A stretch of 64,000 bases of DNA from Cyclobacterium plantarum (lineage in GTDB: Bacteria > Bacteroidota > Bacteroidia > Cytophagales > Cyclobacteriaceae), in the NCBI RefSeq assembly GCF_011290685.1, contig NZ_JAANYN010000004.1, forward strand, positions 1 to 64,000, written 5' to 3'. Under the pieces are notes generated by a model that did not search any database, was not told the DNA's origin, and saw nothing but the letters and a program-made list of their open reading frames with translations. This document shows, piece after piece, positions 1 through 64,000 of this stretch. The position numbers and the translations under genes are program-made. The first letter of the stretch is position 1; each line of letters begins with the position of its first letter.

Positions 1-178
1 TAATTATTCAAATCCCTTTCATAATTAATCAGATTTATACATGGGCATCCCTAAATCGTCGGATTTCGTAGAATTTAATAATCGAACTCAGGTATTTAGG
101 ATGCCGGGTGGAATTGATTGGCTGACCCGGATTTAGAAATTGGAATACGTTTTTCCATTTCACTAACCGTTGACGGTT
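1..178. promoter_or_regulatory. cydA upstream region with palindrome at the start codon
   Basis: No gene is visible here. The last 14 bases before the cydA ATG (165-178) form a perfect inverted repeat, AACCGT-TG-ACGGTT, that ends exactly where the ATG begins. This could be an operator for control of the oxidase genes, but no regulator is known for it and chance cannot be excluded. No clear TAnnTTTG -7 box was found nearby, so the promoter may lie further upstream. Confidence 0.3.
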
Positions 179-1561
179 ATGGACGTAGAGATTTTATCAA
201 GGATTCAATTCGCATTTACGATCGCGTTCCATTACATCTACCCGCCCCTTAGTATTGGCCTGGGACTGATCATGGTGATCATGGAGTCCTTGTATTTGAA
301 AACGGGAAATAAAGAATATGAAATCCTGGCCAAATTCTGGACCCGGATTTTTGCCCTGACTTTCGGCATTGGCGTGGCGACCGGAATTGTAATGGAATTT
401 GAGTTTGGGACCAACTGGGCCACTTATTCCCGCTATGTAGGCGATGTATTTGGAAGTGCACTGGCGGCAGAAGGCATTTTTGCTTTTGCCCTGGAAAGCG
501 GTTTTCTGGGGGTGTTGCTGTTTGGCTGGAACAGGGTAAAGCCCTGGGTGCACTGGGTAGCCACCATGGGCGTCTTTTTAGGGTCTATGTTTTCAGCGGT
601 TTGGATCGTTATTGCCAATAGTTGGCAGCAAACCCCAGCCGGTTTCCATGTGGTGGGAGAGGGGATGGAAGCCAGGGCTGAGATCACCGATTTCTGGGAA
701 ATGGTATTTAACCCTTCCAGTATGGACCGGTTGATTCATACCTGGCAGGGTGCCTTTCTGGCTGGAGCGTTTCTGGTTTTAAGTGTGCATGCCTATTACT
801 TACGCAAAGGCCGCTTTGTGGATATCTCCAAAAAAGCGTTCCACATCGCCCTGGTCGTAGCTACCATTTTTTCCCTGTCTCAATTGGTTTCCGGTCACAG
901 TTCGGCAAACGGCGTGGCAGTGAATCAGCCTGCTAAATTGGCGGCATTTGAAGGACATTTTGAAGCGGACGCTCCAGGAGACATGTATTTGTTTGGATGG
1001 GTAGACAAAGAATCGCAACAGGTATGGGGAATAAAGGTGCCCGGAGGGCTTTCATTTCTTTTGGATTACCGCTTTGATACACCGGTTACCGGCCTCAATG
1101 CCTTCCCGGAAGAAGACAGGCCCTCCCAGATCAACGCCGTTTTCCAGTTCTACCACATCATGGTATCCATAGGAATGTTTTTGATTGCACTGACTTTATT
1201 TGCCTGCTACAAGTGGATCAGGGGTGACTTGTTTGAAAGTAAAGGCCTGCTCTGGGTTTTTTCCTTTTCGGTGATCCTGCCCCAGATAGCCAATCAGGTA
1301 GGTTGGTTTGCGGCAGAAATGGGCCGGCAACCCTGGGTGGTATATGGCCTATTGCGTACCAGCGATGCGCTGAGTAAATCGGTGACGGAAAATCAGGTGC
1401 TCTTTTCCTTGATCATGTTTTTCTTTATCTATAGCCTGTTGTTGCTCTTATTTTTATATTTATTGAATAAAAAGATCAAGCACGGGCCCTATGGAGAACA
1501 GGAAGACGATGACCTTCCGTTTCAAAGGGAAGTGGCCCAATCATTTTCAAAACCTAACTAA
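179..1561 (+). CDS. cydA: cytochrome bd ubiquinol oxidase subunit I
   Basis: This is the heme-bearing subunit of the bd-type terminal oxidase, which oxidises quinol and reduces oxygen to water in the inner membrane with high oxygen affinity. The N-terminus has the FHYIYPPLSIG segment with His18, the position of the heme b595 ligand. The Glu residues of LAAEGIFAFALES and the GRQPW motif, next to the Met ligand of heme b558, are present. At about 460 residues with a short loop between the GHSSANG and INAVFQFYH segments it resembles the short Q-loop class. The ATG at 179 is preferred over the in-frame TTG at 170 because the family starts shortly before this helix. It is 6 nt upstream of cydB and surely cotranscribed. 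Family assignment is certain. Confidence 0.97.
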   Translation: MDVEILSRIQFAFTIAFHYIYPPLSIGLGLIMVIMESLYLKTGNKEYEILAKFWTRIFALTFGIGVATGIVMEFEFGTNWATYSRYVGDVFGSALAAEGIFAFALESGFLGVLLFGWNRVKPWVHWVATMGVFLGSMFSAVWIVIANSWQQTPAGFHVVGEGMEARAEITDFWEMVFNPSSMDRLIHTWQGAFLAGAFLVLSVHAYYLRKGRFVDISKKAFHIALVVATIFSLSQLVSGHSSANGVAVNQPAKLAAFEGHFEADAPGDMYLFGWVDKESQQVWGIKVPGGLSFLLDYRFDTPVTGLNAFPEEDRPSQINAVFQFYHIMVSIGMFLIALTLFACYKWIRGDLFESKGLLWVFSFSVILPQIANQVGWFAAEMGRQPWVVYGLLRTSDALSKSVTENQVLFSLIMFFFIYSLLLLLFLYLLNKKIKHGPYGEQEDDDLPFQREVAQSFSKPN

Positions 1562-1567
1562 GATCAG

Positions 1568-2605
1568 ATGGAAACATTAGCCGGTATCGATTATCCCACA
1601 CTTTGGTTTCTGGTGGTAGGAGGCTTGTTTTCGGGATATGCCATTCTGGATGGATTTGATTTTGGAGCAGGAGCCTGGCATTTGTTTTTTAAAAAGGAAA
1701 AAAGCAGACGCCTGGCACTGAATGCCATTGGGCCGGTATGGGATGGCAATGAGGTTTGGCTGGTTATTGGTGGAGGAGCCCTTTTTGCCGGATTTCCGGT
1801 AATGTATGCTACCTTGCTTTCCGGCATGTACATTCCCTTTATGCTGTTTTTGATGTTCATCATTTTTCGGGCCGTGTCCATTGAATTTCGCGGCAAAGAG
1901 GAAATGGCCTGGTGGCGAAAAATGTGGGACATCTCTTATTCCGTATCCAGCTTCATTTTACCTTTTTTGCTGGGCATCGTGCTGGGAAATGTGTTGCTGG
2001 GCTTGCCCATAGGAGAGAATTTTGAATACGAGGGTGCTGGTTTTTTTACCTTCCTGAATCCATTTGCACTGATGGTAGGTATTTCTACACTGGCGCTGAT
2101 GATGAGCCATGGCGCCATCTACCTGCTATTGAAAACAGAAGGTAGGATGTACGCCAAACTTACCGTTTTACTAAAAAAGGGCATGATTTTCTTTATGGTG
2201 AGCTTTGGTATCACCTCCCTGTATACGCTGATTTTTATTCCGCATCTTTCAGATACCTTCAGAAATCAACCCGTTTTATTTATTGTTCCACTCCTGGTGT
2301 TTTTGAGCATAGCCAATGTACCCCGCTTGTCGAGTAAAAAGAAATACGGGCAGGCTTTCTTTTTTTCTTCCCTGACGATTAGTTTGTTGCTGGTGTTGGT
2401 AGCGATCGAATTGTATCCCAACCTGCTGGTGTCTACCCTGGATCCCAAATATAACATCACCGTCTATAATGCCGCTGCTTCGGACAAGTCTCTGGGCATC
2501 ATGCTGACCTTTGCAGCTATAGGTACCCCGCTGGTAATTGGGTATACGACCTTTGTCTACCTCACCTTTCGCGGCAAGGTCAAGATCGATGAGATGAGTT
2601 ATTGA
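1568..2605 (+). CDS. cydB: cytochrome bd ubiquinol oxidase subunit II
   Basis: This is the second large membrane subunit of the bd oxidase and pairs with CydA. The N-terminal helix carries the family motif GYAILDGFDFGAGAWHLF, followed by IGPVWDGNEVWLV. About eight to nine hydrophobic segments are visible across 345 residues, a normal length for the family. It begins 6 nt after the cydA stop, so the two form an operon. No CydX-like small ORF or CydCD transporter follows; the next gene is unrelated. Assignment is certain. Confidence 0.97.
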   Translation: METLAGIDYPTLWFLVVGGLFSGYAILDGFDFGAGAWHLFFKKEKSRRLALNAIGPVWDGNEVWLVIGGGALFAGFPVMYATLLSGMYIPFMLFLMFIIFRAVSIEFRGKEEMAWWRKMWDISYSVSSFILPFLLGIVLGNVLLGLPIGENFEYEGAGFFTFLNPFALMVGISTLALMMSHGAIYLLLKTEGRMYAKLTVLLKKGMIFFMVSFGITSLYTLIFIPHLSDTFRNQPVLFIVPLLVFLSIANVPRLSSKKKYGQAFFFSSLTISLLLVLVAIELYPNLLVSTLDPKYNITVYNAAASDKSLGIMLTFAAIGTPLVIGYTTFVYLTFRGKVKIDEMSY

Positions 2606-2695
2606 AGGCAATTTTCCGGATGATTTGAGCGGTAGGCCTTTGCCTTTTAGTTGGATTCCTGTATATTTCCTAATGAACCAGTAAACCCAAAAACC

Positions 2696-3640
2696 ATGAA
2701 GATAACGTCCCGCCTCCGCAAAATCAGTTTTTCTGCTCTTTTCTTTCTTTTTCTTCTCCCAGCAATTGGTCAAGACCTGGATGTCAAAGACCAGGCCTTT
2801 CTGGATCTGGTAGCCGAGGACGTGGAGGTAAAGAAATTGGCAGATGGCTTTCGGTTTACCGAGGGGCCCGTCTGGAACAAGGAGGAAGGTCATTTGCTGT
2901 TTAGCGATATTCCCGCCAATACCATCTATCGTTGGAGTCCCGGAGAGCCGGTGAACGTCTTTCGGGAGCCAAGCAATAACTCCAATGGCCTCACCTACGA
3001 TGCAGCAGGGAACTTGCTGATGGCCGAGCACAGCGGCAGAAAGATTGCCCGGCTCAGTTCGGACGGAGATTATGAGGCAGTAGTAACGGAATACAAAGGT
3101 ACATCGCTCAACAGCCCGAATGATTTGATTGTACACAGCAATGGAGCCATCTATTTTACTGACCCCCCTTATGGACTCCCATCCGGTGCTACGGATACCC
3201 TTGGGTACAATGGAGTATACCGCTTTTACAAGGGAAAGTTGACACTGATTGCAGATGACCTGTTTCGACCCAACGGGCTGGCCCTGTCACCGGATGAGCG
3301 AACACTTTACGTAGCCAATTCCGATCAACCCAAAAAGTACATGCAGTACCCGGTCAGCAAGGGTGGTAAAGTGGGCAAGGGAATTTTGTTTTTCAACGCT
3401 TCGGGCCTTGAGGGAACGGGAAATCCGGACGGCATCAAGGTGGACCAAAAGGGAAATATTTTTGCTACCGGACCCGGAGGAGTACTTGTTTTTGCCCCGA
3501 ACGGCCGGCATTTGGGTACCATCCGCTTTCCGGAAACGCCTTCCAATCTGGCCTTTGGGGGTGCGGATGGGAAAACGCTTTTTGTAACCGCCAGGACTGG
3601 CCTGTATGCGGTGGAATTAAAGGTGGCCGGAAAGGAGTAA
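2696..3640 (+). CDS. SMP-30/gluconolactonase family protein, secreted
   Basis: This is a six-bladed beta-propeller lactonase of the SMP-30/gluconolaconase/LRE type, which hydrolyses sugar lactones using a divalent cation. The metal-binding positions of the family are visible: Glu in FRFTEGPVW, Asn in SLNSPNDLIV, and Asn and Asp in RPNGLALSPDERTLYVANSD. The start at 2696 gives a Sec signal peptide ending near PAIGQ, so the enzyme is likely periplasmic; an in-frame upstream codon at 2651 would spoil it. It stands 3 nt before an enolase-superfamily enzyme, which suggests joint action on an oxidised sugar: lactone opening followed by dehydration or isomerisation of the acid. The substrate is not known. 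Confidence 0.88.
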   Translation: MKITSRLRKISFSALFFLFLLPAIGQDLDVKDQAFLDLVAEDVEVKKLADGFRFTEGPVWNKEEGHLLFSDIPANTIYRWSPGEPVNVFREPSNNSNGLTYDAAGNLLMAEHSGRKIARLSSDGDYEAVVTEYKGTSLNSPNDLIVHSNGAIYFTDPPYGLPSGATDTLGYNGVYRFYKGKLTLIADDLFRPNGLALSPDERTLYVANSDQPKKYMQYPVSKGGKVGKGILFFNASGLEGTGNPDGIKVDQKGNIFATGPGGVLVFAPNGRHLGTIRFPETPSNLAFGGADGKTLFVTARTGLYAVELKVAGKE

Positions 3641-3643
3641 ACC

Positions 3644-4915
3644 ATGAAAGCCAATAGGAGAAAGTTTATCAAGCGTTCTGCCCTGGCTGCGGTAGCGGGG
3701 ATGACAGCCTTTTCTACCAGATCTACTGGCAAGGCGTTGGAAGCATTGCACTGGCAGGAGGAAGCCCTGGACCGGGTGTTGACCGAACCGGTATTACGAC
3801 TGGAAGAACTGAAGGACCCGGTCTGGATTGAGACGGTAGAATTGCTGCGCAAGGGAGATAACTTTATCTGTCGCGTTCGCTCCAAATCGGGTGCCGAGGG
3901 ACTGTCGGTAAGCAATAACATGCAGATGAAGCACCTGTACCCCATTTTTGTCAACCGCATTCAGCCCTTTTTTATCGGCAAGGATGCCCGGGACTGGGAA
4001 AAGCTTTTGGAAGAGGTGTATGTGTACCAGAGCAATTACAAACTGCAAAATCTGGCCTTCTGGGTGCCCTTGGCTACGCTGGAGTTTGCCGTTCTGGATT
4101 TGTTGGGAAAATTGGCTGGCAAAAGCATGGGCGCTCTGCTGGCGGAAACCATTTACCATCCGGAGATTGCCGTCTACCAGGCCAATAATTACCGGGGAAA
4201 ATCGGCGGAGGAATCCATTGACCTGATTGAAAAGCATGTGCGGGAAACCGAGGCCCGGGCTCTGAAATTCAAGGTGGGTGGCCGGATGAGTCACAACAGG
4301 GATTTTCCGCCAGGCAGGACAGAAGCGCTAATTCCTCTGGTCAGGGAACGTTTCGGTTCGGAGATAGTGATTTATGCCGATTCCAACGGTTCCTATACCC
4401 CTGAGGAGGCCATACGCATTGGTAAACTCATGGAAGAATATGCCTATGATTTTTACGAGGAGCCCGTGCCGTTTGACTGGTATGAAGAAACCCGGGAAGT
4501 CACCAAAGCGATAACGATTCCGGTAGCCGGTGGGGAGCAGGAACCCAGCATGCATGGTTTTCGCTGGCTGATCAAGGAGGATGCCCTGGATATCGTGCAG
4601 CCAGATATTTTTTATTTTGGGGGCATGGTGCGTTCCATGAAAGTAGCGAAGATGGCCGCGCTGAAAGGAAAACCCTGTACCCCGCACATTTCCGGTTCGG
4701 GCCTGGGCTACCTGTACATGATGCATTTTGTGTCGGCCGTTGCCAATGCCGGACCCTTTCATGAATTCAAGGGGTTTAACAATGAAATTCCCCTGGATAG
4801 TCCTACCTCCAGCCTTAGCAGTGAGGGCGGTAAAGTCACCGTTCCTACGGGCCCGGGCCTGGGCGTTACCCTGGATCCGGAATTTGTGGCAGCGCACCGG
4901 GTGGTAACCGGGTAA
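3644..4915 (+). CDS. mandelate racemase/muconate lactonizing enzyme family protein, Tat-exported
   Basis: This is an enolase-superfamily enzyme, a group that abstracts a proton alpha to a carboxylate in sugar acids and related compounds. The N-terminus has a twin-arginine signal (NRRKFIKRSALAAVAG), so the folded enzyme is probably exported by Tat. Metal ligands of the barrel domain are visible: Asp in IYADSNGSY, Glu in FYEEPVPFDW and Glu in VAGGEQE. A candidate base His lies in PCTPHISGSG. The ALKFKVGG segment carries the lysine of the family. At 423 residues it is a normal length. It follows the SMP-30-like gene by 3 nt and shares its operon. Dehydratase activity on a sugar acid is a reasonable guess; the substrate cannot be read from the sequence. 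Confidence 0.88.
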   Translation: MKANRRKFIKRSALAAVAGMTAFSTRSTGKALEALHWQEEALDRVLTEPVLRLEELKDPVWIETVELLRKGDNFICRVRSKSGAEGLSVSNNMQMKHLYPIFVNRIQPFFIGKDARDWEKLLEEVYVYQSNYKLQNLAFWVPLATLEFAVLDLLGKLAGKSMGALLAETIYHPEIAVYQANNYRGKSAEESIDLIEKHVRETEARALKFKVGGRMSHNRDFPPGRTEALIPLVRERFGSEIVIYADSNGSYTPEEAIRIGKLMEEYAYDFYEEPVPFDWYEETREVTKAITIPVAGGEQEPSMHGFRWLIKEDALDIVQPDIFYFGGMVRSMKVAKMAALKGKPCTPHISGSGLGYLYMMHFVSAVANAGPFHEFKGFNNEIPLDSPTSSLSSEGGKVTVPTGPGLGVTLDPEFVAAHRVVTG

Positions 4916-4992
4916 TCCGGTAGGTCTGCCGGGAAAAAAGTAAAGCAAGGTTTTAGTCACTATTTAGAACAATCAACGCTAATCCATAAAAC

Positions 4993-5301
4993 ATGAACAA
5001 ATACCTATTGAATGGCAAATTGACCGCAAAGCCCGGGCATCAGGAAGCCCTTGCAGCGATTTTACTGCAAGCGTCCGAATTGGTGGCTACCGCTAAAGGA
5101 TGCAGGCTATATGTAATCGGTCAAAATCCGGACGACCCCCATTCCGTGTACATTACCGAAATCTGGGACAGCAAAGCCGACCACGACCAATCCCTGAAAG
5201 TGGAGGGAGTACGGGAGCTGATCAGCCAGGCCATGCCCTTACTGGACGGTCCGCCAGCCAAAGGGCAGGAGCTGGAGCTTCTTGGCGGTGCGGGGATCTA
5301 A
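4993..5301 (+). CDS. ABM-domain (YgiN-like) putative quinol monooxygenase
   Basis: A 102-residue protein with the antibiotic-biosynthesis-monooxygenase fold: a ferredoxin-like dimeric alpha/beta barrel. The pattern LTAKPGHQEALAAILLQ, then AKGCRLYVIGQNPDDPHSVYITEIWDSKADHDQSLK is characteristic of the PF03992 group that includes the quinol monooxygenase YgiN. It lies 77 nt downstream of the enolase-superfamily gene on the same strand and may be read through from it. The family contains oxygenases, heme-degrading enzymes and proteins without known activity, so the biochemical role is only a guess. Confidence 0.85.
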   Translation: MNKYLLNGKLTAKPGHQEALAAILLQASELVATAKGCRLYVIGQNPDDPHSVYITEIWDSKADHDQSLKVEGVRELISQAMPLLDGPPAKGQELELLGGAGI

Positions 5302-5532
5302 GCTGGCATGGGAAAAACCGGTTTGTTTTTTTGCTTCAATCTCCGAAATGCTTAATTTATTGAACGAAACCAAGGAATGCGCTGGGTTACATATTCCGTA
5401 TACATGCAACTCTCCTTCCAAGGCATAGCTTAATACAGGTGTTATGGGCAATTCGTTGCAACCGATTAACTCGGTTCCGCTATAGGAGTTGAAGAGACTA
5501 GCTTTATTGAGATTATCCGGTTGAGTTGTCAA
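5239..5532 (-). other. open minus-strand frame, possible gene remnant
   Basis: The 310-bp gap between the ABM gene and the DUF1835 gene contains a minus-strand frame open from about 5590 down to 5239 with protein-like composition (for example GELHVYGICNPAHSLVSFNK). It lacks a convincing start, and its 3' end runs through the ABM gene. I do not recognise the family. It could be the tail of a degraded gene or a chance frame. Confidence 0.2.
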
Positions 5533-5613
5533 GTCATATAGCGGGTTCCATAGTTTTTGGATTAAGATGGATAAGGTACATGATATAGAATTTATAGTTG
5601 AATATTAAATTAG

Positions 5614-6426
5614 ATGGAAAAAAACCAAACCCACATAGTATTTGGACACCAAGAACAACTAAAATGCAATATAGAACTTAGGCCATATATTGGGAAAATA
5701 GTTTCTCTGAAGGATTATCTACAAATAGGGCCATTATATAATCTACATGAATTTGAAGGAAAATATCATAGGCAGGAATGGTTTAATACCAATTTTACAT
5801 CTATGATTGAAGTATGTCATACCTACCAATGGCAGCAAGATATATTGAAAATTGAATATTTAAAACATACTTTAACTCCCAGTAGCATTTTATACATATG
5901 GTCTGGTAATTTTATTACTGATATTCTTGGAACTGCAAGATTACTTTATGAATTACGAAATATAAACATACGTATAGAAATGACAGACTTTAATAATATC
6001 CAATTGCCACATCGAAATGGAAAGCAATGGACGCCGAGTCATCTGACAGTCGTTCACTCTGAAGATTGTGGTACTGTAGCGAAATCTTTTTATCCATTAG
6101 ATTTAAAGAAGCGAAAATATTGGCAAGATCTATGGATTTCACTTGTGAAACAAAAGGGTACATTGCGAATTTTAGACGGCAAAGATAACTTTATTACAAA
6201 GGACGAAAATTATTTTGATCATTACTTGAAAGCTTATATGTCTACGGAATTTCAAAACCCAATTCGTATAGTTGGGCATGTACTAGTTGATACAGGATTT
6301 GCAGTTAGTGATCACTTCTTTTTTTGGAGGTTCAGAGAAATGGTGCAATCACATGAAGCGGAAGCAGAAGGAAACATACATGACATTAGAGAGTATCTTA
6401 TTAGATTGCCCAAGAAAGCTGAATAA
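5614..6426 (+). CDS. DUF1835 domain-containing protein
   Basis: A 270-residue protein with the DUF1835 layout: an N-terminal strand HIVFGHQEQLK, the VSLKDYLQIGPL segment, then the SILYIWSGNFITDILGTARLLYEL segment matching the family's W-G-N/H motif. The C-terminal third resembles the DUF3658 domain that usually accompanies it, with LRILDGKD, a Y-F-D-H turn and SDHFFFWRFREMV. No signal peptide or membrane segment is present, so it is cytoplasmic. The biochemical role of the family is unknown. The gene is clearly more AT-rich than the genes before it and sits at the beginning of an accessory region. Confidence 0.75.
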   Translation: MEKNQTHIVFGHQEQLKCNIELRPYIGKIVSLKDYLQIGPLYNLHEFEGKYHRQEWFNTNFTSMIEVCHTYQWQQDILKIEYLKHTLTPSSILYIWSGNFITDILGTARLLYELRNINIRIEMTDFNNIQLPHRNGKQWTPSHLTVVHSEDCGTVAKSFYPLDLKKRKYWQDLWISLVKQKGTLRILDGKDNFITKDENYFDHYLKAYMSTEFQNPIRIVGHVLVDTGFAVSDHFFFWRFREMVQSHEAEAEGNIHDIREYLIRLPKKAE

Positions 6427-6540
6427 AAAATAAGTAACTTCCTAAAATTTAATATATCAAATATCATTGGGGAGATACTTTTTTATGTCTTATGTAAAGC
6501 CGTCAAATAAGGCATTGTTTTGAATTCCCAAGTCTGAGGT

Positions 6541-6618
6541 AGAAGCATTCCCCAGGCACCTTTGGTGACTGATGAACACTGGGATGAGCTAATCAGGCTG
6601 GCAATGGAAGATATATAA
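6541..6618 (+). pseudogene. short C-terminal gene remnant
   Basis: Within the 498-bp gap between the DUF1835 gene and the antitoxin gene, one frame reads IPQAPLVTDEHWDELIRLAM and ends in DI-stop, preceded at once by a stop. The text looks like the last 25 residues of a real protein, but the family is not recognisable and no upstream part remains. The rest of this gap is AT-rich and shows only one further remnant at 6752-6892. Confidence 0.3.
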
Positions 6619-6751
6619 AACGTTTGAAACCTTTTTTTTACATTGACTATTCATTAAAAAGGTAGAAAAGACATAGACGAAATTGACTAAAGCGATTCTA
6701 AAGTGAAGAAAAATTACAGCCCATACACTGTGTAGTATCCATGCCTGCTGA

Positions 6752-6892
6752 AGCGGTGACCGAAAGTTTGCTATTTTTACTATCTTTGATGCTAGAGGAA
6801 AGAGAAGTGCTTATAAATCCGGCACGGCTACTACACTAAGCGTTACAGGGAAGTTGAAGAAGAACCAAGTAGAATGGAAATCAGTTTTATAA
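6752..6892 (+). pseudogene. short C-terminal gene remnant
   Basis: A 46-codon frame beginning directly after a TGA reads GDRKFAIFTIFDARGKRSAY and continues to TGKLKKNQVEWKSVL-stop. It has no start codon and looks like the tail of a degraded protein gene just upstream of the toxin-antitoxin pair. No family is recognised, so the call rests on protein-like text alone. Confidence 0.3.
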
Positions 6893-6924
6893 TGTAATTT
6901 CATATATTTATTAAAATTTAGACT

Positions 6925-7164
6925 ATGACACATGCAGAACGCCATATCATTGAAACTTATTCTGAGCTTTTTGAAAGCTTGAGTTCTGTAAGCAAATTAG
7001 AGTTGCTGGAACGGCTCGCAAAATCTATTAGGAAAGGAAGAAAGTCTAATGAAAAGGATTTTTTTAGTTCTTTCGGAGGATTTGTTTCAGAAAAGCCAGC
7101 CGAAGAAATCATAAAAGATATTAGGGAAAGCAGGAAATTCAGATCAAAAGACTTGAAAATTTAA
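6925..7164 (+). CDS. VapB-like antitoxin of a type II toxin-antitoxin pair
   Basis: A 79-residue protein whose N-terminal half (ERHIIETYSELFESLSSVSKLELLERLAKSI) forms predicted helices and whose C-terminal half is short, charged and probably unstructured until bound (SFGGFVSEKPAEEIIKDIRESRKF). This organisation, its size and its place 3 nt ahead of a PIN-domain gene identify it as the cognate antitoxin. By analogy with the class it should neutralise the toxin and may repress the shared promoter. The DNA-binding fold type cannot be told from the sequence. Confidence 0.75.
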   Translation: MTHAERHIIETYSELFESLSSVSKLELLERLAKSIRKGRKSNEKDFFSSFGGFVSEKPAEEIIKDIRESRKFRSKDLKI

Positions 7165-7167
7165 AAT

Positions 7168-7572
7168 ATGCAATATTTGCTTGACACAAGTACATGTGTA
7201 TTTTTTTTAAGAGGGGAACTCCATCTAGACGAAATCATCAAGGAAAAAGGTCTTGAGAATTGTTTCATCTCTGAAATAACAGTTTTTGAACTGAAATACG
7301 GAGCAGAAAATAGCGATGATCCCAAAAAATCTCACATAGCGGTTGATAAATTTGTTAAGGGACTAACCATCATTCCAATTTTTGGGATAGTAGACCAGTA
7401 TGCAAATATCAAAGTCTTGCTTCGAAAAAAAGGAACACCTATGCATGATGAATTTGACTTGATAATTGGTGTTACTGCACAAGCAAATGAAATTATTTTA
7501 GTAACCGACAACATTAAAGACTTCCGGCATATTGAAAACCTAAAACTAGAAAACTGGGCTGAAAGAAAATAA
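7168..7572 (+). CDS. VapC-like PIN-domain ribonuclease toxin
   Basis: A complete PIN-domain protein of 134 residues. The family's acidic residues are visible: Asp6 in YLLDTSTCVF, Glu in ISEITVFELKYG, the Asp residues around MHDEFDLIIGVTA and Asp in ILVTDNIKDF. PIN toxins of this type cleave RNA with Mg2+ or Mn2+, often tRNA or rRNA, when freed from the antitoxin. It follows its antitoxin by 3 nt and is followed by a hairpin terminator at 7574. Unlike the PIN relic at 19.7 kb, this copy is intact. Confidence 0.88.
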   Translation: MQYLLDTSTCVFFLRGELHLDEIIKEKGLENCFISEITVFELKYGAENSDDPKKSHIAVDKFVKGLTIIPIFGIVDQYANIKVLLRKKGTPMHDEFDLIIGVTAQANEIILVTDNIKDFRHIENLKLENWAERK

Positions 7573-7573
7573 C

Positions 7574-7615
7574 TTCCCTGTAATTAGAGGTATTATAGGG
7601 AATGGTTTTCCCCTT
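7574..7615 (+). terminator. hairpin terminator after the toxin gene
   Basis: TTCCCTGTAAT (7574-7584) pairs with ATTATAGGGAA (7592-7602) through an 11-bp stem with one G-T pair and a 7-nt loop. A T-rich stretch (TGGTTTTCC) follows. It starts one base after the toxin stop codon, where an operon terminator is expected. Confidence 0.55.
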
Positions 7616-7724
7616 TTGTTTTTATGGTGCCGGGAGATTTTAAAAGTAGCAGTTTTTAAGTTGATCGTTGGTTTGGGTCTCCTTTTTCAGTAGAAAGGTA
7701 TAGCGTTAATCCTAAATAAGTGGC

Positions 7725-7961
7725 ATGAGTACTTTAACAGATAAAAAAATCAATAGAGCCAAAAAAGTCTGGTTTACGGAAGAAATGCTTTATGTCTTAT
7801 TGGAAGATGGAAGAGAAATCGGTGCTCCAATTGAATGGTTTCCCAAACTTCGGCAAGCGTCAAAAGAACAGTTAACTAATTGGAGGTTAAACGGAGGAGG
7901 AATTGGAATTCACTGGGAAAGCCTAGATGAAGATCTCTCAGTTAATGGATTATTAAATTAA
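7725..7961 (+). CDS. DUF2442 domain-containing protein
   Basis: A 78-residue protein matching DUF2442: VWFTEEMLYVLLEDGREIGAPIEWFPKL, then NWRLNGGGIGIHWESLDEDLSVNGLL. Such proteins commonly stand next to a DUF4160 protein as a putative toxin-antitoxin-like pair. No DUF4160 gene is found beside it here, so it appears to be an orphan. The function is unknown. Confidence 0.8.
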   Translation: MSTLTDKKINRAKKVWFTEEMLYVLLEDGREIGAPIEWFPKLRQASKEQLTNWRLNGGGIGIHWESLDEDLSVNGLLN

Positions 7962-8079
7962 ACCAAAATAATTGAGCCTGTTCCTAATATACAAGCATTC
8001 TGACTCGGCTTTAAAGGGTAAGTGCGTTGTAGGTATTTCTTAACCGGACCCCTGAGGTTTTTAAAGCCTCGGCGGTCTT

Positions 8080-8217
8080 TCATTTTTTGGCAAATAAGCG
8101 CAGGGCCCAATCCGGGTTGATCCGGTACAGGTCATCCATTTTGCCATTTCCACCCTCCGTAACCAGCCATATTTTGTCGGCTATTTTCGTCCCTGTAGTT
8201 GAGTTATAGGTTAGAAA
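8080..8217 (-). pseudogene. C-terminal remnant of an unidentified gene
   Basis: The minus strand encodes a 40-residue tail reading IADKIWLVTEGGNGKMDDLY and ending NPDWALRLFAKK-stop. There is no start and upstream codons in frame hit a stop. It overlaps the end of the glycosidase-like remnant at 8204. The text is clearly protein-like and may come from a secreted protein, but I cannot name the family. It is part of the 830-bp stretch (7962-8798) without an intact gene. Confidence 0.4.
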
Positions 8218-8430
8218 AGGTCAAAAACAGGATGCTTTTGGGTGGCATCACGAACTCTCCGGCCTGCACATTCTTGCCCTGAATTCCAGGGTTTTTCGGA
8301 TCTTTGTTTTTTTAAGCTGGAAAGCGGGTGGTTTCAGGCTGTACTTTTTGCAGTGGGAAAAAATGCGTTCCACTATCGAGAGGTTTATTGACCAGAAACC
8401 AAGCGCAAGGGCTGCAAATCATAGTTGGAA
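8204..8430 (-). pseudogene. C-terminal remnant of a glycoside-hydrolase-like gene with in-frame stop
   Basis: On the minus strand a frame reads WFLVNKPLDSGTHFFPLQKV and QPETTRFPA, meets a TAA, and continues in the same frame with GIQGKNVQAGEFVMPPKSIL then FLTFSNL-stop. The ending resembles the last strands of a C-terminal beta-sandwich of a glycosidase (proline-rich turn, then P-x-S-I-L-F-L). The internal stop, lack of an N-terminus and overlap with the next remnant show that it is dead. The plus and minus frames between 8500 and 8810 look like noise, although one minus frame (SKSDDRINYFGAKIKPE) faintly recalls an acyl-CoA ligase C-terminus. Confidence 0.45.
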
Positions 8431-8798
8431 CAGGTTTTAAGAATGCATGTTACCAACATCGTTTCATGAATCACCTTGATTCAATATAAAAGATAGCGGC
8501 TTGGTTGTTTATTTGGGAAAGAGTATAATCAGCCTTTCGCTCCAGTCAAAATTTTGGAAGTTCCTGACCTACCCAAGATCCTGGACAAAAAATAAATTTT
8601 TGCCATTGATGGATATACAGGTTTTCCAAGATCCACACATTCTTTATGTGAGAAAGGAACCGTTCAGGCTTGATTTTTGCGCCGAAATAGTTAATTCGAT
8701 CATCGGATTTGGAAGTTGAGAAGATGGTGGGTGCCTTATTCTCCCACCTCAGCTTCCGGAATAAATTTTTATATGAATTTTGCAAAGGATAATAGGAA

Positions 8799-10052
8799 AT
8801 GGCTGATGACAAAATGAATTTTAATGCTACCTGGGCAATGGCAGTCGGAGGTATGGTTGGAGGCGGGATATTTTCAGTTTTGGGTGTTATTATTCAGTCT
8901 GCAGGAGAATGGGCCTGGTTGAGTTTCGTAATTGCAGGTCTTATTGCATTAGTATCCGCCCATAGTTACAACCAACTCTCTATCAAATATGGTGAAGGTG
9001 GTGGTGCGTTCACATTCTTAAGGAAAATCAATCATCAAGGATTTGCAGGTAGTCTCTCCTGGATTTTAATTTTAGGCTACATCTTAACACTTTCTGTGTA
9101 TGCTTTCACTTTTGGACATTATGTGGCGCACATTTTTGAATTAGGTTCCTGGCTGCCCAGAGTATTGGGCGTTGCAATCATTGCCTTACTTACATTTATT
9201 AACTTAAAGGGAGTAAGCAATACTTCGACATTTGAAATCATCACAGTTTATGGCAAATTACTCGTTTTGTTGGGGCTCGCAGTCTATGGATTAGCAGAAT
9301 GGATGCCAGAACAATTAACCAAAGGGGTTAGTCCAAAACCTTGGCACGCAGCTATTATGGGAGCAGGTACGATTTTTATGGCTTATGAGGGTTTTCAGCT
9401 TTTATCCTATGATTATAATGATTTAAAAAATCCGGACAAAACACTCCCCAAAGCTACTATATGGTCAGTTCTAACAGTAATTTTCATTTACGTATTAGTA
9501 ACCCTCGGAACCACCATGATTGTGGGTGCAGATACAATCATTGAAAAAAAGGAAGTCGCACTATCCATCGCCGGAAAAATGGCTATGGGGACGATTGGAC
9601 TCGTCATTGTTACCATCGCTGCAGCATTTTCAACAGGTTCAGCAATAAATGCTACGTTATTCTCAACAGCAAGATTAATGGAAAATGTAGCTGAGAAAAA
9701 AGATTTGCCACACTTATTTGTTAAGGAGAATGACGAAAACATTCCTTACTATGCCATACTCATAATAGCAGCATTGGCCTCAGCCCTCGCTATCATTGGA
9801 AGTCTTAGTAGTTTGGTTGATGCAGCAAGTATTATTTTTCTGTTCACATTTGGAACCGTGAATTTCATTGCTTTTCATCAACAAGCCAAATATAAATGGA
9901 TTTGTTTCACAGGGTCAATACTTTGCGGGCTTGCAATTGTAGCGGATATTATTGAGAAAATTGAAAAAATTCCTTTTTCTTTAATAGGGCTAATAGTAAT
10001 TTCTGTTTCTTTATTTGTATTCAGGCCTTATATTTTGAAGAAGATTAAGTAA
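8799..10052 (+). CDS. APC-superfamily amino acid permease
   Basis: A 417-residue integral membrane protein with about twelve hydrophobic segments. The first helix has the glycine-rich APC motif AVGGMVGGGIFSVLG, which forms the substrate site in this superfamily; the sixth has GAGTIFMAYEGFQLLSYDYNDL with the usual DLKNPDKTLPKA loop. It should move an amino acid or amine across the inner membrane by proton coupling or exchange; specificity cannot be read. It stands alone between the remnant-rich stretch and the tail tube relic, on the plus strand. Confidence 0.88.
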   Translation: MADDKMNFNATWAMAVGGMVGGGIFSVLGVIIQSAGEWAWLSFVIAGLIALVSAHSYNQLSIKYGEGGGAFTFLRKINHQGFAGSLSWILILGYILTLSVYAFTFGHYVAHIFELGSWLPRVLGVAIIALLTFINLKGVSNTSTFEIITVYGKLLVLLGLAVYGLAEWMPEQLTKGVSPKPWHAAIMGAGTIFMAYEGFQLLSYDYNDLKNPDKTLPKATIWSVLTVIFIYVLVTLGTTMIVGADTIIEKKEVALSIAGKMAMGTIGLVIVTIAAAFSTGSAINATLFSTARLMENVAEKKDLPHLFVKENDENIPYYAILIIAALASALAIIGSLSSLVDAASIIFLFTFGTVNFIAFHQQAKYKWICFTGSILCGLAIVADIIEKIEKIPFSLIGLIVISVSLFVFRPYILKKIK

Positions 10053-10133
10053 GGGTTTATGGCAGGTTGCATAGGAAAAGAGAGACACTAAATCCAACAG
10101 TTAGATAACCTTGTAATCTTAAATTCTGCGATC

Positions 10134-10579
10134 ATGTCAGAAGAAACCCAGGATAATGAATGGCCAGAACCTAAATTTAACTTTACCGTTACATTCGATG
10201 CTCAGGAAAATATAGCGGTGTTTCAAGAAATTGCCTGCTTAGATATGGAAAATCAACGGATGGAATTTCGATCCCGGCAATTTTCAATGATCAAAATGCC
10301 TGGAAGAGTAGGGTACGGGGCGGTAACGCTCAAAAAGGGCGTTCTTCGTAAGGATAATGATTTCTTTACCTGGTTTGATGCCATAAAAATGAATACAATC
10401 AAGCTAGAAACGGTAGTCATTCAATTGATAGATGAGCAAGGTAGCCCAACCATGACCTGGCGTCTGCTGGATGTAGGCCCACAAAAATTGCTGGTAATGA
10501 TTTAAAATCCGATGGAAATGAGGTTTCGGTAGAAACTTTGGAGTTGGCGCATGAAGGAATTACGATTGTAAATAAATAG
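10134..10579 (+). pseudogene. contractile tail tube protein (T4 gp19-like), frameshifted
   Basis: The product belongs to the phage/eCIS tail tube family (PF06841 type): FTVTFDAQENIAVFQEIACL, then MPGRVGYGAVTLKKGVLRKD, the FTWFDAI turn and PTMTWRLLDV. The frame as sequenced stops at 10505 after 123 residues. The +1 frame right behind continues with the missing family ending: PTKIAGNDLKSDGNEV, then ETLELAHEGITIVNK-stop at 10579. Restoring one base near 10475 (GTA-TGG-CCC) rejoins the frames into about 148 residues with the usual WPTKI motif. So this is a single-base deletion or a sequencing error. No baseplate, spike or ATPase gene is adjacent; the only partner in view is the sheath gene at 24819. 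Confidence 0.8.
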
Positions 10580-10859
10580 CAACCTTTACTTGCTATAGTC
10601 TTGCCAGGTTTGTTCTATCAATGGGAGCCAACTAATAAATGAAACGCAGGAAAGAACAATGGCGGTAGTTGCAATTGCTTCGATCTTTACCCATTCGGAT
10701 GTTCGAAATTTTGAGGTGAAAGGATTTGCATTCATCTATTCCACCTTCCGGTCCCTAAATGGCATTTGAAATCCGTGAAAATGATCGGTTTTCACAACCC
10801 TCCGGCTTAACTTTACGTCAAATACCTGCATTGTTTTTTAAAACATCCATATTTGAACT

Positions 10860-11450
10860 ATGAAAAAAATATTAATTCCCATTGGAATCATTCTCCTGAT
10901 TGGCATATTTGTGTACAGCAAAGCTGTAGGCGTGTACAATACCTTTGTGCAAACCGAAGAAACCGTCAACGGCCAATGGGCTGAAGTGGAAACCCAATAC
11001 CAGCGCCGGGCCGACCTGATCCCCAATTTGGTGAATACAGTAAAGGGTTATGCCGATTTTGAACAAGAAACCCTGACAGGAGTAATCGAAGCGAGGGCAA
11101 AGGCAACTTCCATCAATTTGCAGGCAGATGACCTTACCCCTGAAAATATCGCACGATTCCAGGAAGCACAAGACCAACTGAGCGGATCGCTCAGCAGACT
11201 GCTTGTGGCAGTGGAAAGATATCCTGACCTGAAAGCCAATCAGAATTTTCTGGAATTGCAAGCGCAACTCGAAGGCACGGAAAACAGGATTGCTGTAGCT
11301 AGAAGAAACTTCAACCAATCTGTTCAGGGCTACAATGCCAATCTCAGAACCTTTCCTAATAATGTTTTTGCCGGTTGGTACGGATTTGAGACCAAGGGCT
11401 ATTTCGAAGCCGCAGCAGGTGCTGAAAATGCCCCAACGGTAGAATTTTAA
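10860..11450 (+). CDS. LemA family protein
   Basis: A 196-residue protein with one N-terminal membrane helix (ILIPIGIILLIGIFVYS) and a helical periplasmic or extracellular bundle, as in LemA. Family signatures are VYNTFVQTEETVNGQWAEVETQYQRRADLIPNLVNTVKGYADFEQ and the C-terminal NNVFAGWYGFETKGYFEA. The function of LemA is not settled; it is regularly encoded with TPM-domain proteins, exactly as here, where two TPM genes follow after 11 and 6 nt. The three genes almost surely form one operon. The 280 bp upstream show no gene. Confidence 0.93.
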   Translation: MKKILIPIGIILLIGIFVYSKAVGVYNTFVQTEETVNGQWAEVETQYQRRADLIPNLVNTVKGYADFEQETLTGVIEARAKATSINLQADDLTPENIARFQEAQDQLSGSLSRLLVAVERYPDLKANQNFLELQAQLEGTENRIAVARRNFNQSVQGYNANLRTFPNNVFAGWYGFETKGYFEAAAGAENAPTVEF

Positions 11451-11461
11451 ATAAAAATCTC

Positions 11462-11896
11462 ATGGCCGAAAAATTATTCAGTACTGCAGACCGGGCCATA
11501 ATTACGGAGGCTATCCGGAATGCAGAAAAGGAAACTTCCGGAGAAATCCAGGTGCACATCGAAAGCCATTGCAAAGGAGATGTACTCGACCGGGCGGCAC
11601 AGGTGTTTGAAAAACTCAAGATGCACAAAACCAAGTACCGCAACGCAGTGCTTTTCTATCTTGCTGCAGAAGACCATAAATTTGCCATCCTGGGAGATGC
11701 CGGCATAAATCAGGTGGTTCCTGAACATTTCTGGGAAAATATCAAGGAGGAAATGGTGATTCATTTCAAAAACCGGGCATTTACCGAGGGGCTTAGAAAA
11801 GGCATAGAAATGTCCGGCCAGCAGCTTCAGCAACATTTTCCTTACGACCAAAAAGGAGACATCAACGAACTACCCAACGATATATCCTTCGAATAG
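11462..11896 (+). CDS. TPM (DUF477) domain protein, soluble
   Basis: A 144-residue single TPM domain without signal peptide or membrane helix. The N-terminal helix and strand ITEAIRNAEKETSGEIQVHIES and the AVLFYLAAEDHKFAILGDAGI segment are typical of the family. TPM domains occur in the plant TLP18.3 photosystem repair protein and in many bacterial membrane proteins; the bacterial function is unknown. It lies between lemA and a larger exported TPM protein and is probably made together with them. Confidence 0.88.
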   Translation: MAEKLFSTADRAIITEAIRNAEKETSGEIQVHIESHCKGDVLDRAAQVFEKLKMHKTKYRNAVLFYLAAEDHKFAILGDAGINQVVPEHFWENIKEEMVIHFKNRAFTEGLRKGIEMSGQQLQQHFPYDQKGDINELPNDISFE

Positions 11897-11902
11897 AACA
11901 TT

Positions 11903-12703
11903 ATGATCAAAAGACAGCTTTTCACTTTATTACTTTTAGCATCCCTTTCACTTTCCGGCTGGGCGCAGGGAGATTTTCCCGAAAAACCAAACCCTCCCCG
12001 CCTGGTAAATGATTTTTCGGAAACCCTTTCAGACCAGGAGGTGAGGCAGCTGGAAAGTAAGCTTTTGGCCTACAATGACAGCACCTCTTCGCAGGTCAGT
12101 ATCGTAATGATCAATTCCGTAGGGCCCTATGCGATCAGTGATTATGCGTTTCAATTGGGAGACAAATGGGGGATAGGCAGAAAAGACAAGGACAATGGCA
12201 TCCTGATCCTTGCGGCCATGAAAGACAGGAAAGTGTTTATTGCAACTGGATATGGCATGGAAGGAGCGATTCCGGATGCCCTGGCCAAGCGGATAGTCGA
12301 ACAGCTTATTGTGCCCAACTTCCGGAAGGAAGACTACTTTACAGGCCTGGACCAGGCCACGGACATGATCTTTAAGCTGGCTTCAGGTGAGTATGATGCC
12401 GAGCAGTTAAGCTCATCAGACCGGCCAGGGGGCCTGTTGCCATTTTTATTGATTTTCGCCATCGGCTTTGTGATTTTGAGCCTGATCAAAAACCGAAAAG
12501 ACAACAACAACCACATGGGTGGAAAACGTGGTGGTGTGGATTTCTTCACTACCATGATGCTTGCCAGTATGCTTGGAGGCAACCGCGGTAAGTTTGGCGA
12601 CTTCTCCTCAGGAAGCGGCGGCTTTGGCGGCGGTGGAGGAGGATCCTTCGGTGGATTCGGAGGCGGTAGCTTTGGCGGTGGAGGTGCAGGCGGAAGCTGG
12701 TAG
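11903..12703 (+). CDS. TPM (DUF477) domain membrane protein with glycine-rich tail
   Basis: A 266-residue exported protein: Sec signal peptide ending GWAQ near residue 22, a TPM domain (LVNDFSETLSDQEVRQLESKL, then SQVSIVMINSVGPYAISDYA and GIGRKDKDNGILILAAMKDRKVFIATGYG), one membrane helix (LPFLLIFAIGFVILSLI) and a tail of repeated GGF/GGS units ending GGSW. This is the YgcG-like type. The TPM domain would sit in the periplasm and the Gly-rich tail in the cytoplasm. It ends the LemA cluster. The role is unknown. Confidence 0.9.
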   Translation: MIKRQLFTLLLLASLSLSGWAQGDFPEKPNPPRLVNDFSETLSDQEVRQLESKLLAYNDSTSSQVSIVMINSVGPYAISDYAFQLGDKWGIGRKDKDNGILILAAMKDRKVFIATGYGMEGAIPDALAKRIVEQLIVPNFRKEDYFTGLDQATDMIFKLASGEYDAEQLSSSDRPGGLLPFLLIFAIGFVILSLIKNRKDNNNHMGGKRGGVDFFTTMMLASMLGGNRGKFGDFSSGSGGFGGGGGGSFGGFGGGSFGGGGAGGSW

Positions 12704-12843
12704 CTTTTGCAACATCACTCAGCTGGATTTTATTGCCCAGTTTTCAAATAGCTATACGGTAAAATGTGATAATCCCTTTGATATATTCTTCTGACTAGGG
12801 TTAGGTACCTATCCATAAATTTCCCCATCTACTTAGGAAAGGA

Positions 12844-12975
12844 TTAGCAACCTGAATTCGTACGAACTTTTTTAGAACTCAGTTCCCGGTTTGGATCATC
12901 CTTAACAACAACAACCGGTCCTTTCCTGCAAAATCAGATCAGCTTCCTGATTATCAACAGGAATCACCTTGAAAA
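12844..12975 (-). pseudogene. frameshifted C-terminal gene remnant
   Basis: In the 350-bp gap after the TPM gene the minus strand reads KVIPVDNQEADLILQ and then, after a one-base shift, GPVVVVKDDPNRELSSKK ending VRTNSGC-stop. Two joined protein-like segments in neighbouring frames suggest a decayed 3' end. Family unknown. Its upstream part is cut off by the promoter of the next operon. Confidence 0.25.
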
Positions 12976-12990
12976 AAATACAATAAAAAA

Positions 12991-13025
12991 TTGCGAAACT
13001 GAATAGTTGCGTATATATTTGCAAC
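12991..13025 (+). promoter_or_regulatory. promoter with overlapping GTTGC/GCAAC operator
   Basis: A Bacteroidota-type promoter is visible: TTG at 12991-12993 and TATATTTG at 13014-13021 (consensus TAnnTTTG), 20 bases apart. The -7 box lies within a perfect interrupted palindrome, GTTGC (13006-13010) and GCAAC (13021-13025), the sort of site a dimeric winged-helix repressor binds. The ArsR-family gene two positions downstream in the operon is the natural candidate, which would make the operon autoregulated. Confidence 0.6.
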
Positions 13026-13057
13026 CATGTAGTTTCAAGATTCATTTAACAATTTTC

Positions 13058-13624
13058 ATGAGGAAATTAAAATTACAAGTGCAGCTAACCGTTGACGGAT
13101 TTATTTCAGGAGAGAAGGGAGAAATGGATTGGATGACAATAAATTGGTCTGATGACTTAAAAAGCTATGTCGACGGATTGTTACAACCTGTTGATGCCAT
13201 TTTACTTGGCAGGCATTTAGCAGAGGGTTTTATTCCTCATTGGGAAGCCGTTGCTAATGACCAGGAGAACCCTGAGCGGGAAGCAGGGATTAAGTTTTCG
13301 GAAACACATAAAATTGTCTTCAGCAAAACATTGACAAAATCTAAATGGGAAAACACAGTCGTAGAGAATGGGGATTTTGTGGAAGCGATTAAGGCACTTA
13401 AACAGCAAGCCGGCAATGAAATGATTGTATATGGCGGGGGCAAATTCGTTTCATTTTTGATCAAAGAAAAATTGATTGATGAAATGTATTTATTCGTAAA
13501 TCCGGCGATCATTGGCAAAGGGATGTCAATTTTCAAGGAAGCAGAAGCAAGGCAAAAGTTGAATTTGCTCGCTTCCCGGCAATTTGCCTGTGGAATAGTT
13601 GTCCTGGTATATCAGACCGGTTAA
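13058..13624 (+). CDS. dihydrofolate reductase family (RibD C-terminal-like) protein
   Basis: A 188-residue protein with the DHFR/RibD-C fold: [23 protein letters not shown] at the N-terminus, the [14 protein letters not shown] segment, and the nucleotide-binding [36 protein letters not shown]. It likely binds NADPH and reduces a small substrate. The ATG at 13058 is preferred over a TTG at 13007, which would lie inside the operator and add a non-family extension. It leads an operon with an ArsR regulator, an SRPBCC protein and probably a DoxX protein, a common grouping in this phylum whose purpose is unclear. Confidence 0.85.
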
Positions 13625-13626
13625 TC

Positions 13627-13947
13627 ATGCGAAGAGATGTGTTTCAAGCGATAGCGGACCCAACACGCCGGGCAATAATCATGCTTTTGACAGTGGGTGC
13701 TTTGACTCCCAATGCGATAGCAGAACATTTTGACAGCAGCAGACAGGCAGTTTCAAAACATTTAAGAATCCTTGCCGAATGTGATATTGTTAGGCAGGAG
13801 CAACAAGGCAGGGAAATTCATTATCACCTCAATGTCGAAAAAATGGCAGCAGTAGAAGACTGGCTTAAGCAATTCAAGCAATTGATTGGCCAAAGATTCA
13901 ACCAGCTGGATGAGGTGTTGGAGCAAATAAAATTAAAGAAAAAATGA
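13627..13947 (+). CDS. ArsR-family winged-helix transcriptional regulator
   Basis: A 106-residue repressor of the ArsR superfamily: [20 protein letters not shown], then [21 protein letters not shown] as the recognition helix region and [21 protein letters not shown] as the wing. It has no cysteine cluster of the metal-sensing ArsR/SmtB type, so it belongs to the non-metal subgroup that travels with SRPBCC (AHSA1) proteins. It starts 2 nt after the DHFR-like gene, and its stop overlaps the next start (ATGA). The palindrome at 13006-13025 is its likely binding site. Confidence 0.9.
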
Positions 13948-14453
13948 GCAAATCGATTTTATTCAATTTCGAGGTTGACAAACCAAATCAACAGATCCAT
14001 GTCACAAGATCATTCCATGCACCTGTCGATCTGGTTTGGTCCGCCTGGACGAAAGCAGAAATTCTTGACCAATGGTGGGCACCCAAGCCATGGATTGCCA
14101 AAACGAAATCTATGGATTTTAAAGAGGGGGGGCATTGGCTTTATGCAATGGTAAGCCCGGAAAATGAAGAACACTGGGGGAGAGTCGATTACCTCAGTAT
14201 TGAACATCAAAAATCATTTTCTGCTTTCGATGGTTTTTGTGATTCAGCAGGTAAAATAGATACGACGCTTCCACGAAATAAATGGGAAAATAATTTTGAG
14301 CAATATGGCGAACAGACCCTTGTCAATATTCGGTTGACATTCGATTCTTTGGAGGACCTTGAAAAAATAATTGAAATGGGTTTCAAAGAAGGTTTCACGG
14401 CTGGTCTCCAAAATTTAGACCAGTATATTGCCTCTCAAATCAGCTTACGCTAA
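13944..14453 (+). CDS. SRPBCC (AHSA1-type) domain protein
   Basis: A 169-residue START-like ligand-binding protein. The family pattern is clear: [30 protein letters not shown], then [17 protein letters not shown] and [36 protein letters not shown]. Such proteins hold hydrophobic ligands in a deep cavity; the ligand here is unknown. Its start overlaps the ArsR stop by four bases, so the two are translationally coupled, which is the classical ArsR-AHSA1 arrangement. Confidence 0.9.
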
Positions 14454-14572
14454 AAATTATACAAATAAACCCTAAAAAAAGATGAAATCGAGCATGTCGC
14501 AAGCGACACACGGAGGAATGATTATCCAACATGCGAGATTCCATGTGGCAACTTAGAGAAAATTACAAACAC

Positions 14573-14950
14573 ATGAAACAAAAAGCGTACAATGTAATTG
14601 CTATCCTCTTTGGACTATTATTAATGAACGGAGGATTGAACAAATTTTTCAATTATGTGCCGGTGCCTGAAGGCTTGCCAGAAGCCCTGGTCAAAGATAA
14701 TTTGGCCCTTATAGAAATCGAATGGCTAATGCCGCTGATAGGATTTGCAGAGGTTTTGGGAGGACTCCTAATTTTCTTCCCAAAAACAAGAGCGTTGGGA
14801 GCTTTGGTGGTATTTCCGGTAATGGTGGGTATCCTGCTTACGCACATTTTTGTGGCACCAGAAGGGCTTGTAATAGCACTAATAATTTGGGCAATTCTTC
14901 TTTGGATAATATTTGAAAACCGGAGCAAATACCTCAATTTATTAAAGTAA
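14573..14950 (+). CDS. DoxX-like membrane protein
   Basis: A 125-residue protein with four hydrophobic segments and the DoxX-type motif NVIAILFGLLLMNGGLNKFFN, then PLIGFAEVLGGLLIFFPKTRALGALVVFPVMVGILLTHI. Family members are linked to quinone or redox processes and sometimes to resistance. The ATG at 14573 is chosen because the first helix begins directly after it; an upstream frame to 14531 adds a non-hydrophobic extension. It lies 119 nt after the SRPBCC gene and may belong to the same transcript. Confidence 0.82.
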   Translation: MKQKAYNVIAILFGLLLMNGGLNKFFNYVPVPEGLPEALVKDNLALIEIEWLMPLIGFAEVLGGLLIFFPKTRALGALVVFPVMVGILLTHIFVAPEGLVIALIIWAILLWIIFENRSKYLNLLK

Positions 14951-15163
14951 ATTTTCTTTTTCACCATTGTATATTAAATAATTGATTTAAAAAATGTAAT
15001 TTAATCAACATAATCCTTTTGAAATTCCCTATTTTGGTCATGCGTACCTATTGGAAGACTGATTGTTTACAATAAATATCCATAGACACCAAAGTTGACC
15101 TATCCAAGGGAATCAGCATGCTGGGCTAAAACAGATAAAATTCAGATAATAAACTTTTATAAA

Positions 15164-16219
15164 ATGATTTTGCGAAAAAAAATCCTTTACTTCTCTCTGA
15201 CCTTGCTGGCCAGCTTTGGATTTATTCCTGAATCCCAAACCTGTACCCGTGTGGTGTACAAGGGTCCCAACAACACCGTTCTCACGGGAAGGACCATGGA
15301 TTTTTCTTTGGAAATTCCGGCCAATCAGTGGATTTTTCCCCGTGGCATGAAGCGGAGTGGGGAAGTGGGTAAAAACTCCATCGAATGGGTGTCCAAATAC
15401 GGCAGCCTTGCGGTTAGTTCCTGGGACATTTCCACCACCGATGGCATGAACGAGAAGGGACTTGTGGCCAATATGCTCTGGCTGGTGGAGTCTACTTATC
15501 CTACCTTCAATAAGGAAGGAGACACAAAGGGACTGGCCATTTCCCTTTGGGCACAGTATGTTTTAGATAACTTCGCTACTGTAGCAGAGGCTGTAGCAGA
15601 AATGAGGGATGCCGACTTTGCCATCGTTTCGGATTTTATTCCGGGCACGGATAAATTCACTACAGTACACCTGTCTATTTCCGATGCCACAGGCGACAGT
15701 GCCATATTGGAATACATTGCGGGAAAACTGGTCATCCACCATGATGCTTCCTATCAGCTAATGACCAATGATCCTCCCTACGAGCAGCAAATGGCCATTG
15801 GCAAGTATTGGGAAAACATTCCAGGCAAGACGTTTTTGCCGGGATCGGTGACTTCCTCCGACCGTTTTGTTCGTGCCTCGTTCTTTCTCAATTCAATCCC
15901 TCAGACGGATAATACCCGCGTAGCGGTGGCCAGTGTTTTTAGTGTAATCCGGAACGTTTCTGTACCTTATGGTTTTGAAATAGAGGGTTATCCGAATCTG
16001 TCCACTACACGCTGGCGGATGGTAGCCGATCAGAAAAACCTGGTCTACTATTTCGAAACAGCCTTGACGCCAAATGCCTTTTGGGTGGATCTGAAAAAAA
16101 TCGATTTCAGCGAAAAGGCTCCGGTACGCAAACTGGATTTATCCAATAACCAGACCTACTCGGGAGAGACTTCAGATTACTTTAAAAAATCAGCACCTTT
16201 CCGCTTTATCGGATTGTAA
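15164..16219 (+). CDS. linear amide C-N hydrolase, choloylglycine hydrolase (Ntn) family, secreted
   Basis: An Ntn-hydrolase precursor. The signal peptide ends just before Cys27 (PESQT-CTRVVYKG), so signal cleavage would expose the N-terminal cysteine nucleophile. The GRTMDF motif with the family's Arg and Asp follows, and WDISTTDGMNEKGLVANMLWL, then AISLWAQYVLDNFATVAEAV and a central Asn-containing LMTNDPPYEQQ match penicillin V acylase and bile salt hydrolases. It should cleave amide bonds of N-acyl compounds in the periplasm; acyl-homoserine lactones or penicillins are possible substrates. The start at 15164 fits the signal peptide, unlike a frame-extending codon at 15095. Confidence 0.9.
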   Translation: MILRKKILYFSLTLLASFGFIPESQTCTRVVYKGPNNTVLTGRTMDFSLEIPANQWIFPRGMKRSGEVGKNSIEWVSKYGSLAVSSWDISTTDGMNEKGLVANMLWLVESTYPTFNKEGDTKGLAISLWAQYVLDNFATVAEAVAEMRDADFAIVSDFIPGTDKFTTVHLSISDATGDSAILEYIAGKLVIHHDASYQLMTNDPPYEQQMAIGKYWENIPGKTFLPGSVTSSDRFVRASFFLNSIPQTDNTRVAVASVFSVIRNVSVPYGFEIEGYPNLSTTRWRMVADQKNLVYYFETALTPNAFWVDLKKIDFSEKAPVRKLDLSNNQTYSGETSDYFKKSAPFRFIGL

Positions 16220-16526
16220 CAGTGCCAGGCAATCTAATTTTCTGTTTACCACATTGGGCACTTGGTTTTTTGTTACCCAACCCGGTCCCGATTTAGGTTC
16301 AGCTGTAATATTTCAGCGTGAATCCCTTTTGTAAACTTTTCAACTGTACGGTTAAAAATATCAAATTAAATGCCGCAATATACCTGAAGTATAAATCTAT
16401 AATAGGCTATCCCAATATGGTTTTTGGAATGTGATTTGCACTAATTGTTACCGAAAGCCCAAGAGATGGTGCTTAAAACAATTCATTTTACATTGTTTTA
16501 AATAAGAACAAAAAAACTTAGCAAAC
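16220..16526. other. intergenic stretch without a gene
   Basis: About 300 bases with many stops in all frames. AGTGCC and GGGCACT (around 16220-16260) could pair over a long loop ahead of TTGGTTTTTTG and may act as a weak terminator for the Ntn hydrolase gene. I see nothing else. Confidence 0.3.
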
Positions 16527-17027
16527 ATGTCAAGCCCGGAACACAAAAAATTAATTTGGGACCTTATCAAAGATATAAAAGTAGGTATGCTCGTCACACA
16601 AGACGAAAATGAAGACGGAGTTATGCGGGCTCGTCCAATGAGTCTCGTACAGGATGCGTATGACGGGAGCTTATTTTTTTATACACCGAAAAGTGATGCC
16701 AAAGCCTTTGAAATTGAGCAGGACAGGGATATCTGTCTGACCTTTAGCAACCCGAAAGACAATGTATATGTTTCCCTTTCTGGTAAAGCCAAAATTTCTG
16801 AAGATCAGAATTTAATCGATCGGTATTGGAATCCATGGGTAGCTGCCTGGTTTAAAAACGGGAAAAAAGACCCCGACCTGGGAATGCTTGTGGTAAAAAT
16901 TAACAAAGGCGAGCACTGGGATTCAAAAAACAACAAGCTGGTCCAGCTTTTTGAGATTGCCAAATCAAGCCTGATAAAGTCGGAAACCCCCAATTTGGGT
17001 GAGAATGAAAAATTTGGAACGGAATAG
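16527..17027 (+). CDS. pyridoxamine 5'-phosphate oxidase-like (general stress protein 26 type) protein
   Basis: A 166-residue flavin-reductase-like split barrel. The pattern DIKVGMLVTQDENEDGVMRARPM, then GSLFFYTPKSDAKAFEIEQDRDICLTFSNPKDNVYVSLSGKAKI is typical of the general stress protein 26 group of PNPOx-like proteins, which bind FMN or F420. The protein is cytoplasmic. It is followed by a clear terminator at 17052 and appears monocistronic. Confidence 0.87.
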   Translation: MSSPEHKKLIWDLIKDIKVGMLVTQDENEDGVMRARPMSLVQDAYDGSLFFYTPKSDAKAFEIEQDRDICLTFSNPKDNVYVSLSGKAKISEDQNLIDRYWNPWVAAWFKNGKKDPDLGMLVVKINKGEHWDSKNNKLVQLFEIAKSSLIKSETPNLGENEKFGTE

Positions 17028-17051
17028 CAATAGGATACTTACAGGTATAAC

Positions 17052-17085
17052 AAAGCCTTTGGAATGATTTCCTGAGGCTTTTTTG
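17052..17085 (+). terminator. rho-independent terminator
   Basis: AAAGCCT (17052-17058) and AGGCTTT (17075-17081) form a 7-bp stem over a 16-nt loop and lead into a run of T. It ends the PNPOx-like gene. The rest of the gap up to 17379 shows no gene. Confidence 0.65.
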
Positions 17086-17379
17086 TTCCACAAAAGCGGT
17101 ATTGGAAATTTTCTGCCCTATGAGGGTAAATGATCAATTTTTTTATCCATTCTTTCAATCCTGTATAATACCGTCCATTCATATTTTGAATATTACCGGC
17201 CGTTGGTTACTTTCAACCGGGTGTAACCTTAATGGTTTTTTTACAAAAAAATTACGCTTCATCCTTGGTAGGATTTGTTGACTCTGGCGTATTATTTATT
17301 GGGGTGCACATTGGTGAGGACTTCCTTAGCCAAGAACACTGAAACACGATTTAAATACCAACGAAATTACTTTTACCTC

Positions 17380-19719
17380 ATGGAAAATAAACTCACCATT
17401 TGGCTTTTGTGCATGATTTCGGCAACACTGCTGTCTTGCTCAGCCGAAGACCAAAAAACCCTGGACTTTTCAGAGGCTATCATTCTGATTTCGCCCCAAA
17501 TCACCTCACCCTTGAAGGAAACCGCCGGAACTATTCTTGTAGAAGAAATCGAAAAACGCACCGGAACTTCGTTGAAAGTGAACCGTGAATGGGATTCAAA
17601 TACCCGCATTGCCCTCGTCCTGGCTTCAGGTACCAGCCTCTTTGGAAAAGCCATTCCGTTCCGGAAGGGCTCCGGTGCTCCGGAACGGCAAAAAGAAGGT
17701 TACCGGATCTTTCATGAATCCAGCGAGGCCGGGAACACCCTGTGGGTGATAGGCGCAGATGCCCGAGGAATCTTTTATGGGATTGGCAAACTGCTGCGAA
17801 CGGCCCGACTGAGCAAGGGAAAAATCAATTTGGATGCAGGCTTTGAATTTTCTGAATCCCCTCAATATGCGCTTCGCGGCCACCAGTTTGGTTACCGGAA
17901 TACCGCCAACTCCTGGGATGCCTGGACAGTGGGGCAATTTGACCAGCATTTCAGGGAACAGGTGCTCTTTGGGGCCAATGCGTTTGAAAACATTCCCTTT
18001 CAGAAAGTGAATTCCAGCCCGCATTTCAAGGTGGACCCGCAAGTCATGGAAGTGGAGTTGAGCAAAATATGTGAAAAATACGGTGCTGATTATTGGGTTT
18101 GGACGCCGGCACCCCGGGACCTCAGCGAGCCAGGGGCATATCAGGAGGGCCTGGAGAAACAGAAAGACTTTTACGCCCGTTGTCCGCGATTAAATGCGGT
18201 ATTTGTTCCGGGAGGAGACCCGGGCGAAAACCACCCTTCCGATCTGATACCTTACCTGGAGGATCTGTCAAAGATTCTGAAAGAATACCATCCGGAAGCG
18301 GGCATTTGGGTTTCTTTGCAGGGTTTTAACAAAGAGAAGGTAAGCTATTTTTTTGATTACCTGGAGAAGCATAGCCCAGATTGGCTGAAAGGGGTGGTAT
18401 ATGGCCCCAGCAGTCCGCCAATAGCCCTTGAAAGGGAACTTTTGCCGGAAAAATACATGCACAGGTTTTATCCCGATATTACCCATACCGTTCGCTGTCA
18501 CTATCCCGTGGAAAACTGGGATCAGGCCTTTGCCCTGACCCTGGGAAGGGAACCCTGCAACCCCCAGCCAGAGATGTACAAACGGCTTTTTCAAAGGGAC
18601 AGCCCCCATACTGATGGTTTTATTACGTATTCCGATGGTACCCATGACGATGTAAACAAAGTCATATGGAGCCAATTGGGATGGGATCCGGGGAAAGACC
18701 CTGCCACCATCCTTGCGGAATATACCCGTTTTTTCTTTGGTGCTGAGGTAGGAGAGGAGGCCGCCAGGGGAATATTCGCCTTGGAAGAAAATTGGGATGG
18801 TCCCATTTTGGAGAATCCAGCTATTGAAAAAACCCTGGCTTTGTGGAAGAGGCTTGAAGTTGCTTACCCCCAGCTGTCCGGCAATTGGCGCTGGCAGCAA
18901 TTGCTGATGCGGGCCTATTACGATGCCTATATACGGGACCGGCTGGCCTTCGAAAAAAGCCTGGAGGCTGAAGCCTACGAAATCCTGGCCCAGGCAGATT
19001 CCATTGGAGCTGATCAGGCCATGTTCGAGGCCCTGCAACAACTGCAAAAAGCAGATACAGAGCCCGTTTCTCAGGACCTGAAGGAAAAGGTGCTCACTTA
19101 CGGAGAAATGCTTTTCCAGAGCGTTGGGGCGCAAACCAGTGTGGAAAAGTACCGGGCAAGTGGTGCAGAAAGGGGTGCGATTTTGGATTTTATCGATTAC
19201 CCGCTCAACAACCGTTGGTGGCTGGAAGACGAATTTGATAAAATACGCAATTTTGAATCTGAAGCGGAAAAATTGGCCCGGTTGGACTTTATCCGAACCT
19301 ATGAATACCCGGGAGAAGGGAGCTTTTACGACAATATCTCAAGTGCAGATGCCCGGCACGTAACCTCCAAAACCGATGATGCCATCGGCTTTTTATGGGA
19401 AAACAACGGGACCAGCCGTAAGCGGCTTTCTACCCAGCTCTTTCAGTTTACGCCCACCCTGGACTACGATGAGTTGGATCCTGAATCCGATTACCTGATC
19501 CGCGTATCAGGCTTTGGTGAGGCCCTTTTGCGGGCCAATGGACAACGGCTTACACCTACCAGGTACGAGAAGGGCTATGAGGAATTTAAGGAATTCCCAC
19601 TTCCAAGGGAGCTGATCAGCGAAGGCAAACTAAAAATAAGTTTTGACAAACCCGATGAGGAGCACCTGAACTGGCGGCAGCAGTCACGGGTAACGGACGT
19701 TTGGGTGATCAAACAATAA
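17380..19719 (+). CDS. lipoprotein with glycosidase-like (alpha-glucuronidase/GH20-type) architecture
   Basis: A 779-residue lipoprotein: the signal peptide ends in a lipobox (TLLSC-SAED). Residues 30-165 resemble the N-terminal alpha/beta domain shared by alpha-glucuronidases and GH20/GH84 enzymes (TAGTILVEEIEKRTG, then EGYRIF and LWVIGADARGIFYGIGKLLR). A large barrel-like part follows (SPQYALRGHQFGYRNTANSWD, and FVPGGDPGENHPSDL), then helical and beta-rich C-terminal parts. It probably acts on a glycan outside the cell, but I cannot assign a GH family or a substrate. The start at 17380 is chosen for its lipoprotein signal. Its stop lies only about 20 nt ahead of a truncated PIN gene, marking a deletion junction. 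Confidence 0.75.
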   Translation: MENKLTIWLLCMISATLLSCSAEDQKTLDFSEAIILISPQITSPLKETAGTILVEEIEKRTGTSLKVNREWDSNTRIALVLASGTSLFGKAIPFRKGSGAPERQKEGYRIFHESSEAGNTLWVIGADARGIFYGIGKLLRTARLSKGKINLDAGFEFSESPQYALRGHQFGYRNTANSWDAWTVGQFDQHFREQVLFGANAFENIPFQKVNSSPHFKVDPQVMEVELSKICEKYGADYWVWTPAPRDLSEPGAYQEGLEKQKDFYARCPRLNAVFVPGGDPGENHPSDLIPYLEDLSKILKEYHPEAGIWVSLQGFNKEKVSYFFDYLEKHSPDWLKGVVYGPSSPPIALERELLPEKYMHRFYPDITHTVRCHYPVENWDQAFALTLGREPCNPQPEMYKRLFQRDSPHTDGFITYSDGTHDDVNKVIWSQLGWDPGKDPATILAEYTRFFFGAEVGEEAARGIFALEENWDGPILENPAIEKTLALWKRLEVAYPQLSGNWRWQQLLMRAYYDAYIRDRLAFEKSLEAEAYEILAQADSIGADQAMFEALQQLQKADTEPVSQDLKEKVLTYGEMLFQSVGAQTSVEKYRASGAERGAILDFIDYPLNNRWWLEDEFDKIRNFESEAEKLARLDFIRTYEYPGEGSFYDNISSADARHVTSKTDDAIGFLWENNGTSRKRLSTQLFQFTPTLDYDELDPESDYLIRVSGFGEALLRANGQRLTPTRYEKGYEEFKEFPLPRELISEGKLKISFDKPDEEHLNWRQQSRVTDVWVIKQ

Positions 19720-19730
19720 ATGGTAAGTGA

Positions 19731-20135
19731 ACCATTTCAGATGTGGTAATCGATTTTTTCACGGATCGAGATCCATTTGCGAATCCGGCAAGTGAAATTT
19801 TTGATTTAAATGAACGAGGTAAGTTTCAGCTTTTCATTTCAGGGGTTAGTATTAATAACATTTATTACATTGTAAGGAAATACCTGGACCACAAAAGAGC
19901 CATACTCATAATTGAGGAACTCACAGCAATGATTCAAATAGCAGGAACAACCCGTATTGAAATCGTTCAAGCATTAAAAAATAATTTTAAGGATTTTGAA
20001 GATTCAATTCAATACTCCACTGCTTTGACAATAGAGGGAATAGAGGCGATACTTACCCGCAATGTAAAAGATTATTCAAAGGCGGAAATCGCAGTATTTA
20101 CTCCGGGAAATTATTTAAAGTCAAGAGAAAGCTAA
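19731..20135 (+). pseudogene. 5'-truncated PIN-domain (VapC-like) toxin
   Basis: The frame from GTG at 19743 reads VVIDFFTDRDPFANPASEIF, then SGVSINNIYYIVRKYL, FEDSIQYSTAL and AILTRNVKDY, which is the Bacteroidota type of PIN toxin. Intact relatives begin with a strand ending L-D-T-N just before VVIDFF. Here the first codons and the first catalytic Asp are missing: the codons before are TGA-ACC-ATT-TCA-GAT. No antitoxin gene stands upstream; the glycosidase-like gene ends 11 nt before. The protein, if made, should be inactive. Confidence 0.72.
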
Positions 20136-20275
20136 TACAGACTGTCTGCTATGCTTCTATCGTTGATTGTCGGGCAGCCCATTCATAAACTGAGAGGTAA
20201 TTAAAATCGTCGTATTTATGTTTGAAGCATCCGTTGTTGCAAGATGATGTAACGATATGGAAATATAACTAGAAG

Positions 20276-21559
20276 ATGAACCTGGTAAAAGACATTCCCG
20301 AACTTATAAATGCTGGCGTGATTTCTCCCGAAACAGCAGGCAAAATCCGGGATTATTATGGGGAAAAAGGAGGACAGTCAACCAATCGGCTATTCGTCGT
20401 TTTTGGGATATTAGGTGCCATATTGGTGGGACTTGGAATTATCTTATTACTGGCGCACAACTGGGATGAATTTTCACGAACCGCAAAAACATGTTGGGCC
20501 TTTCTTCCACTGCTCATTGGACAGGTACTGTGTGGATTCGTGTTAATTAAAAAACCAGAAAGTGTCGCCTGGAGAGAAAGCGGTACTGCTTTTTTGTTTT
20601 TTGCTGTTGGAGCAAGCATTTCGCTCGTTAGTCAAATATACCACATGCCGGGAGATTTGGGCTTATTCCTGCTCACCTGGATGCTGCTTTGCCTCCCATT
20701 GATATATGTGATGAAATCTTCCATCGCTTCATTACTTTACCTGATAGGAATTACCTGCTATGCGGCTGAGACGAGCTATTGGACATACCCTGCAACCGAA
20801 TCTTATTCCTACTGGATACTACTACTGACCATCCTTCCTCATTATAACCTGTTGAGCAAGACAAATCCCGAAAGTAATTTCATGGTTTTCCACAATTGGA
20901 TCATTCCGCTTTCTGTGGTAATTGCGCTGGGGACTGTTGCAGGCCAAACAGATGAACTTATGGTCCCTGCCTATTTCAGCCTTTTTGGGTTAATTTATTT
21001 AATAGGGGAATTGGATTTTTTTACCCGGCAAAGGCCGGCAAACAATGGGTACAAGGTGTTGGGTTTGGTTGGGACCATTGTAATGCTGCTAACATTTAGT
21101 TTTGATTGGTTCTGGGAGCACTTGAGGAAAGAAGATTTTCCATGGAATGAAGTATTCACATCACCTGAATTTCTGGCAGCTTTTCTACTCACCCTATCAG
21201 GAATTGGCCTCCTTGTAATTAACCTGAAAAACAGCTCCCTGACGGACATTAAGCCAATAGGGGTAGTTTTTTTGTTGTTCATTGTCATTTTCATTATTGG
21301 GCTATCTTCCTCCCTGTCAGTAGTGCTGGTCAATATACTTGTTTTTGCAATTGGTATGTTAACCATCAGAGATGGTGCCAGGCGGAACAACTTGGGGATT
21401 TTGAACCTGGGTTTGCTAATTATTGCTGCTTTGGTGGTTTGTAGGTTCTTTGATACAAATTTAAGCTTTATCATAAGAGGGGGCTTATTTGTGTCCGTTG
21501 GCATTGGCTTTATGGCAACAAATTACTGGATGCTTAAAAAGAGAAATCCAAATGGCTAA
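20276..21559 (+). CDS. DUF2157 domain-containing membrane protein
   Basis: A 427-residue protein: a short cytoplasmic N-terminus (IPELINAGVISPETAGKIRDYY, the DUF2157 opening) followed by about ten to twelve membrane helices (GILGAILVGLGIILLLAHNWDEF is the first). The family is of unknown function. Its stop overlaps the next start by 8 nt, and the next gene is the GDYXXLXY protein that usually accompanies DUF2157, so the two probably form one membrane complex. Confidence 0.88.
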   Translation: MNLVKDIPELINAGVISPETAGKIRDYYGEKGGQSTNRLFVVFGILGAILVGLGIILLLAHNWDEFSRTAKTCWAFLPLLIGQVLCGFVLIKKPESVAWRESGTAFLFFAVGASISLVSQIYHMPGDLGLFLLTWMLLCLPLIYVMKSSIASLLYLIGITCYAAETSYWTYPATESYSYWILLLTILPHYNLLSKTNPESNFMVFHNWIIPLSVVIALGTVAGQTDELMVPAYFSLFGLIYLIGELDFFTRQRPANNGYKVLGLVGTIVMLLTFSFDWFWEHLRKEDFPWNEVFTSPEFLAAFLLTLSGIGLLVINLKNSSLTDIKPIGVVFLLFIVIFIIGLSSSLSVVLVNILVFAIGMLTIRDGARRNNLGILNLGLLIIAALVVCRFFDTNLSFIIRGGLFVSVGIGFMATNYWMLKKRNPNG

Positions 21560-22133
21560 CAAAAAGAAAACATTGCCTGTATTTGTTTTACTTGCCCTCT
21601 TGCAGCTTTATGTGCCGGCCAAAATGATACTTGACAGGGAAGACATATTGCATTCAGGGAAGGAATATAAATTCAAAACCCAGCCAATTGATCCCAATGA
21701 CCCATTTAGGGGGAAATTCATAGCGCTTTATTACGAAGAAGCGGTGGTTGAGATTCAAAGCGAAGCGGATTGGCTGCCTGGCGAAAGGATTTTTGTAATT
21801 CTGACAACAGACAAGGACGGTTTTGCAAAAGCCCATGGTCTTTCGAAGGAATACCCGGCTGACAATCAGGATTTTTTGAAGGCCAGGGTGGGCTGGGTCA
21901 CGGATAATGGGACGAACATGCTAACTATTGAATACCCATTCGACAGGTATTACATGGAAGAATCTAAGGCGTATGATGCTGAATTGGCCTACCTCGAATC
22001 ACAAGTGGACTCAACCCAGACAGCCTATGCGGTAGTTGGAATCAAAGAGGGAGAGGCTGTTTTAAAAGAAGTATTGATCAATGAAGTCCCTATAGAGGAA
22101 ATTGTATTAAATAAGCGGAAAAATCAAAAATAG
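21552..22133 (+). CDS. GDYXXLXY domain-containing protein
   Basis: A 193-residue protein with one N-terminal membrane helix (LPVFVLLALLQLYVPAKMI) and the family core QPIDPNDPFRGKFIALYYE, a variant in which GDY is replaced by GKF. The rest would lie outside the inner membrane. The function is unknown; the constant partner is the DUF2157 protein encoded just upstream with overlapping ends. The ATG at 21552 is used because the signal-anchor starts there; a longer frame from 21489 lies inside the upstream gene. Confidence 0.85.
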   Translation: MANKKKTLPVFVLLALLQLYVPAKMILDREDILHSGKEYKFKTQPIDPNDPFRGKFIALYYEEAVVEIQSEADWLPGERIFVILTTDKDGFAKAHGLSKEYPADNQDFLKARVGWVTDNGTNMLTIEYPFDRYYMEESKAYDAELAYLESQVDSTQTAYAVVGIKEGEAVLKEVLINEVPIEEIVLNKRKNQK

Positions 22134-22412
22134 TCTTTTACTGGCACTCGACTTCCTTTTGGCAGGGCGTTGGATTGTGGTCTAAATTCAATAATTAATT
22201 TTTAGCAAATTAATCAAGGGAAGATCAAAATGGTATCTACTTTACAATGTACAATCAATCCCCCAATGGCAAACCGGTAATTTTATCAGGACTTTTGCTT
22301 GGATCCAAAAGCATTTTTGATATTTATATTATAAGGAAATGGTTGAATATCACCTTTTTGGGAAATTTTATTTAGTTTTGGATTATTCAATATTTATTTT
22401 TGACGCATAATT

Positions 22413-22892
22413 ATGGATACTAATCAACTAATGGAAATTCAAAATTACTTTGCCAATAAGCAGAGGGATTGTCTTATTCAAAAAGCCGCCTACGAAAAAT
22501 GGTTAAATGTAGTTACCCCATTCAGGTGGTTTGCCATAATTATCGGGGTGGTTTTGCCTGCCTTTTTGGGCGTAACTATTTTTGTGGATAGTGGATGGGT
22601 AAATCCAGATAATTGGAAGATAATTTGTTCTACGATATTGTTACTTTCTTCCATTGTTTCAGGTTTACATACCGGCCTTCAATTTGACAGTCACCAACAG
22701 GAGTGTATAAGGTTGAGCAAGCAATATGAATCACTGGCGCATAAATTTGAACTTGCGCGTATTGCCGACAATGAAGAAATATATTCCCAAAAAAAGAACC
22801 TGAGTGAGAAATATACAGACTTAATAGAAAACACCCTCACTACACCGGCGAATTGGTGTCTGAGGCGTGCAAAAAAAGAGGCGGCACTGTAA
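22413..22892 (+). CDS. DUF4231/SLATT-like two-TM membrane protein
   Basis: A 159-residue protein with an N-terminal helix (QLMEIQNYFANKQRDCLIQK), two membrane segments (WFAIIIGVVLPAFLGVTIFV and IICSTILLLSSIVSGLHTGL) and a C-terminal coiled-coil-prone part (RLSKQYESLAHKFELARIAD). This is the layout of DUF4231 and of the SLATT membrane effectors that accompany nucleotide-signal defence systems. No SMODS, SLOG or CD-NTase gene is beside it, so a defence role is only a possibility. A truncated VOC gene begins in frame directly behind its stop codon. Confidence 0.6.
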   Translation: MDTNQLMEIQNYFANKQRDCLIQKAAYEKWLNVVTPFRWFAIIIGVVLPAFLGVTIFVDSGWVNPDNWKIICSTILLLSSIVSGLHTGLQFDSHQQECIRLSKQYESLAHKFELARIADNEEIYSQKKNLSEKYTDLIENTLTTPANWCLRRAKKEAAL

Positions 22893-23112
22893 AACTATAT
22901 ATCAATTTTCAGTAACGACAAAAACAAACCTTTAGATAATTCGGCAATATTTTTATCCGTTGAAGTTTCGGATGTTGACAATTTAAATGAAAGAGCCAAA
23001 AGCCAAAAAATTGAACTTGTGTACCCTGATTACAAACGAAAATTGGGGAGTCATACGCTTTTTTGTAAAGGACCCCAATGGAATAACAATTAATTTATTA
23101 ACCCATACTTAA
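22893..23112 (+). pseudogene. truncated and frameshifted VOC (glyoxalase-like) gene
   Basis: Directly after the DUF4231 stop, in the same frame, the text reads NSAIFLSVEVSDVDNLNERA and IELVYP; after a one-base shift it continues LTNENWGVIRFFVKDPNGIT and ends INLLTHT-stop. This is the second half of a vicinal-oxygen-chelate protein (V-x-D-V-D, then W-G-V-x-R-F-F-V-x-D-P-x-G). The first half is missing. Both the truncation and the frameshift make it a dead gene. An intact VOC gene follows 17 nt later. Confidence 0.7.
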
Positions 23113-23129
23113 TAAAAAATTGCATCAAT

Positions 23130-23546
23130 ATGAAACCTAAAAAAATTTGGGCAAATCTTGGAGTAAAAGACATCGATAGGACACAAGAATTTTACCTGTC
23201 GTTAGGATTTAAGTTAAATGGCAATCCTACAGAAAACCTTGTGAGCTTCCTGTTTGGTAGTGGTGATTTTGTAATTCACTTTTTTGAAAAGGAAAAATTA
23301 AAAACAAGTCTGGAAGGGGAAATATCTGATTTGAGTCAAGGAAATGAGATTATGTTTTCCCTTTCAGCTGAAAGTAAGAATGAATTTGACACTTGGATAA
23401 CCGAAATAGAAAGAGCAGGTGGAACTATTCTATTTAACTCTAACAAAGACAGGAAAGAATTTTACGATAAAAATGGATTTTACGTGTGCGTTTTCACCGA
23501 TCCAGACGGTCACAAATTCAATCTGCTTTACAGCGACAATATGTAG
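23130..23546 (+). CDS. VOC family (glyoxalase/bleomycin resistance-like) protein
   Basis: A 138-residue protein with two paired beta-alpha-beta-beta-beta units: KIWANLGVKDIDRTQEFYLSLGFKLN, then FGSGDFVIHFFEKE, and later GGTILFNSNKDRKEFYDKNGFYVCVFTDPDGHKFNLLYS. Family members bind a metal and act on small molecules or bind drugs. The subtype resembles the lactoylglutathione-lyase-like proteins common in Bacteroidota. Substrate unknown. It is not closely similar in text to the relic just upstream. Confidence 0.85.
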   Translation: MKPKKIWANLGVKDIDRTQEFYLSLGFKLNGNPTENLVSFLFGSGDFVIHFFEKEKLKTSLEGEISDLSQGNEIMFSLSAESKNEFDTWITEIERAGGTILFNSNKDRKEFYDKNGFYVCVFTDPDGHKFNLLYSDNM

Positions 23547-23594
23547 AAGTAATAAAAAGTCAATTGCCAATAGCCAAGCATGCTGACGGTTTGA

Positions 23595-23690
23595 AATGCA
23601 GGAGAACCGGGAAAAATAACCTTTTCAGCCGATCTATTTAATAATCCCGAACGAATAAAGTTTCTAAAACCAGGAGATATATCATCCTAA
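23595..23690 (+). pseudogene. short C-terminal gene remnant
   Basis: A 31-codon frame after a TGA reads GEPGKITFSADLFNNPERIK then FLKPGDISS-stop. It is protein-like and has no start. The family cannot be named. It lies between the VOC gene and the MutS-like stub. Confidence 0.3.
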
Positions 23691-23798
23691 ATCCTTAATT
23701 TAAGTTCCCAAATAATGTCATGTTCCTTATACATGCCAATCCTCCTCCAAAAGGTAGCTGAATATATGCCATGACTTTCTTATCTCCGTATTATACTT

Positions 23799-24209
23799 GT
23801 GAAGATTTTTCAATCAAATATCGACAAATACAGCAAATCAATACACTATTTAGAGAAAGTATTGCAAAGGCTTTCTTTTTCTAGGGCAATATTTTTTGTG
23901 AGCTCTCTTGTTGTTATTACCATTCTTGCAAATGCACGGTTATTGATGTCAGTATGGATTGCTGTTCCTATTGGTATAATTGGATTTGTATTTTTACTCC
24001 TCCGTTATAACAGGGTAAAAAATCTTAAGGTAACCAGTACTTCTTTAAAGAAAATCAATGAAGATGAGCTCTTAAAACTTGAAAACAACTTGGAAAGCTT
24101 CCCTACCGGAGGCTCCTATCAGATAGAAGGACATGCATATGTTACAGATTTGGATGTTTTTGGGTCCCATTCACTATTCCAGGGAGATTTTGAGTACAGC
24201 GGTATTTAG
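23799..24209 (+). pseudogene. N-terminal stub of a MutS-related protein
   Basis: A 136-residue frame with two membrane segments near the N-terminus (SFSRAIFFVSSLVVITILAN and VWIAVPIGIIGFVFLLLRY) followed by KINEDELLKLENNLESFPTG and AYVTDLDVFGSHSLFQ. This matches the first 130 residues of the membrane-anchored MutS-like proteins of Bacteroidota, which are near 600 residues long. After SLFQ the match breaks and a stop follows nine residues later; the ATPase domain is absent. The DinB gene begins 38 nt further on, so the rest was deleted. The start is a GTG. Confidence 0.65.
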
Positions 24210-24247
24210 GTCTACGTTTCTGATTAATCGAACTAAGTTTATTTCTT

Positions 24248-24724
24248 ATGCCCTTAAACAATGCCGAAACACAAGTCCTGCGCCAACACCTGATCGAGTC
24301 ACTGAGCGGTGTGAAAGCCCATATTACTTTCGATCAGGTTGTGGTCGATTTTCCCTTGGATGCCATCAATAGAAAGGTGGCTGGAATTCCCCATTCCCCC
24401 TGGGACCTGGTGGAACACATGCGCCTCGCTCAGCGGGATATCATCGACTTTATTCAAAATCCCAACTACCGGGAAATGAAATGGCCGGATGACTATTGGC
24501 CAAATGCTGAAACGGATACTAAAACCTGGAATGAATCCATTGTAGGTTTTATGGCTGACCGCAACACATTGATCCGATTGATTGAGGACAATTCAATCAA
24601 CCTATTTGCCCCGATTGCCCATGTTCCGGATTATACGATATTTCGGGAGATCATCATCATGGCCAATCACCATTCCTACCACACCGGTCAATTACTTTAC
24701 CACAAAAGGGTTTTTAAAAGTTAG
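24248..24724 (+). CDS. DinB family protein
   Basis: A 158-residue four-helix-bundle protein. The metal-binding histidines of the DinB/YfiT type are visible: HSPWDLVEHMRLAQRDIIDF and ANHHSYHTGQLLYHKR. The family includes thiol transferases and proteins of unknown activity. It is cytoplasmic, stands alone, and its 5' side is a deletion junction with the MutS-like stub. Confidence 0.85.
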   Translation: MPLNNAETQVLRQHLIESLSGVKAHITFDQVVVDFPLDAINRKVAGIPHSPWDLVEHMRLAQRDIIDFIQNPNYREMKWPDDYWPNAETDTKTWNESIVGFMADRNTLIRLIEDNSINLFAPIAHVPDYTIFREIIIMANHHSYHTGQLLYHKRVFKS

Positions 24725-24818
24725 CTTAAATAAGGAAAATCAAGCATATTTCCACACCTGATATTTACCTGCTTAATGGTTAAAATGGGTAACTTGGCCT
24801 GCACTTAACCTTAAACTA

Positions 24819-26447
24819 ATGGAAAAAATTAAAAAACCTGGGGTATACATTGTAGAGGAAAACGCTTTCCCCTCTTCAGTGGTGGAAGTTGCAACAGCAA
24901 TTCCTGCATTTATAGGGTATACTGAAAAAATTCCGGCTGCGGGTGCAGACGGCCTCCTCCGGATCAGCTCGTTAAGGGAATTTGAGCGGTGGTTTGGTGG
25001 TCCGGCAGACTATCGGTTTCGAATGCGTAAAGCTACTGGGGAAGGGGAGAAATCCCGAAGTGAAGCGGACAAAAAAGAGGAAAGGGGTGAAAAGCTAGCT
25101 AAGTTTGATATGCACCTGGACCTGATAGGTGACAAGGAAGCCTATTCTGTGAGTCGGGTCGGAACCGTCTTCAGGCTGTATGAAGCTATGCGATTCTTTT
25201 TTCAGAATGGTGGGGGAGCTTGCTATATCATTTCTGTGGGTGATTATAAGGATCAGATTAGGGAAGAAAGGCTCGCAGACGGACTCCGTAGGCTGGAAAA
25301 TGAACCTGAACCCACCCTGGTACTGCTTCCCGATGCCGTATCTCTGGATACAGCCGAGGCATTTTATAGCCTGTGCCGAAAGGTAATCGCCCATTGCGGG
25401 CAGATGGGCAACCGGATGGCCATTTTGGATGTGTATCAAGGCTACAAAGCCTTTCAAAATCCTGCGGGCGGGAAGTCCGTAGTGGATCGGTTCAGGGAAG
25501 GGGTAGGAACCGAATCACTAAGTTATGCAGCGGCCTATTATCCCTGGTTGGAAACAACGATTGTGCAGGAATCAGAATTGTCATTTCAAAATCTGACGGA
25601 TGATAGCCTGGCACTGCTGGTTGAAATGATCAGTGGAGAACTTGCGCTAACCGATCATCCCGAAAATGAATCAAAAGGCGAAGCCGTTCGAAAGGAGCGG
25701 GTTTTATCCCTGGTAAAACAACTTCCCGATTATACATCAGCTGTCGTGAATAGCTGGGACGATGCCCCGGATACTTCCGGCAAATTATCTCCCGCTAACC
25801 TGCACCGCACGCTTTTGGCGATGAGTCAGTCGTATAAAGCATTAATGGGATTTCTGCAAAAATACCTGAATCAACTGCCACCTGCGGCCGCAATGGCCGG
25901 GTTGTACACGTTGGTGGATTCCACGAGTGGGGTTTGGAAAGCCCCCGCCAATCTTTCCTTGAATTCCGTCATTGCTCCATCTGTACCCATTTCCACAGAA
26001 GAGCAGGAATACCTCAATACCCCCTTGGACGGAAAAGCGGTCAATGCCATACGCTCCTTTCTGGGAGAAGGCGTGCTGGTATGGGGGGCGCGCACATTGG
26101 ATGGAAACAGCAACGACTGGCGTTACATTCCTGTGCGTCGGACGGTGATTGTGCTCGAACAGTCGATGGTGTTAGCCGTCAAAGCCTACACCTTTGAACC
26201 CAATCAGGCTGCTACCTGGATTACTGTCAAATCCATGGTGGAAAATTACCTGACACAGCAGTGGAAAATGGGAGCTTTGGCCGGAGCCAGCTCATCGGAC
26301 GCTTTCTCGGTACGGGTGGGCTTGGAAGAAACGATGACAGTTGAGGATATTTCAAAAGGGATCATGCGGGTAAGGGTTTTGGTCGCTGTGATCCGACCAG
26401 CTGAATTTATTGAAATCACCTTTGAGCAAGCCATGCAAAAGGCTTAA
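24819..26447 (+). CDS. contractile tail sheath protein, orphan
   Basis: A 542-residue sheath protein of the phage/eCIS type. The N-terminus (KKPGVYIVEENAFPSSVVEVATAIPAFIGYTEKI) and the C-terminal core domain (VLEQSMVLAVKAYTFEPNQA, then WITVKSMVENYLTQQWKMGALAG, VRVGLEETMTVEDISKGIMRVRVLVAVIRPAEFIEI) are typical, and the length fits. Sheath subunits polymerise around an inner tube and contract to drive it through a target envelope. Neither tube, baseplate, LysM spike nor ATPase gene is adjacent; the next gene is unrelated. The tube relic at 10134 is on the same strand 14 kb upstream. The function of an isolated sheath gene is unclear; it may be a remnant or serve a system encoded elsewhere. Confidence 0.9.
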   Translation: MEKIKKPGVYIVEENAFPSSVVEVATAIPAFIGYTEKIPAAGADGLLRISSLREFERWFGGPADYRFRMRKATGEGEKSRSEADKKEERGEKLAKFDMHLDLIGDKEAYSVSRVGTVFRLYEAMRFFFQNGGGACYIISVGDYKDQIREERLADGLRRLENEPEPTLVLLPDAVSLDTAEAFYSLCRKVIAHCGQMGNRMAILDVYQGYKAFQNPAGGKSVVDRFREGVGTESLSYAAAYYPWLETTIVQESELSFQNLTDDSLALLVEMISGELALTDHPENESKGEAVRKERVLSLVKQLPDYTSAVVNSWDDAPDTSGKLSPANLHRTLLAMSQSYKALMGFLQKYLNQLPPAAAMAGLYTLVDSTSGVWKAPANLSLNSVIAPSVPISTEEQEYLNTPLDGKAVNAIRSFLGEGVLVWGARTLDGNSNDWRYIPVRRTVIVLEQSMVLAVKAYTFEPNQAATWITVKSMVENYLTQQWKMGALAGASSSDAFSVRVGLEETMTVEDISKGIMRVRVLVAVIRPAEFIEITFEQAMQKA

Positions 26448-26582
26448 AGGATCCTGATGGCTGGATTGAAGCAAACTGGAGCCCGTTCCATCTAAAAAGG
26501 CTACTTGAAAGCAAGCTTGGCCAAAACACCACCCAGAGGGTTGATGATAGCGCATGTGAACGATAGTAAATGACAATAGAAA

Positions 26583-27122
26583 TTGAGAACAGATTGGAAA
26601 TATCGCTTGGTGCTTGCTTTTCAAATGGGAGTATTATACACCCTTGCAATTTGGGCAATGGACTATTTTTCCGAAGCGCAAGAGATGGATTCGCTGCAAA
26701 GTTTATTGTTCAGGGGGCTGTTTTTCGGTATTACTTTTAGTCTGGTATTTCCTTACCTTTTTAATGGATTAGCTGGAAAAGTATTCGCCAAAATGGGTAC
26801 AAACATTAATCCGATGCTGGAGGTAATGGAAAAAATTGAAAAGGAGGCACCCGCTACCTTATTTAAAAGGCTGGAAGGTGTTGGAGGAAAGCTGTTTTTG
26901 ACAAATAAAAGAGTTATTTTTAAGTCTCACCAATTGAATATCCAACGGGGACAAACGGATATAGACTTCACATCGATCATCGGGATCGAAAAGAGAATGG
27001 TGAATAAATGGGGAAATGCGCGTCTCGTTATCCGGACGAAAGCCGGTAAGGAATATCAATTGGTCGTTTATGAGCCAGAGCTTTGGAAGAAGGAAATATA
27101 TGAAAGAATAACCTTGCAGTAA
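26583..27122 (+). CDS. membrane protein with GRAM/PH-like domain
   Basis: A 179-residue protein with two membrane segments (LVLAFQMGVLYTLAIWAMDYF and LLFRGLFFGITFSLVFPYLF) followed by a soluble part that reads like a PH/GRAM domain: EGVGGKLFLTNKRVIFKSHQ, then DFTSIIGIEKRMVNKWGNARLVIRTKAGKEYQLVVYEPELW. Such domains occur in many small bacterial membrane proteins of unknown role. The start used is a TTG because an in-frame stop lies just upstream and the first residues (RTDWKYRL) fit a basic lead into the first helix; an internal ATG at 26625 is the alternative. Confidence 0.65.
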   Translation: MRTDWKYRLVLAFQMGVLYTLAIWAMDYFSEAQEMDSLQSLLFRGLFFGITFSLVFPYLFNGLAGKVFAKMGTNINPMLEVMEKIEKEAPATLFKRLEGVGGKLFLTNKRVIFKSHQLNIQRGQTDIDFTSIIGIEKRMVNKWGNARLVIRTKAGKEYQLVVYEPELWKKEIYERITLQ

Positions 27123-27140
27123 AAAGCAGCTGGTTGGAAT

Positions 27141-27198
27141 TTTAAGCATTTCTTAAGATTCATTTAATGGATACTTAAGCGGGTAAAATCGATATTTG
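27141..27198 (+). promoter_or_regulatory. phased CTTAAG half-site array and promoter of the two-component operon
   Basis: Four six-base half-sites stand at exact 11-bp intervals: TTTAAG (27141), CTTAAG (27152), TTTAAT (27163) and CTTAAG (27174). Eleven bases after the last comes GATATTTG (27191-27198), close to the -7 consensus TAnnTTTG, and five bases later the ATG. The same arrangement with the same distances is found before the RND operon at 29771. Phased direct repeats of this kind are the usual binding pattern of OmpR-family response regulators, so this is probably the autoregulatory site of the regulator encoded next. Confidence 0.7.
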
Positions 27199-27202
27199 GT
27201 AG

Positions 27203-27871
27203 ATGAGAATTTTGATAGTTGAAGACGAGCAGGGAATTGCGGCTTTTCTCAAGCAAGGATTAGAGGAAGAGTCTTTTGCAGTGGATGTGGCCGATGAGGG
27301 TAAATCGGGCCTTAGGTTGGCTTTATCAGGAGAATACGATATCCTTTTGTTAGACTGGATGCTCCCGGGATTAAGCGGGATTGAAATTTGCAGGCAGTTT
27401 AGGAAAGAATTTCCAACCACTCCTGTCATTTTCCTTACCGCCAAGGACACGCTTGACGAAACCTTATTTGGTTTGCAGTCTGGGGCAAATGATTACATTA
27501 AAAAGCCCTTTCATTTTGAAGAAATTTTGGAGCGAATCAAAGTGCAATTAAGGCCAAAGATGGGGGAGCACTCTCTTTTTACCTTGGGAATCATTACGTT
27601 AAATACGGAAACCCATCAGGTTTTTAAAGGAAAGGAAGAAATTAATCTCACCCAGAAGGAATTTGCATTATTGGAATACCTCATCCGCAACAAAGGCAAA
27701 GTATGCCGAAGAAGCCGCATTATCGAAAGTGTGTGGGATATCCACTTCGAATACAATTCGGGTGTTATCGACGTATACATCAACGCATTGCGAAAGAAAC
27801 TTTCATTATCCGATGAAGAAAATTACATTCAGACCATCCGTGGTGTAGGTTACATCGCAAAAGAAATATGA
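27203..27871 (+). CDS. OmpR/PhoB-family response regulator
   Basis: A 222-residue two-domain regulator. The receiver has the acidic pocket VEDE (residues 7-9), the phosphoacceptor Asp51 in LLLDWMLPG, Thr in PVIFLTAKD and Lys in DYIKKPFHF. The C-terminal winged helix ends with SGVIDVYINALRKKLSL and IQTIRGVGYIAK. It resembles the CusR/CopR group that controls metal efflux. It overlaps the kinase gene (ATGA) downstream, so the pair is coupled. The phased half-sites before it and before the RND operon support a role in controlling both. The signal is most likely a metal ion such as copper or silver, by context only. Confidence 0.92.
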   Translation: MRILIVEDEQGIAAFLKQGLEEESFAVDVADEGKSGLRLALSGEYDILLLDWMLPGLSGIEICRQFRKEFPTTPVIFLTAKDTLDETLFGLQSGANDYIKKPFHFEEILERIKVQLRPKMGEHSLFTLGIITLNTETHQVFKGKEEINLTQKEFALLEYLIRNKGKVCRRSRIIESVWDIHFEYNSGVIDVYINALRKKLSLSDEENYIQTIRGVGYIAKEI

Positions 27872-29238
27872 ACCTAAGCTTCAAAAATAGAATAGCCCTG
27901 CATTATATGGTGGCGACAGCCATCATCATGGCAGTTGTTTTTGGCACCATCTTTTTGATTGTCAAGAGCACAGTAATACAAAACCTGGACAATGACTTAT
28001 CCTATGAAGCAGAAAAACATCTGAACGAAATAGAATTCGTTGAGGATAGCATTCAATTTATCAATAAGGAAGAATGGCGAGAGCGTGAGCATACAGAGAC
28101 CCAGGTAAACCCAGTATTTATTCAGTTGAATGACAAACAGGGATTGGTAATGGATAGATCTCCCAACCTGAAGCAAGATTTTTTAATTTTTAAGGGGGAC
28201 ACGGATGGAGGGCATTATAATGCCGAACTCACGGATAAACTGATAAGGCAAGTTCAATTGCCAATAAAAGATAAAGGCGAAACTAGAGGATATATTATTG
28301 CGGCCATTTCCTCCGAATCTGCCTTTTCTGTCATTACAAGATTAAGAAATGTATTATTAGCTTCCTATTTCGTGATTTTGATAGGCTTGTATTATGTATC
28401 CCGATTTTTAGCTGGAAGAAGTATGAGTCCTATTCAGGAAATGACACGTACCATCACCCATATCACTCAAAACAACCTGAATGAAAGAGTAACATTGCCT
28501 AAAAATCAGGATGAAATTTTCTTCCTTTCTTCCAGCTTCAATGACTTACTGAAGCGTATTGAAAAGGCCATTGAAAAGGAAAAGCAATTTACTTCGGATG
28601 CATCTCATGAACTCAGGACCCCACTTGCCACCTTGCGGGGTACCCTGGAGGTGCTGATCAGGAAGCCAAGATCCCAACAGGAGTACGAAGAAAAGATACT
28701 TTACAGTCTTGAAGAAATAGACCGAATGACGGCCACCTTGGAGCAACTCCTGATGTTGGCCCGCTTAGAAACATCTGCAGGAAGCAAAAAGGATTCCTTT
28801 ATCCCTATTTCAACGCTCCTTGAAGAATCTATATCGCGGTTTAAAAACCTGATCAAAGAGAAAAAATTGAAAATAAACCTAAGCATCAATCAATCCGAAA
28901 AAGCACTTTTGCCTCATTTCTACAGCAATATCATCGTGGACAATATCCTTAACAATGCTATTAAATATTCGAATAATGGGGGGACGATAAGTATCGGTGT
29001 GGATTATGTCGGCGGTCGAATCATCTGTAATGTTACGGATGAAGGAATCGGAATTAAAGAGGAGGATTTAAACAATATTTACGACAGTTTCTATCGATCT
29101 GATGCCTTAAATCACAGGCAAATTCAGGGAAATGGTCTGGGACTGGCTATAGCAAAGAAATGTGCCAATGCCATTCAAGCTGAATTGAATGTTAGCAGCA
29201 CCTACGGTCAGGGCACCAATGTGATGATTACTTTTTAA
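27868..29238 (+). CDS. sensor histidine kinase
   Basis: A 456-residue membrane kinase: first helix MVATAIIMAVVFGTIFLIV, a periplasmic sensor region of about 130 residues, a second helix (LLASYFVILIGLYYVSRFLA), a HAMP domain (SPIQEMTRTITHITQNNLNERV), the dimerisation domain with His247 in FTSDASHELRTPLATLRG, and an ATPase domain with NIVDNILNNAIKYS, DEGIGIKEEDL and GNGLGLAIAKK. It should phosphorylate the regulator encoded upstream. The sensor region lacks an obvious Cys/His metal cluster, so the stimulus cannot be stated; CusS-like metal sensing is inferred from the neighbouring pump. Confidence 0.92.
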   Translation: MNLSFKNRIALHYMVATAIIMAVVFGTIFLIVKSTVIQNLDNDLSYEAEKHLNEIEFVEDSIQFINKEEWREREHTETQVNPVFIQLNDKQGLVMDRSPNLKQDFLIFKGDTDGGHYNAELTDKLIRQVQLPIKDKGETRGYIIAAISSESAFSVITRLRNVLLASYFVILIGLYYVSRFLAGRSMSPIQEMTRTITHITQNNLNERVTLPKNQDEIFFLSSSFNDLLKRIEKAIEKEKQFTSDASHELRTPLATLRGTLEVLIRKPRSQQEYEEKILYSLEEIDRMTATLEQLLMLARLETSAGSKKDSFIPISTLLEESISRFKNLIKEKKLKINLSINQSEKALLPHFYSNIIVDNILNNAIKYSNNGGTISIGVDYVGGRIICNVTDEGIGIKEEDLNNIYDSFYRSDALNHRQIQGNGLGLAIAKKCANAIQAELNVSSTYGQGTNVMITF

Positions 29239-29330
29239 CTTAATTTGTCTGGATGAAATCGACAGGATTAAAATCATCATTAAACACACAGGGCAATGAT
29301 TATTTTAATTGTCAAAGATTCCATAGCCTG

Positions 29331-29346
29331 CCCCGACTAATCGGGG
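29331..29346. repeat. short dispersed palindrome, copy 1
   Basis: CCCCGA-CTAA-TCGGGG is a perfect 6-bp stem with a 4-nt loop, preceded by ATAGCCTG. Related palindromes with the same CCTG-YCC core are found at 37159 and 51933. It lies between the kinase gene and the VIT relic and could act as a repeat element or a weak terminator. Confidence 0.45.
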
Positions 29347-29427
29347 TGACCATTAGGAAACAATTATAGACACATGAAAGAATAAATCCGTGGAAATCCA
29401 AAAAAACTACCTTCTCTGTCACCGTAA

Positions 29428-29762
29428 ATGGATCGCATGATGAGAAATCCGAAAAACAATTACCTGGACAATCACTACATTCATAGAAGTAACTGGCTTA
29501 GGGCAGCTGTCTTGGCTGCTAATGATGGTATCTTGTCAACTGCAAGTCTTGCAATCGGCGTAGCTGCAGCAAGTGATTTGAGGGATCCGATTATTATTTA
29601 TATGGATTCGCGCTCCTTTTTCTAATACTACTAGGTGTATTGGCAGCGAAGGCTGGAGGGTCCAATATCACCAAAGCCATTATTAGAATTACTTTTTGGG
29701 GCACGGTGGCCATGGGTATTTCCGCTTTAGTTGGCTACTTCCTGGGAGAAGGACTAAAATAA
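29428..29762 (+). pseudogene. VIT/CCC1-family transporter gene with large internal deletion
   Basis: The first 50 codons read NYLDNHYIHRSNWLRAAVLA, then ANDGILSTASLAIGVAAAS, the standard opening of VIT1/CCC1 iron-manganese transporters. After SDLRDPII the frame shifts, and the text jumps to the family's C-terminus in another frame: FALLFLILLGVLAAKAGG, then ITFWGTVAMGISALVGYFLG and a stop at 29762. About 120-150 residues from the middle are missing. The gene is dead. It stands between the metal-type two-component system and the RND pump, so a metal transporter has been lost from this island. Confidence 0.85.
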
Positions 29763-29770
29763 ATACCATT

Positions 29771-29828
29771 CTTAAGCCAATCTTAAGAAAGTCTTGAGAA
29801 AGGCTTTAGGACTGGTCGGCTACATTTG
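29771..29828 (+). promoter_or_regulatory. phased CTTAAG half-site array and promoter of the RND operon
   Basis: Half-sites CTTAAG (29771), CTTAAG (29782), CTTGAG (29793) and CTTTAG (29804) stand exactly 11 bp apart. Eleven bases after the last comes TACATTTG (29821-29828), a full match to TAnnTTTG. The number of sites, their phasing and their distance to the -7 box equal those before the response regulator gene at 27141. This is the likely binding site of that regulator and the promoter of the pump operon. Confidence 0.75.
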
Positions 29829-29855
29829 GTAAGTAATACCAAATGCAGCCCATCA

Positions 29856-32800
29856 ATGTTAGAGAAGATCATACAATACAGTATTCACCACAAACTGATC
29901 GTGCTTTTATTCTCAGCCGGAGTGATCGCTTTTGGAATTTATTCCCTTACTGAGATTCCCATTGGAGCTGTTCCGGATGTCACCAACAATCAGGTGCAAA
30001 TCATCACCACGTCGCGAAATTTGGCTACTGAAGACGTGGAGAAATTCCTTACCTATCCGGTAGAGTTGGAAATGGCCAACCTGCCCAATGTGAAAGAAAT
30101 AAGATCCATTTCTAAGTTTGGGCTCTCCGTGGTAACGGTGGTTTTTGATGATAAAATTGGCACCTATCTTCCCCGACAACTCATCGCTGAAAAAATAAAG
30201 GCAGCCGAAGATAAAATTCCTGCCGGATTTGGAAAACCTTTCATGGGGCCTATCACCACTGGCCTGGGTGAGATTTATCAGTATGTCATTGAGGTGGATT
30301 CGGCACATCGTGACCGGTATTCATTAGCGGATATGCGTACCATACAAGATTGGGTGGTCAGGCGTCGACTTTCCGGCATACCGGGAGTGGTAGAGGTAAA
30401 TACCTGGGGCGGTCATCTCAAACAGTACGAAGTGGCGCTCAATCCGGAAAAACTCCGGAGTTTGAATATCTCTATTTCCCAGGCCTTTTCGGCATTGGAA
30501 AAAAACAATAGCGTGGCCGGAGGGGGCTACATTGAAAAAACCAACCAAACTTATTTTATCAGAGGGGAAGGCATGGTAAGCTCCCTGGAAGATATAGAAA
30601 ACATCGTGGTTGAAAACCGAAAAGGTACCCCCGTTTTTATTAAAGACGTCGCGACCGTAGGTTTTGGACATGCCACCCGATTTGGTGCCATAACGGGCAA
30701 TGGAGAAGGAGAAAAAGTGTTGGGGCAAGTGATGATGCTCAAAGGAGCCAACTCAAAAGCAACCATAGAGGCAGTAAAAGAAAGAGTTGCCGAGATATCG
30801 GCTGCCCTACCTCAGGGTATCCGTATCAATCCCTTTTTGGAGCGAAGTGAGCTTATCGGTAAAACTACCTTTACTATAGCCGAAAATCTGATTTTAGGTT
30901 GTTTAATCGTGATTTTTGTCGTGGTGCTGCTGCTTGGCAATATACGGTCCGGCCTGGTGGTAGCATCCGTCATTCCAATGTGTTTGCTTTTTGCTTTATC
31001 CCTCATGTATATCTTCGGAGTGGATGCCAACCTGATGAGTCTGGGAGCCATTGACTTTGGAATTATCATAGATGGTGCGGTGATTATAGTAGAATTCATA
31101 GCCTACAAAATAACGGCAGAGAGGTCCACATTGATGGCATTGCCCAAAGGAGAAAAACAAAATTACATAGATAAAATTACCCATCATGGTGCCAGCAAAA
31201 TGATGCACTCTGCTGTATTTGGTCAGCTTATTATCATCATTGTGTTCATTCCCATTCTCTCGTTGGTGGGCGTGGAAGGAAAAATGTTCAGGCCAATGGC
31301 CATGGTATTTTCGTTTGCATTGATTGGAGCGATGATCATGTGTTTTACTTACGTACCCGTAATGGCTTCTTTGTTTATTAAGCCATCTGACCCTGACAAA
31401 AAAACAATTTCCTCCCGCCTCATCACTTTTTTGGAAAACAAGTACAGACCAACCATGGCCTGGGCACTTCGGGAGAAAAAAATCGTTTTGAGCTTATCAG
31501 CTGCCTTGATGATTGTAGTTGGCATTCTCTTTAGTCGCATGGGAGGTGAATTTGTACCTACACTGGACGAAGGTGATTTTGTTATCCAACCCGTACTTAA
31601 AACAGGCACTTCCTTAACCAATACGATTAAAGCCACTACCCGTATGGAAAAGATCCTTTTGCAATTTCCTGAGGTAAAGCAGGTTGTGAGTAGGATTGGA
31701 GCGGCCGAAGTACCCACGGACCCCATGTCTATGGAAGAAAGTGATGTTATAATCAAACTGATTCCAAAAGGCGAATGGGTTTCAGCCGAAAGCAAGGACC
31801 AGTTAGCTAATAAATTTAAGGAAGCACTTTCAGCCGAAATCCCAGGGGTGGACTTTGAGTTTACCCAACCTATCGAAATGCGCTTCAATGAATTGATCAC
31901 CGGAGTGCGTGCCGATTTGGCCATTAAAATTTTTGGTGAGGACCTGGACATTCTTTACAACAAGGCCCTGGAGGTGGAAAAGGCCATTCAACATATCGAA
32001 GGTGCAGCCGATATTATCGTCGAGAAAGTGGCGGGTCTCCCACAGATGTCGGTGAATTATAACCGGCAAATGATTGCAAAATATGGGATGAATGTGAATG
32101 AACTCAACAGCATCATCACCATGGGTTTTGCCGGGAAAGCTGCCGGAACCGTATTTGAAGGTGAAAAGCAATTTGATTTAGTGGTTCGTTTTGATCAGGA
32201 ACACCACCGGGATTTGGAGGATATTGAAATGGCGACCGTCCAGCTACCAAATGGAAACCAGGTTCCTCTCAGTGAATTTGCAACTGTCAGTTATACCACG
32301 GGGCCAGCTAAAATTTCGAGAGACGATACGAAACGGAGGATTGTGGTTGGGGTAAACGTACGGGGCCGGGATTTAGAATCGGTGGTGAAAGACGTGCAGC
32401 AGGTCATCAATAGCAAGATTGATTTACCAATTGGCTACACGGTGGAATATGGAGGTCAGTTTGAAAACCTGAGAACTGCCAGAGACCGTTTAATGGTGGC
32501 AGTACCCATAGCCCTTATTTTAATATTTATCCTTCTCTATTTTGCCTTTAATTCGGTGAAAGAAGCCCTTATAATTTACAGTGCCATTCCCATGTCAGCC
32601 GTGGGTGGGGTCATCCTGTTGTACATTAGGGATATGCCATTCAGTATTTCAGCAGGGGTTGGATTTATCGCACTCTTTGGGATCGCTGTACTGAATGGGA
32701 TCGTCCTGATTGAAGAGTTTAAAGACCTAAAGGCGCAGGGCATCCAGGACATCAACAGACGGATTTTGATGGGTACCAGGAACCGGTTACGACCGGTACT

Positions 32801-34187
32801 ACTCACGGCATCGGCCGCAGCATTGGGTTTTTTGCCCATGGCCATTTCCACTTCCGCCGGAGCAGAGGTGCAAAGGCCCTTGGCTACCGTAGTGGTAGGA
32901 GGACTAATATCAGCAACCGCACTTACCTTGGTGGTATTACCCGTTCTTTACGCTTTGTTTGATAGGAAAGGGCATTTTCCAAAAGTAAAGTCAACAGTAC
33001 AAGGCATGGTGATCTTGCTTTTTCTAGGCCTTCCTGCATTTGGATACGGTCAGGGTGAAAAAATTTCGGCCAATCAGGCAGTGGAAATTGCCTTAGAAAA
33101 TAATAGGGGTTTACAAGCATCTTATCAACGGGTAGAGCAAAGTAAGCAATTGTTGGGAAGTGCCATTGACATTGGTAAAACGGAGTTTTATTATAATAAA
33201 GATGAGAACAATATAGCCCCCAATGATTTGGCGCTCAATGTTTGGGGAATTAGTCAATCAATAAAATTCCCCACTGTTTACGGTTCACAGCGGAATGTGA
33301 TGAAAGGTGAAATCCAATTGGCTACTGACCAAAATGCCATGGATAACTATCTGGTAACCAAGGAGGTGTTGAAAGCCTACCACGAAATCGTCTATTGGCA
33401 GGAGATGCTTACTAATTTCAGCTACCTGGATAGTCTGTACAATACCTTTGAGCATGCTGCTAATAGGAAATTTGAGCAAGGAGAGTCCAATTACCTGGAG
33501 AAATTAACCGCTGAGACTAAAAGTAAGGAAATTTCTATCCAGCTACGGCAGATTCAGGAGAGCCGCCAAAAAGCGCGCATTAGGTTGAACAAATGGCTTC
33601 AATCAAGCTCGGAATACACGGCCATCAGTCAATCACTTACCCGGTTGGAATTAAAACCGATGGATACACTAAGCCATCCTGCACTTCAATACTATTCGGA
33701 TGCTTTAACACTTGCCGACAGAAAAATTAATCTGGAAAAACAGCAACTGCTGCCAGATTTGAAAGCTTCTGTTTTCAGGGGTATCAATAGCGGAACAGGG
33801 ATTCAAACCTATCCAGGCTTTCAGGTAGGTATTGGGATACCATTATGGTTTGGTGCACAAAAGTCTAAAATAGACGCTGCTAAAACGGGGGCTTCCATTC
33901 TGGAATCCCAATCCGAAAATTATAAAATGCAGCTGATTTCGCAATATCGGTCGCTTCGTTCAGACTTGAGAAAATATGAAGAGGGGATCAACTATTACCA
34001 CATGTCAGGGAAAAAGCTTTCCGAAGAAACCCTTATCCATGCCACAAAAGCCTTTCAAAACGGTGAAATTGATTTTCTCCAGTACGTCCAATTGCTGGAA
34101 AATGCAACAACGATTGAAACAAACTATTTGAGCACCCTTTTTCAGTACAACATGACAGTACTGGAAGCGAACTACTTAATGAATTAA
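29856..34187 (+). CDS. CusA/CzcA-type heavy-metal RND pump fused to a TolC-like outer-membrane factor
   Basis: A 1443-residue fusion. Residues 1 to about 1045 are a complete HME-RND proton antiporter: start MLEKIIQYSIHHKLIVLLF, GAVPDVTNNQVQI, and the proton-relay helix SLGAIDFGIIIDGAV with Asp near 399 and 405. Then a thirteenth hydrophobic stretch (about 1050-1066) ending LPAFGYGQ looks like an internal signal peptide. The rest (about 1067-1443) is a CusC/TolC-like factor: SANQAVEIALENNRGLQASY, long helices and LPDLKASVF. The factor must reach the outer membrane, so cleavage at the internal signal is plausible. It is 2 nt ahead of the adaptor gene. The metal (Cu/Ag or Co/Zn/Cd) is not decided by the sequence. 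The ATG at 29856 is used; a TTG at 29826 lies inside the promoter. Confidence 0.92.
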   Translation: MLEKIIQYSIHHKLIVLLFSAGVIAFGIYSLTEIPIGAVPDVTNNQVQIITTSRNLATEDVEKFLTYPVELEMANLPNVKEIRSISKFGLSVVTVVFDDKIGTYLPRQLIAEKIKAAEDKIPAGFGKPFMGPITTGLGEIYQYVIEVDSAHRDRYSLADMRTIQDWVVRRRLSGIPGVVEVNTWGGHLKQYEVALNPEKLRSLNISISQAFSALEKNNSVAGGGYIEKTNQTYFIRGEGMVSSLEDIENIVVENRKGTPVFIKDVATVGFGHATRFGAITGNGEGEKVLGQVMMLKGANSKATIEAVKERVAEISAALPQGIRINPFLERSELIGKTTFTIAENLILGCLIVIFVVVLLLGNIRSGLVVASVIPMCLLFALSLMYIFGVDANLMSLGAIDFGIIIDGAVIIVEFIAYKITAERSTLMALPKGEKQNYIDKITHHGASKMMHSAVFGQLIIIIVFIPILSLVGVEGKMFRPMAMVFSFALIGAMIMCFTYVPVMASLFIKPSDPDKKTISSRLITFLENKYRPTMAWALREKKIVLSLSAALMIVVGILFSRMGGEFVPTLDEGDFVIQPVLKTGTSLTNTIKATTRMEKILLQFPEVKQVVSRIGAAEVPTDPMSMEESDVIIKLIPKGEWVSAESKDQLANKFKEALSAEIPGVDFEFTQPIEMRFNELITGVRADLAIKIFGEDLDILYNKALEVEKAIQHIEGAADIIVEKVAGLPQMSVNYNRQMIAKYGMNVNELNSIITMGFAGKAAGTVFEGEKQFDLVVRFDQEHHRDLEDIEMATVQLPNGNQVPLSEFATVSYTTGPAKISRDDTKRRIVVGVNVRGRDLESVVKDVQQVINSKIDLPIGYTVEYGGQFENLRTARDRLMVAVPIALILIFILLYFAFNSVKEALIIYSAIPMSAVGGVILLYIRDMPFSISAGVGFIALFGIAVLNGIVLIEEFKDLKAQGIQDINRRILMGTRNRLRPVLLTASAAALGFLPMAISTSAGAEVQRPLATVVVGGLISATALTLVVLPVLYALFDRKGHFPKVKSTVQGMVILLFLGLPAFGYGQGEKISANQAVEIALENNRGLQASYQRVEQSKQLLGSAIDIGKTEFYYNKDENNIAPNDLALNVWGISQSIKFPTVYGSQRNVMKGEIQLATDQNAMDNYLVTKEVLKAYHEIVYWQEMLTNFSYLDSLYNTFEHAANRKFEQGESNYLEKLTAETKSKEISIQLRQIQESRQKARIRLNKWLQSSSEYTAISQSLTRLELKPMDTLSHPALQYYSDALTLADRKINLEKQQLLPDLKASVFRGINSGTGIQTYPGFQVGIGIPLWFGAQKSKIDAAKTGASILESQSENYKMQLISQYRSLRSDLRKYEEGINYYHMSGKKLSEETLIHATKAFQNGEIDFLQYVQLLENATTIETNYLSTLFQYNMTVLEANYLMN

Positions 34188-34188
34188 T

Positions 34189-35379
34189 ATGAACTTCGCA
34201 TACCTAAAAACCAGAAGTAATCACCCTATAAACCGGCCTGCCTTTGGCTTCTGGATCATTTCGGTTATCGTTGGGCTTTCTTCCTGTTCTTCCAGTTCGG
34301 ATCCGGAAGTGGCTTCCAATGTTGCCCAGGAATCGTCTGGGGTGGAAACTTATGAGATTTCTACAACTCAATTTCAGTCCTCCAACATGACTTTGGGAAC
34401 CATGGAAAAGGTGCCCTTCCATGAAGTGGTAAAAGCCAAAGGCATGATTGATGTACCGCCCGAAAACCGTGCCGCGGTAAGCAGTTATTTTGGTGGGACG
34501 GTGAAAGAAATCCGTTTATTGCCAGGCCAAAGTGTGAAAAAAGGGCAAGAGCTTTTCGTTCTCGAAAATCCGGATTATGTACAGATTCAACAGGATTTTC
34601 TGGAAGCAAAGGGGCAATTGGCCTATCTCCAATCGGACTATGAGCGACAGAAAAACCTGGTTCAGGACAGTATCAGTTCTCAAAAGAAATTTCTTAAAGC
34701 TGAATCTGACTACACGGTTACGAGAGCCAGAGTAGCATCTTTAGGCAAAAAATTGGCGCTTATGAACATCGATCCCAGTACCTTCACCATAGAAAACATC
34801 CGCACCAGCCTTTCTGTACGATCTCCTATAAGTGGGTATGTGACGGAAGTGGCCATTTCAAAGGGGGCTTTCCTGACTCCATCACAAATGGCCGTTACCA
34901 TAGTCAATACAGACCACGTTCACCTGGAAATGAACGTGTTTGAGAAGGACCTGGCAAAAATAAGTGTTGGACAACCCATTCGTTTCAGGATTCAGGAAGA
35001 CAATAGTAAAGAATATGAAGCATTCATTTACTTAATCAGTAAAACCATTGACCCGGAAGAAAGGACTTTGGGGATTCATGGGCATTTAGTGGACGAAAAA
35101 CTTGCGGAAAGATTCAATCCCGGTATGTATGTCGAAGCGGTTATTTATACTACCTCAGAAGAAAAATGGGCATTGCCCAAAGATGCGTTGGTTGAAATCG
35201 AGGGATACTTTTATGTTTTAACACTTCAAAATAGTCCGGAAACAGGCTATACGCTAATTAAAAGGGAAGTCAAAACTGGCCTTTCCAATAGTAGCCATGT
35301 TGAAATCTTAGATTCCCCGGGTCTGGATGAAACCACCAAATTCCTTCTTAACGGAACATTTAATCTTATTAAAGAATAG
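34189..35379 (+). CDS. RND efflux periplasmic adaptor (membrane fusion) lipoprotein
   Basis: A 396-residue adaptor of the CusB/CzcB type. The N-terminus carries a lipobox (VGLSSC-SSSSD), so it is anchored in a membrane by lipid. The lipoyl-like halves are visible (ENRAAVSSYFGGTVKEIRLLPGQSVKKGQELFVLENPDY and IRTSLSVRSPISGYVTEVAISKGAFLT), flanking a helical hairpin (QQDFLEAKGQLAYLQSDYER), followed by the beta-barrel part. No separate metal-chaperone domain of the CusF type is present. It links pump and outer-membrane factor, both encoded in the fusion gene upstream. Confidence 0.92.
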   Translation: MNFAYLKTRSNHPINRPAFGFWIISVIVGLSSCSSSSDPEVASNVAQESSGVETYEISTTQFQSSNMTLGTMEKVPFHEVVKAKGMIDVPPENRAAVSSYFGGTVKEIRLLPGQSVKKGQELFVLENPDYVQIQQDFLEAKGQLAYLQSDYERQKNLVQDSISSQKKFLKAESDYTVTRARVASLGKKLALMNIDPSTFTIENIRTSLSVRSPISGYVTEVAISKGAFLTPSQMAVTIVNTDHVHLEMNVFEKDLAKISVGQPIRFRIQEDNSKEYEAFIYLISKTIDPEERTLGIHGHLVDEKLAERFNPGMYVEAVIYTTSEEKWALPKDALVEIEGYFYVLTLQNSPETGYTLIKREVKTGLSNSSHVEILDSPGLDETTKFLLNGTFNLIKE

Positions 35380-35410
35380 TGATGTGTAAAGGATATTTTC
35401 ACTTAGGTAA

Positions 35411-35863
35411 ATGACTATGAAAACCAGGAATTATTTAGTTGGCCTATTGCTAATATTAGCTCGGGTATCAACAGTGAGTGCACAGGAATGGCAATTAGAC
35501 CTGAAAGATGCCCAAAAATTGGCCCTTGAAACTGACCGAAAGATCGTTTTGGTTTTTTCGGGTTCGGACTGGTGTGCACCTTGCATCAAGTTGGATAAGG
35601 AGATATGGCAATCAGCCGATTTTCAGACTTATGCCAAGGAAAACTATGTCATGTTGCGCGCGGATTTTCCCCGGAAAAAGACCAATCAATTATCAGAAGC
35701 ACAGGCAATCAAGAATGGGGAATTAGCCGAAAAGTACAACCCTAATGGCTATTTCCCACTGGTAGTAGTATTGGATAAAAAGGCTGGAGTATTGGGGAAA
35801 ACGGGCTATAAAAAAATGAGCCCTAAGGAGTATATCAGCCATTTAAACAGTTTTAATCCCTAA
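35411..35863 (+). CDS. exported thioredoxin-fold protein
   Basis: A 150-residue protein with a Sec signal peptide ending VSAQ and one thioredoxin-like domain. The active-site motif is WCAPC in VFSGSDWCAPCIKLDKEIW, and a cis-Pro region lies in YNPNGYFPLVVVLDKKAG. It acts in the periplasm in thiol-disulfide exchange. It starts 31 nt after the adaptor gene and is 3 nt before apbE, so it may either belong to the pump operon or open the redox set. Reduction of cysteines in the Cys-ending DUF4266 protein is a possible job. The second ATG at 35417 is an equal start. Confidence 0.87.
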   Translation: MTMKTRNYLVGLLLILARVSTVSAQEWQLDLKDAQKLALETDRKIVLVFSGSDWCAPCIKLDKEIWQSADFQTYAKENYVMLRADFPRKKTNQLSEAQAIKNGELAEKYNPNGYFPLVVVLDKKAGVLGKTGYKKMSPKEYISHLNSFNP

Positions 35864-35866
35864 GGA

Positions 35867-36850
35867 ATGGGACGGTTGTTTTTAATTACCCTGTTCGCAT
35901 CCATGGTTCAGGTAACCAGTGCCCAGCAGGTTTTTCACCGAACGACCCTATTAATGGGAAGTCGCTTTGACTTAACTGTAGTAGCAGCTAATGAGGAAGA
36001 AGCTGAAGTATTTCTGGACACTGCTATTGCTGAAATCACCCGGATTGAACGGCTAATATCCTCTTGGGACCCAAATTCTCAAACCTCGGCAATCAATGCA
36101 AACGCAGGAATTAAACCTATTAAAGTAAACAAAGAATTGTTTGATTTAATAACCCGGTCCATTGCCGTATCTGAACTCACGGATGGGGCTTTTGACATCA
36201 GTTATGCTTCCATGGACCGAATTTGGAAGTTTGATGGCAGTATGATTCAAATGCCTACTGCCGAAGAGGTGAAGGCGTCGGTAGAAATGGTTGGGTTTGA
36301 GAAAATTATCCTTGATTCTGGAAAGCAAACTGTTTTTCTCAGTCAAAAGGGAATGAAAATAGGCTTTGGTGCTATTGGCAAAGGCTACGCGGCAGATAAA
36401 GCCAAACAACTATTGATGGGTAAAGGAGCGATTGCCGGGATTATCAATGCTTCCGGTGACATGAATACCTGGGGTAAAAAGCCCGATGGTAGCGATTGGA
36501 AGGTAGCCATTACCAATCCGATGAACAAGAACATTGCCTTTGCTGAATTGCCACTCAAACAGGGGGCAGTAGTCACTAGCGGCGATTACGAAAAGTTTGT
36601 GGAATTTGACAAGGTACGGTATTCCCATATCATCAATCCCCAAACCGGATATCCGGCCACCGGTATTATCAGTGTGACGGTCTTTGCACCCAGTGCCGAA
36701 CTGACAGATGCACTGGCCACTTCTGTTTTCGTCATGGGAAAAGAGGTTGGCATTGACCGGATCAATCAGTTGCCCAACGTAGCCTGCATCATCATAGACG
36801 ATCAGGGGAATATTCACAAATCAGAACATATTAAAATCAATGAAGAATAA
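35867..36850 (+). CDS. apbE: FAD:protein FMN transferase
   Basis: A 327-residue ApbE-type flavin transferase with a Sec signal peptide ending TSAQ. Family motifs: LLMGSRFDLTVVA, ISSWDPNSQTSAIN, the glycine-rich FGAIGKGYAADKAKQLL, IINASGDMNTWGKKP and the late segment YSHIINPQTGYPATGI and AELTDALATSVFVMG. It moves FMN from FAD onto a Thr or Ser of an exported partner. Its stop overlaps the DUF4266 start by 11 nt. The partner in this organism is unknown; the DUF3570 protein encoded downstream has two SGAS sequences that faintly resemble flavinylation sites. Confidence 0.93.
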   Translation: MGRLFLITLFASMVQVTSAQQVFHRTTLLMGSRFDLTVVAANEEEAEVFLDTAIAEITRIERLISSWDPNSQTSAINANAGIKPIKVNKELFDLITRSIAVSELTDGAFDISYASMDRIWKFDGSMIQMPTAEEVKASVEMVGFEKIILDSGKQTVFLSQKGMKIGFGAIGKGYAADKAKQLLMGKGAIAGIINASGDMNTWGKKPDGSDWKVAITNPMNKNIAFAELPLKQGAVVTSGDYEKFVEFDKVRYSHIINPQTGYPATGIISVTVFAPSAELTDALATSVFVMGKEVGIDRINQLPNVACIIIDDQGNIHKSEHIKINEE

Positions 36851-37052
36851 AATCCTTTTTGTCTCTATAGTATTGCTTGGCATGAATGCTTGCATAGCAG
36901 TAAAATCATATGAAAAAGTAAATATCAATGATCCGGACATGGAATTGGTTGATCGAAAGTCGAGAAAATTTGAAACCAGTTTTCAGGTCTATCGGGAGGG
37001 CGCGTCTGGCGCTAACGGGGGAAAATCCGGAGGTGGCTGTGGGTGTAATTGA
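36840..37052 (+). CDS. DUF4266 small lipoprotein with Cys-rich tail
   Basis: A 70-residue protein: signal sequence with a Cys near residue 18 (LLGMNAC), probably a lipoprotein although MNAC is not an ideal lipobox, then KVNINDPDMELVDRKSRKFE and a glycine-rich end GASGANGGKSGGGCGCN. The GGGCGCN ending is the hallmark of DUF4266. Its function is unknown; the two cysteines could bind a metal or be a thioredoxin substrate. It overlaps apbE by 11 nt and is always met with DUF3570 proteins as far as I recall, which is the case here. Confidence 0.85.
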   Translation: MKNKILFVSIVLLGMNACIAVKSYEKVNINDPDMELVDRKSRKFETSFQVYREGASGANGGKSGGGCGCN

Positions 37053-37158
37053 ACGGCTTTTTATTACGAAATCGAGCCTGCTTATGGCATGAGGAGAACG
37101 TCACATTCGGAGATAATTATAAAGCAGGGGAGAATCTCATGAGAGTTGGGACAGGCTA

Positions 37159-37178
37159 TCCCGACCTTTGGTACGGGA
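37159..37178. repeat. short dispersed palindrome, copy 2
   Basis: TCCCGACC-TTT-GGTACGGGA forms an 8-bp stem with one bulged A. Read on the minus strand the flank contains ATAGCCTGTCCC, which matches the flank of the copy at 29331. It lies 50 nt ahead of the DUF3570 start. Confidence 0.4.
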
Positions 37179-37211
37179 CAAGTTATGACCGCTGAAGAAA
37201 AATTTAAAAAA

Positions 37212-38681
37212 ATGAAAATAGTTGGGTTCCTTCTTCTTTGTATGCTTCCATTTTTGGCCCTGGCGCAAAATGATAAAGACAGTACTTCTGTTTTTAAGAA
37301 ACGCGTTCTTGAAAGCGTTGAAATGGATATACTTACCAGCTTCTACGCGCAGGACGGAAAAAATGCAGCAGTAACGGGCGGCATCGGCACTGAAGAACTC
37401 ACGGACCTGGCAACAGACATCCATATTTCAATTCCACTTAATGATGATGATGTGTTGCGAATAAACGGTACCGTTTCTGCCTACACCTCTGCATCGTCTA
37501 GTAACCTGAATCCCTTTTCAGGGGCTTCCAGAGGCCAAGACGAGGATGATGACGAGGACGACGATGACCATGAAGATAAGGGAATGGAAAACGGTGAAAA
37601 CACGGGTACTCCCTGGGCTGCTTCATCCGGTGCTTCAAGAAAAGACACCTGGGCAGCTGTTAACGCTAGTTACAGTTATTCTTCTGAGGACAGAAATTCC
37701 ATTTATTCAGCAAATTTGAATTTTGCAAATGAATACGATTATACTTCATTTGGTGCAGGAGTAGGATTTGTTCGCCTATTCAACCAAAAAAATTCCGAAT
37801 TAAGTCTGAATACCGCCATTTACTTAGATACCTGGCGACCAGAATATCCAACAGAAATAAAGACCTATATAAAGGAAAATGGAGACTTAAATGCTGATTT
37901 TTTTGAAGGAGTAACTATTTTAAACGAAAATGGTACGGCAATAAATAAATTTTCCGTTGATGCCTGGAGGCCTTTTAAAACCAGCCTGGTTGAAAACAAT
38001 AAACGAAATACCTATACTTTTTCCATAGGTTTTTTACAAATCTTGAGTAAAACGACGCAGTTTTCAGTTTTTTCGGACATCACCTATCAAACCGGGTGGT
38101 TGTCCAATCCAATGCAGCGCGTCTATTTTGCCGATAAGGATAATTTTTATATCGGAAACGCCGAGAGTATTCCGTTTTATACCGAGCCAAAAAATAAAGA
38201 TGTTTTTCAATTGGCAGATGACATTGAGAGGCTTCCTGATACGCGTTTTAAATTACCGATAGGAGTAAGGATTAATCAGTATGTGAATGAATTCCTGGTA
38301 TTAAGAAGTTATTATCGTTATTACCTGGATGATTGGGGCATTCGGTCACATACTATTAATTTGGAATTGGCAATTAAACTTGGACAGAATTTCTCCTTCT
38401 ATCCAAGTTATCGCTTTTATAATCAGACTGCGGCTACCTACTTCGCTCCTTTTGAAAAGTTAGTTTCCAGCAATGCTTACTATACATCTGATTTTGACCT
38501 TTCAACGTACAATGCCAATCAGGTTGGGTTCGGTATGAAATACACAGATATTTTTACATCAGCTCATCTGTGGAAATTCGGTTTAAAGGGACTTACTATT
38601 GATTACAGTAATTATGCGCGCAACACGGGTTTGAAAGCAGCTATAGTATCTCTTGGGGCTAGTTTTGTACTGACAGATTAA
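37212..38681 (+). CDS. DUF3570 domain outer-membrane-type protein
   Basis: A 489-residue exported protein: signal peptide MKIVGFLLLCMLPFLALAQ, then alternating beta-strand text to the C-terminus, as expected for a beta-barrel (for example VNASYSYSSEDRNSIYSANL and KLGQNFSFYPSYRFYNQTAA). Near residues 111-125 lies a very acidic run (DEDDDEDDDDHEDK), and on either side SGAS sequences (residues near 103 and 138). The start at 37212 gives the signal peptide; upstream in-frame codons do not. With thioredoxin, ApbE and DUF4266 it forms a recurring set of unknown purpose, probably envelope redox or metal handling. Confidence 0.87.
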   Translation: MKIVGFLLLCMLPFLALAQNDKDSTSVFKKRVLESVEMDILTSFYAQDGKNAAVTGGIGTEELTDLATDIHISIPLNDDDVLRINGTVSAYTSASSSNLNPFSGASRGQDEDDDEDDDDHEDKGMENGENTGTPWAASSGASRKDTWAAVNASYSYSSEDRNSIYSANLNFANEYDYTSFGAGVGFVRLFNQKNSELSLNTAIYLDTWRPEYPTEIKTYIKENGDLNADFFEGVTILNENGTAINKFSVDAWRPFKTSLVENNKRNTYTFSIGFLQILSKTTQFSVFSDITYQTGWLSNPMQRVYFADKDNFYIGNAESIPFYTEPKNKDVFQLADDIERLPDTRFKLPIGVRINQYVNEFLVLRSYYRYYLDDWGIRSHTINLELAIKLGQNFSFYPSYRFYNQTAATYFAPFEKLVSSNAYYTSDFDLSTYNANQVGFGMKYTDIFTSAHLWKFGLKGLTIDYSNYARNTGLKAAIVSLGASFVLTD

Positions 38682-38912
38682 ACGTTTACCATTAGTAGCT
38701 ATTGAAATTCAGAAAATCGATTTTCAAACAGGCTATCATCGAATTGAAAAACAGGATTTTTTAGCACCTTGGAGGACGAGTATTATTTAAACCTAATATG
38801 CATTAGAATGATTAAAAGGTGGATTTAGATACTAAATTTGGAAGAACTTCCCAGCGGCCATCATCGGTGCTTTTTTAAGAGGCATCACGGTTTTAAAAAC
38901 ATTTGTAAAAAA

Positions 38913-38927
38913 CCTTTTTAAAAAAGG
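38913..38927. promoter_or_regulatory. palindrome upstream of the sigma factor gene
   Basis: CCTTTTT-A-AAAAAGG is a perfect inverted repeat about 50 bases before the sigma factor start. It could be an operator, or simply an A/T-run coincidence. The rest of the 294-bp gap shows no gene. Confidence 0.25.
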
Positions 38928-38975
38928 AGTATCCCCTGTCATATAAAACTAACTTTTAGACACTAAAGGATAAGA

Positions 38976-39467
38976 ATGAAAAAACGGCAACTGGAAAACC
39001 TCCTTAAAGAATTTCACCAAGAAGCTTACCACTGGTCAAGACAGTGCTGCTCATTTGATGAAGATCTGGCCAAGGATGTGTTGCAACAGGTTTATTTGAA
39101 AATTCTCGAAGGGAAAGCCATCTATAAAGAAAAGTCCCAAATCAAAACCTGGCTGTTTTCTGTAATACGGTTTACTGCTTTGGAATGGAAAAAGAAGGTG
39201 AAAAACACCTATTCACTAGAAGCGGAATTTGATGTGGCAGAAACAGAGCAAGAAATCGATACTGCTTCACATGAAGAATTGATCGAAAAGCTGACAGAAA
39301 GACAAAGGGAGGTTTTACTATTGGTTTTCTATCACAATCTTACCTTGGAAAAAGCCGCTGAGATCATGGAAATCAGTATCGGTTCAGTCAGGACTCATTA
39401 TGACAGAGGAAAAAGAAATCTCAAAGCGCTTATCTTAAAAAAGACACTGCATGAAAACAATAGATAA
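38976..39467 (+). CDS. ECF-type RNA polymerase sigma factor
   Basis: A 163-residue sigma-70-family factor of the small extracytoplasmic type. Region 2 is seen in CCSFDEDLAKDVLQQVYLKIL and IKTWLFSVIRFTALEWKKK; region 4 in LTERQREVLLLVFYHNLTLEKAAEIMEISIGSVRTHYDRGKRNL. It directs polymerase to a stress regulon. The next gene overlaps by 17 nt and encodes a short single-pass membrane protein, the expected anti-sigma factor, followed by an exported Spy-like protein. This order resembles the CnrH-CnrY-CnrX metal-response system of Cupriavidus. Confidence 0.9.
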   Translation: MKKRQLENLLKEFHQEAYHWSRQCCSFDEDLAKDVLQQVYLKILEGKAIYKEKSQIKTWLFSVIRFTALEWKKKVKNTYSLEAEFDVAETEQEIDTASHEELIEKLTERQREVLLLVFYHNLTLEKAAEIMEISIGSVRTHYDRGKRNLKALILKKTLHENNR

Positions 39468-39777
39468 TTCCGAAGACCAGGACCTGCAGGATTTCTTTAG
39501 CGAAATGAAAGCAAAGGATTCGGCAATTGAGGCTCCCCAATTTCCAAAAATCAGGAAATTTAAATCATGGAGTTTGATTCCCATAGGAATTGCGGCTTCA
39601 TTGATTTTAATGGCTTGGTTTTACACTAGAGATAAACCCATTCAAACCTTGGATCACGACCTGATCATCATTACCCTGGAAGAAGGACAAAACAATGAGC
39701 TTCAGTTTAAAATTGAATCCACTACCGAATTGGAATCCTGGGATTCCCCGACTTCTTCCCTTTTGACTGATTTCTAA
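39451..39777 (+). CDS. putative membrane anti-sigma factor
   Basis: A 108-residue protein with a cytoplasmic N-terminus of about 45 residues, one membrane helix (SLIPIGIAASLILMAWFY) and a 35-residue periplasmic tail rich in acidic residues. No zinc-binding anti-sigma motif is present. Short size, single helix and start inside the sigma gene make it the probable anti-sigma factor, comparable in layout to CnrY. Confidence comes from context; by text alone it is an unknown. Confidence 0.6.
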   Translation: MKTIDNSEDQDLQDFFSEMKAKDSAIEAPQFPKIRKFKSWSLIPIGIAASLILMAWFYTRDKPIQTLDHDLIIITLEEGQNNELQFKIESTTELESWDSPTSSLLTDF

Positions 39778-39792
39778 CAAAATTTGACCTAT

Positions 39793-40512
39793 ATGAAAAA
39801 GCTATTGATAATTGGGCTAATACTATGCTCAGGTGCCCTCAATGCACAGGATATATTTCAGGAAAACCTGTATTCTTCCAACCTCGTATTGCAGAACAGT
39901 TTTGCCATTTCCCTTACTGACCAACAGTTAGAAAAAATCAAAAAAATACACAACCAAAGTTCCAAAGAATTCTTTAAAAGCAAGTTGGAGCTGGATGTAG
40001 CTTCTGCCAAGTTAAAGAAAATGTTGAGCGAAACCAATCCCGATCCTGAGGCAGTCTCCAGGCAATTGGATATAGTATTAAACCTGGAAAATAATTTAAA
40101 GAAAAGGAAGTTATCCACTTTGGTTGCCATTAAAAATGAACTCAGCGAAACCCAGCAAAAGGAGCTTTCGGAACTGAAAGGTGTCAGTGATATTGATAAA
40201 TATGATTTTTCCGATAAGCCACTGACTGTTGGGCCATTGGATATTGTGAATGGTGCTGAAAGCAAATCAGTTGGTGATGCCACCAGAAGTCCAAACGTAA
40301 AATTGAGCGTTTCAGGAGATTTGGAGAACAGTCCGTTGGTGTTAATTTCAACAATTGACGGAATGGTTCAGGTAGAAGATATGAATAAAATAAATCCGGA
40401 GGAGATTTCAGGTGTGTCGGTCCTGAAAGACAAATGGGCGACCGATAAATATGGTGAAAAAGCGAAATACGGAGTGGTAATTATCACCTTAAAAAAAGAC
40501 ATGCAGGAGTAA
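39793..40512 (+). CDS. exported Spy/CpxP-like protein with TonB-plug-like C-terminus
   Basis: A 239-residue exported protein: signal peptide ending GALNAQ, then a helical part with two LTxxQ-like motifs (LTDQQLEKIKKIHNQSSKEF and LSETQQKELSELKG) as in the Spy/CpxP/CnrX periplasmic sensors and chaperones. The last 75 residues read like the small plug-type module seen in TonB receptors and BlaR1 tails: LVLISTIDGMVQVEDMNKINPEEISGVSVLKDKWATDKYG, then GVVIITLKK. The combination is unusual. In the sigma/anti-sigma context it may sense misfolded protein or metal and pass the signal to the anti-sigma factor. Confidence 0.65.
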   Translation: MKKLLIIGLILCSGALNAQDIFQENLYSSNLVLQNSFAISLTDQQLEKIKKIHNQSSKEFFKSKLELDVASAKLKKMLSETNPDPEAVSRQLDIVLNLENNLKKRKLSTLVAIKNELSETQQKELSELKGVSDIDKYDFSDKPLTVGPLDIVNGAESKSVGDATRSPNVKLSVSGDLENSPLVLISTIDGMVQVEDMNKINPEEISGVSVLKDKWATDKYGEKAKYGVVIITLKKDMQE

Positions 40513-40517
40513 TTTGA

Positions 40518-40691
40518 GAAGTAGAACATTATAGACCTTTGGGTATTTGCCGCTTCCATTTCGCACACCTCAAATATGCCATGCTGGATGGAGATACGAA
40601 CGAAGGTTTGGACCCTATCCAATCCCAGGAATCACTTGATAAAGTCCACAAGGACAAAAAGAGTAAAGTGGATCATATAAGCGGGTTGTAA
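40518..40691 (+). other. short open frame of unknown nature
   Basis: The 405-bp gap before the SnoaL-like gene holds one open frame of 57 codons without a clear start, reading for example HFAHLKYAMLDGDTNEGLDP and ending KVDHISGL-stop. It may be the tail of a degraded gene. Family unknown; nothing else is seen in the gap. Confidence 0.2.
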
Positions 40692-40917
40692 ATGAAGCCA
40701 AAGCGCATCATATTTTTTCGCTATGCTGATCGTTAAAATTAGCTGAGTAAAATAGCCCCCAACTATAAATTTTTAATACCTGGTAAGGAAAGTGATTTAA
40801 ATCTCTTTGATTCCTGTAATTCTTATTACAAATATATTAAAACCAAAAAAAAATTATTGAATAGTGCTACATCGATTTAATAGGAATGGTTAATTTTCTC
40901 CTTAAAACAGAAGAGAT

Positions 40918-41298
40918 ATGACATTCCAGCGTAAGAAAATAATTGAAAATTACGTCCATGCCTATAACCATTTTGACATTGAAGGAATGGTTCAAAACAT
41001 GGATGAAAACATCATATTCGAAAATATCACCGATGGAAAAGTAGACCTGAGGACCGAAGGATTAAAGCAATTTGTCCAACAGGCAACAGCAGCCAAAGCA
41101 TATTTTGAATGCAGAAATCAACAAATAGAGACCTGGGATTTTTTGGAAGCAACGGTAAAAATTTCTATAAGCTATAAAGCGATTTTAGCTATCGACCTGC
41201 CAAACGGAATGAAAGCAGGAGACAGCCTGGAAATGAGGGGAACATCCATATTCGCATTTGCCGATGGTAAAATTATACGATTAACAGATAAAAGTTAA
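40918..41298 (+). CDS. SnoaL/NTF2-like protein
   Basis: A 126-residue cone-shaped alpha+beta-barrel protein: KIIENYVHAYNHFDIEGMVQNMDENIIFENITDGK at the N-terminus and MRGTSIFAFADGKIIRLTDKS at the end, the usual pattern of SnoaL-like proteins. They bind or transform small molecules; the ligand is unknown. It stands alone between remnant-like DNA and the sulfatase gene. Confidence 0.82.
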   Translation: MTFQRKKIIENYVHAYNHFDIEGMVQNMDENIIFENITDGKVDLRTEGLKQFVQQATAAKAYFECRNQQIETWDFLEATVKISISYKAILAIDLPNGMKAGDSLEMRGTSIFAFADGKIIRLTDKS

Positions 41299-41501
41299 GT
41301 CATCCTAAATCCGGGATTTCAGCCAATGGCAAATGCTGGAGCAAGCATTTTTCCCCTGTCCGCTAAAAGTGCTCCCGGAAGCCGTTTGAATAAACATGAT
41401 GATCGCCTGTCACCTTTGTTTGATTCAACCGAAAGCTGTCTTTCCTTTTTCGGAAAATTATTGCTAAGTTTCCACTTTAACCTTTCCTATAATATTCAAT
41501 C

Positions 41502-42965
41502 ATGCAAAACTCCACATGTTTAGGCCTTTTTCTGGCCATTGGGCTTTATTCCTGTTCTTCGGGATCGGGGGATAAATCCCTGCAGGATGAGGCATCTCAA
41601 ACTACCAAACCAAATATCATCTACATCCTGGCCGATGACCTGGGCTACGGGGATTTGGGATTTACCGGGCAGGAGTACATGGAAACCCCTAATCTGGACA
41701 GACTTGCCGAAGAAGGAATGTTCTTTACCCAGCACTACTCGGGATCTACCGTTTGCGCTCCCTCCAGAAGCACTTTGGTTTCCGGCTTGCATACCGGTCA
41801 TGCCCCGGTAAGGGGGAATTACGAAATCCAACCGGAAGGGCAATACCCATTGCCGGATTCCGTTTTTACAGTTTTTGAATCGCTAAAAGACGCTGGCTAC
41901 ACCACCGGAGCCTTTGGTAAATGGGGCCTGGGATATCCAGGTTCGGAAGGAGATCCAAACAATCAGGGAGTAGATATTTTTTATGGGTACAATTGCCAGC
42001 GTATGGGACACAATTACTATCCCTATCACCTTTGGCACAATCAGGACTCGGTGGTGCTGGAAGAAAACGCCGGTAAAAACCTGGGGCTTTATGCGCCCAA
42101 CCTGATCCACGAACAGACCTTAAAATTTATTGAGGACAACCAAAACAATCCCTTTTTTCTATATGTACCCAGCATCATTCCCCATGCAGAATTGATTGCT
42201 CCAGAGGAACAGATGGAAAAACATCTCGGACGGTATGAAGAAACACCCTATAAGGGCGTGGACGAAGGACCTACCTATAAAATAGGAGGTTATATGTCAC
42301 AAGAAAACCCCAGGGCAGCTTTTGTGGCCATGGTCGAACTGCTGGACAGGCAGGTAGGAGAGATCCTGGAAAAACTGGATCAGCTGGGCCTGAGAGAAAA
42401 TACCCTGGTGGTATTCACCTCGGATAACGGACCTCATAAGGAAGGAGGAGCGGATCCCGATTTTTTCAATAGCAATGGCCCATACCGGGGTTACAAGCGG
42501 GATCTTTATGAAGGAGGCATCCGTGTACCCATGATTGCCAACTGGCCCGGGAAAATAGCGCCGGGTAGCAGCGATCATCCTTCTTCTTTTTGGGATATGT
42601 ATGCCACAATCGGGGACCTTACCGGAGCAGCAGTACCTGACAATACCGATGGTGTTTCGTTTGCTCCTACGCTTTTGGGAAAACCAGGGAAGCAAACCAA
42701 ACACGAGTACCTCTATTGGGAGTTTATCGAACAGGGGGGAAAACAAGCCATACGAAAAGGTGATTGGAAAGCCATACGGCTCAACCTGAATAAAGATCCG
42801 AATCCTCCCATTGAATTGTACAACCTGGCCGAAGATCCCGGAGAACAAAACAACCTTGCCGCTCAGCATCCGGAGCGGGTAAAAGAACTGAAAGCATTAA
42901 TGGAGTCCAGCCACCGACCCAATCCGGTTTTTAAATTGTACGCGTCGGAAATTGCCGCAGAATGA
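41502..42965 (+). CDS. arylsulfatase-type sulfatase, lipoprotein
   Basis: A 487-residue sulfatase of the alkaline-phosphatase superfamily with a lipobox near residue 18 (GLYSC-SSGS). The metal-binding start NIIYILADDLGYGDLG and the sulfatase signature with Cys85 in TVCAPSRSTLVSGLHTG are intact; that Cys must be converted to formylglycine by a maturase not in this window. Other motifs: FGKWGLGYPG, VVFTSDNGPH and RGYKRDLYEGGIRVPMIANWPG. It removes sulfate esters from a glycan outside the cytoplasm. It is 9 kb from the lyase locus and may serve the same or another sulfated polysaccharide. Confidence 0.93.
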   Translation: MQNSTCLGLFLAIGLYSCSSGSGDKSLQDEASQTTKPNIIYILADDLGYGDLGFTGQEYMETPNLDRLAEEGMFFTQHYSGSTVCAPSRSTLVSGLHTGHAPVRGNYEIQPEGQYPLPDSVFTVFESLKDAGYTTGAFGKWGLGYPGSEGDPNNQGVDIFYGYNCQRMGHNYYPYHLWHNQDSVVLEENAGKNLGLYAPNLIHEQTLKFIEDNQNNPFFLYVPSIIPHAELIAPEEQMEKHLGRYEETPYKGVDEGPTYKIGGYMSQENPRAAFVAMVELLDRQVGEILEKLDQLGLRENTLVVFTSDNGPHKEGGADPDFFNSNGPYRGYKRDLYEGGIRVPMIANWPGKIAPGSSDHPSSFWDMYATIGDLTGAAVPDNTDGVSFAPTLLGKPGKQTKHEYLYWEFIEQGGKQAIRKGDWKAIRLNLNKDPNPPIELYNLAEDPGEQNNLAAQHPERVKELKALMESSHRPNPVFKLYASEIAAE

Positions 42966-43065
42966 AAAAATTCCTGGCTTCATCATCCGAAGGTCGGCTT
43001 GGGTTCCAGAACTTTGAAAACTTTTGATAGCCTTTATTGGGCCCCTGAAGTATTCTTTCTGACCC

Positions 43066-44835
43066 TTATAGTGGCCAAATCCAAAGGATCAGGGGTACTC
43101 CCAAAGCCAGAATCAGGAAGGTTAAAGGTAATCCTGGCTTCATGTAGTCTGAAAACCGATATCCTCCGGGGCCCATAACCAATGTATTGGATTGGTGACC
43201 AATGGGCGTTAGGAAAGAGGAGGATGCACCAACTGCTATACTCATCAAAAAGGGATCAGCTGAAAGCTCCATGCTATAGGCGATCTGCAGACCAATAGGA
43301 GCCATCAATACTACCGTAGCGGCATTATTGATCAAAGCGGAAAGTAACATGGTGGTCAGCATAATGACCACCAACATTGACCAGGCAGGGAAGGTGTCCG
43401 AATATACCAACATCAGTTTTGTTACTGAACCGGCAGCTCCGCTGGTCTCAAAAGCCTCCCCAACCGGAATCATGGCACCCAGTAGAACAATGACAGGCCA
43501 ATCAATACTGTTGTAAAAATCCTTTAAAGGTAGGATTTTGGTAAATACCATGGACATTGCCGCTAAAGTAAATGCTATTTCCACTGGTAACCAACCTCCC
43601 ACTGCCGCACCGATCGCCAGTACAAATATGCCGATGGCCAAAAAAGTTTTTTTTGGTTTTCCTATGTCCAGACTTCTGCTGGCCAAAGGCAGACATTTCA
43701 TTTCTTCGAGTGTTTCAGACAAACTCTGCTCTCTCATTTGCAGCATCAATACGTCACCTGAACGGAAAACCTCATGATCTATTCTTTTGATGATGGTTCT
43801 GTCTCCCCGGGATAATGCCAGCAAATTTACATCATATCTGGATCGCATGTGTAGGTTGGCAGCCGTTTGGCCTACTAAAGGGGAATCTGCTTGAATGATC
43901 CCCTCTGTGATGGTGATTTCCGTCTTTTCTTTGACTGAATCTATAAAATCTTCATGCCCAACCATGTCAAGTTTGGCGCTGCTGATCAATTCTTTCAGGT
44001 CTTCGGTACTGGATTCCAGGATAAGGATATCATCCTCCTTAAACATGTGGTAGGGTCCGGGAGCATGGATCCTTTCTTTCTTACGGACGATTCCCAGAAC
44101 CTTGATATCAAAGTCTTTATTGTTTGTAAGTTGATGAATGTTTTTACTGACTAAATCAGAATCGGCAGTGACCCTAACTTCTGTGATATAGTTTTTTATC
44201 TGGAATAAGTCCTCACCGGATTGTTTCGACCTCCTGGTAGGGAGCAATCGCCAGCCCACCAATGATATAAAAATAACTCCGGCAACAGCCAGGCTAGCAC
44301 CTACGGGTGCAAAATCAAACATATCGAATGCTGGTCCTCCGTTGGTGGACCGGAAAGCGGCAATTATAATGTTGGGAGGGGTTCCGATAAGGGTGGTCAT
44401 TCCACCAAGCAAGGAGGAAAAAGCAATGGGCATCAATACCAGAGAAGGCGGATAATCATTTTTTCTGGCTATTTGAATCGCCACAGGCATGAATATTGCC
44501 AAGGCACCCACATTGTTCATGAAACCTGATAATAGAGCCACAATTCCGGACATGGATGCCACCTGAAGGGTCATATTGCTACCTACGCGGTCCATTACCC
44601 GCACTATGAGGTTGACTATTCCGGAATTTTCCAAACTTTTACTGACAATTAAAACCGCCGCTACAGTGACCACCGCAGGATGACCAAAACCAAGAAATGC
44701 CTTCTCAAAAGGAATTAAACCAAGTATGGCCAGGATGATCAGGGCAAGTAGTGCCACCAGATCATACCTTAATTTACCCCAAATAAAAAAGATCAGGGAA
44801 AGGCCCAGAACGGCAAATACAATAATTTCCTCCAT
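43066..44835 (-). CDS. SLC13 (DASS)-family permease with two TrkA-C domains
   Basis: A 589-residue transporter. The membrane halves show the SLC13 pattern (IILAILGLIPFEKAFLGFGHPAVVTVAAVLIVSKSL, then LIGTPPNIIIAAFRSTNGG and, late, MIPVGEAFETSGAA and GASSSFLTPIGHQSNTLVMGPGGY). Between them lie two TrkA-C domains (SDLVSKNIHQLTNNKDFDIKVLGIVR and DSPLVGQTAANLHMRSRYDVNLLALSRGDR). The transported anion may be a dicarboxylate or sulfate. It starts 9 nt after the stop of the acyl-CoA dehydrogenase gene and shares its transcript. It is convergent with the sulfatase gene. Confidence 0.9.
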   Translation of the reverse strand: MEEIIVFAVLGLSLIFFIWGKLRYDLVALLALIILAILGLIPFEKAFLGFGHPAVVTVAAVLIVSKSLENSGIVNLIVRVMDRVGSNMTLQVASMSGIVALLSGFMNNVGALAIFMPVAIQIARKNDYPPSLVLMPIAFSSLLGGMTTLIGTPPNIIIAAFRSTNGGPAFDMFDFAPVGASLAVAGVIFISLVGWRLLPTRRSKQSGEDLFQIKNYITEVRVTADSDLVSKNIHQLTNNKDFDIKVLGIVRKKERIHAPGPYHMFKEDDILILESSTEDLKELISSAKLDMVGHEDFIDSVKEKTEITITEGIIQADSPLVGQTAANLHMRSRYDVNLLALSRGDRTIIKRIDHEVFRSGDVLMLQMREQSLSETLEEMKCLPLASRSLDIGKPKKTFLAIGIFVLAIGAAVGGWLPVEIAFTLAAMSMVFTKILPLKDFYNSIDWPVIVLLGAMIPVGEAFETSGAAGSVTKLMLVYSDTFPAWSMLVVIMLTTMLLSALINNAATVVLMAPIGLQIAYSMELSADPFLMSIAVGASSSFLTPIGHQSNTLVMGPGGYRFSDYMKPGLPLTFLILALGVPLILWIWPL

Positions 44836-44844
44836 AAATTAGAA

Positions 44845-47142
44845 TTACATGGCTATGGGCGCTGAAAGGCATGAATCGGGTATGTTAAAGGCATTGACCA
44901 GGGGCACAGCATCTTTTCGTATTTCCCAGCAAAGTTGATTGACCATCTTTCTAATGGCCTTTGTTTTCACGCCTTCCATATAGCCTTGTTCCAGATACCA
45001 ACCCTTGTGTTGTTCCATTTGGTATAAGGCGAATAGGTCACAAAGTTTTTTCAGCACTTTTTTAATCTCGGGGTCGCTTTCGCTGGTTATTTTTTCCTGG
45101 AATTTTTCAAGCACGACCCTTTCAATAAAGGCCTCCCCAAGGGTAAGCAAATGGTGCTGGGATACATTGACTGCATCAAAGGGATCCATTCCTTCATCCA
45201 TGAGCCTTTTCAGCCTTTTTGCAGCCGAATCCAGAATGCTGCTTTCCCGGTATTCGAAAGCACTAAGGTGGAAGTCAGGATCCAAGAGGTGCTGTTCATC
45301 GGTATTCCGGATAATCAGCGGATTTTTTTCCGTGATACTAGTCTTTGTTTTTGCGGCAACATAATTGATGATCGTAAAAATATTCATGTTCTCAAATTGC
45401 TCCTTGTAGGCACTCAAACGGCTTTTGGCCACCAACTGCAGCAATACAGTGTTGTCTCCCTCGAAGGTGGTATAGATGTCAGTATCATTTTTTAAAGCAT
45501 CGATCCGGTTCTCCGACAAGTATCCCTTCCCTCCGCAGGCTTCCCGGCATTCCTGCAAGGTGGCGGTATTGTGCCAGGTCACATAAGCCTTCATTCCTGC
45601 AGCCAGAGCCTCGATTTCCTGCATTTCCTCCTCTTTGCGCCCTAAAAACCTGGCCGTAACGTACTCCAGGGCAAAATGACAGGCATAGGTTTTGGCCAAT
45701 AAGGGAATTAGTCTGCGCTGGTGCATGCGGTAATTGAGAATGGGTATTTCCTCCCCTCCCTCAGGACCAAATTGCCGGCGTTTGTCCCCGTACCTGACAG
45801 CAATGGTCAGGCCCGTTTTTGAAGCAGCGTTTGCCGATCTGGGTATGCCTATTCTTCCGCCCACAAGGGTGCCAAGCATGGTGAAAAAACGTTTGTTATC
45901 CCCTGCGATGGAGCTTTGAAATTTACCATGTTCGTCTACGGAAGAAAACCGGTCCAGCATGTTTTCCTTTGGTATGACCACTTGATTAAAGGAAATCAAC
46001 CCATTGTCTACCCCGTTGAGGCCCATTTTTCTGCCACAATCCTCAATATCAATTCCCGGGAGAATATTTCCTTGCTGGTCTCTAAGGGGTACTACAAAGG
46101 TGCTGACGCCATAATCTTTACCACCGATAATCAACTTGGCAAAAACCGTTGCCATTCTGCCATGCATGGCTGCATTGCCGATATACTCTTTCCGTGCATT
46201 AATATGTGGTGTATGAATTGTGAATGTCCGGGCTTCATGGTCATAGACAGCTGTTGTTTCAATGCCTTTAACATTGGATCCGTGGTTTGTTTCCGTCATG
46301 GCAAAACATCCGGGAAGTTCAAGCTTGCCTATGCTGCTGAGGTACCGATCGTGGTGTCTTTTGGTTCCCAGGGACAGGATGCTCATGCCCCAAAGCCCAA
46401 ATTGAACTCCAAATTTGATCACCATGCTCAAATCCCTGTAGCTAAGCGTCTCCATTACCGTAAAATAGCCCTCCATGTCATCTTTACCACCGTAGGCTTC
46501 CGGAAATCCTATGGCACCGTATCCCTCATCAGCCAAAATCTTACACCAGTTCAATACCTGATTTCTGTATTTTTCTAAATCATCAGGTTGGACATAATCA
46601 AATTCTTTTGTGGCAATAAAGGCTTTCAATTCATCGATAAGTGGCTTTCTGTTTCCATCCAAAATGGAAGTCAGTTTCCCTACATCAAACCCTTGTTGGG
46701 TTTGGTAGCTGGTGGAAATATTATGGTGTTCCGATTTAAAAATAAGGGCTGCGGATTTACCGACTATGCCCAGCTGTTTTTCCAAGGTTGCCAACTCGCT
46801 TTTCACCTTTTCCAAAGGAAAAGTATGTGCTTCCTCAGGGGCATCTTTTGAAAGCAAATCCATGCCAATAGATGAAAGATCCGGATAGGTCTTGTTTTCC
46901 TGCACCGCTCCTTTGATGGTTTGCCACCATGATTCCAACTCCTCCCGGTCAGGTGGTGATTGAGGGCTTAATTTTTCTTTCAGGTAATTCCGGTCCGCAT
47001 CACTGAGCCAATCAATTTCTTTTAAAAATCGCCTTAAAGCTGTCAGTTCCTGATCGCTGATAAGGGTGTCAGACCATACCACGTATAATATAGGTAACAA
47101 TAAAAGACTACCTGGACTGGGTTGAGAGAGGGTTTGTTGCAT
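44845..47142 (-). CDS. acyl-CoA dehydrogenase/oxidase-like protein with N-terminal TerB-like region
   Basis: A 765-residue protein. The first 110 residues (LPILYVVWSDTLISDQELTALRRFLKEID) look like a TerB-type helical domain; then follows an acyl-CoA dehydrogenase core resembling peroxisomal acyl-CoA oxidases: GAIGFPEAYGGKDDMEGYFTVMETLSYRDLS, CFAMTETNHGSNVKGIETTAVYD, KMGLNGVDNGLISFNQVVIP, RQFGPEGGEEIPILNYRMHQ and CREACGGKGYLSENRIDALKNDTDIYTTFEGDNTVLLQLVAKS. It should oxidise an acyl-CoA with FAD in the cytoplasm. Gene order with an SLC13 permease suggests use of an imported organic acid, but this is a guess. Confidence 0.9.
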   Translation of the reverse strand: MQQTLSQPSPGSLLLLPILYVVWSDTLISDQELTALRRFLKEIDWLSDADRNYLKEKLSPQSPPDREELESWWQTIKGAVQENKTYPDLSSIGMDLLSKDAPEEAHTFPLEKVKSELATLEKQLGIVGKSAALIFKSEHHNISTSYQTQQGFDVGKLTSILDGNRKPLIDELKAFIATKEFDYVQPDDLEKYRNQVLNWCKILADEGYGAIGFPEAYGGKDDMEGYFTVMETLSYRDLSMVIKFGVQFGLWGMSILSLGTKRHHDRYLSSIGKLELPGCFAMTETNHGSNVKGIETTAVYDHEARTFTIHTPHINARKEYIGNAAMHGRMATVFAKLIIGGKDYGVSTFVVPLRDQQGNILPGIDIEDCGRKMGLNGVDNGLISFNQVVIPKENMLDRFSSVDEHGKFQSSIAGDNKRFFTMLGTLVGGRIGIPRSANAASKTGLTIAVRYGDKRRQFGPEGGEEIPILNYRMHQRRLIPLLAKTYACHFALEYVTARFLGRKEEEMQEIEALAAGMKAYVTWHNTATLQECREACGGKGYLSENRIDALKNDTDIYTTFEGDNTVLLQLVAKSRLSAYKEQFENMNIFTIINYVAAKTKTSITEKNPLIIRNTDEQHLLDPDFHLSAFEYRESSILDSAAKRLKRLMDEGMDPFDAVNVSQHHLLTLGEAFIERVVLEKFQEKITSESDPEIKKVLKKLCDLFALYQMEQHKGWYLEQGYMEGVKTKAIRKMVNQLCWEIRKDAVPLVNAFNIPDSCLSAPIAM

Positions 47143-47453
47143 GCCTTTGGTTTTGGTTTTTATTATTCTTAAAAAGATAAGAAAATAATTCTAAGCAATT
47201 CAAATATCTTACCAAAAGTTAAACCTGGATTGTGTTTTAGTTATTCCGTATTGGGAAAGGTTGAAATTGCAATAAAAACAGGGGGTTTGGAAGCTCCGCC
47301 AAAAATCTGCACCAAGAGATTTATTTTGTCTTGGGCTCAGGCTACAATCCTTGTACGCTCTTGTATAGAATCCCTTTTGCATACTTCGGGTTGAAAGTTC
47401 GAAATTGAAGGAAGGTAATTCAAACTCCTAATTCATGAGGAATGAATTCAAAA
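47143..47453. other. intergenic stretch without a gene
   Basis: About 310 bases between the symporter gene and the acyl-CoA dehydrogenase gene, both on the minus strand. It must hold the promoter of the latter. I see no gene, no clear -7 box and no repeat. Confidence 0.4.
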
Positions 47454-48884
47454 TTAATCGATCTTATCCCATTCCTCTGTATTCTCCACATTCAGGGTGT
47501 CGGAATTGAAGGTGGGATCCAGTCCTTTTTTCCTTTGTTCCATGTAGTCCCTCAAAGCTGCCATGGCAGGCTTTCTCAATAGAAAAATAGCGATAATGTT
47601 CAACCAGGCCATCATGCCCACACCGATATCACCCAGGGTCCAGGCCAGGGCCGCTGTACGAATGGTGCCGTAAAAGGTGGCAACCAAAATCAGTGCCCTC
47701 AGTAAGAACAGGGGCCACTTTTGATTGTTGTCTCTTTGTAAAAAACTCAGATTGGTCTCTGCAATATAGTAATAAGCCATGATGGTGGTAAAGGCAAAAA
47801 ATGCCAGGGCAATGGCAATAAAGCCTGGCCCCAGATTAGGAAAATGTTCACTAATAGCAAATTGTGTGAATTCAGGACCAATCGGTACACCGGGCAAATT
47901 TTCAACAAGGAAGCCGCCCTCGGGATTGATCACATTGTATTGTCCCGTAAAGAGAATCATGAAAGCGGTGGCAGTACAGATAAACAGGGTGTCCACATAA
48001 ACAGAAAAAGCCTGAACCAGGCCCTGCTTGACAGGGTGGCTTACCTCTGCGGCTGCGGCTGCATGTGGGGCTGTTCCCTGACCGGCCTCATTGCTGTAAA
48101 TCCCTCTTTTGATTCCCCAGGAAATGGCCATGCCAAATATTCCTCCAAAAGTAGCATCCATATTAAATGCCGAAGAAATGATCAGTTTGATTACCCCTGG
48201 AATTTCTGTAAAGTTAAGTGCCATAATGATCACAGCCATCAGGATATAAGCGGCGGCCATAAAGGGTACAACGATCTGGGCTACTTTTCCTATTCTTTTA
48301 ACACCTCCGAAAATGATCAGGGCCAGAAAAAAACAAATTACCAATCCCGTTACCCATACCGGAATTTGGAAAGCATTTTCCACGCTCAGGGCTATGCTGT
48401 TGCTTTGAACCCCAGGCAGGAAAAATGCAGTGCTGAGAATGGTGGCAAAAGCAAAAAGCATGGCATACCATCTGATGCCAAGGCCTTTTTCGATGTAGAA
48501 CGCCGGACCTCCCCGGTATTGGCCTCCCTTGATTTCCTTGAACATCTGACCGAGTGTGGCCTCAATGAAGGCTGAAGCACTACCCAGGAATGCGATGATC
48601 CACATCCAGAAAATAGCTCCCGGACCTCCCATGGCAATCGCAGTGGCCACTCCGGCAATGTTTCCGGTGCCTACTCTTCCGGAGATGGCGATGGCAAAGG
48701 CCTGAAAGGAACTAACCCCTTTTTCAGAAGACTCCCCCCCAAACAAAAGCTTGATCATTTCCCGGAAATACCTGATTTGAAGAAATTTGGTAATAATGGA
48801 AAAATATACTCCGGCAGCCAAACAAAGGACAATCAGTGCATTGCTCCAGATGATATCGTTGATGGCATAAATAATAGGCTCCAT
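47454..48884 (-). CDS. alanine/glycine:cation symporter (AGCS) family protein
   Basis: A 476-residue sodium-coupled symporter with about eleven membrane segments. AGCS signatures are FAIAISGRVGTGNIAGVATAIAMGGPGAIFWMW, then EIKGGQYRGGPAFYIEKGLG and GIYSNEAGQGTAPHAAAAAEVSHPVKQG. It takes up alanine or glycine with Na+. It is monocistronic as far as can be seen, divergent from the CvfB-like gene. Confidence 0.94.
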   Translation of the reverse strand: MEPIIYAINDIIWSNALIVLCLAAGVYFSIITKFLQIRYFREMIKLLFGGESSEKGVSSFQAFAIAISGRVGTGNIAGVATAIAMGGPGAIFWMWIIAFLGSASAFIEATLGQMFKEIKGGQYRGGPAFYIEKGLGIRWYAMLFAFATILSTAFFLPGVQSNSIALSVENAFQIPVWVTGLVICFFLALIIFGGVKRIGKVAQIVVPFMAAAYILMAVIIMALNFTEIPGVIKLIISSAFNMDATFGGIFGMAISWGIKRGIYSNEAGQGTAPHAAAAAEVSHPVKQGLVQAFSVYVDTLFICTATAFMILFTGQYNVINPEGGFLVENLPGVPIGPEFTQFAISEHFPNLGPGFIAIALAFFAFTTIMAYYYIAETNLSFLQRDNNQKWPLFLLRALILVATFYGTIRTAALAWTLGDIGVGMMAWLNIIAIFLLRKPAMAALRDYMEQRKKGLDPTFNSDTLNVENTEEWDKID

Positions 48885-49140
48885 GTAAAGTTTTGGCTAA
48901 GGTCAAGTCAATTTCTGATCACAAAGAAAACCAAATTATGCTTAATTCTCATTTTGACCTCAAAAATTATCTGATAATTTAAAAAAATGGCAACTTTTTT
49001 GAAAATAGTCTTTTCCGCAAAGCATTATTTGAAATAGTGTTTGCTTATCTATGGGCACAGTATAGAGATCCATTTTTTTTATTGTAAGCATGCTCTTTTT
49101 TGTCACTTTTTTTAAACCCGGGCGAAACTGTAAAAATCAT

Positions 49141-49148
49141 TACATTTG
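49141..49148 (+). promoter_or_regulatory. predicted -7 box of the S1-domain gene
   Basis: TACATTTG matches the Bacteroidota -7 consensus TAnnTTTG and lies 46 bases before the CvfB-like start. No good TTG is seen at the -33 position, so the promoter is only tentative. The rest of the 310-bp divergent gap (48885-49194) shows no gene; it must also hold the symporter promoter. Confidence 0.4.
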
Positions 49149-49194
49149 TGCAGGATTTATGGTGAAATGATAGGAATCCCTACGGAAAAACAAC

Positions 49195-50022
49195 ATGAAG
49201 GAATTAGGAAAAATCAACCAACTGCCCATCAACCGGTTTACGGACAATGGTGCCTATTTAATGTTAAGCGACCAAACGGAAGTATTGATTCCCAAACGCT
49301 ATTTAGGTGGTACTGAAAAAGAAGGGGATATTCTTGAAGTTTTTGTCTACACCGATAGCGAAGACAGACCGGTGGCCGTTACGGATAGGCCCCTGGCATT
49401 ATTAGATCAGTTTGCGGTTTTGGAAGTCAAGGAGGTAACAGGTATTGGCGCTTTCCTGGATTGGGGTCTGGAAAAAGATTTGCTGCTTCCCAACTCAGAA
49501 ATGCACCAAAAAGTCAGCAAAGGCGATAAAGTACTGGTCATGGTCTGTATAGACCACAAAACCAACCGATTGCTGGGAGTGAGTAAATACGAAGATTTTA
49601 TTTTGTCTGATACCAGTATTTTTGAAGTGGGCCAGGAAGTGGATGCCCTGGTATTTGACAAAACGGATTTGGGGTTTAAGGCGCTGATCAACGGGTTTTA
49701 TGAGGGATTAATTTATGGCAATGAAACCTTTAAGCCCCTTGAGGCTGGTGATAAAGTAAGGGCTTTTGTAAAGAAAGTCCGGGAAGATGGTAAGATTGAT
49801 TTGCAATTGACACCAATAGGCAGACAAAAATTTGAAGAAGGAGCAGCCGCCATTCTGGAAATTCTGGAGAAAAATGCCTTTTTACCATTGAATGATAAAT
49901 CCAAACCGGAGGTCATTCAGGAAACACTGGCTATGAGCAAGAAGCAATTCAAGCAATGTATAGGCCAGTTGTACAAGAAGAAAAAAATCATTATCAAAGA
50001 AGATGGCATATATTTGGTCTAG
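49195..50022 (+). CDS. CvfB-like S1 RNA-binding protein
   Basis: A 275-residue cytoplasmic protein with repeated S1-type OB folds and a C-terminal winged helix, the CvfB layout. The central S1 repeat reads AVLEVKEVTGIGAFLDWGLEKDLLLPNSEM; the next has FKALINGFYEGLIYGNETF and DKVRAFVKKVREDGKIDLQLTPIGRQ; the ending MSKKQFKQCIGQLYKKKKIIIKEDGIYL is the winged helix. Relatives bind RNA and affect virulence gene expression in Staphylococcus; here a general RNA-binding role is likely. Confidence 0.9.
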   Translation: MKELGKINQLPINRFTDNGAYLMLSDQTEVLIPKRYLGGTEKEGDILEVFVYTDSEDRPVAVTDRPLALLDQFAVLEVKEVTGIGAFLDWGLEKDLLLPNSEMHQKVSKGDKVLVMVCIDHKTNRLLGVSKYEDFILSDTSIFEVGQEVDALVFDKTDLGFKALINGFYEGLIYGNETFKPLEAGDKVRAFVKKVREDGKIDLQLTPIGRQKFEEGAAAILEILEKNAFLPLNDKSKPEVIQETLAMSKKQFKQCIGQLYKKKKIIIKEDGIYLV

Positions 50023-50101
50023 GTCAGAATATCCGTTTTATTTATTCCTTTATCGGGTTAAATAGCGAAATTAGAAGAAAAACCTATATTTTTACCAAAC
50101 C

Positions 50102-50114
50102 TACCAATTTGGTA
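50102..50114. promoter_or_regulatory. palindromic operator candidate upstream of the ROK gene
   Basis: TACCAA-T-TTGGTA is a perfect 6-bp inverted repeat with one central base, 55 bases before the ROK start. A TACCTTTA sequence at 50146-50153, close to the -7 consensus, stands between it and the gene. A sugar-responsive repressor could bind it, but no regulator is identified. Confidence 0.4.
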
Positions 50115-50169
50115 ATAGATGAAATTCCCCTCGGGAAGAATATGATACCTTTAAATTGAAAAAATTATA

Positions 50170-51093
50170 ATGGATAAGAAAACGGAAAATTTTTTAGGAA
50201 TTGATGTAGGAGGTACCCATGTAAAAATAGGACTGGTCAATACCAAAGGAAACATCATTCAATTTGCTAAGGAAGAAACAGCTTCACTAAGAAAGCACCC
50301 CCAAGGGTTTAATTTGGGATTTGTGGAAACCGTAGGGAAATACCTGAAAAAATATCCTGAGGTAAGGCATGTCGGAATTGGTCTTCCCGGATTGGTCAGC
50401 AAGGACCGCACCACCACCCTTGAAATTCCTGCCATTGGAGAATTAAATGGTTTCAACCTGAAAGGAGCTTTATTGGAAAAATTTCCAGACATCATCTTTC
50501 ATTTGGAAAATGATGCCAGTGCTGCAGCAGTTGGTGAATTGCATTTTGGCACAGGCGATAACTCTGATAGTTACTTATTCATTACTTTGGGTACCGGTAT
50601 AGGAAGTGCTCTTATCATTGATGGAGAGGTTTTTAAGGGCGTAAGGGGAAATGCCATGGAAATGGGGCACATGTTGTCGAGAGGAAATAGCCGCCTCGAA
50701 CCCCTGATAGGCCGGAACGGTATCCTGAATATCGCAAAGCGCATGCTGGATGCTTTTCCCAATGATGCGGGAGAATTATCCCAAGTGGAATTGGGCATGC
50801 ATGTACTGGTAGCTGCAGCCAACAAGGGCAATGGAGTTGCTCTGAAAACTTTTGCTGAGGTGGGAGAAATCATGGGAGAAGCCATCGTGTCCACCATCCG
50901 GATCCTTGACGTAAATGAAATTTATTTCGGAGGAGGAATTTCCGCAGCACTTCCCTTCATCCTTCCCAGTATGGAAAAATGCATTCATAAATATTTAAGT
51001 CCTTACTATCTCTCTGATTTGAAGATGCAGCGTGCGACATTGGAAAATGATGCCGGGACCCTTGGAGCAGCAGCTTTGTGTTTTATGGATTAA
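50170..51093 (+). CDS. ROK-family sugar kinase-like protein lacking the zinc motif
   Basis: A 307-residue ROK protein. Phosphate-binding FLGIDVGGTHVKIGLVNTKG, the catalytic-site segment FHLENDASAAAVGELHFG and the second phosphate loop LFITLGTGIGSALIIDGEVFKG are present, and EMGHM carries the conserved Glu and His. The zinc-binding cluster C-x-C-G-x-x-G-C that normally follows is replaced by SRGNSRLEPLIGRNGIL without any cysteine. It has no N-terminal DNA-binding domain, so it is an enzyme type, probably a hexokinase or related kinase. Its 3' end overlaps that of the convergent lipoprotein gene by 11 bases. Confidence 0.88.
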   Translation: MDKKTENFLGIDVGGTHVKIGLVNTKGNIIQFAKEETASLRKHPQGFNLGFVETVGKYLKKYPEVRHVGIGLPGLVSKDRTTTLEIPAIGELNGFNLKGALLEKFPDIIFHLENDASAAAVGELHFGTGDNSDSYLFITLGTGIGSALIIDGEVFKGVRGNAMEMGHMLSRGNSRLEPLIGRNGILNIAKRMLDAFPNDAGELSQVELGMHVLVAAANKGNGVALKTFAEVGEIMGEAIVSTIRILDVNEIYFGGGISAALPFILPSMEKCIHKYLSPYYLSDLKMQRATLENDAGTLGAAALCFMD

Positions 51094-51472
51094 GCGAGGT
51101 AATGGTCACTTCACTCACTTTGCTAATGGCATTTAGGCGAAAAAGAACCTTCAGGGGTTCTTTTTCTGGTTTTACCCCACATTTGTCTGAGGGTTCAAGA
51201 AAATAGATAAAAAAACTTTGGCTTTTATCCACTAGCTCAACTCTGTCTGGTCGGCCAAAAGTCTTGATGATTTCCTGATTGTAACTAGCCAGAAAGGTGT
51301 TTTTTATCCGTTGCAATTCTTCAACATCTTTTATCCTTAACCCAAGACACCCGTTCCTGTCTTTTTTCCAGGCTTCCAGATCCATATTTCCTGCATCCAG
51401 TTTGCTTGTGCAGGAGGAAAGGTAAATTGTGTATAAAAAAGTAAAAATTAAAAAGGAACAGGGGTATTTCAT
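51083..51472 (-). CDS. small lipoprotein of unknown function
   Basis: A 129-residue exported protein: MKYPCSFLIFTFLYTIYLSSC-TSK is a lipoprotein signal. The mature part (GCLGLRIKDVEELQRIKNTFLA, then FGRPDRVELVDKSQSFFIYFLEPSDKCG) resembles small envelope proteins of the SmpA/BamE-like size class but no family is recognised. The start at 51472 is chosen for the signal; a longer frame to 51568 adds unrelated residues. It converges with the ROK gene with overlapping ends. Confidence 0.65.
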   Translation of the reverse strand: MKYPCSFLIFTFLYTIYLSSCTSKLDAGNMDLEAWKKDRNGCLGLRIKDVEELQRIKNTFLASYNQEIIKTFGRPDRVELVDKSQSFFIYFLEPSDKCGVKPEKEPLKVLFRLNAISKVSEVTITSLNP

Positions 51473-51563
51473 AGTTGATTTTTTTCCAAAGCCGTTGATG
51501 CATTCTGAACGCCAAAAGTAAGCAGATAGTTTGGGATTTTTTTTCAGAACTAGCAAAAGGTGC

Positions 51564-51595
51564 ACCACAGATATACCCAGATTAGCACAGATTTT
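51564..51595. repeat. CAGAT repeat at 10-bp spacing
   Basis: Three CAGAT units occur at 51568, 51578 and 51588, exactly 10 bp apart (ACCACAGAT, ACCCAGAT, GCACAGAT). Similar ACGCAGATT-type repeats are scattered in many Bacteroidota genomes. The surrounding 490-bp gap (51473-51961) contains no gene that I can support. Confidence 0.4.
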
Positions 51596-51932
51596 TTACA
51601 ATGGTTCCTTGTAGTGTAGCCATTTTCGGGGTAAAGTATACGGGTTCGTGACTATGGCAGGCTTATGTAGATGGTTGACCCTTTACCATGGGCTAAATTT
51701 CACGACTACTATATCGGTCGACTTAGTATCCCTCAAAGGGTAAACAGATGCTAAGCCAAAAATGTCAACTTTCAACAATGAAAATTCATAATGTCCTTTT
51801 AAGAGGGGAATCTTTGGAGGTCCTGAGGCTGATGTTATAAAAAGCACCAGGCCAATGGGTGTTTCAATCCTGAACCATAAAGCTTAATCCCGTTGTGAAC
51901 CAAATCTCCCTTTGCAAAGAGCGTGAGGCCTG

Positions 51933-51950
51933 TCCTGACCAAAGTCAGGA
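51933..51950. repeat. short dispersed palindrome, copy 3
   Basis: TCCTGAC-CAAA-GTCAGGA is a perfect 7-bp stem with a 4-nt loop, preceded by GGCCTG. It resembles the palindromes at 29331 and 37159. It lies 12 bp beyond the stop of the lyase-like gene and could also act as a transcription end. Confidence 0.45.
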
Positions 51951-51961
51951 GGAGATTCCTG

Positions 51962-54199
51962 TTATAAGTCTATAGGTTGAGAGGCAGGAAGATGGTATTC
52001 CTTCCCCTGATAATTCAGGATTACTTCCCTGTCTGCTTCTGCCCGGATCACTTTGTTGTTTTCCAGCTGAAGCACAAATTGGCAGCTGGTATTGAAGCTT
52101 ACATCGGCTACGCCATCTCCATCCAGATCCATTTCCTTGCCTTCACCTCCGGCCGCAGTGAGCCCGATATAGGATTTTTCCCCAATTTCTGCCAAGGCCG
52201 TGGAAAAGCCACCTTCAGTCCAGGAAAAGGAGGCCAGCAAATCTTTCGCATCGGGATTTTCTGGGGATTTGGGATAAACCATCAGGTCTACTGAAGGTTC
52301 CTCGCTTTCAAACCTTACCGGCTTAAGCCAGCCATAGGTGCTTCGGATGGCCTCCGCATCGGAATGGATCTGTGCCTCCTTGTTCAGGCTGATAAAATAC
52401 TGCCGGTCTCCATCCTGCTCGAATCCGGTATAAACCATCTTTTCGTTCACTCCGGTTTGGAGCGGTCTTCCGTCATTTTCCAGAAGGGGTACGGTCAGGC
52501 CGTAGGGTAAGGATTGAGGACTGCTCAGACGACTTACGACCAGATCAGGAGTGACGGTAAAATGTTGTTTGAAATAAGGGCCACCCCTGCCGGTGACATA
52601 GGAATAATGCAAGGTGAATTTAACCAACAGGGGATGAACAAAGTGTATTTCGGGTATGGCCTGATAATTGGCCGCCAGATCAGCGATCCTAACCCAATGG
52701 TCCCTTTCCACCCATTCCGGTCCGAATGTCACCCCGCTTAATCTCCTGTAAGTGTCCAGGGTATCTCCACTGCCCGTTTTCATCATGTAGCGGGTACCGG
52801 CTTTCAGGTCATGCTCCCCATCTGAAGGCCCCAGTCTGGCATCCCATCCCGATTTGCTAAACCTGATTACTCCTAAAGGGGTCCAGCTCAGGTTATACTT
52901 GGGAATGCTCGCACCACGCAGGTTGGCCACCACCTGCAGCCCCCCCGCATTGGCAAAGAAGGCTCCAAATTTATCGTCTGTTTCCAGGGCATAACCTCCA
53001 ATTTCAGTTGGAGCCGGTTCTTCTGAAATATCCGATTGCCTGCTCAACCAGGCCTCAGAAAGATGCTGGATCGTGGCTCCTGTATAGTTTCCCCATTGAC
53101 TTGCAGGTTGGTAGCCTACCCTCAATCCCGGTTCAAAATGATTTTTGGTGATATAAAAAGACCCTTCCCAGGGTTGATCAGTTCTTTGCCACCTCAAAAT
53201 ACTGTTGAAAGCCAGATTGGCTGCCCGTCTGTATTGGCCTGCCAACAGGCTATCCCCTTCACGCAGCGCATCTTCTGCCAGGCTTTCGAAAGCCAACTGG
53301 TACAGCACATCGTTGAAGATATGGTTATCCGTCCGGCCGTTGGCGGGTGCCTGCCCATCCGGGGCCTGGAGCAGCAGGCTGGTATGTGTACCTCTCCGGA
53401 TAGCAGATTTCATTTCTCCGGCAGACGGACCATCATAGCCTTCCATTACCAGACCAATCAGATTGCCCCGGCCTACCGCCTCCACAGCCAGGGATTGGGG
53501 GTCACTGCTCCAATCCTGGTATAAATTCCACTTGTCACTCATTATCCTTACACGCTGAGAAAGCTCATGCCAGGCTGTTTCGATAAAATCTACTGCCTGA
53601 TCTCTATCGACCAAACCCAATTTTACACGGCTCCATTCCCCTTTCATGGCATAGGTCCTCCAGTTATTGATCCTCCCATCAAAGTTCTGCATGACCACAG
53701 CCAGTGGTGTCTTCATGCGATCTTCCCATAATTGGTATTTATCGGAAGAAATATGGGGTCGGTAAAGCTCCAGGGCATGGGCCAAAGGGCTGATAAAGAA
53801 TTCTCCATGCTCATCGGGAATGGACTTTGTTCCCGCAGCAAAATTGCCGGTGCTGTGCTCCATGGCAAGGATGCCTGCTTCTTTTAAACCTTCTCCTCTT
53901 CCTGCTTTCAGCAATACCCCAACCGCAAAAGCAAAATAGGGGGTGGCATATTGGTGCTCCCTATTCAGGTAAGGGTCGATTATGGCCCCTGATGCATCCT
54001 GGTGTCGGGCTACAACCTGACAGGTGGCTGCAATGGCATCTAAAAAGGCAGATTTATCTTGAAGGGAGGCCTGCCAGGGTTTTGCCGTCAGGTGAAAGGG
54101 TAGTTCGGGAAGCCTTGTTTCCTGGGCATAAATCTCAGTCAGACTAAAGCAAAAAAGAGAGAACAAAAAGACAACTTTATACCAAAGATATTTTTTCAT
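51962..54199 (-). CDS. secreted toroid/beta-sandwich polysaccharide lyase-like protein
   Basis: A 745-residue exported protein, signal peptide ending IYAQ. The N-terminal 400 residues are helix-rich, as in an (alpha/alpha) toroid (QDASGAIIDPYLNREHQYATPYFAFAVGVLL, then NWRTYAMKGEWSRVKLGLVD and ANGRTDNHIFNDVLYQLAFE). The rest is beta-rich (GGYALETDDKFGAFFANAGGLQ, VRFESEEPSVDLMVYPKSPE). This build occurs in several polysaccharide lyase families, but I cannot assign one. It is 27 nt downstream of the three-module lyase gene on the same strand, so the two are probably cotranscribed and act on one polysaccharide. Confidence 0.62.
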   Translation of the reverse strand: MKKYLWYKVVFLFSLFCFSLTEIYAQETRLPELPFHLTAKPWQASLQDKSAFLDAIAATCQVVARHQDASGAIIDPYLNREHQYATPYFAFAVGVLLKAGRGEGLKEAGILAMEHSTGNFAAGTKSIPDEHGEFFISPLAHALELYRPHISSDKYQLWEDRMKTPLAVVMQNFDGRINNWRTYAMKGEWSRVKLGLVDRDQAVDFIETAWHELSQRVRIMSDKWNLYQDWSSDPQSLAVEAVGRGNLIGLVMEGYDGPSAGEMKSAIRRGTHTSLLLQAPDGQAPANGRTDNHIFNDVLYQLAFESLAEDALREGDSLLAGQYRRAANLAFNSILRWQRTDQPWEGSFYITKNHFEPGLRVGYQPASQWGNYTGATIQHLSEAWLSRQSDISEEPAPTEIGGYALETDDKFGAFFANAGGLQVVANLRGASIPKYNLSWTPLGVIRFSKSGWDARLGPSDGEHDLKAGTRYMMKTGSGDTLDTYRRLSGVTFGPEWVERDHWVRIADLAANYQAIPEIHFVHPLLVKFTLHYSYVTGRGGPYFKQHFTVTPDLVVSRLSSPQSLPYGLTVPLLENDGRPLQTGVNEKMVYTGFEQDGDRQYFISLNKEAQIHSDAEAIRSTYGWLKPVRFESEEPSVDLMVYPKSPENPDAKDLLASFSWTEGGFSTALAEIGEKSYIGLTAAGGEGKEMDLDGDGVADVSFNTSCQFVLQLENNKVIRAEADREVILNYQGKEYHLPASQPIDL

Positions 54200-54226
54200 G
54201 GCTTGATTTTTTTCAGGATTTGTTTT

Positions 54227-57200
54227 TTAAAATTGAAATTGGATGACCTCACTTTTACCTTGATACTTAACGCTGAGACGCATGTTTCTGGCTCCCGGGC
54301 GGGATCCATTCAAAATTTCAACTTGTACTTCCGGCTTTTCCATTTGGTACGGAATCAGGCTGGTGATGAACCTTTTATTGCTTTTTGTTTTCTCCATCTG
54401 GAATGAAAAAGCGGGCCGGGGTTCTTTTTTTGTGTAAACAAAAGAAACCTGACCTTTCGCCTCTGCGAGTGAAAGTCCATCCTGGGAAAGGGCTTGGATA
54501 GCAAGGTTATAGCCCTGCTCAAAATTCGTATTGGCAGACAGGGTAGTGCGACTCATATCAGCTGGTCCCGGTGCCAATTGAAAATTGAGGTCCAATTGGC
54601 CTGTGGCTTTTCCTATAGCCTCATCGATAAGGATAAAAAATGACTTATTGACGAATATTACGGCCCTGCGGTGAGCCAGTTCGGGATAACTCTGGTTTTC
54701 TACTACCAGAATATCGTGTTTTTCACCCGGTTGCCAAAGTAATAATTGGGGAGCGTATGCGGCATTTGCACCATCCAGTGTAAGTGTTTGATGGACTTTT
54801 GTTTGCCGGAACCAGGACCGGTTATCAGGATCTCCACTGTAAATAAAGCTTCCTGAATCGGGGGTAAGGTTGCGTCCCCCGGCATACAGTTCAAAGGTGC
54901 CATTATCGGGTTGGCTGTGGCCGCCGCCATCAGGCCCACACTTTAAAACCATACAAATGGCTTCCTTATCCCAACTGCTTCGCATGGAATACAGGCCACT
55001 TTCCCGAAAAGCAAAAGCGGTTGCATCAGGTTTTTCGCCTTGTTGACCTTCGCTGGCTACATACAGAATGTCAGGACGATCGAATAATTCGGCCCATTCC
55101 TTCAGCCGGTCGTAATATTGACCTGGCTTTCCGGTCCAGGCATCTCCAAATTGGGGCGTGGTACCGTCCGGGAAGGCAAGTTTCATGGGGACCTCAAACA
55201 TTTTTTCTATTAACCGGAGGTAATCATCAGAAAATAGGTGGCCAAGATTATTCATTTTGGCCATTTCATAACTGCGTAAAAACCAGCGGATACTGCCCAT
55301 ATGGTAACCGAAAGCCAACTCCCTTTGGAGGCCATCAGGATACACCTGGTTTTCGATTTCCTGGTTGAATCTGTTTACTGCTTCTTGTAACCAAAGCTCT
55401 GATGCTTTAAATTCTGGAAAGCTCATGGCAATAAAAGCCAGGCCTTCTGCCTCCATCAGCGCCCAATTGCTGCCTGCAGAGTATTTGCTCATGAGGTAAT
55501 CGGCATGTTCGTGGACAGCAAGCATAAAGCTTACCAGCGCTTCGGGGGTAAAGGAAGGGGAGTCCAGGAAATACTGGAAAAGGTTGGTCCACCTGTGGCC
55601 ACGGATACCCGCTTCGATGGACCTCCAGGCAAATTGATGTGCTTCATCCCTTGGGTTTTTTTCTACCCAATCCATCATTTGAAGGACCCATTCTCTGGCA
55701 TACTTTTCCTCACCTGTATGCCAATAGGCCTTTGCCATGGCTTCCCAAAAGCTCATGCGGTTCAATTGCCAAACCCATTCGTTATCACTTACGGGCCGGC
55801 TTGCCCAATCAATGTCTTCCCCCACAAAAAAGGAGGGATAGGCAGGCTGCCCCACCATAATATGGGCCAGGGCATTGTTGGCGGTTTCCATCTCCTTTTC
55901 ACTGGCTTTGAATTCCGGCTCTTTCATTTGTTGTCTGTCAACAGGGTGTTTCACTCGGTCTCTTTCTCTGTAATACTGTAGCATTTGCCGGGTGGCTACC
56001 AATGGATTGCCGGTACTATCAGGATGTTTTACCCGGATTCCCTCATCAAATTTCATTAGGGGATAAAGCTGTTGAAATTTTTGGTGGAAAGCCCGGGTGG
56101 ATTTTCCATAGACCTCATCGGATTTATTGTCTAAGGATAAGTTATATCCTATGGTTCCCTGATTTTCATCTGAATTGCGGATGCCTTCACCTCCATTATT
56201 TCTGCTCGTATTATTTTTTACCTCAAATTCATTTGTACCTGCCATCCAATGGTCCAGAAACAAGCCATGATGATCATTTCCTTCAAGGAGGTTGTTCTCC
56301 ACCAAGAGGTTTTTGGTCTCTGTGACATGAATACCATGAAGTTTGTTTCTGGCGGCTTCATTTCCACTAAGCGTAACATTCAGCCCAAAAGAAAGGTGGA
56401 TGCCGGTACCCCAGGGAGAATTACTAAACCTTCCATCGGTAACTTGAACATTTTCTACCCTTGTCAGGTGAAGGTTATGGTGCAGTCCCTTTCCGGGAAC
56501 TACATTGGAACCATTGTCGCTGAAATCACATTGGATAAGCTTTACATCTTTGGCTCCACGGATGGAAACGCCATGCTTGGTAAAGTTCCTTACCGTGACA
56601 TGAGCTAATTGGATGTTTTGCATTTGCCCTTCTTTTTCTGCCGAAAAAACCAAACCTTCCCGTCTTAAAGCCGACTGCCGGGCCCTTTTCCTCCGGCCCT
56701 GGTTGGGGTCAGTCCCGGGATCTACCGATTCAGCTCCTTCCAACACCAAATGCCGGATGACTACATTGTTTATCTCCGGGTCTTTGTTGCCCATGGTCAA
56801 TCCCGATTTGCCCTTTTCAAGGATCAATATGGTAGCTTCCCCCAGGCCTTCCAAATGGGTTTCCCCGGGGATAAGTAATGTTGATTCCAATGGGTAGACA
56901 CCTGCTTGTAAAAAAACTTTTCTTCCTGTGCCGGCCACTTGATCCAAAGCCTTCTGAATGGATTCTCCGGGGCTGACAACCAGGTCCTGCTCCTTGATAT
57001 TTTGGTCCGGATTTTTCATCGCTCCGGTAAGCGTACGGGCATTTTCCAGCGGATCATTGAAGCTTGTATGTATCGCGGAGGAGGATGGAGCCCTCTGGGA
57101 TATCAGGAAATACCAGGAAGTAGATGGCCGGGTTTTCTCAATAGCTTTACCGGAATAGGGCATCTCCATCTTTTTGATACTGGTGTAATGCTGGTAAACG

Positions 57201-58168
57201 GACTCGTAAATATCTCTGAACTCCCCCCTTCCTCTGGAAGAAATGGATCCATATACTGGTACATCCTCTCCCAGCATGTACTTTGACGTATATTCAAAGC
57301 CCAGGGCTAGCCTTCGGTCTGCCACCTGATAAAAATCCATGCCCTGGGTCCATGCTACCTGTGCCGCCTTGGCCAATTCGCCCAGGCCCAGTTGCACATG
57401 GGGCCAGTCTCTGGTGGATTCCTGGATCTGACCTGTAGGGTAAATGTATTTGGTTATGCCGCCGTTGTTAGGACCCCAGTAAAAGCGTTCGGCTGCCCGC
57501 TGAAAAATATCAGGTCTGTCGGTGAAGATGCCTATGCAAAGCATGGTATGGATCATGGCAGCATCCCAATTGCCATTGGCTTCTGTAAAAAAATCGCGGA
57601 TATAAGGATAATAAACGGTCAGCATCAGCTGTTCAAATGCTTTGATGTCTTCCTCATGCCAGTCCTCATAGGAATACCTGAGTATTTCAGCGGCGTTCAG
57701 AAAATGCTGTCCGGTCAATGCAGCAATCAACTTGGCGTCATTGTCATCAAAGTCCCACAACTTTTCTGACCAGGCAGCGAGTATGGAAATGGCTTGCTCT
57801 GCATGCGCTTTATCCCCGGAAATGTACCAAAGCAAAGCATGTCTGTAAGCTTCAATAGCACTGGCTGACAATTCGCGATGGCCCTGACCCTGCCTGCCAT
57901 AAGATCCTCTTACCACATGCGTAAAGGCTTCTGCTTCAAAATCCAGGGAAGTCTCTTCTTGCAAGCGTTGGTAGGCAGCCACCCACTGCTGTTCTCCCGA
58001 ATTTATTTTGTCCTTCATGTGGTCCAGATCGGCTTGGCTTTGGAGCATACCCGGGTGGACAAATTGCCGCGGAAATACCAGGGGAGGCTCTTCAAGGCTG
58101 TTTTGGGAAAACAAGGGTATGGCGTGAAGGAACAGAAAAAATATAAACTGTGCGGTTTTTATTTTCAT
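54227..58168 (-). CDS. three-module polysaccharide lyase: alginate-lyase-like, beta-helix, heparinase II/III-like
   Basis: A 1313-residue exported protein. Residues about 35-370 resemble the alginate_lyase toroid (HPGMLQSQADLDHMKDKINS, ASAIEAYRHALLWYISGDKAHAEQ, NGNWDAAMIHTMLCIGIF). Residues about 390-690 form a right-handed parallel beta-helix of repeated turns (ESIQKALDQVAGTGRKVFLQAGVYPLESTL, VRNFTKHGVSIRGAKDVKLI, NKLHGIHVTETKNLLVENNL). Residues about 750-1313 resemble heparinase II/III enzymes: NWALMEAEGLAFIAMSFPEF, YPDGLQRELAFGYHMGSIRW, CGPDGGGHSQPDNGTFELYAGG. Each part can by itself be a lyase or a sugar-binding module; together they suggest attack on a uronate-containing polysaccharide. 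Signal peptide ends near PLFSQ. Confidence 0.82.
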   Translation of the reverse strand: MKIKTAQFIFFLFLHAIPLFSQNSLEEPPLVFPRQFVHPGMLQSQADLDHMKDKINSGEQQWVAAYQRLQEETSLDFEAEAFTHVVRGSYGRQGQGHRELSASAIEAYRHALLWYISGDKAHAEQAISILAAWSEKLWDFDDNDAKLIAALTGQHFLNAAEILRYSYEDWHEEDIKAFEQLMLTVYYPYIRDFFTEANGNWDAAMIHTMLCIGIFTDRPDIFQRAAERFYWGPNNGGITKYIYPTGQIQESTRDWPHVQLGLGELAKAAQVAWTQGMDFYQVADRRLALGFEYTSKYMLGEDVPVYGSISSRGRGEFRDIYESVYQHYTSIKKMEMPYSGKAIEKTRPSTSWYFLISQRAPSSSAIHTSFNDPLENARTLTGAMKNPDQNIKEQDLVVSPGESIQKALDQVAGTGRKVFLQAGVYPLESTLLIPGETHLEGLGEATILILEKGKSGLTMGNKDPEINNVVIRHLVLEGAESVDPGTDPNQGRRKRARQSALRREGLVFSAEKEGQMQNIQLAHVTVRNFTKHGVSIRGAKDVKLIQCDFSDNGSNVVPGKGLHHNLHLTRVENVQVTDGRFSNSPWGTGIHLSFGLNVTLSGNEAARNKLHGIHVTETKNLLVENNLLEGNDHHGLFLDHWMAGTNEFEVKNNTSRNNGGEGIRNSDENQGTIGYNLSLDNKSDEVYGKSTRAFHQKFQQLYPLMKFDEGIRVKHPDSTGNPLVATRQMLQYYRERDRVKHPVDRQQMKEPEFKASEKEMETANNALAHIMVGQPAYPSFFVGEDIDWASRPVSDNEWVWQLNRMSFWEAMAKAYWHTGEEKYAREWVLQMMDWVEKNPRDEAHQFAWRSIEAGIRGHRWTNLFQYFLDSPSFTPEALVSFMLAVHEHADYLMSKYSAGSNWALMEAEGLAFIAMSFPEFKASELWLQEAVNRFNQEIENQVYPDGLQRELAFGYHMGSIRWFLRSYEMAKMNNLGHLFSDDYLRLIEKMFEVPMKLAFPDGTTPQFGDAWTGKPGQYYDRLKEWAELFDRPDILYVASEGQQGEKPDATAFAFRESGLYSMRSSWDKEAICMVLKCGPDGGGHSQPDNGTFELYAGGRNLTPDSGSFIYSGDPDNRSWFRQTKVHQTLTLDGANAAYAPQLLLWQPGEKHDILVVENQSYPELAHRRAVIFVNKSFFILIDEAIGKATGQLDLNFQLAPGPADMSRTTLSANTNFEQGYNLAIQALSQDGLSLAEAKGQVSFVYTKKEPRPAFSFQMEKTKSNKRFITSLIPYQMEKPEVQVEILNGSRPGARNMRLSVKYQGKSEVIQFQF

Positions 58169-58356
58169 CTATGGGTTTGGGTTTATTGGCAGATCAAAAG
58201 CCTAAAATAAACAGTTCAGCTTAGAATTGCTAAAAAAGCCATTACTGTTTGGTATACCCGCAAATCAGGAAATTCCAATCAGAAATTGTCAAGAATTAAC
58301 AGGGTATAGAAAGAGAGAATTCCTGATTTGAAACAATAAAAAATATCAATGAATAG

Positions 58357-58596
58357 TCAATAGACCCCCAAATTCAAAGTTGAACGGGCAGTTTTACCCT
58401 TCTCTGTGATTCCTTCCGCAACCACCTGATATAAACTACTTCCATCAGAAGTATAAAAGCTTACAGTGGCTTTACCCGCTTCATCCGTTTTGACACTTGG
58501 ATTCCAATAAAGGGTACTTCTGCTATCCCGGCCATCAGCTACCTGGTTCCCACCATATTTGGGTGAATAGAACTGCCTGGATTTGCTGAAACCACC
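58357..58596 (-). pseudogene. 3' fragment of a large exported protein (TonB-plug/macroglobulin-like tail)
   Basis: The minus strand encodes 79 codons ending at a stop: GGFSKSRQFYSPKYGGNQVA, then DSRSTLYWNPSVKTDEAGKA and TVSFYTSDGSSLYQVVAEGI. This text is the familiar C-terminus of long exported Bacteroidota proteins with macroglobulin/TonB-plug modules. It begins directly behind the TAG stop of the nucleoside-hydrolase-like gene, with no start codon and no upstream part. The original gene was therefore cut at that point by a deletion. The rest of the gap (58169-58356) shows nothing. Confidence 0.7.
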
Positions 58597-59621
58597 TATT
58601 GGTCCTTATATTGTTGGATTTTTTTGAACATATCTCCGAAAATTCGGTCCCGGTTTAGGTAGGTGGCCACCCTGTAGAGGTGCCGGGTATGGTCAAAACT
58701 GTAGGTAAGCCGATCGGTGAGAATTGGACTGCTCCTGATTTCCGTACTAAACCAGCCAGGATCAATGACATAGCCAATGGCAGAAATATCCCATATTACC
58801 TTGGACCAGCCAAATCCATCAGCGGGTTGGTATTCGTTAAAAATTTCCACCAGGTAATCGCCTATAGCACCCTGACCACTCAGGTAAGTTTCTACTTCGG
58901 CAACGGTAGTCAGTAAATGGGAAGTGACCGGTTGGGTAGGAATCTGAATCAAGGGCACCCCGGAGTCAAAAAGTACCTGGGAAGCGATGGGGTCCTGCAT
59001 CAGGTTAAATTCGGTGGCAGTTTTCCAATTGAGCCCCTTTCCGCCCAACCAGACTACTACAATTTTATGAATGATTTCAGGTTCCATCAGGATGGCAGAG
59101 GACACATTGGTAGGTGCTCCTAAAGTTAGCACGTACAGTGGTCCATCTGCTTGCATGGCTCTTTCCACCAGGTCTTTGGCAGCGGGACTTTCAAGGGGCT
59201 TTTCCGGGCTTTCCAAAAACGCCTCCGAACCCCGATAAACAAAATCATTACGTTCCATTCCCAATTTGTCCAGAAGGCGTTCAATTTCTTCAAAGCTTTT
59301 TTCCATACCGTCTTTTGGGCTAACAGAACGATTGTTCAGATAAGGTGCTGCATAAATGGCAGATACGTTTATGGCTTCCGGGGATAGCAGGGCATAGACT
59401 ACTGCAAATTGATCATCAATCTCGTTATAGGTATCCGTGTCTATCACTACTTCCACCTTACCTTCCGGGGCTTGCAATTGATTCAACCGAAATGCTTCCG
59501 GTAAAGTAGGGTAATCTTGAGAAAAACTGGGAGAAAGTGGTAAAAGCACAAGGAGACATAGCAACAGGAACTGACCAGAATTCTGGAAAAAATGGAAGAA
59601 AGTTTGCCGGGAGATTTTCAT
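58596..59621 (-). CDS. secreted nucleoside-hydrolase-like protein
   Basis: A 341-residue exported protein with signal peptide ending SFSQ and the nucleoside hydrolase Asp cluster in VVIDTDTYNEIDDQFAVVYAL (Asp61, 63, 69 and 70). The cluster has two more residues than the classical D-T-D-P-G-x-D-D. The GPLYVLTLGAPTNVSSAIL and EFNLMQDPIASQVLFDSGV segments are typical. Classical members cleave N-ribosides; export and company of lyases suggest a related glycosidic activity in glycan breakdown or in degrading extracellular nucleosides. Its stop codon is fused to a truncated gene at 58596. Confidence 0.85.
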   Translation of the reverse strand: MKISRQTFFHFFQNSGQFLLLCLLVLLPLSPSFSQDYPTLPEAFRLNQLQAPEGKVEVVIDTDTYNEIDDQFAVVYALLSPEAINVSAIYAAPYLNNRSVSPKDGMEKSFEEIERLLDKLGMERNDFVYRGSEAFLESPEKPLESPAAKDLVERAMQADGPLYVLTLGAPTNVSSAILMEPEIIHKIVVVWLGGKGLNWKTATEFNLMQDPIASQVLFDSGVPLIQIPTQPVTSHLLTTVAEVETYLSGQGAIGDYLVEIFNEYQPADGFGWSKVIWDISAIGYVIDPGWFSTEIRSSPILTDRLTYSFDHTRHLYRVATYLNRDRIFGDMFKKIQQYKDQ

Positions 59622-59807
59622 AAATGGATAGAGTGGATTTGGATTTCTTTTTTTAAATACCTAAAAGGTAAAAACAACCTGGTTACAATGCAACTTAATA
59701 TTATGGAAAATGAACCTGAACTTTTTGAGAATTAAGCATTAAAGCCTTTTTTATCATTTCAATTTGATGGCATCTTTTGTTATATTCCCGTTCCAAAATA
59801 TCCTTTG

Positions 59808-61715
59808 ATGAAAAAATTACTGAAGCCCGGCCTGGTACTTTTTCTTTATTCGCTGTTTTATCCTGGTTTTTCCCAGGTAGAAATGGATTCCATTAAATCG
59901 GTACCTTACCACTCGCCTGCTCCGCCTCCGGAATGGGCCTTGCTGCAAAGGCAATTAATGGATGCGCTCTATCCGGCAGCCATGGAATTCGTAAAAAAAT
60001 ACACCCATCCGGATGGAACCTTGATATGGAGGGATGAATGGCCCGGAATGGACGGATCGGATGATGGCTATGAAAGTTTTTACAATTTCCCCCTGTATTA
60101 TGCCCTGGGAGGCCCTGATGAAATAGATCCTCTTTCAAGAAAACTATGGGAAGGGGTAACCCGGCAATTCACCGAATATGGTCAGATCGTAGATGAATTT
60201 GATGCCGGCTACGATTGGATGCATCACGGGGAGGCATACACCAATTTTTACTTTTTTGGTTTGGCGGATCCCACAGATAAGAAAATGAGGCAAAGAGCCT
60301 TGAAATTTGCTGAAATGTATTTTGACGACGGTACGGAAAACTCCAATTTTGACAGTGATCTCAAAATCATCCGTTCCCCCCTTAATGGCAGTTTGGGGCC
60401 CAGAATGGTTAATACTGCGGAAGACTGGGTGACCCATAGACCCATTCTATCCAACTACCCGCTGCCTTACGATGATATCCCAAATGTCAGCTCTGGTAAA
60501 GACTGGAACAATGACGAGAAATTTGCCTATATCCTGGAAGCTTTGAACGAACGGATGATGAAAGGGGATGTTCCCCTGAACCTGGCATCCACGAGTTTGA
60601 TGTTGAATGCCTTCATGTATACCGGAGAGGAAAAATACAAGGACTGGGTACTTGATTATGTAAAAGCCTGGATGGGCAGGGTGGAAAAAAATGGAGGCAT
60701 TATTCCGGACAATGTGGGCTTATCCGGTGAGATTGGCGAGCACATGGATGGCAATTGGTGGGGTGGTTATTATGGTTGGAAATGGCCACATGGGGTAAGG
60801 AATAAATTGGAGGCCACTACCATAGGTGCTTCCAATGCCTACCTGATATCAGGAAATGACAGTTACTTGGAATTGCCCAACTCCGTTATTGATGCCATTA
60901 GCAGGGAGGCAAGGGTAGAAAATGGGAAAAAGCTTTTGCCCCACCGTTATGACCAAAGGGGCTGGTACGATTACAGGCCCTTGCAGGCCATGTATCCCAC
61001 ACATATCTGGTACATGTCCAGAAAAAAGAAAGATTGGGAAAGGGTAAAGGAGCTGTTGGATCCCGAAGAAATGAAGCAGCTGAAATACGTTAAAGGAAAG
61101 GGAGAGGAGCGAAACACGGCAACCTGGATGGGTTATTTAGAAGGAAATGTTCCAGATTATCCGGTAGACATCTTAAAGGCTACCTATCAGGAAATGCAAG
61201 ATCGACTGGGAAAAATAAGAAATGACACATCCACCCCTGATCAACAGGATGTGCACCATTGGCTGAACCTCAATCCGGTTATATTGGAGGGCCTGGTTCA
61301 AACCATGCTGGGTGCGCCCAACCATATTTATCATGGAGGCTTGTTGCATACCTCGGTCCGGTATTTTGATCCTGAAAGGCAAAGATCCGGCATCCCCCCC
61401 AATATGGCTGCCCTTGTAGAGCAAATAACAAGGGCAGGAGTATCACTTACTTTGGTTAACCTTCATCCCACGGAAACGAGAAAGGTAATTGTCCAGGCTG
61501 GTATGTTTGGAGAACACCAGATCCATAGAGTAAATCAAATCGAAAAATATCCTTACCAGTTCGATACCGTAGACCATAAATTCTTCCAGGCAGAAATAAG
61601 CCCCGGATCAGTAGTGAAGCTGGAAATAGAAATGTCCCGATTTAAAAATCCTCCCAGTTATGCTTTCCCCTGGCATGGTGAGGAGATTCCCATTTACGAA
61701 AAAGAATATGAATAA
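59808..61715 (+). CDS. secreted toroid-type glycan-processing protein
   Basis: A 635-residue exported protein, signal peptide ending GFSQ. Most of the text is helical and rich in aromatic residues, as in (alpha/alpha) toroid glycan enzymes: HPDGTLIWRDEWPGMDGSDDGYESFYNFPLYYALGG, DEFDAGYDWMHHGEAYTNFYFFG, and GEHMDGNWWGGYYGWKWPHG. The last 110 residues look beta-rich. The family is not identified; hydrolase or lyase activity on an acidic sugar is possible. It is divergent from the nucleoside-hydrolase-like gene, and its stop overlaps the next start by one base. The ATG at 59808 follows a TTG in the same frame. Confidence 0.6.
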   Translation: MKKLLKPGLVLFLYSLFYPGFSQVEMDSIKSVPYHSPAPPPEWALLQRQLMDALYPAAMEFVKKYTHPDGTLIWRDEWPGMDGSDDGYESFYNFPLYYALGGPDEIDPLSRKLWEGVTRQFTEYGQIVDEFDAGYDWMHHGEAYTNFYFFGLADPTDKKMRQRALKFAEMYFDDGTENSNFDSDLKIIRSPLNGSLGPRMVNTAEDWVTHRPILSNYPLPYDDIPNVSSGKDWNNDEKFAYILEALNERMMKGDVPLNLASTSLMLNAFMYTGEEKYKDWVLDYVKAWMGRVEKNGGIIPDNVGLSGEIGEHMDGNWWGGYYGWKWPHGVRNKLEATTIGASNAYLISGNDSYLELPNSVIDAISREARVENGKKLLPHRYDQRGWYDYRPLQAMYPTHIWYMSRKKKDWERVKELLDPEEMKQLKYVKGKGEERNTATWMGYLEGNVPDYPVDILKATYQEMQDRLGKIRNDTSTPDQQDVHHWLNLNPVILEGLVQTMLGAPNHIYHGGLLHTSVRYFDPERQRSGIPPNMAALVEQITRAGVSLTLVNLHPTETRKVIVQAGMFGEHQIHRVNQIEKYPYQFDTVDHKFFQAEISPGSVVKLEIEMSRFKNPPSYAFPWHGEEIPIYEKEYE

Positions 61716-62863
61716 TGATTGATCCCGGAAATCGGTTGAGTTTTGGTTTGATTGTAAACCTGTTACTCTTTTCTGCTTCATCGGTGTGGTCTCAGGAAAC
61801 CACTCCCGTGCCATATGCTACTGCCCGGGAAGGGATGGTTTTTAAAATTTATCAGTTTTCCCCGGAAAACATGCCTCAGATTGATGGCAAAGCAGGTGAT
61901 TGGGAAAGGGTACCCGATTCCTACACTTATGGCACTTCTTACCTAAAAGATACGGAAGATGGGCATGGGGCTGAGATTGACACTACCGACATCAATGTTC
62001 GGGTGAAAGTAGGATGGGTCAGTGGTTTGAACCGGTTATATTTTTTATATGAGGCCTATGACGATTTTTGGGATTTCGAACGGTTTAATCCCAAAGGATA
62101 TTTAAATGACATTTTCGAAATTGTGGTAGACGGAGACATGTCCGGCGGGCCTTTTATTTATAATCCGCTCCTTCCGGAGGCCAGAAAATGGGGAAATCAT
62201 CCGGTACATATCCAAAACCATTTGGCATTCAGTGGCTATCATGCCCAAAATTACCATATTTTTACTCCTCCGGTTAACGGCAGCTGGACCTTGATTTGGG
62301 GAGCCCAACCCTGGATTGCTGCTTTCCCTTTTGCACATCATGCTTATGATTTTGATTTGGAACATGGGGCCTCAGGAAAATTAACGCTGGAATTTTGGAT
62401 TACCCCCTTTGACCAGGCACCATTCGAAGGACCGGATCATGCCCTGGTATCTCAGCTTTATGAAAACAAGGTAATCGGTTTATCCTGGTCGGTATTGGAT
62501 TTTGATGGAGGAGAGAGGGATGGCCATTTCAATTTATCGCACGACACAAGAATGGTATCAGACGCCTCCTACCTGTGTGCGTTCAGGTTGATGCCCCTGG
62601 AAAAAGACCAAAAACCGCAAATAAAGGCTGATTGGTCTTTTGGTTTGATGGAGCATAAAGACAGAACGGTAGCTTTCAGGGATGAATCCCTTGGAGCGGT
62701 TGAAGCATGGTACTGGGATTTTGGAAACGGTGCTTATTCCACGGAGCAGCACCCCGTGTATCAATACCCGGAATCCGGAGTACATTATAATGTTACTTTA
62801 GAAGTATCCGGTCCGGCTGGAAAAGACAAGAAAACCCGTTTTTGGGAGGTAATGGTCCCCTGA
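61715..62863 (+). CDS. secreted CBM9-like plus PKD-domain protein
   Basis: A 382-residue exported protein, signal peptide ending SVWSQ. Residues about 45-290 resemble a CBM9/DOMON-type sugar-binding sandwich (MPQIDGKAGDWERVPDSYTY, then VGWVSGLNRLYFLYEAYDDFWDF and DIFEIVVDGDMSGG). The last 80 residues are a PKD domain (EAWYWDFGNGAYSTEQHPVYQYPESGVHYNVTLEV). It has no catalytic signature and probably helps bind the polysaccharide at the cell surface. It overlaps the previous stop by one base (TAATG), so the two are translated together. Confidence 0.75.
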   Translation: MIDPGNRLSFGLIVNLLLFSASSVWSQETTPVPYATAREGMVFKIYQFSPENMPQIDGKAGDWERVPDSYTYGTSYLKDTEDGHGAEIDTTDINVRVKVGWVSGLNRLYFLYEAYDDFWDFERFNPKGYLNDIFEIVVDGDMSGGPFIYNPLLPEARKWGNHPVHIQNHLAFSGYHAQNYHIFTPPVNGSWTLIWGAQPWIAAFPFAHHAYDFDLEHGASGKLTLEFWITPFDQAPFEGPDHALVSQLYENKVIGLSWSVLDFDGGERDGHFNLSHDTRMVSDASYLCAFRLMPLEKDQKPQIKADWSFGLMEHKDRTVAFRDESLGAVEAWYWDFGNGAYSTEQHPVYQYPESGVHYNVTLEVSGPAGKDKKTRFWEVMVP

Positions 62864-62957
62864 AACAATACATGTTCAGGTCGAATTGGCCGGCGATTTG
62901 AAATCTACGGCCTGATTGAGTACCAACTTTTAAAAACTTTTTCCTAAGTTTAACCTT

Positions 62958-63977
62958 ATGAATAAATTTGAGGATAAAGAGTTAAGGTGGGGTGTACTTG
63001 GCGTTGGGGATGTATGCGAGAAAAAGAGTGCTCCAGCCATGCAGAAGGTAAAGGGCTCCAAACTAGTGGCCGTCATGCGTAGAAACGGCGATAAGGCAGC
63101 TGATTATGCAAAAAGGCATGGTGTTCCCAAATGGTATGATGATGCAGATAAACTGATCAATGATCCTGAAGTCAATGCCATTTACATTGCCACTCCTCCA
63201 AATGCGCATCTGGAGCTGGCCCAAAAAGCGGCTGCTGCAGGAAAGCCTGTTTATGTGGAAAAACCCATGGCAAGGACCTATAAGGAATGCCTTCAGATGA
63301 TTGAGGCCTGTGAAAATGCACAGGTGCCACTTTTTGTGGCCTATTACAGAAGGACTTTGCCCAACTTTTTGAAAGTAAAATCCCTGGTGGATGAAGGAGC
63401 AATAGGGGTACCCAGGTATGTGGGGATTACGATAAATCAGCCCAGGCATCCTGATGTAAAACAGGACCCAAAAGATAACTGGCGCATTCATCCTGATGTG
63501 GCCGGTGGAGGTTACTTTTATGATTTGGGTTCCCACCAGTTGGACTTTCTGGATTTTCTTTTTGGCCCCATTGAGGAGGTAAACGGACAGGCTTTGAATC
63601 AGGCAGGCGATTATCCCGCAGAAGATATTGTTTTGGGCAACTTCAAATTCAAAAACGGGGTATTGGGAACGGGAAGTTGGTGCTTTACAACAGGCGAATC
63701 CTCCAAAAAGGATGAAATAAAAATTATTGGATCAGCAGGAGAAATAAGCTTTCCCTGTTTTTGGGGGACGAATGTCAGCTTGCGAAGAGACGGGGAAGTG
63801 GAGCAGGTATTTGAATTTGAAATGCCTGAGCATATCCAGTATTATTTGATCAAAAGCATAGTCGATGAGCTTTTGGGCAAGCAGGATATTTGTCCCAGCA
63901 GGGGAAAGTCTGCAGCAAGAACCAACTGGGTGATGGAGGAAATGATCAGCAATTTTAAAAATCAAAAGCATACATAA
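62958..63977 (+). CDS. Gfo/Idh/MocA family oxidoreductase
   Basis: A 339-residue cytoplasmic dehydrogenase: Rossmann start LRWGVLGVGDVCEKKSAPAM, AIYIATPPNAHLELAQKAAAAGKPVYVEKPMARTYKE with the conserved Lys, and the C-terminal domain with GGGYFYDLGSHQLDFLDFLFGP. It oxidises or reduces a sugar or cyclitol with NAD(P). In this place it probably handles a monosaccharide released by the secreted enzymes. A sequence near TAAGTTTA about 16 bases before the start may be a -7 box. The next gene starts 2 bases after its stop. Confidence 0.93.
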   Translation: MNKFEDKELRWGVLGVGDVCEKKSAPAMQKVKGSKLVAVMRRNGDKAADYAKRHGVPKWYDDADKLINDPEVNAIYIATPPNAHLELAQKAAAAGKPVYVEKPMARTYKECLQMIEACENAQVPLFVAYYRRTLPNFLKVKSLVDEGAIGVPRYVGITINQPRHPDVKQDPKDNWRIHPDVAGGGYFYDLGSHQLDFLDFLFGPIEEVNGQALNQAGDYPAEDIVLGNFKFKNGVLGTGSWCFTTGESSKKDEIKIIGSAGEISFPCFWGTNVSLRRDGEVEQVFEFEMPEHIQYYLIKSIVDELLGKQDICPSRGKSAARTNWVMEEMISNFKNQKHT

Positions 63978-63978
63978 G

Positions 63979-64000
63979 ATGAGTCAGAACAAACCATTGG
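63979..64000 (+). CDS. start of a further gene, cut by the window end
   Basis: An ATG two bases after the oxidoreductase stop opens a frame reading MSQNKPL to the window edge. Spacing indicates that it belongs to the same operon. The product cannot be named from seven residues. Confidence 0.5.

Follow-up and report, generated by a model that had tools for sequence, protein, structure and literature searches.

The locus raises the question of whether one response regulator (RR) controls both its own gene and a neighbouring metal-efflux operon through a common type of operator, and how that operator is built. It lies in a stretch of 64,000 nucleotides of the Cyclobacterium plantarum genome (hereafter the window), in which the promoters of both transcription units carry rows of CTTAAG-like half-sites.

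Half-site arrays at the two promoters

The features of the two promoters and of the genes behind them are listed in Table 1. Reading of the sequence bore out the positions given in the initial annotation for both arrays, their 11-bp steps and the 11 nt that separate them from the −7 box. The arrays had been called identical, which is true of their architecture but not of their sequences, as 23 of 39 positions are equal; in the 40 bp upstream of the two arrays, 10 of 40 are. Regarding the −7 box, numbered T−12 to G−5 following the convention in the excerpted text of PMC6847099, the proposed form TAnnTTTG was retained in part: TTTG stands at the fixed distance in both promoters, but the box of the RR promoter starts with G and so is not a full TAnnTTTG. 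A TTTG near −33 was absent from both window promoters, with nothing but the TTG of half-site 3 (at −38) in that of the pump. Transcription from the pump promoter is predicted to start at 29833.

Table 1. Promoter elements and genes of the regulator and pump units (window coordinates).
Feature	Coordinates	Strand	Basis or remark
RR promoter, half-site 1 TTTAAG	27141..27146	+	predicted −62; sequence read
RR promoter, half-site 2 CTTAAG	27152..27157	+	sequence read, logo of relatives
RR promoter, half-site 3 TTTAAT, weaker	27163..27168	+	sequence read, offset test
RR promoter, half-site 4 CTTAAG	27174..27179	+	just 3′ of −33 position; offset test
RR promoter, −7 box GATATTTG	27191..27198	+	4 nt before start codon; 11 nt after half-site 4
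OmpR/PhoB-family response regulator (RR)	27203..27871	+	Pfam Response_reg and Trans_reg_C
Sensor histidine kinase	27868..29238	+	HAMP, HisKA, HATPase_c
Pump promoter, half-site 1 CTTAAG	29771..29776	+	sequence read, logo of relatives
Pump promoter, half-site 2 CTTAAG	29782..29787	+	sequence read, logo of relatives
Pump promoter, half-site 3 CTTGAG	29793..29798	+	relatives' consensus NTTNAG at +22
Pump promoter, half-site 4 CTTTAG	29804..29809	+	relatives' consensus NYTWAG at +33
Pump promoter, −7 box TACATTTG	29821..29828	+	11 nt after half-site 4
CzcA/ZneA-like heavy-metal RND pump fused to OEP (outer-membrane channel) domain	29856..34187	+	ACR_tran and OEP
CzcB/CusB-like periplasmic adaptor	34189..35379	+	HlyD_D23; TIGR01730
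Thioredoxin-like protein and ApbE flavin transferase	35411..36850	+	domains

When four YTTAAG half-sites at 11-bp steps were searched for with up to 3 mismatches, only the two arrays were matched in the window, with no match in 100 shuffles, in agreement with the claim that such a pair is very unlikely by chance. A genome scan with this pattern, of the kind that had been proposed, gave the same two places and no other in 6,169,285 bases, where a backwards control pattern gave none; both arrays were matched on both strands because CTTAAG is palindromic. A sequence model run on this genome returned the two arrays with E values of 4.2e-11 and 5.9e-7, the next best match having 0.197. The regulon detectable in this genome is made up of two promoters.

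Conservation and co-occurrence with the regulator

Lack of conservation in close relatives had been named as a result that would count against the arrays, and all five Cyclobacterium loci retrieved (L003–L007) carried both of them, the pump box being TACATTCG in L003 and L005 instead of TACATTTG. Among 80 RR loci, the core pair (half-sites 1 and 2) was detected 55–105 bp before the RR gene in 70, another array with its box in 69, both in 60 and either in 79; this conservation spans orders, as assigned by record titles. At 66 of 81 RR starts the core pair lay 60–62 bp before the ATG, whereas the 100 bp before 13 others lacked a core pair, a contig end truncating one of these. The distance between TTAAG motifs on the gene strand of the 80 loci was 11 bp in 192 cases, 22 bp in 16 and 33 bp in 15, compared to at most 5 at any other distance up to 40 and to 4 at 11 bp for the reversed control GAATT.

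Arrays counted as pump-type had an exact core, were on the gene strand and lay outside large ORFs (n = 124); 91 of them had TTTG at offset 48–51. Removal of near-duplicates left 57 of the 90 pump-type arrays at offset 49–50 and 31 of 58 RR-type arrays. Half-sites 1 and 2 were near-invariant and half-sites 3 and 4 degenerate; the former pair was partly used for selection, so that its conservation and that of TTTG are inflated, but the latter pair was not, and its conservation is not inflated. In pump-type arrays the mean match to TTAAG was 3.44/5 at +22 and 3.33/5 at +33 (same-base shuffle maximum 2.07), and in RR-type arrays it was 2.90/5 and 3.48/5, respectively (shuffle maximum 2.32), with no TTAAG signal at −11 or +44 in this offset test of unselected positions. 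Neighbours at 1 bp were also raised (pump-type, 2.88 at +34 and 2.32 at +23; RR-type, 2.35 at +32), and therefore the phase is read only to about a base. At least 3/5 matches at each of half-sites 3 and 4 were seen in 44 of the 57 arrays of pump type and in 20 of the 31 of RR type. The half-site reads YTTAAG, frequently with A/C next and then A's, and the gap from half-site 4 to the −7 box is 10–11 nt across relatives. On this evidence, the operator consists of one strong and one weak pair rather than of four equivalent sites.

The initial annotation had also expected a searchable regulon motif. The strict four-site pattern (up to 3 mismatches) was not discriminating among 98 family genomes, 21 of which were matched compared to 22 with the backwards control, and for this reason sequence models were employed instead, with which the search does work. 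Model R1 was trained on 80 rows (88 deduplicated arrays, minus 10 left out by eye, plus the two of the window). Among 196 family genomes, 33 had array and RR, 1 the RR only, 2 the array only and 160 neither (p 7e-34), a co-occurrence that is partly circular, as R1 was trained on RR-linked arrays. The held-out model R2 was trained on 56 of these rows, those from the window, from Cytophagales and from taxonomically unclear MAGs having been excluded by record title; it lessens the circularity, although its training arrays, from other orders, were RR-linked too. With R2 the corresponding counts were 29, 5, 1 and 161 (p 2e-28), so that 29 of the 34 RR-bearing family genomes and 1 of the 162 lacking the RR had arrays. 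In one of the two array-only genomes (G298) the array directly precedes an RR gene that matches only over residues 1–83, and in the other (G028) the distance from the array to the start of a CzcA-like gene (53% identity) is about 3.7 kb. The RR gene was found within 12 kb of 45 of 48 array matches.

In the class sample, R1 matched 15 of 149 genomes at E ≤ 0.01, 8 with RR and 7 without; the latter have E values of 0.00101–0.00966, and calling them noise implies a cut-off of 1e-3 chosen post hoc. Two genomes of this sample with the RR, G150 and G161, gave no R1 match: in the locus of G150 (L143) the strand scanned lacks a core pair even when 1 mismatch is allowed, and that of G161 (L148) has two imperfect core pairs 130–175 bp upstream. 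In G196, of the same sample, the array matches are on contigs other than that of the RR.

The regulator, the pump and related systems

Both domains of the RR scored above cut-off (receiver, 103 bits; winged-helix Trans_reg_C, 89.5 bits). Its best NCBIfam match was CzcR/SilR/CopR (TIGR01387; 213 bits, below the cut-off of 279.2), and PmrA (NF007928) gave 153 bits, below the cut-off of 330; identity was 40% to E. coli CusR and 34% to BasR/PmrA. The genome holds four other full-length RR matches. For the kinase the nearest family was cztS_silS_copS, also below cut-off (204.6 of 292.55). The pump scored 1112 bits against the CusA/CzcA family (TIGR00914; cut-off 701) and has ZneA as its best solved relative; since it is nearer to ZneA than to CusA, its sequence hints at a divalent cation as substrate. 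The thioredoxin-like and ApbE genes possibly belong to the pump operon, with co-transcription suggested by their spacing.

The spacing of the −7 box predicts a transcription start at the start codon for 59 of 80 RR starts, compared to 2 of 495 control ORFs. With the start codon at the predicted transcription start, the RR mRNA is probably leaderless, with the A of the AUG as its first nucleotide.

The regulator and kinase resemble CzcRS/SilRS/CopRS in their best NCBIfam matches and in the CzcA/CusA-type pump as target, but both fall below the curated cut-offs, and the sites of CusR and CopR are inverted repeats and are not known as CTTAAG direct repeats. In the tandem Pho boxes of E. coli pstS and the four-repeat sites of B. 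subtilis PhoP, two dimers occupy four half-sites with an 11-bp phase; their half-site and signal differ from those of the arrays here. CiaR acts at a Firmicute promoter on a different regulon.

Excerpts of the papers cited here place the half-site and its spacing in known systems. In enterobacteria the PmrA (BasR) box has CTTAAG and XTTAAT, 5 bp apart, bound head-to-tail (PMC3973317), and in A. baumannii it is TTTAAG-N5-TTTAAG (PMC10927774); PmrA, also of the OmpR/PhoB family, shares half-site and spacing with the arrays but uses two half-sites rather than four, and its targets are polymyxin-resistance genes. The streptococcal CiaR operator is likewise a direct repeat of two half-sites, NTTAAG-N5-TTTAAG, which was searched for at 10 nt from the −10 box (PMC3091779), a gap similar to the 10–11 nt after half-site 4 here, and the CiaR helix VVEVYVSKVRKKL resembles the RR helix GVIDVYINALRKKL. 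The arrays hold the direct repeat of YTTAAG/T with a 5-bp spacer that defines a PmrA/CiaR-type operator as excerpted; half-site 4 stands at the CiaR-type spacing to the −10 (here −7) box, with the strongest pair 22 bp further upstream. Half-site and spacing are known from PmrA and CiaR, and the four-site arrangement is a variant. Searches of an open-access library showed no earlier description of such an operator for an OmpR-type regulator linked to metals in the Bacteroidota; the TTAAG in the excerpted part of PMC11213822 belongs to a primer.

Proposed mechanism and alternatives

The arrays, their phase and conservation, their co-occurrence with the RR and their constant distance from the −7 box and the start codon are all observed. 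With good confidence, we propose that both arrays are RR operators and that the RR binds the 11-bp direct repeats and activates its own gene and the CzcA/ZneA-like pump. Binding of two dimers on one face of the DNA, perhaps cooperatively, would agree with a phase of 11 bp and with a regulator of the OmpR/PhoB family. The kinase would sense metal or a related envelope stress and the RR would become phosphorylated, binding head-to-tail to the YTTAAG repeats. Of the two dimers, one would occupy the strong pair upstream (about −62 to −46) and the other the weaker pair downstream (about −40 to −24), covering the −33 region just 5′ of the −7 box. There the RR would recruit RNA polymerase in the manner of PhoB/PmrA-type activators and so raise expression of the RR–kinase operon (autoregulation) and of the efflux operon.

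The RR could instead bind the upstream pair alone, as in a plain two-site PmrA/CiaR box, with half-sites 3 and 4 as remnants or A/T-rich spacer. The near-invariance of the upstream pair beside the degeneracy of the other two would agree with this, as would the AT-rich motifs near −18 and −28 of F. johnsoniae promoters in general (excerpt of PMC6847099), but the matches of half-sites 3 and 4 to TTAAG at +22 and +33, well over those of shuffles, and the lack of signal at −11 or +44 make it unlikely. Slightly less probable still is repression, in which the RR bound over the −33 region would block the polymerase until the signal frees it: the downstream pair covers the predicted −33 contact of the polymerase, but the missing TTTG near −33 in both window promoters fits a need for an activator. 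Two-component systems of metal pumps are, moreover, typically activators. CiaR also activates from similar sites, according to the excerpt of PMC3091779.

The assignment of the arrays to the RR comes from sequence, which leaves room for another DNA-binding protein as their user; this is improbable, given that array presence tracks the RR over 196 genomes, that one array is at the RR's own promoter and that the four other full-length RR matches of the genome are not accompanied by a third comparable array. A chance origin was rejected on the basis of the shuffles, the genome-wide control pattern and the conservation across orders (by record titles), and a single copied promoter segment on that of the unrelated flanks (10/40), leaving the two together with a negligible probability.

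Returning to activation by the RR from both arrays, a broader reading can be advanced tentatively, at somewhat less than even chances: the arrangement might be a Bacteroidota-wide cassette in which the gradient of affinity acts as a two-step threshold switch and in which the RR operator, −7 box and start codon make up one rigid leaderless unit, whereas the pump has the same operator with a normal leader. If so, a single signal would control the two genes in parallel in their transcription and in different ways in their translation. The predicted leaderless mRNA of the regulator would be unusual against the 5.5% of leaderless messengers among mapped F. psychrophilum mRNAs (excerpt of PMC9723704). 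The operator itself is precisely defined, conserved and can be searched for; its regulon comprises two promoters in this genome, some relatives have additional targets, and the half-site of PmrA and CiaR is now seen in another phylum, on the divergent promoter type of that phylum.

Array sequences and conservation

As listed in the table, each of the two arrays contains four half-sites, followed after 11 nt by a box with a TTTG end, and the half-site number, spacing and positions given in the initial annotation were all borne out by reading the sequence. The same annotation had called the two operators identical, which holds for number, phase and the 11 nt to the box but not for the letters, which agree at only 23/39 positions. 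The 40 bp upstream match at just 10/40, ruling out one copied segment behind both arrays and leaving a common design. Chance is also, as initially proposed, a very unlikely origin: a search for four YTTAAG in 11-bp steps (up to three mismatches) matched the two arrays alone, both in the window (none in 100 shuffles) and across all 6,169,285 bases of the genome, where the backwards pattern gave no match. Across the family, this loose pattern was unspecific, with 21/98 genomes matched vs. 22/98 by the control (own genome included).

Features of the arrays and neighbouring genes (half-sites as read from the sequence)
Feature	Position	Remarks
Gene with phage tail sheath domains	24819-26447	second domain under its cut-off
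RR-promoter array	from 27141	TTTAAG, CTTAAG, TTTAAT, CTTAAG; 11-bp steps
RR-promoter -7 box	27191-27205 region	
Response regulator (RR)	27203-27871	OmpR/PhoB-type
Histidine kinase of RR	27868-29238	
VIT-family transporter gene	29420-29762	broken remnant, between kinase and pump array
Pump-promoter array	from 29771	CTTAAG, CTTAAG, CTTGAG, CTTTAG; 11-bp steps
RND pump	29856-34187	CzcA-type, fused to OEP domain
Periplasmic adaptor		after pump gene
Thioredoxin-like, ApbE, DUF3570 genes	35411-38681	after adaptor; flavin-transferase set beside metal pump

Conservation was analysed in loci with an RR relative, the best 80 of 249 from a protein search (98 to 76% identity, the 98% being that of Cyclobacterium salsum), assigned by record titles to Cyclobacterium, Algoriphagus, Fulvivirga, Dyadobacter, many Flavobacteriaceae, Saprospiraceae and others. 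The gene strands of the 80 loci together contained 192 exact TTAAG pairs at 11 bp, compared to 16 at 22 bp, 15 at 33 bp and at most 5 at any other distance up to 40 bp, and the reversed control GAATT gave 4 pairs at 11 bp. The core pair, formed by the two upstream half-sites, was located 60-62 bp 5' of the ATG at 66/81 RR starts and elsewhere within 100 bp at 2, and was not found within 100 bp at 13, one of them cut by a contig end. Counted by locus, a core pair 55-105 bp 5' of the RR was present in 70/80 and another array with a TTTG box in 69/80; both kinds were present in 60 and at least one in 79, thus confirming the conservation in orthologous loci on which the initial annotation had made its reading depend. 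The sole exception (L073) starts 4 nt before the RR, and its array at 2041 has TTTA instead of TTTG. By eye, the first half-site TTTAAG seems to overlap the kinase gene end in some relatives (L016:7035, L034:7035 and comparable cases).

Regarding the genes at the locus, the pump is a member of the CusA/CzcA family (1112 bits vs. a cut-off of 701) with ZneA as its best solved relative. The best models for RR and kinase were the heavy-metal CzcR/SilR/CopR and CzcS/SilS/CopS, both under their cut-offs, and RR identity is higher with E. coli CusR (40%) than with BasR (34%). A Salegentibacter locus (L009) carries an intact VIT1 gene (7110-7817) in place of the VIT remnant. The tail sheath gene upstream may belong to a contractile tail-like system.

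Half-sites 3 and 4

TTAAG matches were scored at positions outside the array selection, in which the core pair had partly been used, for 57 deduplicated pump-type and 31 RR-type arrays. Pump-type arrays averaged 3.44/5 letters at +22 and 3.33/5 at +33, over a shuffle mean of 1.48 (largest 2.07 over all offsets in 500 shuffles), and RR-type arrays 2.90/5 and 3.48/5, with a shuffle maximum of 2.32. One-base neighbours were also raised (pump +34, 2.88; pump +23, 2.32; RR +32, 2.35), so the phase is resolved to about one base. No signal was detected at -11/+44 (pump 1.30/1.35; RR 1.77/1.65). Where the box follows after 11 nt (24 distinct pump-type arrays), the composite was YTTAAGCNAAT-CTTAAGAAANN-NTTNAGAAANN-NYTWAG, 11 nt, TACATTTG; 64 arrays with 10 nt to the box showed the same half-sites and CNAAT spacer, with less agreement in later spacers. 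These match values and the composite point to an operator that, as its sequence reads, is a strong upstream pair plus a weak downstream pair, four sites instead of two. Both weak sites reached at least 3/5 in 44/57 pump-type and 20/31 RR-type arrays, and the remaining arrays may rely on fewer sites.

Co-occurrence with the RR and extent of the regulon

Arrays were called with R1, a sequence-only model of 62 positions (E <= 1e-3), and the RR at E <= 1e-60, in 196 family genomes. Of these, 35 had arrays and 34 the RR: the two occurred together in 33, the RR alone in one (G014), arrays alone in two (G028, G298) and neither in 160, with 45/48 R1 matches at most 12 kb from an RR gene. As R1 training partly drew on the family, a second model, R2, was built from 56 sequences without Cytophagales; it found arrays in 30/196 genomes, 29 with the RR and one (G298) without, and in the window's genome, at the same threshold, exactly the two window arrays (E 5.8e-9 and 2.7e-4). 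The array-only genomes make sense: in G298, of the same genus, an RR-promoter array (contig C7, locus L151, about 6722-7035) directly precedes an RR gene matching only residues 1-83, as if the two-component system were decaying, and in G028 a CzcA-like gene starts about 3.7 kb from the array. In a broader class sample, R1 found arrays in 8/10 RR genomes and 0/139 others at E <= 1e-3, or in 8/10 and 7/139 at the looser E <= 0.01; for one of these eight (G196), the matches are on contigs other than that of the RR.

R1 gave two matches in the window's genome (E 4.2e-11 and 5.9e-7), the next best being 0.197; therefore, the detectable regulon is a single locus. The regulon motif foreseen initially is searchable with R1 and R2, which find both arrays and follow the RR, whereas the four-site pattern with up to three mismatches is unspecific in the family sample. 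Among nine first genes scanned behind further arrays in relatives, three encode RND pumps, two DUF2231, two thioredoxin-like, one Rieske and one rubrerythrin-like proteins, a predicted wider regulon. Further arrays in front of DUF2231, Rieske, rubrerythrin-like and thioredoxin-like genes were seen at L016:7117-7581, L066:7156-7593, L065:7283-7981 and L036:7126-7557.

Promoter geometry and putative mode of action

The -7 element described for F. johnsoniae runs from T-12 to G-5 (PMC6847099). By this convention, transcription of the RR is predicted to start at 27203, the A of its ATG, and that of the pump at 29833, which leaves a leader of 23 nt. In the RR promoter, the box ends exactly 4 nt 5' of the start codon, as does A..TTTG at 59/80 RR starts (best 80 of 249 loci), the others having it at 3 nt (2), at 18 nt (1) or no such box (18); just 2/495 other ORFs of those loci showed it at 4 nt. 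The RR mRNA is, from this sequence pattern, probably leaderless with a fixed start; in F. psychrophilum, 5.5% of mapped mRNAs are given as leaderless (PMC9723704). The arrays span about -62 to -24, so the downstream pair covers the -33 region, and neither window promoter has TTTG near -33, the pump having only the TTG of half-site 3.

Half-site sequence and 5-bp spacing are the same as described for PmrA, with CTTAAG/XTTAAT half-sites bound head-to-tail (PMC3973317) and TTTAAG-N5-TTTAAG in A. baumannii (PMC10927774), and for CiaR, with NTTAAG-N5-TTTAAG and 10 nt to the -10 box (PMC3091779). From this match and the head-to-tail binding of PmrA, we infer that the phosphorylated RR would bind the array as two tandem dimers and, once bound, would activate its own operon and the pump.

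Each part is of a known kind, whereas half-site number and graded half-site strength differ from PmrA/CiaR-type operators, and no earlier report of this operator was found in the open-access literature. Further differences are its linkage to a metal RND pump that a two-component system scoring below the CzcR/CopR cut-off probably controls, the Bacteroidota promoter type, and the fixed, probably leaderless RR start.
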